Source: Planktothrix serta PCC 8927 (GTDB lineage Bacteria > Cyanobacteriota > Cyanobacteriia > Cyanobacteriales > Microcoleaceae). From it: 34,046 bases of DNA. Under the pieces are notes generated by a model. It made no database searches and was not told the origin of the DNA. It saw only the letters and a program-made list of their open reading frames with translations. How positions within the stretch are numbered: position 1 is the first letter of the stretch; each line of letters starts with the position of its first letter. Made by a program: the position numbers and the translations under genes. This document shows, in pieces, positions 1 to 34,046 of the stretch. The stretch is from positions 1 through 34,046 of the forward strand of contig NZ_LR734825.1 of the NCBI RefSeq assembly GCF_900010725.2, given 5' to 3'.

Positions 1-297
1 GTTAGGGAAGATAGTCTTAATAAAAACCGTATGGGAAGTAATCAACCAATAGCTCTCGAACAGAAAAAAAATGGCAGTTATTGGGTATGGGAAAGTGGAG
101 GAGTTTGTTATCTAATTCCTAAATACAGTCTCAAGATTAATCAATATAATTTTGAGACGATTCAATATATATTTGAGTGTGAGGGATATTCTTCAAATTC
201 CCAAGGGTTTAAACTTCTTAAACCTGCCCAAGTCTATTCTAGTGATGGAGGAAAAAAATGGCAGGTATCTCAACTCGGTATTCTTCAATTTTATTAA
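1..297 (+). CDS. Partial protein with the repeated YWLLPK/LKIN domain
   Basis: The frame is open from base 1, so the protein probably begins upstream of the window; the first ATG is at 31. The visible 88 residues are nearly all one domain that recurs at 327-2303 and 3839-4516. Its shared positions are an aromatic NGxYW start, a Y-L-I/L-P-K segment, LKIN, FEC and KPA, then a tryptophan (KKW) and a final G-x-L-x-F. No catalytic residues stand out and I do not know a function. The next gene of the same family starts 29 bases later on the same strand, so the two probably form one transcription unit. The repeated domain is seen directly; role unknown. Confidence 0.6.
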   Translation, partial: VREDSLNKNRMGSNQPIALEQKKNGSYWVWESGGVCYLIPKYSLKINQYNFETIQYIFECEGYSSNSQGFKLLKPAQVYSSDGGKKWQVSQLGILQFY

Positions 298-326
298 TTT
301 AACAATAATTTAGAGGGGACAAGCCA

Positions 327-2303
327 ATGACAGATTTAAACTTAAATTTAGAGCAACTCAATCAAAAACTCCACAACTTAGAAAATAGATTAAATTCCCT
401 AGAACAGTCTAGGGAGTTAGAAAAACATCCGAATCCTATTAAAAATGGAGTGCAAATTACAGGAGCGTTAGAAATTCCAGAAGTTCAAAAATTAAGCTTA
501 TCAACCCAAAAGTTAGTTGAAATTTATCAGGATGTTCCTCAACTGTTGACTAGCTACGCTATAGAAGTTACCTTAACAGCCGATAGTTACCGAGGAAATA
601 CGAATGGAGAAATCTTTTTAGAAAGGTCAGGAAATACTAATTATTGGATCATTGCTCAAGATAATTGTAACTATTGGCTATTACCTAAAAAGAATTTAAA
701 AATTAACATCCATAAACTCAAAAGCCTTAAATCCTTATTTAGATTTTCAGAACAACCCTTAGAAAACATTACTGAATTCACCCTGATTAAACCTGCTTTA
801 GTTTCCCTACTCCCTAACGGACAGCAGTGGAAACTAGAAAGACTTGGTATTTTATTTTTAAGTAATGGTTCTCAGTCCGCTCAACTGCAATCTGCACTAG
901 AACTGACCAACCAAGAGCGTGAGCGACTCCAAACTTCCTTAGAAGAGTTTAATCAAAACTATCAAAAAAGTCAATCTCAAATCGAGCAATTGACTCAACA
1001 AATCTCCCAACTTCAACAACAGTTCTTTCAACTCACCGCACAAAAAGAACAGGAACTCTTATCGTTACTTAAAACAAAATTTGAGATATTTCAGCAGCAA
1101 ATCCAACAAACAGAAGAAGAACGTAGAGAGCTACTGACTGAATTCAAACAACTCTATGAAGAACATCAACAGATGCAGCTTGATATCAAACAGTTAATTC
1201 TACCGGAAGTTAAACAAGTCGAGAATAATTTAAAACAAGAAACCAATGAAAATTTAGATATTTCAGAAACAATTATACAACCAGAAGAACCAAAATACCC
1301 TAATGATTTATCCAACAATTTACGAGAAATTGCTCAAAACTTAACAATTCCTGCTGATACATCAGCCGCTTCTGTATCAAATTCTGCATCTTGGGAAAGC
1401 GTTAAACTGTTGCAAACTCTAATAGGACACACAGAAGCAGTACAAGCGCTCGCCATCAGTTCCGATAACCAGATTCTCATTAGTGCAAGTTTTGATAAAC
1501 TGATTAAACTTTGGAAACTAAACACAGGAAAAGAGATTGGCAGACTCACTGGATATTCAAGATTTAACTGCATTGCAATTAGTCAAAATCAACAAATGCT
1601 TGTCGCTGGCAGTGATGAGAATTCCATCACGATTTGGAACCTATTTACGACACAGAAAACTACTTTTACAGGGCATTCAGACTGGATTCGTTCTATTGCT
1701 ATTAGCCCTGATAGTCAGACCCTCGTGAGTGGCAGCCGTGACAACACCATCAAAATTTGGAATCTGCAAACTGGAGAATTCCTTCGTACTCTGAGTGGAC
1801 ATACTGGTGCAGTTCTAGCCCTCGCCATTAGTCCCGATGGACAAACCTTCGCCAGTGGCAGTGCTGACCATAGCATCAAAATTTGGAATCTGCATACAGG
1901 TCAACTGTTTTACACCCTTAACCGACATTCAAGCCAAATTTTATCACTCGCTATTAGTCCCGATGGACAAACCCTGGCTAGTGGGAGCAGCGACAACACC
2001 ATTAAGCTGTGGAACCTGAACACTGGGGAATTGCAAAATACCTTAGTCGGACATTCAGGAAGGATTTGGTCTGTCGCTATCAGTCCCAATGGACAAACTC
2101 TCGCCAGTGGGAGCGAAGATAAGACCATAAAACTCTGGAAACTCACTACGGGTGAACCGCTTTGTACTTTAACTGAACATTCAAAAGAAGTCTATGAAGT
2201 CGCCTTTAGTTCTTCTGATAGCAACCTATCGTCGTCAGATGTTGGACTCATCCTCGTCAGTGGCAGCCGAGATCATACAATTAAGATTTGGAAAAGTGTA
2301 TAA
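327..2303 (+). CDS. Coiled-coil, YWLLPK-domain and seven-repeat WD40 protein
   Basis: A 658-residue protein. Residues 1-30 are a short coiled coil. Residues about 95-180 are the unnamed YWLLPK/LKIN domain shared with both flanking genes. A Gln/Glu-rich coiled coil follows to about 300, then an acidic linker. Residues about 360-658 hold seven WD40 repeats, each with GH, SPDGQTLASGS and LWNL-type signatures, enough for one closed beta-propeller. There is no signal peptide. An AGAGGGGAC ribosome binding site lies 8-10 bases before the ATG. The propeller is probably a protein-interaction platform and the coiled coil may oligomerise it. Central propeller repeats are very alike, suggesting recent internal duplication. 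Target unknown. Confidence 0.85.
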   Translation: MTDLNLNLEQLNQKLHNLENRLNSLEQSRELEKHPNPIKNGVQITGALEIPEVQKLSLSTQKLVEIYQDVPQLLTSYAIEVTLTADSYRGNTNGEIFLERSGNTNYWIIAQDNCNYWLLPKKNLKINIHKLKSLKSLFRFSEQPLENITEFTLIKPALVSLLPNGQQWKLERLGILFLSNGSQSAQLQSALELTNQERERLQTSLEEFNQNYQKSQSQIEQLTQQISQLQQQFFQLTAQKEQELLSLLKTKFEIFQQQIQQTEEERRELLTEFKQLYEEHQQMQLDIKQLILPEVKQVENNLKQETNENLDISETIIQPEEPKYPNDLSNNLREIAQNLTIPADTSAASVSNSASWESVKLLQTLIGHTEAVQALAISSDNQILISASFDKLIKLWKLNTGKEIGRLTGYSRFNCIAISQNQQMLVAGSDENSITIWNLFTTQKTTFTGHSDWIRSIAISPDSQTLVSGSRDNTIKIWNLQTGEFLRTLSGHTGAVLALAISPDGQTFASGSADHSIKIWNLHTGQLFYTLNRHSSQILSLAISPDGQTLASGSSDNTIKLWNLNTGELQNTLVGHSGRIWSVAISPNGQTLASGSEDKTIKLWKLTTGEPLCTLTEHSKEVYEVAFSSSDSNLSSSDVGLILVSGSRDHTIKIWKSV

Positions 2304-2317
2304 AGGAGGATAAACAA

Positions 2318-2779
2318 ATGGCAAAAATTAAATTTCCTAGAGATTTACTGATTTTATTATTAATACCCTGTCTATTAACAAAGGTGGAAATAGCAGAAGC
2401 ACAAGATCCCACTTCTACCCCTAGTTTAAGTCCTACACTAGAGTCTTCAGAACCCTCTTTCCCACCCCTATCTTCAGATCCTGAATTTCAAGCCCTTTCT
2501 AATCAAATAAAAGCTTTAGAAAAAGACCGCAATCAGTTAAACATAAAAATTAATAGTTTACAGTCACAACTGACTATATCACAACAAGAAAATCTCAAAT
2601 TCAAAGAAAATGTTGAAAATTTAGAAAAACAAATTACAATTTTAAACAATAATGAAGAAAAACTCAAGCAAGAAATTCAAAACAATTCACAAAATTTAAC
2701 AGGTAATTTAAAGAAATCAAAACTTTTATCTGCGTCTATTTCTGGCGTTAGTTTGTTAGTGTCTTTAATAAGTAAGTAA
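2318..2779 (+). CDS. Secreted or membrane-anchored coiled-coil protein
   Basis: A strong AAAGGAGGA ribosome binding site 8 bases before the ATG at 2318 fixes this start over an in-frame one at 2288. The 153-residue product begins with a basic N-terminus (MAKIKFPR), a hydrophobic core of about 15 residues and a likely signal peptidase site after AEA near residue 26. A Pro/Ser/Thr-rich linker follows, then a heptad-patterned coiled coil at about 60-125. The C-terminus (LLSASISGVSLLVSLI) is hydrophobic and could be a membrane anchor. It starts 15 bases after the WD40 gene, so the two are probably co-transcribed. Perhaps an envelope-side partner; function not recognised. Confidence 0.75.
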   Translation: MAKIKFPRDLLILLLIPCLLTKVEIAEAQDPTSTPSLSPTLESSEPSFPPLSSDPEFQALSNQIKALEKDRNQLNIKINSLQSQLTISQQENLKFKENVENLEKQITILNNNEEKLKQEIQNNSQNLTGNLKKSKLLSASISGVSLLVSLISK

Positions 2780-2847
2780 ACAAAATTAATTACATAACTA
2801 GAAAATAATGATTTATAATAAAAAAACACTCTAAATCTCGAAAATCT

Positions 2848-3846
2848 ATGATGTTACTTAAAGAAATCAATCTCGAAATGTTAAATCTTTTAAACAGAAT
2901 AAGTCGCTCCAGTAAATTTCCTCAAGTCAGAAATAGAGCCCAATGTATAACCCTGATTTATCAGGGGTTTTCTCCTGAGCAATTAATGATAATATTCAGG
3001 GTCAGCCGAAAAACTCTATATAATTGGTTAACTCGCTGGGAAAAAAGTGGATTTGTCGGTCTATATAATGAAAAAGGAAGAGGCAGAAAAGCGAAATTAA
3101 ACCCGGCACAAATAGCACAAGTAAAAGAGTGGGTAAAAGCCGAACCTAAAAGTCTAAATAAAGTGGTCATAAAAGTTTATAAAGAGTGGGAAATTGAGGT
3201 GAGTAAAGAAACCATAAAAAGAATTATAAAAAAGTTGAATATGATTTGGAAAAGAATGAAACGGGGATTAAGTAAAACCCCTGATGATTGGGAGTTAGAG
3301 GTGAAAATGCCGGAATTATTGAAGCTGAAAGAACAAGATAAAAAAGGAGAAATTGATTTAAGATATTTAGATGAAAGTGGATTTTCCTTGACCCCGTATA
3401 TTCCTTATGGTTGGCAAGAGAAAAATTCCACAATAATTCTCAAAAGTTCTCAAAGTAAAAGAATAAATGTGCTGGGATTAATGAATTGTAGAAATGAATT
3501 ATTTTCGGAAATTCACCTCCAAACAATTGATAGTGAAACGGTGATTAATTTTTTAGATAAATTCAGTGAAAATCTCACTAAACCTACGGTGGTTGTTCTC
3601 GATCAAGCTTCAATTCATACCAGCGATCGCTTCCTCTCGAAATTATCCGAATGGGAGCCAAAGAATTTAAAACTATTTTGGCTACCTACCTACTCACCCA
3701 AGCAAAATTTAATTGAAATCTTATGGAAATTTATTAAATATGAATGGATTGAAGTCGATGCTTATGCGAATTGGTCAAGCTTAATTAAATATCTGAAAAA
3801 AGTCCTTGATAATTTAGGTCAAGAATATGTAATTAATTTTGTTTAG
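2848..3846 (+). mobile_element. IS630-family DDE transposase gene, apparently intact
   Basis: A 332-residue transposase. The N-terminal helix-turn-helix (VSRKTLYNWLTRWEKSG, about residues 52-69) is followed by a linker and a DDE catalytic core. The catalytic carboxylates are visible in YLDESGF, VVLDQASIHT and NLIEILWKFIK. Family members cut and paste DNA and target TA dinucleotides. I could not identify terminal inverted repeats: the right side stops almost at the transposase stop codon and enters a gene with no start of its own. The copy may therefore have lost its right end, or its ends are weak. Adjacent to the truncated gene at 3839-4516. Confidence 0.9.
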
Positions 3847-4516
3847 GTACTTAGCAATCTCAACTTGTTTATATATTGGTATACATTCTCAAAGACAAAG
3901 AAAAAAATTTGAAATCTATATTTTAAAAAAACAAAAAAGTTTTTCTGAATTAGCTCTACAAGATATTTCTAAAATCAATAATTTTATTGAATATAATGAA
4001 CCAAAATTACAATTAATAGAGAAACTTTTATCTAATGAAGAAACATCAAAAATTTTGCAAAATGCTATAGAAATAACTGGCGCACTAGAAACTATTGATA
4101 GAAGTTGGGTCGATTTTTCAGAAGCAGAATTAATTAATGCTTATAATACCATACCCAGTTTATTGTCACAAAAAGCTATAAAAGTTTCAATCAACCAAGA
4201 ACACATATCTTCTACCGTAAAAGAGAATATACTGCTAATAGAAAGTCGCAATGGTAACTACTGGATAATAGGTAAGGAAGATGGAACTTATTGGCTACTT
4301 CCCAAAAGCAAGCTCAAAATCAATCCCTATAATATTAATACTATTCAATCGTTATTTGAGTGTCAGAGTTACGCACAAGGGGAGAACCGAGAATTTATAC
4401 TACAAAAACCCGCTAGAGTTTCTATTCTACCTAACGGACAGGAATGGAAACTAGAAGAGAAGGGGGTACTTGATTTTAATAATAATTCTCAAGCTGACAG
4501 CTTATATAGTGAGTAA
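3839..4516 (+). pseudogene. 5'-truncated member of the YWLLPK-domain family, next to IS630
   Basis: The frame opens inside the last codons of the IS630 transposase with only a TTG, and no ATG occurs anywhere in the 225 codons, so the original 5' end is missing. The remaining protein aligns with the N-terminal half of the 327-2303 product: an ITGALE motif, a helical segment ending LLSQKAIKVSI, then the full domain with NYWII, YWLLPK, LKIN, FECQ, KPARVS, LPNGQEW and G-V-L-D-F. It ends shortly after the domain, with no coiled coil or WD40. I infer that transposition or a later deletion removed the start. Expression from a fused or cryptic start cannot be excluded. Confidence 0.75.
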
Positions 4517-4758
4517 TAACGGTGACGCCGACCATGCAGGTACTTGTGAAGAAAATCGGCAATATTAATTTATGTATCAATCACTACAAAATAAGACGAA
4601 CTTATATGAGTTCTAAATAAAATACTAATATCCTATCTCATCAACTAGGAAAACTCTTGAGATCGCCTCTTTAATTAAGTATAATTATTTTTTCTCTCAG
4701 TTTAGATTATTTTTACTGCCAGTTTAGAGTCACAACTTTAGTTTAAAGGGCTTGAAGC

Positions 4759-6432
4759 ATGGAATTTATAATGTCATTTATTGCATCAACAATAGCTAAT
4801 GTGGTTTCAACCATAATAAATTCTTGGGTTTTCAAACAAGGTCATACAGATGAATCCAAACGGCTAATAGGAAGGAAGAAAGAAATACCTAACGCCAGAG
4901 TTTTTATCAGCGATCGCAGTCAGGAGCCAGATTTGAGTCTTGCTGAAAAGTTATATGAAAGCTTGACAAAAGCCAAATATCAAGTGTTCATGGCCCATAA
5001 GTCTCTTAAAGTAGGAGATAAATGGCCTCAGCGCCTTGACGAAGAAATTAACGCCTGTGATTACTTTCTGGTAATATTCTCACCCCAGTCAGCCAATAGT
5101 GAAATGATTATGGAGGAGGTACGACGAGCTAAGGAATTGCGCGATGGACGAAAAAATCGAAAGCCAGTGATTTTACCGATCTTGGTTAACTGTGAGATGA
5201 ATTCACTGAACCATGATTTGCGCGGTTATCTATACGGAATCCAGTATCTAAAATGGCGATCGCCTGACGATACTTCTCCTATTCTCCAACAAATTCTCGA
5301 AAAGTTACTAGAGCAAGGTGATACAACAAGCCTAGAAGCTACAGTAGAAGCATTACCCCTCATAGAGCCTATACAAATAAACCCTGATACTCGCCCCTCA
5401 CCTGCGGCAGAGCCAGAATTGCCGCCAGGAAAACCTACTGATATTTATATAGAGCGTCCCCCCATTGAACAACAGTGTTACGATGCTATTTTGAACCCCA
5501 ATACTGCCCTAATTCGGATTAAAGCACCTCAGTTAATGGGCAAAACTAAGTTAATGGCAAGGATTCTGTATCGGGCAAGAGAGCAGAACTATCGAACAGT
5601 GCCATTGAGTTTTCAACTAGCAGAGGAAAAAATTTTCACAGACAAAGACCTGTTCTTACGTTGGTTCTGTGGGAGCATTAGCAGACAGCTACGACTACCG
5701 AATAAGGTAGCTGATTACTGGGATGACAACTTTACAAGCAACGATAACTGTACGGTTTACTTTGAGGACTATCTGTTAGCTCAAATAAACTGTCCACTGG
5801 TATTGGCTTTAGATCGAGTGGATCGTATTTTTCCACACACCCCAATTGCTTCTGACTTTTTTGCCCTCCTCCGGGTTTGGAATGAAAATCTAAATAATAG
5901 CGAAATATGGAAAAAACTACGATTGATATTGGTATATTCCACAGAAGTTTATATAGACTTAGGTTTTTATCAATCACCGTTTAACGTGGGTTTACCAATT
6001 GAGTTACCGGATTTCAACCTAGATCAGGTGAGGGCTTTAGCCAAGCAGTGTCAACTTGATTGGGATGACAGCAAACTGGAACCCTTGATAGGAATAGTGG
6101 GCGGGCATCCCTATTTATTACGACTGGCTTTTGATCGACTTGCAAAGAATGATATGAACCTTGAACAACTATTGGAAACTGCCCCAACAGACAAAGGAAT
6201 TTACGGTGAGCATTTACGACGACTTTTGTGGAAACTTGAACAATACCCTGAACTAACTGATGCAATGAGAACAGTTCTGGCTACAAACAATGCAGTGAAA
6301 CTAGAGAAGATGCAAGCTTTCAAACTAAATAGTATGGGGCTGGTAAATTTACAAGGCAGTAATGAAGGAACTGTCCGTTGCAATTTGTATCGTCAGTATT
6401 TTACTAAAACCTTGGAGTTATTCAATGAGTAA
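4759..6432 (+). CDS. TIR domain fused to AAA-like (STAND-type) ATPase
   Basis: A 557-residue protein. After a hydrophobic N-terminus (to about 25), residues 45-185 form a TIR domain: RVFISDRS first strand, a KVGDKWP loop, DYFLVIFSPQS and MIMEEVRRAKEL. Its glutamates E119/E120 sit where bacterial TIR NADases carry the catalytic Glu. Residues about 230-555 form an AAA_35-like ATPase with Walker A APQLMGKTK, Walker B-like LVLALDRVD and the GGHPYLL motif of STAND relatives. TIR domains often act as NAD-degrading effectors released by an NTPase switch; that this one does so is inference. Its last 8 bases overlap the next gene (ATGAGTAA), indicating translational coupling to a related ATPase. Confidence 0.85.
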   Translation: MEFIMSFIASTIANVVSTIINSWVFKQGHTDESKRLIGRKKEIPNARVFISDRSQEPDLSLAEKLYESLTKAKYQVFMAHKSLKVGDKWPQRLDEEINACDYFLVIFSPQSANSEMIMEEVRRAKELRDGRKNRKPVILPILVNCEMNSLNHDLRGYLYGIQYLKWRSPDDTSPILQQILEKLLEQGDTTSLEATVEALPLIEPIQINPDTRPSPAAEPELPPGKPTDIYIERPPIEQQCYDAILNPNTALIRIKAPQLMGKTKLMARILYRAREQNYRTVPLSFQLAEEKIFTDKDLFLRWFCGSISRQLRLPNKVADYWDDNFTSNDNCTVYFEDYLLAQINCPLVLALDRVDRIFPHTPIASDFFALLRVWNENLNNSEIWKKLRLILVYSTEVYIDLGFYQSPFNVGLPIELPDFNLDQVRALAKQCQLDWDDSKLEPLIGIVGGHPYLLRLAFDRLAKNDMNLEQLLETAPTDKGIYGEHLRRLLWKLEQYPELTDAMRTVLATNNAVKLEKMQAFKLNSMGLVNLQGSNEGTVRCNLYRQYFTKTLELFNE

Positions 6433-8371
6433 TGAAGAAAATAAAAACTATTCATACAAAGTTGGCGGGAGTATACCAGTCGAGCAGCTTTGCTATGTGG
6501 AGCGACAAGCTGATACAGACTTGTATGAGGGATTGAAAGCTAGAGAGTATTGTTATGTGCTGAATGCCCGACAAATGGGCAAGTCTAGCTTAATAGGACG
6601 AACAATGCAAAAGCTAAAAAATGAAGGTTTCGCCTGTACTGCGATTGACTTATCGCAAGCTGGAAAATCTGATGCTACTGCACAAAACTGGTACGCAGGA
6701 GTAATTAGTGGGCTAAATAGTGGTTTTCAGCTAAAGGTAAATCTAAAGGATTGGTTGGGTCAACACGATTATTTGACTCCTGTGAATCGATTGAAACATT
6801 TTATTGAAGATCAATTACTAAAAAAAGTAGCAGAAAAAATTATCATTTTTATTGACGAAACAGATCACTTGCTGAACTTTCAATTCACCGATGATTTTTT
6901 ACCCTTACTTAAGTCATGTCACGACGGCAATAATAATCCAGCTTTCCAACGCATTACTTTCGCATTGTTCGGAGTAGCCACTCCCTACGAATTGGCTCAA
7001 GATAAAACCAATATATTTAACATTAGTAAATCTATTAAACTTAATGGTATTGAATTTGATGAAAACAAAGTTGCGCCTTTAACTAGAGGATTACCAGAAA
7101 AAGTAGAAAACCCTGTTGCAGTGATACAACAGGTGTTAGATTGGACGGGAGGGCAACCTTTTCTAACTCAAAAGCTGTGTCAAAAAATTGTAGAGTCACA
7201 AATTACTATTGCCGTCGGGACTGAAGTAGAACAGATTGAGGATTTAGTACAAACTAAATTGATTGATAATTGGGAATCCCAAGATCAACCAGTTCATCTG
7301 AAAACAATTCGAGATCGTTTTCTGAATAGTAAAAAATTTCCTTCTCATGACCTACTAAAGATATATCAGAAAATTTTGCAACAAGGAGAAATAGTAGCTA
7401 ATGATAATAGTCGAGAACAAATGGAACTCCGACTATCGGGTTTAGTTGTAGAAAAAGATGGTAAGTTAAAAGTTTATAACAAAATTTACGAGAAAATTTT
7501 TAATCAAGATTGGGTTGACAAAACTTTAGCCGATAACAACATAATGCCAATTGAACAAGAAATATATGAGGCTTTGAAAGCTGGAGAATTTTGTTATATG
7601 CTGAGTTCTCCATTAACAACAAAGGAAAATTTATTGATAAAAATTCAAGAATATTTTAAAAACAATAACATTCCCTACGCTGTTATCGATCCTATACAAA
7701 TAGATAGTAATAGAAAAGCATCAGATTTTGATTTTCAATGGCGTGGTCAATGGTACAGTAAAGTAGTTGCGATAATTGAAAAGAAATTTGGCTTAGATTA
7801 TCGTGCAAAAGAGTGGTGGAATAAAACAAAAGGAGAATATAAAGAAGATGTTCCTTATGCTTGTTTATTTAAAAAATACTTGCAATGTCAACTTCTTCAT
7901 CATAAACATGACAAGAACTTAGTGATTATTTTCGATAAAATTGAAAGTATATTTGATGATTTAAAGTTCACAGAAGAAATTTTTACTATTATTCGAGACT
8001 GGTATGAACAACGCCGGAATAATAAAAATTATAAACGACTTACTTTTCTGATGTTAGGGGCAGCTATTCCTGATGGTTATGAATATAAATACCACAAGTC
8101 TATCACTGGGGGGTGGCGAACTAATCTGAATAATCCTTCGCCACCCCAAGTGCAGCCCATAGTCCAAAAAATAGAGGGAAAATTCAGAGATATAGATCCT
8201 AAAGTTTTGCTTTCAAGAATATGGGAATGGACAAATGGGCATCCTGTTCTTACGCAGAAACTTTTTCAACTGGTCTTAACTGATAACTCAGATATTCCAG
8301 AAGGTCAGGAAGCAGAAGTAAAGTACGTTGATAATTTAGTACAAAATATTATACAAGATTGTGAGGTTTAA
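6425..8371 (+). CDS. Double AAA-like ATPase, N-terminal part of a probable AAA-WD40 protein
   Basis: The start at 6425 is chosen because it overlaps the TIR gene stop in an ATGAGTAA arrangement; an earlier in-frame ATG at 6362 would lie deep inside that gene. The 648-residue product has two tandem AAA_35-like modules. The first has an intact Walker A (NARQMGKSS, about 48-55), Walker B (IIIFIDETD) and GGQPFLTQKLC. The second, from about residue 365, keeps the fold landmarks (IIFDKIE, TNGHPVLTQKLF) but its P-loop is degenerate (SSPLTTKEN), so it may not bind ATP. The winged-helix-like tail that ends module one is missing from module two and occurs instead in the next frame. Confidence 0.8.
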   Translation: MSNEENKNYSYKVGGSIPVEQLCYVERQADTDLYEGLKAREYCYVLNARQMGKSSLIGRTMQKLKNEGFACTAIDLSQAGKSDATAQNWYAGVISGLNSGFQLKVNLKDWLGQHDYLTPVNRLKHFIEDQLLKKVAEKIIIFIDETDHLLNFQFTDDFLPLLKSCHDGNNNPAFQRITFALFGVATPYELAQDKTNIFNISKSIKLNGIEFDENKVAPLTRGLPEKVENPVAVIQQVLDWTGGQPFLTQKLCQKIVESQITIAVGTEVEQIEDLVQTKLIDNWESQDQPVHLKTIRDRFLNSKKFPSHDLLKIYQKILQQGEIVANDNSREQMELRLSGLVVEKDGKLKVYNKIYEKIFNQDWVDKTLADNNIMPIEQEIYEALKAGEFCYMLSSPLTTKENLLIKIQEYFKNNNIPYAVIDPIQIDSNRKASDFDFQWRGQWYSKVVAIIEKKFGLDYRAKEWWNKTKGEYKEDVPYACLFKKYLQCQLLHHKHDKNLVIIFDKIESIFDDLKFTEEIFTIIRDWYEQRRNNKNYKRLTFLMLGAAIPDGYEYKYHKSITGGWRTNLNNPSPPQVQPIVQKIEGKFRDIDPKVLLSRIWEWTNGHPVLTQKLFQLVLTDNSDIPEGQEAEVKYVDNLVQNIIQDCEV

Positions 8372-8771
8372 GATGATAGAACATTTTAAGAAGCGTTTTA
8401 AAAATATAGGAGATTCCTTTTCAAAGGAAGATCATTTTATTCGTAAACGTCTAATAATCTATCGACAAATTTTAGAACGGGGTGAAGTTACAACTGATGA
8501 TAGTCTTGCACAATTGGAATTGCTAAAAGCAGGATTATTAATAAAACAGCAAGGAAAGTTAAAAGTTTATAATCGGCTTTATCAAGAAGTTTTCACCTTA
8601 AATTGGGTAGAGAAACAATTAGTTCCCGATAATATCGCTAACGAAATATCAGCCTGGACAGAAGATGAGCAAATTCTTGCTGAAAAACTGCGTGAAATAG
8701 TTCTGACTTGTGAAGAACACATTAGACGAAACAGAGCTAGAGGGAAATCCGCAAGATATTATAAGTATTAG
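8361..8771 (+). pseudogene. Displaced C-terminal segment of the second AAA-like module
   Basis: The product (from GTG 8361, or more likely ATG 8373) contains IYRQILERGEV, LLKAGLLIKQQGKLKVYNRLYQEVF and NWVEKQL. These match the end of the first AAA-like module in the preceding gene (IYQKILQQGEI, LKVYNKIYEKIF, DWVDKTL). It is thus the natural continuation of the second module in a shifted frame. Removing one T from GTTTAAG near 8368 would join the frames. The last 20 or so residues, basic and overlapping the WD40 frame, look like read-out beyond a second shift. A weak AGG before ATG 8373 leaves room for translational re-initiation as an alternative to decay. Confidence 0.6.
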
Positions 8772-9555
8772 TCTTAGCCCCGATAAGAAACGCCTTGCTA
8801 CTTTAGATAAGAAAGGCATAGTACGACAGTGGGATTTGTCAGGGAAGCAACTAGGTAATGAGCTAAAAACTCGTCCTAGTGTTATAGCTATAATTCTCGG
8901 TTCAGATAAAGTTTGTGTCACTCTAGAAAAAGATGGCAAAGCCAGCCTTTGGGAATTTTCAGGAATTGAAACTAAATTGAACGAGCTTGAAAAGAAAGTA
9001 AGAAGTGTAAGTTTTAGCCATGATGGACAGATTATTGCCACTGGAGCAGAAGATAGCATCGTAAAACTTTGGAACCTGTCAGGAGAACAGATTAAAAATA
9101 AAATTTGGAATACAAATAGTAATGGAATCAGGAGTGTGAAGTTTAGCCATGATGGACAGATTATTGCCACTGTAGGAGGTGACGAAACCGTAAAATTGTG
9201 GAATTTATCAGAAAATCAGGAAATCCCATTAGAAACCTCTGGCATTACAACAGTTGGTTTTAGTCTAAATCAGAATGATAAACTGATTGCAACCGGAGGA
9301 GATAAAGGGATTGTAAGTGTTTGGGACTGGCATGGACGACAAGTTGCTGAGTTTAAGGGAAGTTGGGACAAAACTGTAAGTGTAAGTTTTACTCCCGATG
9401 GTAAGCAAATAGTAGCCGCAGGAGACAATGGCATAATCCAGAGGTGGGATATTGAAGGATTAAACTCATTACTTGATCGCGGTTGTGACTGGCTGCAAGA
9501 TTACCGTAACACTCATCGTAAAGAACGAAAAATACAAAAGATATGCTCCAGCTAA
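8710..9555 (+). CDS. WD40 repeat domain, C-terminal part of a probable AAA-WD40 protein
   Basis: About 280 residues with six recognisable WD40 repeats (endings QWDL, LWEF, LWNL, LWNL, VWDW, RWDI) and the C-terminal LLDRGCDWLQDYRNTH motif that commonly closes cyanobacterial WD40 sensor proteins. The only start available in frame is a GTG at 8710 without a ribosome binding site, inside the preceding frame. Family architecture (AAA-like module directly followed by WD40 repeats) and the seam suggest it was once fused to the two frames upstream; dropping one T from ACTTGTG near 8708 restores continuity. Repeats three and four contain a nearly identical stretch of over 30 bases, a sign of recent repeat duplication. 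Likely a ligand-sensing propeller. Confidence 0.7.
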   Translation: MKNTLDETELEGNPQDIISISLSPDKKRLATLDKKGIVRQWDLSGKQLGNELKTRPSVIAIILGSDKVCVTLEKDGKASLWEFSGIETKLNELEKKVRSVSFSHDGQIIATGAEDSIVKLWNLSGEQIKNKIWNTNSNGIRSVKFSHDGQIIATVGGDETVKLWNLSENQEIPLETSGITTVGFSLNQNDKLIATGGDKGIVSVWDWHGRQVAEFKGSWDKTVSVSFTPDGKQIVAAGDNGIIQRWDIEGLNSLLDRGCDWLQDYRNTHRKERKIQKICSS

Positions 9556-9825
9556 TTTTTAGCAATATTATCGTTCCTACGACATAGTAGATAACTTCAT
9601 GTCGCACGCGATTGGTGTCAGCTTCGTTATTTAAAACCATTAAAACTGTTAAGTAAATGGGTATAAATAACGTCAACAAACTAAAATCTAAAACCTTGAT
9701 CCTGAACAACTTACAGTATTTAGTATTTTAACTTTAATTATGACCACTTACTTAATAACTTCCTTATCGCTTCTCCACTGAGACGATGCCCTTTATTATG
9801 GAAATCCAACACGGTGAATTTACCA

Positions 9826-10320
9826 TTATTCCCCCTCCATTTCCCCAGCTAAAGTTAAAACTTGTCCATAAAGCCGCTCTGAAATTCTTGTTCCCTTTAC
9901 CTGCATTTGATTTAAAACATCTTTAACACTACCCAATAAACCCCGACGCTTTGCTAATACTAAAATCCCCACAGTTCCAATTAAAGGTAACTTTCGAGCT
10001 ATAGCAACTTTACGCGCCGCCTTTTCATCAATCAATAACTGAGAAGCCCCAATTTCTTCCGCTAAAACAATCGCTTCTGACTCTCCCAAATCTAAATTAA
10101 AAGACTTTTGTAACTCCTCAACTCCCTGCTGATTATTGACCGTTACAACCTCCAACCAAGCCAAATTCTGCACCAAACTCGCGGCGGGATGCTGACCTGT
10201 CTGTAATTCATCAAATACCCCCTGTGGAATCACCACTTTCCCAAAAATTTGAGGCAATAAATCAAGAAGTTCAACCTTGGCTAACTCACTAATAGGTGTT
10301 GTATCAGACACAATAATCAT
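9826..10320 (-). CDS. DUF3368-type PIN-like toxin candidate
   Basis: A 164-residue PIN-like protein. It begins MIIVSDTTPISELAKV, whose first acidic residue is the first metal ligand of PIN nucleases, followed by VIPQGVFDEL, LGESEAIVLAEE and LLIDEKAARKVA, the conserved acidic positions of DUF3368 proteins. PIN proteins are metal-dependent RNases, often the toxin of a toxin-antitoxin pair. Its ATG directly abuts the stop of the UPF0175 gene upstream, so they are one operon, the usual partner order for this pair. Assignment as a toxin rests on family and context; activity is not shown here. Confidence 0.85.
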   Translation of the reverse strand: MIIVSDTTPISELAKVELLDLLPQIFGKVVIPQGVFDELQTGQHPAASLVQNLAWLEVVTVNNQQGVEELQKSFNLDLGESEAIVLAEEIGASQLLIDEKAARKVAIARKLPLIGTVGILVLAKRRGLLGSVKDVLNQMQVKGTRISERLYGQVLTLAGEMEGE

Positions 10321-10605
10321 TTAAGAACCTTTGGGATTCAAAATCAATTCAGCTTGTTCAACTTCTTGACGTAATTCCTCCAACTCCTGCGAATCATCAA
10401 AAATAGAAATCCCCCATTTATTCATAATTTCAATCATATCTAACCGAGAAACCCCCAGAATTTTTGCAGCCCTACCACTGCTAATTTCTCCTATCTCCAA
10501 TAAAGCCATAACATACCCCTGTTTCGCTTTTTGTAAAGCTTTTTCTCGATTCTCAGCCGAAACCTGAATATTTTCTAACGCTTCATCAGTAATTGTTAAA
10601 GCCAT
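10321..10605 (-). CDS. UPF0175 family antitoxin-like protein
   Basis: A 94-residue protein that starts at the ATG preceded by GGGAG at good spacing, rather than at a TTG two codons earlier. It has the UPF0175 pattern: MALTITDEAL, then a helical region and a helix-turn-helix (GEISSGRAAKILGVSRLDMIEIMNKWGI). UPF0175 proteins are typical partners of DUF3368 PIN proteins and probably bind both the toxin and the operon promoter. The C-terminal acidic stretch (DDSQELEELRQEVEQAE) may be the toxin-binding part. Function by family only. Confidence 0.85.
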   Translation of the reverse strand: MALTITDEALENIQVSAENREKALQKAKQGYVMALLEIGEISSGRAAKILGVSRLDMIEIMNKWGISIFDDSQELEELRQEVEQAELILNPKGS

Positions 10606-10717
10606 CCTCAAACTCTCCCAACTCTACAGTTATATTTTAACCTTAAACCCCAAACCCTCAACACCGAATCCAGAGCTTGTTCAAAAGATTAGATTAAAAG
10701 ATGCTGATTAATTTGGA

Positions 10718-10756
10718 AATCATCCAACTCCACCACCTGACGGGGTGACAACCCCG
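10718..10756 (-). terminator. Hairpin downstream of the IS4-type transposase
   Basis: Directly after the transposase stop lies the perfect 7-bp inverted repeat ACGGGGT/ACCCCGT with a 4-base loop. It is either a transcription terminator for the minus strand gene or part of the end of the insertion sequence. There is no long T tract, so the second reading is at least as likely. Confidence 0.4.
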
Positions 10757-11554
10757 TTAAAAGCTAGATAAAATCAAGGACATAGCCCTCAACCCCCTCT
10801 GGAAAAAGGGAAGTTTGTTGCGTCTAATTTGGATTAATTCCTCCACTATATCTCGAAAAAATTCCATTCCTATTATCCAAGATTGACCATATAAGCCAAT
10901 CCAAAAACTACTATGACGGCGTTGTGAACGCTTTTCTTCTTTAAGCCGACCTATATATTTCTGAATTCCCTTACACTTAATGGCTTGACCTTGAAAGATA
11001 GCACAACTGTACGCTAGAGCAATCAGTAAAATCAACTTATTTAGACGTTGGGTACTCGCCTGGGTTTTCTCTAAATTATAACCCCCTGTTTTACAGTCTT
11101 TAAACATCGCCTCAATCCCACTTCGACATTTAAAAGCTGTAATTGATTGCTGTAAATCTCCGAGATTTGTTAGTAAATACCAACCTTCAGTTTCGGCTTT
11201 ACCTCGGTATTTTCTTTTCCAATAAGCTGCGATATTAAATGTACCAAACCCTTTTTGTTTAGTGACTTTAACACCTCTCAAGTAAAAACGAGTTCCTGGC
11301 AATAAACCCAACTCAGACAAACGAGTGTAATCCTCTCCATCTGATTGAATATAACGCTCCTGTTTAATTCTTAAAACAAACTTGACTTGCTGCTGACAGA
11401 GCCATTGCCCTAGTTTCACACTTCCAAATTCTCGGTCTCCCAGTAGAATGATTTCATAATCTTTCAATAGCTCTAAAATGGGAGTAATTAGAGCTTGTTG
11501 TTCTTCTAAATTACTACTTCCCCTTTTATCTAGGGCTTGCTGAAAAAGATTTTC
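10757..11554 (-). pseudogene. IS4-family transposase, N-terminally truncated
   Basis: The frame reads QALDKRGSSNLEEQQALI, ILLGDREFGSVKLGQWL, WYLLTNL and the Y-x2-R-x3-E-x6-K-like block SGIEAMFKDCKTGGYNLEKT. These are the second Asp region and the YREK region of IS4-family DDE transposases. Only the C-terminal 260 or so codons remain: the frame runs into a stop at 11555-11557, no ATG is present, and the first catalytic Asp region expected about 100 residues earlier is absent. Its upstream junction runs directly into a PAS-domain fragment in another frame, so this copy cannot make an active transposase. Family level is confident; the group within IS4 is not. Confidence 0.75.
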
Positions 11555-11690
11555 TCAGCTTGATTATTCCAACGTTTTACACGACAATCTAAATCCCATT
11601 CTATCACAGCTAAGGGAATTTCTGAAAAGAATAAATCTGAAGAGTTTGTTGATAAATGATCGGGGGACATTTGGGTTCGATTTGGGTGAG
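11541..11690 (-). pseudogene. PAS-domain fragment of a sensor protein
   Basis: On the minus strand just upstream of the truncated transposase, one frame reads SEIPLAVIEWDLDCRVKRW followed by NNQAEKIF. This is the typical first strand and helix of a PAS sensor domain in histidine kinases and diguanylate cyclases. Only about 40 codons are left; the frame ends at a stop beside the transposase remnant and the rest of the sensor gene is absent. I infer a sensor gene broken by insertion and deletion. Confidence 0.6.
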
Positions 11691-11728
11691 ATTAAATTAT
11701 ACTTTTTTTGATGAGTTTTTAGCAAAAT

Positions 11729-12253
11729 ATGACAGTCATTCTCCATCCGAAAACTTTAACGGAAGCTCAATTAATTCAAGCATTAGCAACAACAACACAG
11801 TCGCTTCTCTATCCCAGTGAGTCGGATTATCCGTTTACCCTTAAAACTCTCAGTAGTGCAGATATTGGAGAGAAGCTGACCCTTTCAGAAGTGACTCGAC
11901 ATCTGTACACTCAACAGAAACTCAACGCACCGCAGAAAATCTTGAAACGCACCTTAACGTACTGGACAAAAACATTCTTCGGAAACCTCCCGCAACTCTT
12001 GATTCGTTATTCCGATGGCTCCTATTCTGTCCAACCTCCTGAGCATCCGGTGGAACTGTGGCGCACTCTGCATGGCTTGGTTTTCGATCATCTAATTCAT
12101 GTGGCACTCTGGCACTGCATTCTCAATAGTGCAGAATCTGACCTGCATCTGATTGGTCGTCACGTTCTGATTCAGCATGATCCTGAGACTAACGCCGCTA
12201 ACCTCCAACTCGGTAACTGGGTCGCGCTGTCTACTCGCATTGTGCAGACTTGA
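11729..12253 (+). CDS. NuiA-like nuclease A inhibitor
   Basis: A 174-residue protein with two segments resembling the Anabaena NucA inhibitor NuiA: LLYPSESDYPF near the N-terminus (NuiA has GLLFMSESEYPF) and a C-terminal end with IGRHVLIQ, NLQLGNWVALSTRIVQT (NuiA ends in G-N-L-A-G-I-S-T-K-V-V-E-T). NuiA blocks the non-specific sugar nuclease NucA by occupying its active site. This protein is about 40 residues longer than NuiA and has a basic insert (KILKRTLTYWTKTFF) in the middle. No NucA-type nuclease is encoded in the window, so the target could be elsewhere, incoming or different. It lies alone between an IS4 remnant and the plasmid core. Confidence 0.65.
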   Translation: MTVILHPKTLTEAQLIQALATTTQSLLYPSESDYPFTLKTLSSADIGEKLTLSEVTRHLYTQQKLNAPQKILKRTLTYWTKTFFGNLPQLLIRYSDGSYSVQPPEHPVELWRTLHGLVFDHLIHVALWHCILNSAESDLHLIGRHVLIQHDPETNAANLQLGNWVALSTRIVQT

Positions 12254-12288
12254 AGCATAGAAGATAAAACAGTCTACAGAGCAATTAA

Positions 12289-12336
12289 ATGTTTAAGCAT
12301 CTGAATGTTTGAATGTTTAAGCATCTGAATGTTTAG
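12289..12336. repeat. Phased 8-bp repeats downstream of parA/RHH (candidate centromere)
   Basis: Six consecutive octamers in exact 8-bp phase: ATGTTTAA, GCATCTGA, ATGTTTGA, ATGTTTAA, GCATCTGA, ATGTTTAG. The block overlaps the 3' end of the RHH gene (stop at 12317-12319). The same octamer recurs on the other side of parA at 13168-13190 and 13244-13299. Short phased direct repeats beside a ParA/RHH pair are the usual form of a partition site or operator bound by RHH proteins. Confidence 0.8.
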
Positions 12337-12568
12337 ATAACCAATGGTCAATGAGTTGTTCAATGATTTGACTCATTTCCTCACCGTCCATTGTGGCTTG
12401 GGTTTTGAGCTTCCGGTGCAGTTCTCGTGGAAGGTAAATAGTAGTTCGGACATAGTTGGGGTCTTTGCTTTTGCTGAGTTTTTCGGAACTGGGTAAATTG
12501 TCTGGCGGTGTTGGTGTTGTGGCATCTTTGCCTTTAGCGACATTAAACAGATCATCAAAACGGCTCAT
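12317..12568 (-). CDS. Ribbon-helix-helix partition partner of ParA
   Basis: An 83-residue protein started at the ATG that overlaps the parA stop in ATGA; a GGGAG lies just upstream within parA. The N-terminal 35 residues are polar and probably flexible (PTPPDNLPSSEKLSKSK). The C-terminal half is an RHH fold: a beta strand (NYVRTTIYLPRELHRKLK) then two helices (EEMSQIIEQLIDHWLSKH). This layout, a flexible tail plus C-terminal RHH dimer encoded just after a small ParA, matches ParG/omega-type centromere binders. The flexible tail in that class contacts the ParA ATPase. It likely binds the adjacent octamer repeats and autorepresses the operon. Confidence 0.8.
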   Translation of the reverse strand: MSRFDDLFNVAKGKDATTPTPPDNLPSSEKLSKSKDPNYVRTTIYLPRELHRKLKTQATMDGEEMSQIIEQLIDHWLSKHSDA

Positions 12569-13155
12569 GGTAGAATCTCCCGTCCAACTTGTTGATAACA
12601 TTGCCATGCAGCTTTGGAGTAGGGATCATTGACCTGGCCAACAGAAATTCCTTCTAAGGCGGCTTTCTGAAACACTGCCAACCGTCTAATTCCCCCTTGA
12701 AAAATTGGAAGTCCGGCTTTTTGAATAGCGAGTCGGGCTTCAGAGCCACTACGATTCGGTTTGGGAGGAATCACAGTCAAAAGGATTTTATAATTACTCT
12801 GAAGACTATGCAGAGCATCGACCATTTGTAAGGTAGCTCGGATTGCTAAAGCATCGGGAGAAGTGGGGAGCACCAGTAAATCACATCCTTCCGCAATCGT
12901 TTTTAAGTCTTCGGGGTCGGGTCGGGCTGGTGTATCAATCACAATATGCTCAAATTGTCTGGCAAACTTGACCCCTTGTTTCTCATCCACAACTTTCACA
13001 GGCAACGCCCCCCGACTGGCCCAATCTAAAGCACTGCGGTTTAAATCTCCATCCACTAGCAGAGTGTCGGCTTTGCTTTGTAGATAAACTGCTAAATGCA
13101 GGGCAGTGGTAGACTTCCCAACTCCCCCTTTGAAAGAAGCTATTGTTATAATCAT
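12565..13155 (-). CDS. parA: ParA-family partition ATPase
   Basis: A 196-residue ParA/MinD-type ATPase. It starts directly with the deviant Walker A (MIITIASFKGGVGKSTTALHL, whose GKGG-type lysine is K9), then DTLLVDGDLNRSA with the A' aspartate, and HIVIDTPARP as Walker B. There is no N-terminal DNA-binding extension, so it belongs to the small type Ib ParAs that pair with RHH centromere binders such as the gene that follows. ParA dimers bind DNA non-specifically with ATP and move plasmids on the nucleoid. It begins just after an array of phased octamers, a probable operator. It supports reading this region as a plasmid backbone. Confidence 0.92.
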   Translation of the reverse strand: MIITIASFKGGVGKSTTALHLAVYLQSKADTLLVDGDLNRSALDWASRGALPVKVVDEKQGVKFARQFEHIVIDTPARPDPEDLKTIAEGCDLLVLPTSPDALAIRATLQMVDALHSLQSNYKILLTVIPPKPNRSGSEARLAIQKAGLPIFQGGIRRLAVFQKAALEGISVGQVNDPYSKAAWQCYQQVGREILP

Positions 13156-13167
13156 CTGGACATCTAA

Positions 13168-13190
13168 ATGTTTAAATGTTTAAATGTTTC
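13168..13190. repeat. Three phased octamers immediately upstream of parA
   Basis: ATGTTTAA, ATGTTTAA and ATGTTTCA at exact 8-bp spacing, ending about 12 bases from the parA start. The position between the start codon and the larger array at 13244-13299 suits an operator through which the RHH protein controls parA. Confidence 0.75.
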
Positions 13191-13243
13191 AAAGGCAGCA
13201 AATCACTCGCTCTGCTGTCTTTAATTATTTTATAGGTTTCTGA

Positions 13244-13299
13244 CCGTTTAAATGCTTAGATGTTTAAATGTTTAGATGCAGAGATGTTTAGATGTTTAA
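13244..13299. repeat. Seven phased octamers upstream of parA (candidate centromere or iterons)
   Basis: Seven octamers in exact register: CCGTTTAA, ATGCTTAG, ATGTTTAA, ATGTTTAG, ATGCAGAG, ATGTTTAG, ATGTTTAA. Consensus ATGTTTAR. It lies between parA and the end of the rep gene. As a plasmid partition site it would nucleate RHH dimers; as iterons it could also bind Rep. The spacing is too regular to be chance. Confidence 0.8.
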
Positions 13300-13359
13300 T
13301 CCCTTCCCAAAACAGAATAGGCATTTAGGTAGGAAAACGGCATCGCTACGGTGAAAAGG

Positions 13360-16300
13360 CTAAAAGACATGATCCTTATCAGCATCATCTAACCAATCCT
13401 CAAGGGTTTTGAGAATATCCTCCAGAATAGGCTGAGTTTGCAACTCCTCCGCCACCCATTGCAACGCCTGGGGAATCTTCAACAGCTTCATTAGTCGGGG
13501 TTTCCAATTCGGCTGAGTAAACAGATTCCAAAACTGTGTCCAAAACCGTTTCAGCAATTCCGGTGGTTCTCCGGCGGGTTGATTCTGCTCAGGAACATCA
13601 CTCACAGAACAGTCCATACTATTATTTATAGACTGCGGTGTTCCCTCCTGTGAACGGGAGAGTTGCCCATCTCGGTCTAACCATTGGTCAAAGATATCGT
13701 ACCGAGACAGGGGACATTCAAAGCGATAAACTCGTTGTCTGGAGCCGTCGGGTAACTTAATCTGTCGTACACACTTCAGAGATAGACCGATTTTATTCCT
13801 CAACACATCCTGAACAATCCGAATCGGCGAAGCTTTACTATCAGGACTAATCCCCAGATAATCCCTCATATCCCGACTGTAGCAAATCACCTTATCAGCA
13901 AACTCATGAATTTCTTCAGACTCCGAAGTAAACTCCGCATCCGGGTCAAATAAACGCTCAATTCCCAACAGTTGTAACACCTGGACTTGTGCCGATAACA
14001 GTTTAATATCTTGCAGACAAACTTTCCCTTCTCCCGCCTCTAACTGTTTCTGTAACTGTTGTTGATCTCGTTGAGAAACCAGTTCAGGATGCAGTAAATA
14101 ATAATGTAACCGTAGCTTCGGATAATCCCCCTTCATATCCATCAACACCAATTCCGGTGTCACTTCAACACCTCCATAACGATAAGAAATTTCATAATGA
14201 CGTTCTAAGGCTAATTCATCTTTGGTTTTCTGGCGCTTACTTTTCAGTTGTTCATATTTCATCCGAGAAACCAAGAATTGAGTAGCAATAAACTGAGCAT
14301 AATTAGATTGATTAACATTCCGAGTTTCTGTGGCTTTCTCTAAATAAGTTTTAGCAGATTGTTCAAGATGATGCAGTTTCTCCTTAACCCCTTCCAAACC
14401 CGAATCCAAAGGTTCAACTTGTAAACGTTCACATTCTAAAGAAGTTTGCTCAAACTCAGACAATTCAATCAGATGCCCTTCCGCTTCTAATTCTCGAACT
14501 AAGGTTTTTCTAAACTGCCATAGACCTGCATTCACTCTAGCCGCAAACTTAGCCCAAACTTTAGTATGTTCAGGAGTTAATTGTTCATCAAAATCTATAG
14601 ATAAACTTAAATCAATTTGTTGTAAAATCTGAAGATTACGTTTAAAAACCTTATTTTTAGTTACCAATAAAGATTTCCAATTACTAGCGCGATTACCAAT
14701 TTGACCACAACCATAAGTCGCCGCCCAGACATGACAAGGAACATTCAAATCTCGAACCCGTGCTAAAAACTGACAAGCATCTTTAACATTAATTGCCCCT
14801 TGGAAAATTGCAAACACCGCTTGAAAATGATTAACTAAATCAATACTAACTCCCGTGCCAATTGTCGGAGATGTAATAATTATATCATAATCTTTAATTC
14901 GATTATTAATATCTTCCATACAACCAAAAGCCGCATGAGTTTCATCAGCCACAGTTTCCGAATCAATTCTGATAATCTTCAACTCAGGAAAAGATTCTTG
15001 CAGTTGACTTTCCAAATTAATACAAGAAAACTTACCTTTGACTTTCTGACTATCCAAAGCAATTAAAATAGGAGAGGAAGATAAACAACTAACATCTTCT
15101 CGTCCCTCGCCCCTCGCCCCTCGTCCCTCAACTAATTCATACAATTGAGTCACTAAATGGGACGGATTTGATTGATTATAAACAATAACTTTCCGTTGCT
15201 GACTGTGCTTATATTCATTAACATAAACTTGGGGATTAACTTTAAACCCAGCACAATCTATTAAATAATCAATAGCATAATCCGATAAATCCGCATCTTG
15301 AGCAATAATTAATCCCTCAGAACCGAGAACCGTTTGCATTAACTCGGTAAACATTCGACACAGAATTGCTCGTTTTTCTGTACAGGTTGAACTATTAAGT
15401 AAATGCCAGATAATTTGTTCAACTTCATCTAAAATAATAATAGCATCTTCCCATTCAGACGGATTAAACTTAGCTTGACTCAAAGGATGTAAACTATCAA
15501 TACATAAACCAAAACCAAAGATAGAATCTTCTGGATTTTCCTGTCTATCTTCCACCCACACTAATCCTAAGCGATTACAAATAGAGCGCCCTAATTGAAT
15601 CCGATGACTAATCACTAAAACTTTCCGCCCAATATCCATAGATTCTTGAATCAACGGAATTAAATTCTCAGTTTTCCCTGTACCTTTAGCCGACTTAACA
15701 CAAACTAATCCTTGTTCAGGAAAGTCCAATTTGAGATAACGACTATTCAGTTTAATCGCAGGATAAGTAATTTCATAGTCTTTGCGATAAGCCCAATACT
15801 CTAAATCCGTCGCTTCTGTAAATAATTGATCAAATTCATGTTCACCGTGATTAACAATAAAATCATCAACCCCTTTATCGGGGCCAGGTAAACTGATGAC
15901 CCAAACCGATGAAGGAGGAAAATCATTTTCCCCTCGTCCCTCGCCCCTCGTCCCTCGTCCCTGAAAACACTGACCAAGTTTCTGAATTTCTCGATTAACT
16001 GCAATTCGGGTGGTGCGTTTTTGGTCATGGTCAAAACAAATATAAAACAGTCGTCCCTCAACTTTAGCAAAGCGTTCTAGTTCAGGAAGCAGGAAACTCC
16101 GCAGCTTCAAACCCTTATTATCTCGCTGAACTCTTACCCCTCCGGTAATACCCGGTAAACCAATGGCCACATAACCCGCCGTCAACAACGCCCCCGCTTT
16201 TTTAACCCCTTCACAAATCGTAATGGGAATATTATTCTCTAGTACCCAGTCCCAAAACCCGATATCTTCCTGAGAAAGTAGGGAATCTAATAAACTATCG

Positions 16301-16863
16301 TATCCTTTGAGCAAATGCGCCGGGGAAAGAGTGAAGGGAAGCCGCCAATGAGCTTGTAGCCGTTGTGAATATTCCTGGCCATAGCCATGTTTGAGAGCAA
16401 TTTTCAGACCAATACGCCAAGATACCGACAGTTGAAAGATGCTGGTGGCGACTTTGGGGGGATGTTCGTATTTGACAACTTTGATTTTTCCCGTCTTTAG
16501 ATCGGTAGCCTGTCGAGGTTGGTCAGGTTTAAAACAGCCCCAGTTTCCTAGACCTTGACAATACCAGCCCCCAGCTTCCAGGTGTTGATAGGTGCGGAGG
16601 GTAGAACTATTGACTCTTCCGGCGTTGAGTCGCTTTAGTTTTGGCGAATAAATTAAATACTCGGCGGGTCGATATCCTTCTAAACTAACAACGTTTAAGC
16701 CAATAATATCTTGATGGACTCCAGAGCCTTGCCATTCGCTGAAATGGGACTCTTTGAGAAAATCTGGTTGGAATTTTAAAGAAAGACTTGCACCGCACCC
16801 TGTTTGTGTTAGTATATTCATAATATGAAGTGGGGTTTTTCGGAACCCTGGTTTAATGGACAT
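13360..16863 (-). CDS. CyRepA1-type plasmid replication protein (DUF3854 plus helicase)
   Basis: An 1167-residue protein. Residues about 210-345 form a DUF3854/Toprim-like region: ITICEGVKKAGALLTAGYVA with the acidic ICEG, and LFYICFDHDQK with the DxD pair. Residues about 385-750 form a helicase-like ATPase with Walker A KSAKGTGKT (about 390-398), Walker B IIILDEVEQ (about 475) and SPTIGTGVSID. Size and order match the CyRepA1 family of cyanobacterial plasmid replication proteins, thought to prime and unwind at the plasmid origin. The start is uncertain: ATG 16863 has GGGTGA before it, and an ATG at 16821 is possible. Two CCCTCGT heptamer tracts are inserted in frame. It lies upstream of parA on the same strand. 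Confidence 0.85.
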   Translation of the reverse strand: MSIKPGFRKTPLHIMNILTQTGCGASLSLKFQPDFLKESHFSEWQGSGVHQDIIGLNVVSLEGYRPAEYLIYSPKLKRLNAGRVNSSTLRTYQHLEAGGWYCQGLGNWGCFKPDQPRQATDLKTGKIKVVKYEHPPKVATSIFQLSVSWRIGLKIALKHGYGQEYSQRLQAHWRLPFTLSPAHLLKGYDSLLDSLLSQEDIGFWDWVLENNIPITICEGVKKAGALLTAGYVAIGLPGITGGVRVQRDNKGLKLRSFLLPELERFAKVEGRLFYICFDHDQKRTTRIAVNREIQKLGQCFQGRGTRGEGRGENDFPPSSVWVISLPGPDKGVDDFIVNHGEHEFDQLFTEATDLEYWAYRKDYEITYPAIKLNSRYLKLDFPEQGLVCVKSAKGTGKTENLIPLIQESMDIGRKVLVISHRIQLGRSICNRLGLVWVEDRQENPEDSIFGFGLCIDSLHPLSQAKFNPSEWEDAIIILDEVEQIIWHLLNSSTCTEKRAILCRMFTELMQTVLGSEGLIIAQDADLSDYAIDYLIDCAGFKVNPQVYVNEYKHSQQRKVIVYNQSNPSHLVTQLYELVEGRGARGEGREDVSCLSSSPILIALDSQKVKGKFSCINLESQLQESFPELKIIRIDSETVADETHAAFGCMEDINNRIKDYDIIITSPTIGTGVSIDLVNHFQAVFAIFQGAINVKDACQFLARVRDLNVPCHVWAATYGCGQIGNRASNWKSLLVTKNKVFKRNLQILQQIDLSLSIDFDEQLTPEHTKVWAKFAARVNAGLWQFRKTLVRELEAEGHLIELSEFEQTSLECERLQVEPLDSGLEGVKEKLHHLEQSAKTYLEKATETRNVNQSNYAQFIATQFLVSRMKYEQLKSKRQKTKDELALERHYEISYRYGGVEVTPELVLMDMKGDYPKLRLHYYLLHPELVSQRDQQQLQKQLEAGEGKVCLQDIKLLSAQVQVLQLLGIERLFDPDAEFTSESEEIHEFADKVICYSRDMRDYLGISPDSKASPIRIVQDVLRNKIGLSLKCVRQIKLPDGSRQRVYRFECPLSRYDIFDQWLDRDGQLSRSQEGTPQSINNSMDCSVSDVPEQNQPAGEPPELLKRFWTQFWNLFTQPNWKPRLMKLLKIPQALQWVAEELQTQPILEDILKTLEDWLDDADKDHVF
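15100..15129. repeat. CCCTCGT heptamer tract inside rep
   Basis: Tandem degenerate heptamers (CCCTCGT/CCCTCGC) encode a Gly/Arg/Glu-rich stretch (EGRGARGEGRE) in the Rep protein without breaking the frame. The tract matches those at 15931 and 21558, so it is a mobile or expanding short repeat typical of filamentous cyanobacteria. Confidence 0.75.
15931..15962. repeat. Second CCCTCGT heptamer tract inside rep
   Basis: Same heptamer family as at 15100, here encoding QGRGTRGEGRGE between the Toprim-like region and the helicase part of Rep. The frame is preserved. Confidence 0.75.
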
Positions 16864-16865
16864 TT

Positions 16866-16904
16866 ATCACCCGCAGAAGCCTCGCAAAGATTCCTGTGGG
16901 TGAT
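16866..16904 (-). promoter_or_regulatory. Inverted repeat covering the rep ribosome binding site
   Basis: On the rep mRNA an 11-base arm (AUCACCCACAG) and its near-perfect complement (CUGCGGGUGAU, one mismatch) are separated by 17 bases. The 3' arm contains GGGUGA, the only Shine-Dalgarno-like sequence for the ATG that follows two bases later. The fold would hide the binding site and could limit Rep synthesis, a common form of copy-number control. An antisense RNA or protein operator at the same repeat is the alternative. Confidence 0.55.
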
Positions 16905-17032
16905 TTCAATTTAAGCCTAAATTCGTTTAAAAATCAATCAATCTCGTTGACATTTAACAAATCTCTACGACTCAGAAACTCAATCTCGCTGCGTGAGAAA
17001 GGCTTGGATTTAAAGCCCAAAGCATTAGACAA

Positions 17033-17389
17033 TCAGGATTTTATTAACTTCTCGGTTGAATTCTCTACACGGTTATCTAATTGGGCTTGGACATTTTCTT
17101 TACGAATCTGAATTTCTCGTTCATCGTTCTCGGAGCGATCGCATCCCTCTGGCCTGAGAGACTTTATTTGTGCCAAGTGATGAATCTGTTCAGCAATTTG
17201 TTTAGCACGACTCCACTGAAGTTTAACGGTGACTTTCCAATCCTCCACACTCAAGTCATGGAGCAGTTGACAGACTTCTGGACTCACTCGTTCATCTAAT
17301 CCCATCCCTCGCCACTGAGAAGCTGCGGAACAACCGGGGCGATTACAGAGTACAGGTAAATCTTCCAGTTCGTGAAATTCAGTCAACAA
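17033..17389 (-). CDS. Uncharacterised small protein upstream of rep
   Basis: A 118-residue frame on the rep strand, starting at TTG 17389. It has a short CNRPGCS motif near residue 15 that could bind metal, then an amphipathic helical stretch (VSPEVCQLLHDLSVEDWKVTVKLQWSRAKQIAEQI) and a charged tail. I do not recognise the family. It precedes rep by 170 bases. The absence of ATG and the 18-base overlap with the divergent frame at 17372 make one of the two starts doubtful; a later start is not available as ATG before residue 29. The composition looks coding. Confidence 0.45.
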   Translation of the reverse strand: MLTEFHELEDLPVLCNRPGCSAASQWRGMGLDERVSPEVCQLLHDLSVEDWKVTVKLQWSRAKQIAEQIHHLAQIKSLRPEGCDRSENDEREIQIRKENVQAQLDNRVENSTEKLIKS

Positions 17390-17770
17390 TTAGATTCACT
17401 GTACCAAGAACGGAATGATTTATTAGTTAAACTGAATGAAGCTGAAAAACATTTAGTTCAATTCACAGATTTAGAAACCCAAGACCGAGAACGCAGTGGT
17501 GAAATTTCCCGACTCAATGGTCAACTTGAAGCACGAGAACGAGAAATATCTGGACTTCATTCTCAAGTTCACTCCCTACAATCAGCCGTTGGTGAAAAGC
17601 AGGTTTTAGAATCTCAAATGGAACAGTTGCGATCGCAAATCAAAGACGCTAACGAAACCATTACTCGCTTACAAGCCCAACAAAAATCCACTTCAGAAAC
17701 AGCGAATGCGCCATCTCCTAAACTTGTCCCCCTTCAAAAACAGCGCAACTCCCGTAAGAATAGCGGATAG
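17372..17770 (+). CDS. Coiled-coil protein, start uncertain
   Basis: A 132-residue frame starting at GTG 17372, with a stop five codons upstream. Residues 1-110 are almost wholly heptad-patterned coiled coil (SLYQERNDLLVKLNEAEKH, REREISGLHSQVHSLQSAV), and the tail is Pro/Lys/Arg-rich. Coiled coils of this kind occur in plasmid proteins such as KfrA, whose N-terminal DNA-binding domain is not seen here, so the gene may be 5'-truncated. Its last codons lie inside an array of 12-bp repeats. It overlaps the divergent minus strand frame by 18 bases. Confidence 0.5.
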   Translation: MKFSQQLDSLYQERNDLLVKLNEAEKHLVQFTDLETQDRERSGEISRLNGQLEAREREISGLHSQVHSLQSAVGEKQVLESQMEQLRSQIKDANETITRLQAQQKSTSETANAPSPKLVPLQKQRNSRKNSG

Positions 17771-17820
17771 AATAGCGGATAGCATAGCAGATAGCAAGAA
17801 TAGCAAATAGCATAGCAGAT
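17757..17820. repeat. 12-bp tandem repeat array, left copy
   Basis: Dodecamers AGAATAGCGGAT (twice), AGCATAGCAGAT, a 4-base slip, AGAATAGCAAAT and AGCATAGCAGAT. The same unit family occurs in the opposite orientation at 22550-22642 upstream of the recombinase. The pair brackets the cargo region between about 17.8 and 22.5 kb. Confidence 0.75.
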
Positions 17821-17833
17821 AATAAAAAATGTT

Positions 17834-17874
17834 ATCCCGTAGTGATTAATCCGGTGATTAAATCGCTACGGGAT
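17834..17874. terminator. Long hairpin after the coiled-coil gene
   Basis: Arms ATCCCGTAGTGATT (17834-17847) and AATCGCTACGGGAT (17861-17874) pair over 14 positions with one G-U wobble and a 13-base loop. There is no T tract on either side, so it may be a transcription end point or a structural site related to the neighbouring repeat array. Confidence 0.5.
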
Positions 17875-17963
17875 GGAGTGGGTTGATGAGGGTGTAATCT
17901 AATGATAACCGAATTCCCACATTAATTGCTGCGATTTCTGTAAACTTATTCAAGGAAAATCTC

Positions 17964-18551
17964 ATGGGAGAAGCTAAAAGACGGAAAAAGCTCGATGCCA
18001 ATTATGGGAAAACATTTAATCTTGAATGTTTCATAGCTGCTGCTGAATTTAGTGACGCTCATGCTGTATATTTAGGCATTAAAAGGAGCAGAAACTCCTT
18101 TGAAAAACGTCTAATTTCAGCCCATGCTAACATTAATAAGGCTTGGGAAATCTTGGGTTATTGTCAGAATATCTTATCTCAATCCCGCTTTGCTCCTGCT
18201 CAGGATAACGACGAAATTATCCGTAAATTTTGCCTTGATTTAATTTCTACTTACGGCGATTACCCTTCAGATGACGCTACTTACGAGTTAAGAAATGGTA
18301 AAATAGAAGTCATCAATCCTCCGGTTACAAAAACTTATAAGGTTATTGAACTAGGAGATTATATTTTTGCTATTGGTAAATCTCCTAAAGAACCCTTTTT
18401 AATTAGCAACGATGTTGTATTATTTACCAGTTATGTGACGGCTGCTTATGTAGCTGATTATATCAACCTTAACAATCTTGATAAATTGACAAATGATGAA
18501 TTAAAACCGCTTTGGTCTGAAGCTAATAAACTTCAAGGATTAATTAATTAG
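17964..18551 (+). CDS. Uncharacterised protein with MGEAKRRKKLD N-terminus
   Basis: A 195-residue protein. The start is supported by AAGGAAAATCTC just before the ATG. The N-terminus MGEAKRRKKLDANYGK is a recurring basic leader in cyanobacterial proteins of unknown role. The rest is mixed helix and strand without a motif I recognise (a YGDYPSDDATYEL loop, then KTYKVIELGDYIFAIGKSP). No signal peptide or membrane segment. It is the first of a series of small same-strand cargo genes. Confidence 0.7.
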   Translation: MGEAKRRKKLDANYGKTFNLECFIAAAEFSDAHAVYLGIKRSRNSFEKRLISAHANINKAWEILGYCQNILSQSRFAPAQDNDEIIRKFCLDLISTYGDYPSDDATYELRNGKIEVINPPVTKTYKVIELGDYIFAIGKSPKEPFLISNDVVLFTSYVTAAYVADYINLNNLDKLTNDELKPLWSEANKLQGLIN

Positions 18552-18603
18552 CTACCGCTTATTAACATTGATTTTGTAATATGTAATAGATAGATTTACA
18601 CCA

Positions 18604-19056
18604 ATGAAAGCTCTAACCATTCATCAACCTTGGGCTAGTCTCTTAGTTTGGAAAAAGAAACAGTTTGAAACCCGTGATTGGCAACGAAGTTATCGAGGAT
18701 TAATAGCGATTCATGCCGGAAAAGAACCTCTGAGTCCCTTAGAAGATTATTATGATATTCTTTGGGAATTGAGAAACGATTCAATAAGTTTTGATGAACC
18801 TTATTTCAATTCAACCTTCGGGAAAATCATTGCCATTGCTACATTGAAAGATATTCATTTGATGACAAAAGAACTGATTAAGAAACAATCACATCTTGAG
18901 CGAGTGTCTGGGTATTGGGAACCTGGACGTTATGCTTGGGAATTCACGAATATTAAGCCACTACCTAAACCGATTCCTGTTCGGGGTCTACCTGGATTAT
19001 GGAATGTTTCTGATGAAATTCAACAGCAAATTAGTCAGCAATTAAAATTAAATTAA
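18604..19056 (+). CDS. ASCH-domain protein
   Basis: A 150-residue protein formed by one ASCH domain. MKALTIHQPWASLLVWKKKQFETRDW is the classic first strand and helix with the conserved QPWA and E-x-R-x-W, followed by YRGLIAIHAGKE, GKIIAIATL and GRYAWEF. ASCH proteins are beta-barrel folds related to PUA; some bind or cleave RNA or act on modified nucleosides. The specific role of this one is not visible. It lies in a small-gene cargo cluster, followed by a terminator-like hairpin. Confidence 0.85.
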   Translation: MKALTIHQPWASLLVWKKKQFETRDWQRSYRGLIAIHAGKEPLSPLEDYYDILWELRNDSISFDEPYFNSTFGKIIAIATLKDIHLMTKELIKKQSHLERVSGYWEPGRYAWEFTNIKPLPKPIPVRGLPGLWNVSDEIQQQISQQLKLN

Positions 19057-19064
19057 GCGGAATT

Positions 19065-19084
19065 AGCGGGTCGCTCCCGCTTTA
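19065..19084 (+). terminator. Terminator-like hairpin after the ASCH gene
   Basis: AGCGGG and CCCGCT flank a TCGCT loop and are followed by a short T run. It lies just after the ASCH gene stop and just before the XRE gene. A related G/C hairpin with the same TCGCT loop occurs at 20025-20042. Confidence 0.55.
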
Positions 19085-19093
19085 AAATTAATC

Positions 19094-19384
19094 ATGTCAA
19101 CCTTCGGAAAAATCCTCGCAGATGGCAGAAGAAACTTAGGTTTATCTCAAAAAGAATTTGCTCAACTTCTGCAACAACATTCTGTCAATATCGATTACAA
19201 ACATCTAGCCAAAATTGAAAACAATCGTCTTGACATCAAAGCCCCTATTTATGATAATTTAATTGATGCTGTTACTGAAATTCTTGAATTAGATATCGAT
19301 GAGTTAAAACGAATTCGTTCGTTAACAGAAATTGAAGAATTAGATGGGAGTGGGGCAATGTTTCCGGTGTATTGGAAGGATTGA
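19094..19384 (+). CDS. XRE-family helix-turn-helix regulator
   Basis: A 96-residue DNA-binding protein. MSTFGKILADGRRNLGLSQKEFAQLLQ is a Cro/C1-type HTH (second helix SQKEFAQLL) and KHLAKIENNRLDIKAP the recognition part, here stretched by the insert HSVNIDYK. The C-terminal third is helical, ending in a SGAMFPVYWKD tail. Probably a local transcription regulator; no partner or operator could be assigned. Confidence 0.85.
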   Translation: MSTFGKILADGRRNLGLSQKEFAQLLQQHSVNIDYKHLAKIENNRLDIKAPIYDNLIDAVTEILELDIDELKRIRSLTEIEELDGSGAMFPVYWKD

Positions 19385-19435
19385 AAATAATCTTGCTACC
19401 GCTTCTTGGGGTTAGTTCTATTAGGAATTAACTCC

Positions 19436-19672
19436 ATGTTAAATACAAATTCTAATTCAGAATCTAAACTCAAAACTTCAATAGATACAACCTATTTACT
19501 GACTGAACAAACTTGGCTTTATGTAGTTAGCAGTTCAGAAGATGGCACTACACATTTAGTTTGTCCTGGTGCTCCGAATGGCAATAACGGATTTGTGATT
19601 TGCTTTAAACCCTGTCACTTATCTATTTTGGAATCACTGATTACGCAATTACAACAAACTCACAATTCTTAA
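19436..19672 (+). CDS. Small hypothetical protein
   Basis: A 78-residue protein. The ATG at 19436 with AGGA upstream is preferred over an in-frame TTG at 19406. It has a Ser/Asn-rich leader followed by strands (TYLLTEQTWLYVVSSSEDG, THLVCPGAPNGNNGFVICF) and a C-terminal helix. I do not recognise a family. It sits in the small-gene series. Confidence 0.55.
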   Translation: MLNTNSNSESKLKTSIDTTYLLTEQTWLYVVSSSEDGTTHLVCPGAPNGNNGFVICFKPCHLSILESLITQLQQTHNS

Positions 19673-19732
19673 GGCTGCTAGACACATTATGATTTTAGCT
19701 TTTTTCAAGAATTAACACAAGGAGAAAAACCC

Positions 19733-20014
19733 ATGAACGAGAAAGCTTTAACTGAAATAAATATGGCAATAAATCAGATGTTTCAAGCCTTTGATAAATG
19801 TCAAGAAATGCAGAAACTTCTCAAGGATTCTTATAGCCATTTTCAAGAATCTAATGCAACTTCTGTTAATCGCAATGCGGCTTGTTATCAACAAATTCAG
19901 CAAACTGTCGAACAAGCTTATCAAGATTTATTCAAAGTAGCAGAAAACCTAAATCAGCAGTTTAGTCATCCTCCGATTCAGCGCATGATTCAATCAGCAA
20001 AAGTTAAACAGTAA
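19733..20014 (+). CDS. Small helical hypothetical protein
   Basis: A 93-residue protein with an excellent AAGGAG ribosome binding site before the ATG. It is all-helical in appearance, with Gln-rich amphipathic stretches (INMAINQMFQAFDKCQEMQKLLKDSY, QQIQQTVEQAYQDLFKVAENL cut here for length). No known motif. It is followed by a G/C hairpin at 20025-20042. Confidence 0.6.
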   Translation: MNEKALTEINMAINQMFQAFDKCQEMQKLLKDSYSHFQESNATSVNRNAACYQQIQQTVEQAYQDLFKVAENLNQQFSHPPIQRMIQSAKVKQ

Positions 20015-20024
20015 TTGCGTTATT

Positions 20025-20042
20025 AGGGGGGTCGCTCCCCCT
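20025..20042 (+). terminator. Terminator-like hairpin
   Basis: AGGGGG and CCCCCT flank a GTCGCT loop just after the gene ending at 20014. It resembles the hairpin at 19065-19084 in loop and position, though the following tract is GAATTTTA rather than a pure T run. Confidence 0.5.
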
Positions 20043-20130
20043 GAATTTTAATAAGGGAAACTGAACCTAATTTAGCAACAATAATTAAATGGGCTACCGC
20101 TTTATGGAGAGAGTTTTTTAGGTTAAAATC

Positions 20131-20538
20131 ATGAACACTATCACTTTATCAGATCTCTCTCAATTCACAGGAACTGAAACTTGGCATCGTCACTTTACGG
20201 GATTACTTTACACTGATGGTATTCAATATTTATCAGAACAAGCTGAAGCGCAGTGGTTGATTGATGCGATCGCTTCTTATCAACATCAACTAAAACGGGA
20301 TGAATACCTAGCTGATTTTCAACTTTGGGTGCTGTCTGTTGTTGGAGAAGGAGAACGAAAATATCCATTTATTTTGCCTGAAGACAACTATCAAGCGGTG
20401 CTAACGTGCTGGCCAGATACACCAAAAGAAGGTGTAAAACCTGCTGTAATTCAACAGATTGAATACACGAAATTTCCTTTGATTGAAATCAAATTTTATG
20501 TTAGTGGCGGTGTACTGCTATTACCCTCGGAAAACTAA
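20131..20538 (+). CDS. DUF6876 family protein
   Basis: A 135-residue protein with the DUF6876 pattern: SDLSQFTGTETWHRHF, LLYTDGIQYLSEQAEAQWLIDAIASYQ, FQLWVLSV and a terminal FYVSGGVLLLPSEN. Family members are small cytosolic proteins common on plasmids and mobile elements of cyanobacteria and other bacteria; their role is unknown to me. A HIP1 octamer lies within the gene, so it has been resident in cyanobacterial DNA for some time. Confidence 0.75.
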   Translation: MNTITLSDLSQFTGTETWHRHFTGLLYTDGIQYLSEQAEAQWLIDAIASYQHQLKRDEYLADFQLWVLSVVGEGERKYPFILPEDNYQAVLTCWPDTPKEGVKPAVIQQIEYTKFPLIEIKFYVSGGVLLLPSEN

Positions 20539-20652
20539 TCATTTCTTACTCCCCTATTAAAGGGGGGTTTAAATTTTTCACGTTATTCAGAAGTTAGATT
20601 CATCTTCCACTAAACTTACAATTAAGCTACATCCCATTAAAACACGAGACAG

Positions 20653-21258
20653 ATGACCTACACCCCACCCAAACTACTGAGCTTCGAGGAGTTTATCGCC
20701 CAATACGGAGATAATACACGCTATGAACTGATTGATGGAGAACTCAGAGACATGGAACCTACTGGCCCTCACGAAGCCGTTGCTGGGAATATTGCGGGTA
20801 GAATTTATGTCGAAATTTTTCGTGCGAATTTAAACTGGTTGATTCCAAAAACTTGTTTGATTAAACCTCTGAATGCTTCAGCTACAGCCCTGCGACCTGA
20901 TGTGATAGTTTTAGATCAAGAAGAACTGAATCAAGAACCCCTTTGGCAAAAAGAACCCGTTATTTGTAACGGAAGCACCATCAAGCTTGTTGCTGAAGTG
21001 GTCAGCACCAATTGGCAAGATGATTATGCACGGAAAGTGGAAGAATATGCTTTTTTAAATATTCCTGAATACTGGATTGTGGATTTTCGGGGTTTGGGGG
21101 GAATGCAATTTATCGGCAATCCCAAAAAACCAACTTTTACTATCTGTCAGTTAGTGAATGGGGTTTACCAGCAGAAACAATATCGCTTAGGAGATCCTAT
21201 TTTTTCTCCTCTATTGCCCAATTTACAACTGAGGCTTGATAATCTTATGCCGACCTGA
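20653..21258 (+). CDS. Uma2-family (DUF820) putative endonuclease
   Basis: A 201-residue Uma2 protein. Conserved positions are FEEFIAQYGDNTRYELIDGEL, RPDVIVLD, LVAEVVS, DDYARKVEEYAFLNIPEYWIVD. The PD-(D/E)XK-like core is D in RPDVIV, E in VAEVVS and the K of ARKVEEY. The family is hugely expanded in cyanobacteria and is presumed to have nuclease activity, though its biology is unsettled. Intact by length. Confidence 0.9.
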   Translation: MTYTPPKLLSFEEFIAQYGDNTRYELIDGELRDMEPTGPHEAVAGNIAGRIYVEIFRANLNWLIPKTCLIKPLNASATALRPDVIVLDQEELNQEPLWQKEPVICNGSTIKLVAEVVSTNWQDDYARKVEEYAFLNIPEYWIVDFRGLGGMQFIGNPKKPTFTICQLVNGVYQQKQYRLGDPIFSPLLPNLQLRLDNLMPT

Positions 21259-21277
21259 ATTCCTATAAATTTTGGGT

Positions 21278-21495
21278 TCACGCAGTAGCGAATTCAGTTA
21301 AAGCTCGTTTACTGGGATGATGAAAGCCCAAAACGATATCATTTTTAGGGATTCCAGCCGATAGTAAATCATCGACAACACATAAATTTGTAACATCTTC
21401 TTCGACCCAGATATTGCCGTTTTTAATACAAAGGTAGATGATGATATGTTGAACTAGCTTTTTATCATCCCAAGTTATACTAAAAATTCAACGGA
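21278..21495 (-). pseudogene. xisI: XisI remnant, 5'-truncated
   Basis: The minus strand frame ending at 21278-21280 reads WDDKKLVQHIIIYLCIKNG, NIWVEED, VVDDLLSAGIPKNDIVLGF and HHPSKRALTEFATA. This is the characteristic C-terminal two thirds of XisI proteins (fdxN-element excision controlling factor family), with its GIPK-x-DIVLGF core. The first 40 or so residues are absent and no start codon is present; an xisH partner, usually adjacent, is also absent. It lies between the Uma2 gene and the recombinase. I infer a decayed copy. Confidence 0.7.
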
Positions 21496-21557
21496 TTAAT
21501 TTCCAGTTAATCCCTCACTACCTCCTGAAATTATTTACACAAGGCTAGGTTAAAACT

Positions 21558-21580
21558 CGCCCCTCGTCCCCCGTCCCTCA
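21558..21580. repeat. CCCTCGT heptamer tract at the recombinase stop
   Basis: A short third copy of the heptamer family seen inside rep, here reaching the stop codon of the recombinase gene. Confidence 0.6.
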
Positions 21581-22537
21581 AACTAAATCATCTAATAAAT
21601 TTGTAATCTCTCCCTGAGCATTCTTGCGGTTATCATCATAAATCATCAAAGTATTCAGGTCATGGTGGCGGCTAAGTTTCTGAACACGGCGGACATCTCC
21701 ACCCGTAGCATCGAGGGCAGCGGTGATGGAACTGTGTCGAATCCGGTGCGGTGACATCGGTTTAGAAATACCCGCTTTCTGGGAAAACTCGCGCACCAGG
21801 TCATAGATACCCCATCCCCCCAGGCGATGCCCTTTGGTACAGGGGTCAAGGGTACAGAATAACGGTGCAGTTTTCCTAACTCGTCCCCTAGCCTGTAGCC
21901 AATCCTGAATCGCTTCTAGGGTAGCCAAACCTAACTCAATTTTCTCCTTCTCGGTGCCGCGACCCTTACCGTGTATCCACAGACAACGGTTATCAACATC
22001 CAAGTCCGCAACATTGGCATTAGAAATTTCACCCCGTCGCAACGCATTTGACCAGAGCAGCCGGAAGATGGCGTAATCGCGTTTACCTTTGAGGGTAGAG
22101 CGATCGCACAATTCCAGAAGCGTTTTCATTTGGTCAGTGGGAATACCGGAAGTGTCAGTGTAGCGGCGGACTTTCTCGTTTTTGATATCAGCCAGAGTGA
22201 ATTTACAACGGCCAATGGTGCGGGCATAGTTAACTAAGGATTTAATCGCAGCAAGACGACGGTTAACGGTAGATTCTTTCAGACCCTTGTTAATTAAGTG
22301 TTGACGGTAGTTGAGAACCAGGGCCAGAGCATCAAACTGTTCTAAAGCTAGGAATTCCCTAACTAACTCCGGTGTCGGGTCACTATGGGCAATGAAACTA
22401 AAGAAATCTCGTAAATCCTTAGCATAGGCTTGACGGGTTTCGATACTGCGCTTATTGGCGAGTAAATCTCCCAAAATGTCAGAATTCGCTGAAAGATTAC
22501 GGAAAAGTTTCTTACCTTTGGCAATGAGTCCAGACAT
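21578..22537 (-). CDS. Tyrosine recombinase/integrase
   Basis: A 319-residue tyrosine recombinase. The N-terminal SAM-like DNA-binding domain (about 25-120) contains TRQAYAKDLRDFF and NRRLAAIKSLVNYA. The catalytic domain has Arg I in ALRRGEIS, the lysine in HGKGRG, the H-x-x-R box PHRIRH, and the C-terminal H...Y in SRHHDLNTLMIYDD with Tyr as the nucleophile. It resembles XerC-type and cyanobacterial plasmid recombinases. Seven 12-bp repeats lie 12-105 bases upstream of its start, a likely arm-binding or regulatory site. It may resolve plasmid dimers or integrate the element. Confidence 0.9.
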   Translation of the reverse strand: MSGLIAKGKKLFRNLSANSDILGDLLANKRSIETRQAYAKDLRDFFSFIAHSDPTPELVREFLALEQFDALALVLNYRQHLINKGLKESTVNRRLAAIKSLVNYARTIGRCKFTLADIKNEKVRRYTDTSGIPTDQMKTLLELCDRSTLKGKRDYAIFRLLWSNALRRGEISNANVADLDVDNRCLWIHGKGRGTEKEKIELGLATLEAIQDWLQARGRVRKTAPLFCTLDPCTKGHRLGGWGIYDLVREFSQKAGISKPMSPHRIRHSSITAALDATGGDVRRVQKLSRHHDLNTLMIYDDNRKNAQGEITNLLDDLV

Positions 22538-22549
22538 ATTGATTTATTT

Positions 22550-22642
22550 GCTATTCCTGCTATTCGTTATGCTATCCGTTATGCTATCCATTTTGCTATC
22601 CGCTATGCTATTCGTTATGCTATTCGTTATGCTATTCGTTAC
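22550..22642. repeat. 12-bp tandem repeat array, right copy, upstream of the recombinase
   Basis: Seven dodecamers in register from 22559: GCTATTCGTTAT, GCTATCCGTTAT, GCTATCCATTTT, GCTATCCGCTAT, GCTATTCGTTAT twice and GCTATTCGTTAC, preceded by a partial unit. The reverse complement matches the array at 17757-17820, so the two are inverted relative to each other. Confidence 0.8.
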
Positions 22643-22797
22643 GTTATGGGGTCAAGGAAAGACTCGGCTGTAGAGAAAGTCTCAGGGAAAGTGTAAGGAA
22701 TGTAACGAGTTGGGTCAATTGATAAATTCCCAAACCCTGAAAAAATGAACAAAGCAGTTGCTCAAAAGGAGAAGCCTCGATATTTGCCTTAAAAACG

Positions 22798-22822
22798 GAA
22801 AAACCGCCCCTGATGAGGCAGT
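22798..22822 (-). terminator. Rho-independent terminator of psb34
   Basis: On the minus strand ACTGCCTC pairs with GGGGCGGT (two G-U wobbles) across an ATCA loop, and a run of five T follows. It lies 35 bases downstream of the psb34 stop. Confidence 0.7.
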
Positions 22823-22856
22823 TGTGATTTTAAGGTTGACAATAACTGATGGTTGT

Positions 22857-23027
22857 TTAAGAGGCAGCAAAAGCAATCATGAGCAGGGAAGTTACCAGGA
22901 GGACAGCAGCAGCGCCTTGAAGTGCATAGCGACTTTGCTGTTCGGGTGAGGGGTACTCAGCAAAATAAAGTTGGGGTTCGGTAGCGTAGTTATTCAAAAT
23001 ACCGTTTTCGTTGGTGGTGTACATGGT
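22857..23027 (-). CDS. psb34: Psb34, photosystem II assembly protein
   Basis: A 56-residue single-helix protein. The start MYTTNENGILNNYATEP is set by an AAGGA eight or so bases upstream and by family length; an upstream in-frame start would add 15 residues that do not fit. YPSPEQQSRYALQGA leads into a hydrophobic helix (LQGAAAVLLVTSLLMIAFAAS). This matches the ssl1498/Psb34 family, which binds the CP47 side of photosystem II assembly intermediates in the thylakoid membrane. It is the only core photosynthesis gene in the window, and it lies between a recombinase and a toxin-antitoxin pair. Confidence 0.88.
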   Translation of the reverse strand, partial: TMYTTNENGILNNYATEPQLYFAEYPSPEQQSRYALQGAAAVLLVTSLLMIAFAAS

Positions 23028-23366
23028 GTTTTTCCTTGAACTTGCTTGGGTATGTAAATTAATGTAACGCAATGTTAAAGATTGTAACAGTGACTTGACT
23101 CAACAACTGAGGTGATGTTAATCACAGGAGGTTTTGGGGTGAATTAATTAAAATTCCAGAAGGAAGATTTAGAGTTATATGGGTCAATCTGTAATCCTTG
23201 ATATTTTCTGGAAGGTAAAGACTATCTCAAGGGTTTTGGTAAGTGGTTAAAGGGCAGACAATCATAAGCTAGTTGATCAAACTAAAGTAGTGTAAAATAT
23301 TCCTTTCATTGTTATAGGTAAAATAGACATTAGACAAGTTGCCATTTCTTAACTCCATAACCCACC
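23028..23366. other. Intergenic region between psb34 and the antitoxin gene
   Basis: 339 bases without a supportable gene. It must contain the divergent promoters for psb34 (minus) and the antitoxin/PIN pair (plus). A TTACAAT about 55 bases upstream of psb34 and a TAAAAT near 23295 could be -10 boxes, but neither has a convincing -35 partner. Confidence 0.4.
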
Positions 23367-23594
23367 ATGAATCAAAAAACCTATCAACTTCCTCTAACCT
23401 TCGAGCAAATTCTTAACCTTGTCCTCCAACTTACAGCACAAGAACAGGAACAACTTATTCAACAAATCAAGAAAAACTCTCCCAAAAATCAAAATGGAGA
23501 CTTACTGAGTGTTTGTGACCGAATCGGCAGAAATGCCCAAGCCAAAGGACTAACCGAAGACATCCTAGAAGAATTACTCGCCGATGAATCCTAA
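23367..23594 (+). CDS. Antitoxin-like protein of a PIN pair
   Basis: A 75-residue acidic protein, MNQKTYQLPLTFEQILNLVLQLTAQEQEQL and a C-terminal DRIGRNAQAKGLTEDILEELLADES. The tail pattern (A-x-x-x-G-L-T-E-D-I-L-E-E-L-L) is typical of small cyanobacterial antitoxins encoded before PIN toxins. The gene overlaps the PIN gene by 11 bases, indicating translational coupling. It has no obvious DNA-binding domain. Confidence 0.75.
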   Translation: MNQKTYQLPLTFEQILNLVLQLTAQEQEQLIQQIKKNSPKNQNGDLLSVCDRIGRNAQAKGLTEDILEELLADES

Positions 23595-24000
23595 ACTCAT
23601 TGTTATAGACACTAATGTTTTACTGAGTGCTGCCCTGAGTCCAAATGGAACAGCCCGTCAAGCCTTAGATAAAGCTTATCAACACTTTAAAATCGCTCAA
23701 AGTAAAGAAACTTACAAAGAATTAAAAACCCGAATTTACAAATCTAAATTCAATAAATATATTTCGGATCAAGACCGAGAACAATTTTTAGAAGTCGTTA
23801 AAAAATCTAGCCAATTTATAGAGATTACATCGGAAATCAACATCTGTAGAGATCCAGACGATAATAAATTTTTAGAACTGACTAAAGATTGTAACGCTGA
23901 ATATTTAATCACCGGAGATCAAGATTTGTTATCCCTCAAAACCTTAGCCGAATATCAAAACCAGATTATAACTCCCAGGGATTTTCTAGCTGTTGATTAG
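23584..24000 (+). CDS. PIN-domain toxin, COG1569 type
   Basis: A 138-residue PIN protein. The metal-binding acidic residues are in VIDTNVLLSAAL, TYKELKTRI, CRDPDDNKFLELT and YLITGDQDLLSL, in the order of COG1569 toxins. Such proteins are Mg-dependent RNases neutralised by the antitoxin encoded immediately upstream. The start overlaps the antitoxin stop. Intact by length and motifs. Confidence 0.88.
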   Translation: MNPKLIVIDTNVLLSAALSPNGTARQALDKAYQHFKIAQSKETYKELKTRIYKSKFNKYISDQDREQFLEVVKKSSQFIEITSEINICRDPDDNKFLELTKDCNAEYLITGDQDLLSLKTLAEYQNQIITPRDFLAVD

Positions 24001-24147
24001 TTCACATTGATAAAGGATAATATTTAACAACTTGCTCAGGAGTCAGACAACATCCGATTCAATGAGTCCAGACGATAAAATTAAGGAAAGTGATCGCTAT
24101 CCTTACCTTGCAAGTCTTGGGTTATAGACGAGGTAGACTAATTTTCA

Positions 24148-26250
24148 ATGATTGCTCTCAATGTCCCCATAGCGACTTCTCAGCTTCTCCCTCGTATTTT
24201 AGTGGTGACTTCTTGCACTGGAGAAAAGCTCTACAGCCCAAAAAACCAGTTAACACTGGCAGATTTCCAAGATCCAGTTCGGCTCCAAAAGCGATCTGAA
24301 GAACTCTCGGCTTATCAAGTTCCAGCAAGGCAAATGTATACTGGAACCCAACATTTACAAGTGATGGAAGGGGTCGAGAAGTTACGACGCTCTTTTGGAA
24401 CTCAGGTGGTGAATGTTGTTATTGTTAGTGCTGGGTATGGCTTAATTTGGGAAAATCAAGAAATTGTCCCCTATGAAGTAACGTTTCAGAACATGAATAA
24501 TTCTGAAATTGATGAGTGGGCTAATACTTTAGAGATTCATACCCAATTAGAATCTACAATTTCCAATTATGACTTAGTGTTTTTCCTATTAGGAGCCAAC
24601 TATCTTCGTTCCCTTGCATTACCTTTTAAATCTAGATCTGATCAAACTTTTATTTTTTTAGCGTCTGGGAGTAGTCAGCAGTTTATTTCCGTACCAAATT
24701 CAAAAAAATTTATTTTACCGTTATCCAATGCAGAAGCTAAAAAATATAGCTATGGTTTAGTTGGCTTAAAAGGATTTTTATTTAAACAATTTGCTTTTAA
24801 AGTTGTTCATGATTCCAAATTGCTACAAACCGTTACTCATCAACCGGAAAGTTTGGGAAAAATTTTAGATACTCAACCTATACAACTTGAACTGCCTTTA
24901 AGCTTACCCAAAGTTTCCCCTCAACAGAAGCAGAAATCAAAAAAATCTAAGGGAAGATACTCAGATGGATTAATATCTATTCCTCATTTACCGCCTGCGC
25001 CTAATATTTCCTTGGGAATGCAATATTTTATTCCTGAATGGGATGATCGGGTAGATCCAAATTTTAATTTTAAAACAGATACTTTAACCCCGAAAAGAGA
25101 ACCCTATGAAGATTGGTATGCTCATCAAATTTATCCTCAACCTAACTATGATGGAATTTTAGTCTCTAAGGTTGTCGTAGATAAAAGCCGGAAAAAGAAA
25201 AACTATGTTGAAGAATTCGGAATTCATAAAGCTTTACGATATCAAGGAGAAATTTTAGGAGATTGCGGTGCTTTTGGTTATATTAAGGAAGAAAAACCTC
25301 CTTATAAAACAGAAGAAATTTTGGATTATTATACTGGCTTAGGTTTTAATTATGGTGTCAGTATAGATCACTTAATCGTAGGGGATTTTGCTAAACCTGG
25401 AAGTCGAGAGTTTCGATTTGGCTTAACCTTAGACAATGCTTTAGATTTTATTGAAAAATGCCGAGAACGAGGATACGAAAAATTTACCCCCATTGGTGCG
25501 GCTCAAGGATGGAGTCCTGAATCCTATGCTGAAGCGGTTAAAGAACTGATTAATATGGGTTATGAGTATATTGCTTTAGGGGGAATGGCTCGAACGCCTA
25601 GTCAAGATATTATAGATGTTTTAATTAAAATTCAACCTTATTTAAAATCAACAACACGGTTACATTTATTTGGTGTCGCTCGACTAGATGCAATCCCAGC
25701 ATTTCGCCATTTAGGTGTTACCAGCTTTGATTCCTCTGGCCCTTTAAGGAGTGCTTGGTTAGATCCTGATGCCAATTATCAAACTATAACAGGAAAAACC
25801 TATGCCGCAGTTCGGATTCCTCCTGTTGGTAAGAATGGTTTGCGTGTTAAGCAAGTTGTAGATGCTGGTATAGCAGAGCGGGAGGAGTTAAAAAAGTTAG
25901 AGCAAAACTCTCTCAATGCGATTCGAGAATATGACAAAGGTAGGTACTCTTTAGAAGAAACATTAGAGGTTTTATTAGCTTATGATTACCTGTTGGAACT
26001 TCCTCGAAATGGTAAAGTTAGTCCCGTTGCTGCGGAAAGACGACAACGCCAGCACGCTATAATGTATCGAGAACTTTTGGAAGATCAACCCTGGAAAAAA
26101 TGTGATTGTGTGATTTGTCAAGAACTAGGAGTTGAAGTAGCTATCTTTCGAGGAAATGATAGAAATCGCCGCCGAGGATTTCATAATACTTATGTTTTTT
26201 ATAAACGCTTTAAAGCATTAATCCAAAGCTTGCAGAACAAGTTAGATTAA
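24148..26250 (+). CDS. dpdA-like: DpdA-like TGT: DUF6884 plus transglycosylase domain
   Basis: A 700-residue protein. Residues 15-200 match a DUF6884-like domain (ILVVTSCTGEKLY, MYTGTQHLQVMEGV, IVSAGYGLIWENQ). Residues about 330-690 form a tRNA-guanine-transglycosylase-type TIM barrel: GDCGAFGY (D372, position of the TGT general base), GVSIDHLI (D407), YIALGG and SFDSSGPLRSAW (D528, position of the nucleophile). A zinc site C652-x-C654-x2-C657-x21-H679 is complete. This layout fits DpdA, the DNA-directed TGT paralogue that inserts preQ0 into DNA, rather than tRNA TGT. preQ0 would come from chromosomal queuosine genes; none is in the window. A second TGT-like gene follows 76 bases later. Confidence 0.8.
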   Translation: MIALNVPIATSQLLPRILVVTSCTGEKLYSPKNQLTLADFQDPVRLQKRSEELSAYQVPARQMYTGTQHLQVMEGVEKLRRSFGTQVVNVVIVSAGYGLIWENQEIVPYEVTFQNMNNSEIDEWANTLEIHTQLESTISNYDLVFFLLGANYLRSLALPFKSRSDQTFIFLASGSSQQFISVPNSKKFILPLSNAEAKKYSYGLVGLKGFLFKQFAFKVVHDSKLLQTVTHQPESLGKILDTQPIQLELPLSLPKVSPQQKQKSKKSKGRYSDGLISIPHLPPAPNISLGMQYFIPEWDDRVDPNFNFKTDTLTPKREPYEDWYAHQIYPQPNYDGILVSKVVVDKSRKKKNYVEEFGIHKALRYQGEILGDCGAFGYIKEEKPPYKTEEILDYYTGLGFNYGVSIDHLIVGDFAKPGSREFRFGLTLDNALDFIEKCRERGYEKFTPIGAAQGWSPESYAEAVKELINMGYEYIALGGMARTPSQDIIDVLIKIQPYLKSTTRLHLFGVARLDAIPAFRHLGVTSFDSSGPLRSAWLDPDANYQTITGKTYAAVRIPPVGKNGLRVKQVVDAGIAEREELKKLEQNSLNAIREYDKGRYSLEETLEVLLAYDYLLELPRNGKVSPVAAERRQRQHAIMYRELLEDQPWKKCDCVICQELGVEVAIFRGNDRNRRRGFHNTYVFYKRFKALIQSLQNKLD

Positions 26251-26326
26251 TTTTAAAATTATTGATTTAGGATATAATAAATTTATCGGAATATCCTGCT
26301 AACCGATAATGAATTTTATCTAAAAT

Positions 26327-27175
26327 ATGTTAATCACAGATGGTTTAGATAGAGAATTTTTACCTGTTTTTTCTCTCAATGACTTTCGATTGCTTAAAAG
26401 GTTAGATAATCTTGAAGGAAATTATGGGATTTTAGCTCCTATCTCTTGCTATCCCAAACTGTTACATCGAATTCGAGAGAGAGGCAAACCTTTTTTTATT
26501 GATAGTAATATTTTTAAGAATTATGAGTATCCTTGGTATCAACAGCTTCAATGTGAATTTAAACAGGGACGTTGGATTAGAGAATATCGGTTAGCCGATG
26601 AAAATCTATTACGTCAAAAAGTCAGAGATTATTTAGCAAAGTGTGATCAGTTTAGTCCTGATTATGTTTTTGCTCTCGATATTCTAGGTGAACCTTTATT
26701 GTCGCTTTATTTAGCTCGATTGAGTTGGGAAGAATATTGGCAAAAATCGAGAAGTTATAACTTAATTGGGGTTGTTCAAGTGGGATATTCTCTCTACAAT
26801 TGGGCAAAACCATTGATTCCGCAACTTGACTCGTTACCTCCCCATTACAACTCTCCTAAAAGCTTTCTAGGAACTTTAATCAGTGAATACCGTAACATAG
26901 GTTATCAACATATTGCTTTAGGGGGTCTATTAAAACTTGAAAAAACGATATCAACAGGTTTGAGATTTGGTTTATTACCCCATGAACTCGATGAACTTTT
27001 GAGTTGGAGCCGACCTAATTTTGTACTGGGAGGATTAGCTTTAGGTCGTGTAGAAGTCTTAAGAAAACACCGAGTTTGGGCTGATTCAACGGGTTGGTTA
27101 TGGTGGGATGCTCGTTATGAACCAGAAAGGTTTAGTCAGCGTAATGCTTTACAGGAAGTCTCGGCTTTTAACTAA
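26327..27175 (+). CDS. Short TGT/DpdA-like protein without zinc site
   Basis: A 282-residue protein that resembles the barrel of its neighbour. FFIDSNIF (D59), FALDILGE (D118), HIALGGLLK and HRVWADSTGWLWWD (D253) line up with D372, D407, YIALGGMA and D528 of the preceding gene. It lacks the DUF6884-like domain and the Cys3-His zinc site: its three cysteines are scattered. It may be a catalytic or base-binding partner of the larger TGT, or act on another deazaguanine substrate. Its stop overlaps the stop of the convergent DndB-like gene by 3 bases. Distant TGT assignment is inference from motif order and spacing. Confidence 0.65.
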   Translation: MLITDGLDREFLPVFSLNDFRLLKRLDNLEGNYGILAPISCYPKLLHRIRERGKPFFIDSNIFKNYEYPWYQQLQCEFKQGRWIREYRLADENLLRQKVRDYLAKCDQFSPDYVFALDILGEPLLSLYLARLSWEEYWQKSRSYNLIGVVQVGYSLYNWAKPLIPQLDSLPPHYNSPKSFLGTLISEYRNIGYQHIALGGLLKLEKTISTGLRFGLLPHELDELLSWSRPNFVLGGLALGRVEVLRKHRVWADSTGWLWWDARYEPERFSQRNALQEVSAFN

Positions 27176-28257
27176 ACTGAAATAGGCACTAAACCCACAA
27201 ACTCGCATAGAATTTTATGGCAAGCACTGATAGTAGTTTTGGTATTGGAAATAATGGGTTCTCCGCTACCTCCAATACTGGTAACACCTCGTTCATGCCA
27301 TAACTGATTATTTTTCTGCCAATCAATTTCCCGTAATCGACTTAACCATTTAATTAGTTCCTCACTCGGTACATTTTCTTTATAAAGATCATGAGCTAAC
27401 ATTCCCAAAGCTTGGAACACAACTGCCGATACTGCTAATGACTCCTGTTTTGTTTCAAAGCGCTCTTCTGGGTTTTGAGGTCTCCAAGGATCATCAGGAA
27501 GAATTGAGGCAACTCCTGCCCAAAATGTTGCCGTCCAATCCATTAAAGGTTCTAAATTATCCTTAGATTTAAGATGAGGAAATGTATATTGAGTCGCCTT
27601 GACTAAGGTTGAGAAAGTTAGCAATTTAGAACTTTTTCCCAAGTTATTTTCCACCATTTCTACATTATTACGAAATTGGGGAACTCGCTCTAATAGATTT
27701 TTAGCAATTAAAACGAAAGGCGAGCGGCGATCAAAGGTATGGGACAGGGATACGCTAGGTCTTTGCACTAACAGGTTTTGATCACGAAATGCTTGCCGTT
27801 CATCTTCTAGGGACAGTCCCGCATACAATAAAACTCCTACCTCTAGTTGAGAAACAGGGGTAGGGTTTAGCAGGGGATGATCTTCAATCTCTTTGAGAGC
27901 CAGACGAATACCGAAGCATCGATGTTGACCGTCGGTGAGTCGCAGAGATACGGAATGGTAAGGAAGAGAGATATATCCATTCTGATAAACAGGTGCAGGT
28001 TGGACATTAACGCAAATCGGCGGGAAAAATGTTGTGCCATCTTCATAAGTTTCCAAAATGTATTGAGCGATCGCTTTAACACGGGTTGGGTTCAGTTTCC
28101 GTTGAGCTAAGTCCGGTAAATCAGGATCATTGGGGACATAAAGATGGTTGTCATTCAGTAACCGGGCAATATCGCCAAACGTTAGCGTCCCTACATAACT
28201 TTGATGCTCCTCTTTTGACCCACGCTGCACAGGAACAGCCTTCATCACAAGCTCCAT
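27172..28257 (-). CDS. dndB-like: DndB-like DGQHR-domain protein
   Basis: A 361-residue protein. The ATG at 28257 with GAGGA upstream is preferred over in-frame starts farther out that would lie on the promoter. LRLTDGQHRCFGI at 105-117 is the signature DGQHR motif shared by DndB and related proteins, and FRDQNLLVQRPS the downstream block. DndB regulates phosphorothioate DNA modification, and a DndB-like protein (DpdB) belongs to 7-deazaguanine modification clusters. No dndACDE genes are present, which favours the second context given the TGT-like genes. It is divergent from the small regulator and downstream helicase-nuclease genes. Confidence 0.8.
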   Translation of the reverse strand: MELVMKAVPVQRGSKEEHQSYVGTLTFGDIARLLNDNHLYVPNDPDLPDLAQRKLNPTRVKAIAQYILETYEDGTTFFPPICVNVQPAPVYQNGYISLPYHSVSLRLTDGQHRCFGIRLALKEIEDHPLLNPTPVSQLEVGVLLYAGLSLEDERQAFRDQNLLVQRPSVSLSHTFDRRSPFVLIAKNLLERVPQFRNNVEMVENNLGKSSKLLTFSTLVKATQYTFPHLKSKDNLEPLMDWTATFWAGVASILPDDPWRPQNPEERFETKQESLAVSAVVFQALGMLAHDLYKENVPSEELIKWLSRLREIDWQKNNQLWHERGVTSIGGSGEPIISNTKTTISACHKILCEFVGLVPISV

Positions 28258-28299
28258 AATTAATTCCTCGTTTTGCAAAGGTAAACCACATAGCTTGTA

Positions 28300-28337
28300 A
28301 CCATGTATACATGGTGGCAAGTATCCTGTCAAGACCA
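28300..28337 (-). promoter_or_regulatory. Promoter with a perfect 16-bp palindrome upstream of the DndB-like gene
   Basis: On the minus strand TTGACA (28328-28333) and TATACA are separated by about 17 bases, close to the sigma-70 consensus. The -10 lies inside ACCATGTATACATGGT (28300-28315), a perfect 16-bp palindrome in the gap between the divergent DndB-like and regulator genes. A dimeric repressor bound there would block RNA polymerase; the adjacent small gene is a candidate. Confidence 0.65.
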
Positions 28338-28377
28338 CTAAAATACAAAGGTTATTTATTGATAGAAGGAATAAGCT

Positions 28378-28620
28378 TTGCCTTCAACAGTTCGTGTTCC
28401 AGTTGACCTTTACGAAGATCTTCGCCAAATCCGACTTTCACTCGAAAGCAAATATCATGGTGCTGCACCTACTATACAAGACCTAGTTAGTGTTGCTATG
28501 AGGCGTTTTATATTGGATTGGAAAAATCCTGATATTAAAAGTGAACTGCTAACAGAATTATTAGAAAGCCGTAAAGTAGCTCGTTCTCAAATGGGAAATA
28601 AAAAAGAGGAAACGAGCTAA
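28378..28620 (+). CDS. Small regulator, possibly ribbon-helix-helix type
   Basis: An 80-residue protein starting at TTG with AGAAGGA at good spacing; no ATG is available in the right position. STVRVPVDLYEDLRQIRLSL resembles the beta strand and first helix of an RHH/CopG protein, and PTIQDLVSVAMRRFILDW the second helix. The tail is charged (ESRKVARSQMGNKKEE). It is divergent from the DndB-like gene across a 16-bp palindrome, and 104 bases upstream of the helicase. I infer autoregulation of the module; fold assignment is from pattern only. Confidence 0.65.
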   Translation: MPSTVRVPVDLYEDLRQIRLSLESKYHGAAPTIQDLVSVAMRRFILDWKNPDIKSELLTELLESRKVARSQMGNKKEETS

Positions 28621-28724
28621 ATTTTTATTCTAACAAAAGTGGCTACAAAATAATCTTGTAGTTAATTGATTAAAGAAATCTTTTAATAAATTCCACCCAG
28701 TATCATAACCAGGCTAATTCAATC

Positions 28725-31133
28725 ATGCCACTGACTTACAATGATTTTCGAGTTTGTGTTCAAGCTTCCGTAACTAAATTTACGCAAGGATGGTTGAATA
28801 ATGAACAGAATGATGCAGTTATAGCGCCACCATCACCACCAGTATTTATTGTCGCTGGGCCAGGTACAGGAAAAACTACTGTATTAGCTCTACGGGTACT
28901 CAAACATATCTTTGTTGATGGGTTTTCGCCTAATAGTATTATGGCAACAACGTTTACAAAGAAAGCTGCATCAGAATTGCGATCGCGTATTTTGTCATGG
29001 GGAGTAGCAACTCAACAAGAAGCGATACGCCAAGCTCAAACTAATGGGAATTCGCAGAGAGCCCAATGGCTCCGGTCTCTTGATATTAATCAGGTAAAAA
29101 CTGGAACTCTGGATTCTTTAGCTGAAGAAATGATAACTGATGATCGCCGTCCTGGTGAAATTACACCTACTGTAATTGAAAGCTTTATGGCAAAAGGATT
29201 GTTGCGAAAGAATGTAATGTTCTTAAGGGGACGACATAATAACAATACATTAACAACACACTTAAACAACTTTAACAATCAATATTTTGGTATTAACTCT
29301 TTGAGTAGTAAGCTCAAAGTTTGCCATTCGTTTGCAGATAGAGTCTTACATGATGCCGTAGATATTAATAGTTATTCAACCCAAGGTCAAGGACATCAAA
29401 TACTTGCAGATATTGTAAATGATTATCACAATTATCTCATAACTCATCAGCTTATGGATTTTGCTCTTCTTGAGCAAGAAATACTTAATCGTCTTCAAGG
29501 AAGAAGATTACAGTCAACAACGCAAAATCTAAGGGCATTATTAGTTGATGAGTTTCAAGATACCAACTATCTTCAAGAGCAAATCTACTATCTCCTATGT
29601 CAAAACTCCGATGCAGCCCTTACAGTAGTAGGAGATGATGATCAATCCATTTATCGTTTTCGAGGAGCTACGGTTGAGATTTGCGCTAATTTTTCTAATC
29701 GAATCCAAACGGTTTTAGGAACTCAATGGAACCCGATCCGAATCAACTTAATTAATAATTATCGTTCCACTGAAAGAATTGTTGAATTATTCAATCACTT
29801 TATTGCAGCAGATCCAAATTTTCAAGGCGCACGTGTTCCCAATAAACAAGCTTGTATTGCTTCTGCTAATTGGGTTAGTAACCCAAGCCAGAATATTCCA
29901 GTTTTAGGAATTTTTCGCAAAGACGTACAAATACTGGCTAATGTTATTAGTACACTATTAAATGATATTTTTCGTGATAATGGAAGAACTATAACTATCT
30001 CAGGAAATCAACAATTTACTATTCAATGTAATTCTAATGGTGGTGATTTTGGAGATGCAGTTTTATTAGCTGGTAAAGTACAGGAAACAAAATATAATGG
30101 AAATCCACGTTTACCTTTACTGATTCGTCAACAGCTTCGGAATTCTGGGGTAGATGTATTTAACCCTAGAGGTCGTGATTTTGCTACTATTCCAGAAGTT
30201 ATGCAATGTCTTGGAATTATGCTTGAGTGCATTGATCCTAATGGAAGACTTCAAAACTCAATTACAAGTATCAAACAAGGAACTAGAAATACCCTGAACA
30301 ATTGGCGAACTGCTGGGATACAATTTGCTCAATCTAATCCAGTACCTAATCAACCTAATACTAACAGCCTTCAACAATTTCTTGCTGACTGGGCTAATCG
30401 AAACGCACCAAATATGAGTCGCTGGCCTAGTGAATGGCCTTTGTTAGAATTGTTATTTACGGTTGTTACTTGGTTTCCTCTTTTTCAAAGAAGCCCAGAA
30501 GGGCAAATTTATGTTGAAACTATCGCTCGTACAATTGTTGAAGCTAGTCAAGTCTCTAAATATCGATCTGCAATTTTATCAGGTACAAATTATGATGATA
30601 ATTCTGTTAAAGATGCAATTAGAGAAGTTTTTGAACCAATTGCTGAAGGGGATGTAGATGTAGATGAAGAAATTATGCCCTACGTTCCTAGATCTGTTTT
30701 TCCAATTATGACGATTCACCAAGCTAAAGGATTAGAATTTCCTTTAGTAATTGTTGATGTTGGTAGTGATTTTGCCACAAACCATAAAGAACAAAGATAT
30801 GTTCGTTTTCCTGACCAAACTTCTGATTTACATCTTACAGAGGATGAAATCGCTAATTTTTCCCCTGTAGGCCAAGCCAGATTACAACGAACAGGAATCG
30901 ATAGAGCTTTTGATGATCTTACAAGACAGTATTTTGTTGCTAAGAGCCGACCTCAAAATATTTTGATTCTTGTTGGATTAAGAACTCAATTGACATCGAG
31001 ACCAAAACAAAATTCTTATCAAGTCCCATCCGTTGCTACAGGGGATCTAAGGAACGGTGGACGTACATATCAATTCATAGATGCTGTCAATTGGACACCT
31101 AATCATCCAGCTAATACCATTATATTAATTTAG
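28725..31133 (+). CDS. UvrD/Rep-type superfamily 1 helicase
   Basis: An 802-residue SF1A helicase with all main motifs: Walker A AGPGTGKT (G45-T51), TFTKKAASEL, DEFQDT (D275-T280), VVGDDDQSIYRFRGA, NYRSTERI, IMTIHQAKGLEFPLVIVD and FVAKSRPQNILIL. In the last motif the usual YVA-x-TR reads YFVAKSRPQ, with the key Arg retained. Such enzymes unwind DNA 3' to 5' with ATP. It is followed after 9 bases by the Fe-S nuclease gene, whose ribosome binding site overlaps the helicase stop, so the two are probably a helicase-nuclease pair like AddA/AddB in organisation. Here it lacks an AddA-type nuclease domain. Confidence 0.92.
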   Translation: MPLTYNDFRVCVQASVTKFTQGWLNNEQNDAVIAPPSPPVFIVAGPGTGKTTVLALRVLKHIFVDGFSPNSIMATTFTKKAASELRSRILSWGVATQQEAIRQAQTNGNSQRAQWLRSLDINQVKTGTLDSLAEEMITDDRRPGEITPTVIESFMAKGLLRKNVMFLRGRHNNNTLTTHLNNFNNQYFGINSLSSKLKVCHSFADRVLHDAVDINSYSTQGQGHQILADIVNDYHNYLITHQLMDFALLEQEILNRLQGRRLQSTTQNLRALLVDEFQDTNYLQEQIYYLLCQNSDAALTVVGDDDQSIYRFRGATVEICANFSNRIQTVLGTQWNPIRINLINNYRSTERIVELFNHFIAADPNFQGARVPNKQACIASANWVSNPSQNIPVLGIFRKDVQILANVISTLLNDIFRDNGRTITISGNQQFTIQCNSNGGDFGDAVLLAGKVQETKYNGNPRLPLLIRQQLRNSGVDVFNPRGRDFATIPEVMQCLGIMLECIDPNGRLQNSITSIKQGTRNTLNNWRTAGIQFAQSNPVPNQPNTNSLQQFLADWANRNAPNMSRWPSEWPLLELLFTVVTWFPLFQRSPEGQIYVETIARTIVEASQVSKYRSAILSGTNYDDNSVKDAIREVFEPIAEGDVDVDEEIMPYVPRSVFPIMTIHQAKGLEFPLVIVDVGSDFATNHKEQRYVRFPDQTSDLHLTEDEIANFSPVGQARLQRTGIDRAFDDLTRQYFVAKSRPQNILILVGLRTQLTSRPKQNSYQVPSVATGDLRNGGRTYQFIDAVNWTPNHPANTIILI

Positions 31134-31142
31134 GAGAATACT

Positions 31143-32360
31143 ATGCAACTTCCAAGCCGAGATCTTCCTTTTGAAGTCCCTAAATATAGCCTAACTGGAG
31201 ATGTTTTATCTTATCAAAGATGTGGACTACAATATCGTTACTATAATCGTAGTTCTCTTCCACCATCTCGTCCTGTTCAGCTTTGGACAGGTGAATTTGT
31301 ACATGGAATGATGGAAGAGATGTATCTTCATTGGCAGCAAAATCGTACCCCTTTTCCTTGGCCTTCTAATCAAACTCCTTGGGGGGGAAGCTTTTCCACT
31401 TCACCTAATCCCAATAGAGTTAATTATGATCTAGGTGTATTAGGAGATCAAGTAGAGGCTCGACTTAGAGCATCTGGCAAAACTCCACGAAATAGAGAGG
31501 CTAGAGATTCTGCATATCGTCGTGTTGAAGCAGCGATGAACTTACTTGTACCTCATTTATTTCCGCTTATCACTGCGGTAGAAGAAAAGTTGAGTAGTAC
31601 AAGGCTAATGCCTATTGCTGGCATTAATGCTCCCCCAGGACAACAACCTCGCGGTGATCGATATGAACTTACGGGGGTGGTTGATGTTATATCCAGTGTT
31701 TCATTAATTTCACAACAGGATAATCCATTAGTACAAATGATTAATAGTCAAATTCCAGGGCTATCTGGTCAATTTGATGTGATTGTAGATTACAAAGCAG
31801 CACGTCGCCCCCCAATGACACCACCTCCTAATAGCAAACCCTATTGGCAACATGAAGCTTGGCAAGTACAAACCTATGCTTGGCTTCGCGCCCAACAACC
31901 TAATACTAATCCTGTGAGGGCAGGAATACTAATCTATGTAAATGAATTATCTCCCTCTCAGACTGATTTAAACGAATTAAAGCGAGAAATTAACCAGGGA
32001 TTAACAGATATTTTCCCTAGTTCTGGTAGTGCTGACGATTACGCATTAGGTACTTGGCAATCAGGTTATGGTCAACCTCTTCCAAGTTTTACAAATAGTT
32101 TTCTATTACAAAGAGCAATCAGAATTGTTTCTGTTGACCATACAGAAATTAATCAAGCAGTTACCGAAATAGACAATGTAATTGCTCGAATAGAAGGATG
32201 CGCTCTACATGAAAATGTGACAGGAAATATTCCTAATAATTGGAATGCTGATGGTGGTGATGGTGACTGCGATGCCTGCGATTTCCGTCGATTTTGTCCG
32301 AGTCCAGCATCAACTCGTCAAACGGGGCAACCTCCTCGCCCACCAGTTGCTCCTGGTTAA
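31143..32360 (+). CDS. Cas4/AddB-type Fe-S PD-(D/E)XK nuclease
   Basis: A 405-residue nuclease. The N-terminus has RCGLQYRYY (C27) and GEFVHGMMEEM (H54). The catalytic core has GVVDVIS (D181) and VIVDYKAARR (D216, K218), followed by the RecB-type WQVQTYAWL motif. The C-terminus has CDACDFRRFC (C376, C379, C385). With C27 these form the four-cysteine arrangement that binds a 4Fe-4S cluster in Cas4 and AddB nucleases. An AGGAGA ribosome binding site overlaps the helicase stop. It probably acts with the helicase on DNA, and I infer a role as effector or processing nuclease of the module with the TGT-like genes. Confidence 0.88.
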   Translation: MQLPSRDLPFEVPKYSLTGDVLSYQRCGLQYRYYNRSSLPPSRPVQLWTGEFVHGMMEEMYLHWQQNRTPFPWPSNQTPWGGSFSTSPNPNRVNYDLGVLGDQVEARLRASGKTPRNREARDSAYRRVEAAMNLLVPHLFPLITAVEEKLSSTRLMPIAGINAPPGQQPRGDRYELTGVVDVISSVSLISQQDNPLVQMINSQIPGLSGQFDVIVDYKAARRPPMTPPPNSKPYWQHEAWQVQTYAWLRAQQPNTNPVRAGILIYVNELSPSQTDLNELKREINQGLTDIFPSSGSADDYALGTWQSGYGQPLPSFTNSFLLQRAIRIVSVDHTEINQAVTEIDNVIARIEGCALHENVTGNIPNNWNADGGDGDCDACDFRRFCPSPASTRQTGQPPRPPVAPG

Positions 32361-32399
32361 TTATTGACTTTTATTGAGTTAAAATTGGGGTAAAAGCAA

Positions 32400-32564
32400 A
32401 TGTCTTGGGAAAACCTTGAAAACATACTTAGTCTGTTACTTACTGAATTAAACCAGCAAAATTCCGTACAATCTCCCCAAGAGATTTGGGATTCCTATCA
32501 AAGTCAAATTCAATCTCTTATCGGTGAACACCCTCAAGAATTTGTTACCTTGTTAATTCACTAA
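32400..32564 (+). pseudogene. Small ORF with a possible in-frame nonsense codon
   Basis: A 54-codon frame (MSWENLENILSLLLTELNQQ start, ending FVTLLIH) begins 39 bases after the nuclease gene, with GGGG about 11 bases before the ATG. After the TAA at 32562 the same frame continues for 23 codons (LQTVTLTFEMWASDNGKNH) to a second stop at 32634. The helical pattern carries on across the TAA, which could be a CAA to TAA change. Family not recognised. It may be a short accessory subunit or a decayed gene. Confidence 0.4.
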
Positions 32565-32847
32565 CTTCAAACTGTAACCCTAACATTTGAAATGTGGGCA
32601 TCTGATAACGGTAAGAATCATTTCCTAGAAACGTGACATTGGAGCCAAGAAAAGATAAGTTTCCTTCTCTGGTAAAACTTGTAAATATGACGTTTGTGAG
32701 ATGATTTATTTTTTAAGATCAGTTTGTGCATTCTTTCTTAGATTAGAAATCATCATCAAACCCATGTTTTAATGGGTCTGAAGTTAGTGATCGCCTCGCT
32801 TTTGATGAACATAGTGCATTTTTTTCTCTTTTATCAGGTTCTTACAG

Positions 32848-33846
32848 CTAATTTTTTTGAATTGCATAACAGAAATGACCGATCACAGGAGGATTTTTTT
32901 CCATTAATTCCGTTGTCAGAGTTTTTAATCCTTTCAAAAAATCAGATAAATTATGAGTTTTTGAACCATCATTTTCACCATTTTCAATGGAAACACTCCA
33001 CTCTTCCCACCAAGCCGGTTCTTGTAAACTCTTAGCTACCACATCAACAGTGAACAAATAAATTCCGGGTTCTGGGAAAGAGTCAGGTCTAAGAGTAGTG
33101 ACAAAACTCAACTGATTATCAGTTTGTTTCCATTCATTGAGTTGCAGTGCTGTTTTTGCTGGAGAGTTATTAGATTGATCTTTAAATTGTTTTTCCCATA
33201 TATCAAAAGCTTTAATTTTGAAGTTAACATCAATAGAATTAGGCTCTAGGGTTAAAGCGTAGTTTACAGGATTCAAAACAACGTTATAATTAATTTTAAA
33301 TTCTTCAGTAGAATTTCTATCTATTTCCCAAAGCTGAAAATTTTCATTGTTCTCTACTTCTACTGATATTTTACCATTATTAAGAGAATGGGGTTGCTTT
33401 AAGTCTTGTGGGAGTGGTTGTTCAGCCTCACTAATAGAGAAGGGTTTACTGACTAGATTCTCTGGGGAAAAAATGATGAATTTGCTGTCTTCTAGTAACT
33501 GACCTCCATCACGTTTGAGTTTGTCAAAATAGTAACTAATATCCTTGTAAGGCCCTAAAAATAGAATATAAAAGGGACGAAATTGTTCAGGCTTTTTCCC
33601 TTCAGTTGTATAAGGAAAGGTTTCTAATGTGTTTCCTACCTCGTGGTATACAGTACCGTTAAATTCACTTTTGATTGCTACAATACCAACTGCATATCCT
33701 TTTCTTTCCTGATTGAGATAAGTTTCTTTAATTTTCTTGTTGAGCAAAGTCACATCTTCGTTATTTTGATAGAGATCAGTGACCATTACAAAAAGTTTAT
33801 CTCCATTTTCGGGAGGGGTAATAGCAGCATCAATTCCGCTTGACAC
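32848..33846 (-). pseudogene. vWA-like domain protein, 5'-truncated
   Basis: The frame has only a GTG at 33846, preceded by an in-frame stop two codons upstream. The visible product begins in mid-domain: DAAITPPENGDKLFVMVTDLYQNN is the inner strand of a von Willebrand A-like fold, and the N-terminal part that would carry the DxSxS metal site is missing. GIVAIKSEFNGTVY and FRPFYILFLGPYKDISYYF follow; the rest (from about 160) is beta-rich (YALTLEPNSIDVNF, SFPEPGIYLFTVDVVAKS), ending FCYAIQKN. I read it as a vWA protein cut by the element end at 33850-34046. Function unknown. Confidence 0.55.
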
Positions 33847-33849
33847 CCC

Positions 33850-34046
33850 AGCTTAGGAATTTGCTTTTTGGGTTGATTCAAATATTAGATGTCCCCAAAA
33901 TTATCGGTCTAAAAATCAATAAAAATCAAGGATGTTAAAATCCCTGGTTAAAGTCAACTGAGAGGGATGCAAGTCAACAACCCACCACTGACTTGAGTTA
34001 TTGTTCAGTGGGGGCTTGAAATACAGCCCTAGTTGACCCGCCTAAG
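33850..34046 (-). mobile_element. Probable 3' end of a mobile element, hairpin-rich
   Basis: The truncated vWA frame stops at non-coding sequence with strong structure. Read on the minus strand, GGGCT and AGCCC flank an 8-base loop, and CCCCCACTGA pairs with TCAGTGGTGGG across a 13-base loop. At the window edge the frame LRRVN-stop may be the C-terminus of a gene that continues beyond the window. A coding end followed by stacked hairpins resembles the right end of IS200/IS605-type elements, where such RNA accompanies tnpB. With no protein visible this is tentative. Confidence 0.35.

Follow-up and report, generated by a model that had tools for sequence, protein, structure and literature searches.

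Restriction by the known Dpd systems involves many large proteins. The available sections of one report (PMC11888242) indicate that Dpd islands can be without restriction genes and that the island of the cyanobacterium Hydrococcus rivularis is without both dpdC and a restriction operon. The part available of another study (PMC12458937) describes BRIGADE, Dpd-like systems with predicted deazaguanine genes, some with a PD-(D/E)XK nuclease and as a rule with two YprA-like helicases, reported there from halophilic archaea only, as well as ARMADA type II, which combines a GajB-like UvrD helicase (ArmD) fused to a RelE-like domain with a PglX-like methylase. DpdA2 of Vibrio phage nt-1 is, in the accessible portion of its description, a divergent TGT with a reported DNA function that is missed by ordinary DpdA searches (PMC6884629).

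A six-gene cluster on a plasmid-like contig

The stretch analyzed here (the window) is a whole 34-kb, plasmid-like contig of Planktothrix serta PCC 8927 that carries a CyRepA1 replicon of the Planktothrix type. No terminal overlap indicative of circularity was found when overlaps of 16 to 200 bases were looked for, and Aragorn and Rfam searches recovered no tRNA or Rfam elements in the window. The initial annotation proposed a cluster of 8.4 kb (24148..32564) comprising a TGT, a second TGT, a DGQHR protein, a small gene, an SF1 helicase, and a nuclease; all six frames are open and intact where it placed them, but the cluster really ends at 32360 and thus spans about 8.2 kb from 24148. The features to which we refer are as follows.

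21578..22537, - strand: Xer-type tyrosine recombinase
24148..26250, + strand: dpdA, encoding a DpdC-DpdA fusion (700 aa) with DUF6884, DpdC, DpdA, and NF041059 matches
DpdA residues about 16 to 230: N-terminal DUF6884/DpdC-like part
DpdA residues about 281 to 695: C-terminal DNA-guanine transglycosylase part with zinc-type residues
26327..27175, + strand: T2, TGT-like protein (282 aa) without the zinc-type cysteine cluster, outside known families
27172..28338, - strand: B, DGQHR/DndB-like protein (PF14072, 270.1 bits; TIGR03187, 120.8 bits); true start probably near 28257, where its relatives begin
28300..28315, no strand: perfect 16-bp palindrome ACCATGTATACATGGT, lying between B and the divergent small-protein gene
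28378..28620, + strand: small protein (80 aa) of no accepted family, conserved and beside B in most loci
28725..31133, + strand: Hel, UvrD/PcrA-type SF1 helicase (802 aa; PF00580, E = 2.2e-49)
31143..32360, + strand: Nuc, RecB/Cas4-like PD-(D/E)XK nuclease (PF12705, 42.9 bits)

The recombinase, whose relatives at 49 to 51% lie near dpdA in L010, L011, and L069, probably reflects island mobility and stands outside the mechanism. We consider it likely, from sequence comparison, that the locus is a Dpd-type modification-restriction system that combines a DpdC-DpdA fusion with a second TGT and an effector of the split-RecB kind.

The DpdC-DpdA fusion

DpdA passes the NCBIfam model NF041059 (464.5 bits; cut-off, 200), is called by PADLOC (E = 1.8e-124), and has as its best solved relative the DNA-guanine transglycosylase 7ui4_A (E = 2.9e-112). 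Residues D372, D407, D528, C652, C654, C657, and H679 are invariant in an alignment of eight DpdA proteins, in keeping with the proposal of a DpdA-like TGT with full Asp and zinc residues. The N-terminal domain matches DUF6884 (48.2 bits; cut-off, 30) and the PADLOC DpdC model (E = 9.8e-10); this fused domain had been overlooked in the initial annotation. The arrangement varies among relatives: in L009, an unfused DpdA is preceded by a free DpdC-like gene, and in the haloarchaeal L067, the two parts are fused in the opposite order. L066 and L069 bear a fused DpdA in the absence of T2 and B, which counts against our reading of the locus as a unit.

The preQ0 genes queD-queE-queC adjoin dpdA in L013, L014 (where they are broken), and L060, queD adjoins it in L017 and pMIC7113.07, and DpdE-H or DpdJ accompany the same core in relatives. 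Since this core is flanked in relatives by preQ0 genes as well as by known Dpd effectors, we assign the locus to the Dpd type. QueC is encoded elsewhere in the host genome (260.1 bits), but it is not specific, because it is also found in all seven other genomes searched.

T2, a TGT-like companion of DpdA

T2 matched no Pfam family and gave only weak matches to DpdA models (E = 0.045 and 0.079). Its profile alignment to DpdA nevertheless scores 59.2, well above the maximum of 28.2 reached by column shuffles (n = 50), which bears out the earlier notice of a second TGT-like gene, and hhalign gave clear matches to DpdA (Prob 93.5) and to a mixed TGT set (Prob 92.9). Profile comparison thus points to a protein that is TGT-like in nature and fold, although the mixed TGT model recovers only 2 of the 14 T2 proteins, a result that weighs against this assignment. 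T2 had no match among PHROGs or solved structures (E up to 1) and no relative in the phage collection, and the 13 stretches that fit a pattern in a scan of viral contigs were all unrelated. We found no description of T2 in the open-access literature searched, outside which the main Dpd papers lie.

The gene set recurs across cyanobacterial genomes and plasmids, the check that had been suggested for it: T2 occurs in 14 distinct cyanobacterial loci, and all 14 have DpdA either within the locus or within its island. Among 386 cyanobacterial genomes sampled, full-length T2 was found in 5 and DpdA above the cut-off in 6, with 5 shared (Fisher p = 9e-11, relatedness ignored); these 5 belong to five families. 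A further two T2 loci are plasmid-borne. Our survey of 72,556 plasmid records recovered a DpdA match in 25, with flanks covered for 14 of them. Two cases run counter to a tight unit: in G027, T2 lies about 35 kb from dpdA, and G078 lacks both DpdA and T2 while encoding B, the small protein, and DpdJ-K, so that the parts can exist apart.

Neither DpdA nor T2 is the tRNA TGT of the genome, because that enzyme is encoded by a separate gene on contig C59 (PF01702, 513.7 bits). It is conceivable, if on balance doubtful, that T2 retains the fold as a regulator, a DNA-binding scaffold, or a tRNA-directed enzyme rather than as a subunit of a DNA transglycosylase. The absence of the zinc-type cluster, the failure of accepted family models to detect T2, and the lack of clear likeness in hhalign to tRNA TGT alone (Prob 0.8) or to small TGTs (Prob 20) would agree with such a role. 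However, the TGT-like residues D59, D118, Q151, G199-G200, and D253 are invariant in nine aligned T2 proteins, and the distribution of T2 follows that of DpdA, whereas all six genomes searched contain a tRNA TGT, with or without T2.

The DGQHR protein, the small gene, and the palindrome

B passes both the PF14072 DndB and TIGR03187 models, so its proposed identity as a DGQHR, DndB-like protein stands; its equation with DpdB, a DGQHR, ParB-like ATPase, does not carry over as readily, as it shows only a distant likeness to plasmid proteins that NCBI calls DpdB (hhalign Prob 5). B matched no model named DpdB in the libraries scanned, where the presence of such a model is itself deduced from NCBI naming. 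The small protein is a candidate DNA-binding regulator, with a ribbon-helix-helix recognized by eye only, and the palindrome ACCATGTATACATGGT is a candidate operator. It is the sole such site in the window when up to three mismatches are allowed (0.13 expected; at least one site in 12 of 100 shuffles), and its core ATACATGG lies between B and the small gene in 13 of the 16 stretches scanned, the window included. Scytonema has the core twice, with the second copy standing between the helicase-nuclease pair and dpdJ.

The helicase-nuclease pair

The nuclease has one N-terminal and three C-terminal conserved cysteines, which together with the GxxD, DYK, and QxxxY motifs are kept in all 11 usable rows of an alignment of 12 (the L063 row was left out; the complete frame is L063:9869-10876, 335 aa). 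The subfamily of the pair found in the window is present in seven loci from cyanobacteria and rhizobia (the window, L007, L012, L019, L064, L065, and L066), and DpdA accompanies it in each, within the locus or the island; in L012, the pair is broken, a point against our reading of the locus. Among plasmid records, all four with a Nuc match and four of the five with Hel at E = 1e-30 fall within the 25 that have a DpdA match. No description of a UvrD plus PD-(D/E)XK pair with Dpd was found in the open-access literature searched, which does not extend to the main Dpd papers.

PADLOC recovered none of the restriction genes dpdD-K among the nine window proteins scanned, and the matches to DpdE (82.1 bits) and DpdJ (26.7 bits) in the host genome are weak and of the helicase type, as also obtained from control genomes. 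The initial annotation held that the pair replaces the usual effectors; this agrees with the window and with the stretches around two rhizobial dpdA genes, but not with four cyanobacterial islands (L014/L115, L034, G105, and G027) in which a homologous pair, of a shorter subfamily in three of them, stands alongside DpdJ and other Dpd genes. The pair is therefore not a universal replacement of Dpd effectors.

The pair could also be an independent defense or repair module beside a dpd core that performs only modification and has lost its effectors, which we regard as unlikely. To this would correspond the shorter subfamily adjoining DISARM genes in Nostoc N6 and, in G374, from which DpdA is absent, a DrmMI-like methylase and a SNF2 helicase. 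The pair is likewise absent from the fetched stretch in 7 of the 14 core loci, four of these stretches ending inside effector genes, and a search for Nuc in the G101 genome gave no match; both points also weigh against our main reading. Against independence stand the constant association of the window's subfamily with DpdA, the position of the pair directly 3' of the small gene in the window, L007, L012, L014, L034, and L061, and the second palindrome core between the pair and dpdJ in Scytonema.

A role in marking plasmid DNA, either to escape restriction by the host or to maintain the plasmid, instead of one in defense against invaders, would suit the CyRepA1 replicon and the two further plasmid-borne T2 loci but is quite improbable, given the Dpd restriction genes in relatives, the location of the G027 island on a 4.68-Mb contig, and the retention of a nuclease with intact motifs.

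Proposed mechanism and implications

The homologies, intact residues, synteny, and preQ0 genes of relatives are read from the sequence, and from them we infer the base made, the pairing of T2, the regulation, and the restriction. The cluster probably introduces a guanine-like base into DNA by exchange to label it as "self", with the helicase and nuclease destroying unmarked DNA. Host genes outside the cluster would supply preQ0, which the DpdA part of the fusion would insert into DNA in place of guanine; the DpdC-like domain probably then converts it to dADG by hydrolysis of the nitrile. T2, a TGT that lacks the zinc site, would most likely act as a second subunit with DpdA that sets the choice of substrate or strand. 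The DGQHR protein may aid or regulate modification, and expression may be under the control of the small protein and of the palindrome located between its gene and divergent B. Hel and Nuc would work jointly as a split RecB-type machine, unwinding and degrading unmarked DNA. More speculatively, T2 might found a new family of DNA-transglycosylase subunits, forming a heteromer with DpdC-DpdA, and the pair, whose relatives occur in both Dpd and DISARM-type loci, might be a portable split-RecB effector able to sense that DNA lacks the mark of whichever partner system it accompanies; we hold this extended proposal only tentatively.

The locus looks like a far smaller version of Dpd, with six genes in 8.2 kb that could be assayed as a whole in a laboratory strain, and brings to light a TGT-like family, as yet without a name, that is linked to DpdA. 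The helicase-nuclease module, with relatives that serve two marking systems of different chemistry, is relevant to how marked and unmarked DNA are distinguished.

Comparison with known systems

T2 resembles phage DpdA2, as far as the available description of the latter goes, in being a divergent TGT-like protein that ordinary DpdA searches miss; no relative of T2 was found in the phage collection. With DISARM, the locus shares a relative of the pair, borne in a shorter form by Nostoc N6 (DISARM) and G374 (DISARM-like); PADLOC detected no Drm protein, whether DrmA, DrmB, or DrmC, and no associated methylase among the nine window proteins scanned. Hel matches GajB-type models (best E = 7.4e-36), and no Gabija GajA was found among the same nine proteins. 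ARMADA type II, in the portion of its description at hand, similarly has a UvrD-type helicase, but its RelE-like fusion and PglX-like methylase are absent from the window proteins scanned. BRIGADE, as partially available, is comparable in its deazaguanine-type genes and, in some cases, its PD-(D/E)XK nuclease, but no DpdJ-type helicase was found among the window proteins scanned, and the DpdJ model gives only weak matches in the genome. The closest likeness is to the Dpd islands (dpdA-K), with which the window shares a DpdA above the NCBIfam cut-off, a DpdC-like domain, and a DGQHR protein. It differs from them in the fusion of DpdC to DpdA, the additional T2, the UvrD plus PD-(D/E)XK pair, and a B protein that is DndB-like rather than an NCBI-named DpdB. 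The Hydrococcus rivularis island may belong to the same class as the cluster described here.

A Dpd-type cluster with a fused DpdC-DpdA protein

The window, which is the complete contig C6 of a 6.27-Mb genome, carries six intact genes between positions 24148 and 32360.

24148-26250 (+), dpdA
26327-27175 (+), T2, a second TGT-like protein
27172-28338 (-), B, a DGQHR (DndB-like) protein
28300-28315, 16-bp perfect palindrome between the divergent B and small genes, candidate regulatory site
28378-28620 (+), small gene (80 aa)
28725-31133 (+), Hel, a UvrD-type helicase
31143-32360 (+), Nuc, a RecB/Cas4-like nuclease

Judged by its sequence, the cluster is a Dpd-type (7-deazapurine-in-DNA) system that departs from the usual form in three ways: DpdC is fused to DpdA, there is a second, so far unnamed, TGT-like protein, and Hel and Nuc make up a split-RecB-like pair. 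The left part of the window is similar to plasmids of Planktothrix agardhii that carry a CyRepA1 replicon; 16 of the 20 records matching it are from Planktothrix, and the best record has 84.9% identity over 23% of the compared 22 kb.

The dpdA product scored 464.5 bits against the NCBIfam DpdA model (cut-off, 200) and E = 1.8e-124 against the PADLOC one, and a profile of eight homologs recovered the DNA-guanine transglycosylase 7ui4_A as its best solved relative (E = 2.9e-112). Residues D372, D407, D528, C652, C654, C657, and H679, whose roles we take to be those known from TGT enzymes, are invariant in all eight aligned proteins. Toward the N terminus, DUF6884 is matched by residues 55 to 167, over the Pfam threshold, and a PADLOC DpdC model by residues 16 to 123 (E = 9.8e-10). 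DUF6884 is given as a DpdC domain in one source (PMC11888242), and another describes DpdC as hydrolyzing dPreQ0 to dADG (PMC12839542); on these matches and sources, DpdC and DpdA appear to be fused in the window protein. This reading fits a free DpdC-like gene (E = 6.1e-8) ahead of an unfused DpdA in Symploca (locus L009) and a reverse-order fusion (DpdC, E = 1e-7) in the haloarchaeon Halobaculum (L067). Related Xer-type tyrosine recombinases (~50% identical), perhaps reflecting island mobility, lie near dpdA in four loci (window 21578-22537, L010:5578-6555, L011:344-1345, and L069:3239-4207).

The second TGT-like protein

T2 passed the cut-off of no Pfam, NCBIfam, or PHROG family. An hhalign comparison of 14 T2 proteins with 10 DpdA proteins gave Prob 93.5 and a score of 59.2, against at most 28.2 for 50 column shuffles and 21.6 for the reversed alignment. 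It placed T2 D59, Q151, G199-G200, and D253 on DpdA D372, Q453, G478-G479, and D528; T2 D118 was set against D407 by eye, and all of these T2 residues are invariant in nine aligned T2 proteins. When a T2 model was run against all open frames, DpdA proteins ranked directly after T2 itself, weakly (best E = 0.0012), and a mixed TGT model matched T2 of L008 (4e-4) and L018 (1e-3), the other 12 of 14 not being found at E 1e-3. Counting against the TGT reading, the comparison was negative for tRNA TGT on its own (Prob 0.8) and weak for the other small TGTs (Prob 20). The only invariant cysteine is C106, so that a zinc-type cluster is absent from T2.

We also read 14 of the 25 plasmid records with a DpdA match. 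In Picosynechococcus (L066), Nostoc NIES-3756 (L069), Paenibacillus (L070), and Halobaculum, a fused DpdC-DpdA that has no T2 beside it is accompanied by a small TGT of another kind (307 to 315 aa where complete; the Halobaculum copy is cut). Salinigranum (L089), with DpdA and a separate DpdC-like gene, also has a small TGT (344 aa), and the stretches of seven unfused loci (L064, L065, and L084 to L088) hold one TGT only. This partition points to, but does not prove, use of two transglycosylases by the DUF6884-linked branch. The flanks examined of two viral contigs with a fused DpdA (L090 and L091) held no second TGT. The fused genes on these virus-derived contigs are accompanied by queC, and in L090 also by queD. 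In L066 and L069, the fused dpdA is followed by a small TGT flanked by two DEAD/DEAH helicases, in what looks like a further Dpd-like layout. Myxacorys (L014:6737-7738) has a third TGT (334 aa, 32% identical to DpdA) besides dpdA and T2.

Distribution of the core genes

Among 386 sampled cyanobacterial genomes, DpdA exceeded the cut-off in six (five more had weaker matches) and T2 was found in six, one with a 27-residue remnant; the two occur together in five genomes spread over five families. The remaining DpdA genome, G197, has no T2; its dpdA falls into two frames and is missing the C-terminal part. The genomes of 84,980 species were scanned with short exact peptides, an approach that would miss distant relatives; the 32 pattern matches resolved to 10 T2 loci (8 full length, 2 remnants), all cyanobacterial by title. 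T2 was also found in two of 72,556 plasmid records (Allocoleopsis and Scytonema). Once overlaps were removed (L014 = G183, L016 = G352), 14 distinct full-length T2 loci remained. In 13 of these, T2 shares its locus with DpdA; in G027, the two are ~35 kb apart within one island. The co-occurrence in other genomes, which the initial annotation took as its test, is seen for T2 and DpdA. T2 starts at most 80 bases from the dpdA end in 10 of the 14, with a 4-base overlap in L009. Two Microcoleus-type loci (L015 and L016) keep a C-terminal T2 remnant directly upstream of DpdE and retain DpdE/F (plus G/H in L016), with no dpdA in the stretch; in L016, DpdE and DpdF are partly deleted and joined.

B of the window passes PF14072 and TIGR03187, scores to DndB below the cut-off of that equivalog, and is only distantly like the plasmid proteins named DpdB by NCBI. 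Some match to it occurs in 37 of the 386 genomes; full-length orthologs (61 to 73% identity) are found in six besides the window and fragments (67 to 72%) in G288 and G189, the remaining matches covering at least 200 residues being at most 30% identical. With the window, the ortholog-bearing genomes are the full set of six with DpdA, joined by G078. Near a contig end (L114), G078 carries B, the small gene, DpdJ, DpdK, and a TPR gene, but neither DpdA nor T2 was matched anywhere in its genome, a case of effectors without the marking enzyme.

The palindrome is the sole window site with three or fewer mismatches (0.13 expected; at least one site in 12 of 100 shuffles). Its core, ATACATGG, lies between the B and small genes in 13 of 16 scanned stretches (the window, L007, L009 to L014, L017, L033, L034, L061, and L114) and was not found in the scanned stretches L019, L116, and L062. 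The Scytonema plasmid has a second copy just upstream of dpdJ (L034:17724), and L114 has a stray match inside dpdJ.

Beside the core stand queD-queE-queC in L013, L014 (queE and queC broken), and L060; L017 and L033 have queD there, and L034 has part of a queD gene. The host QueC is on contig C49 (QueC was found in 8 of 8 genomes searched), and its tRNA TGT is a separate gene on C59. DpdE-F-G-H accompany the core in L008, L011, L018, and L060 (H is cut by the stretch end in the first three), and DpdJ does so in L009, L010, L013, L014, L017, L033, and L034. DpdK follows DpdJ in L010, L017, L034, and L115, and in L013 a HerA-type gene with an unknown partner separates the small gene from DpdJ.

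The helicase-nuclease pair

The pair occurs in 7 of the 14 core loci: the window, L007, L012, L014, L019 (G027), L034, and L061 (G105). In L012 (11398-13830), an in-frame deletion fuses Hel 1-756 to Nuc 338-405, its last 68 residues. It was not seen in the fetched stretches of the other seven, those of L008, L009, L011, and L013 ending inside effector genes; neither the genome of L017 (G101) nor the Allocoleopsis plasmid has a Nuc match. The nuclease alignment keeps GxxD, DYK, QxxxY, and one N-terminal and three C-terminal cysteines in 11 of 11 usable rows, a cysteine pattern of the RecB/AddB/Cas4 iron-sulfur type.

Two subfamilies are apparent. (i) The window type (nuclease of 388 to 405 aa where complete) comprises the window, L007, L012, L019, Bradyrhizobium 41S5 (L064), Rhizobium WYJ-E13 (L065), and Picosynechococcus PCC 73109 (L066); each of the seven has DpdA in its locus or island. 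(ii) The shorter type (nuclease of ~335 to 360 aa), to which window Hel and Nuc are 22 to 28% identical, comprises L014, L034, G105, Halobaculum (split frames, longer nuclease frame), Nostoc N6 (L068), and G374 (L063). Annotated DNA polymerase IV genes lie near the dpd clusters of Bradyrhizobium (with Ku) and Paenibacillus L070 (with endonuclease V).

The initial annotation had the pair replacing the usual effectors. This fits the window, where the pair is without known Dpd effectors; of the effector models, DpdE and DpdJ were run across the host genome and gave only weak helicase-type matches of 82.1 and 26.7 bits. None accompany it in 33 and 29 kb around the two rhizobial dpdA genes, and the L007 contig stops just past Nuc. 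Replacement does not extend to L014/L115, L034, G105, and G027, where the pair stands alongside DpdJ and in some also DpdK or DpdE-H.

Window Nuc matches four plasmid records, each of them one of the 25 in which DpdA was matched (the fourth, Halobaculum, at 27% over one third of the query), and window Hel at E 1e-30 matches five, four with DpdA. Shorter Nuc (L034 query) matches 10, 5 at E ≤ 1e-30, of which 4 have DpdA; the other five (three Nitrosomonas, Annamia, and Peribacillus; 23 to 26%) are absent from the DpdA list. In Salinigranum and Natronococcus, the Nuc match falls inside a helicase-annotated gene tens of kilobases from dpdA, which suggests a fused helicase-nuclease. Among the 386 genomes, a full-length window Nuc was matched in two DpdA genomes, G000 and G027 (short matches in G105 and G374). 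The shorter Nuc was matched at full length in two other DpdA-bearing genomes, G105 and G183, and in G374 (weak matches in G303, G382, and G000).

Comparison with DISARM

The base made by the window system, the role of T2, and restriction by the system are inferred. In Nostoc N6, the fifth Hel record, the shorter pair lies directly 3' of annotated drmD, methylase, hypothetical, drmA, DUF1998, and drmC genes. In G374, whose genome gave no DpdA in the 386-genome search, it adjoins a DrmMI-like methylase and a SNF2 helicase with a DpdE model as its best PADLOC match (2e-207), followed by DrmD (7e-99). The Scytonema plasmid encodes a DrmD-type helicase (L034:2-3112; PADLOC DrmD, 1100 bits) ~7 kb upstream of dpdA, so that a DISARM-type gene neighbors the Dpd island there. 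Relatives of the window's split-RecB-like pair also stand beside DISARM-type genes.
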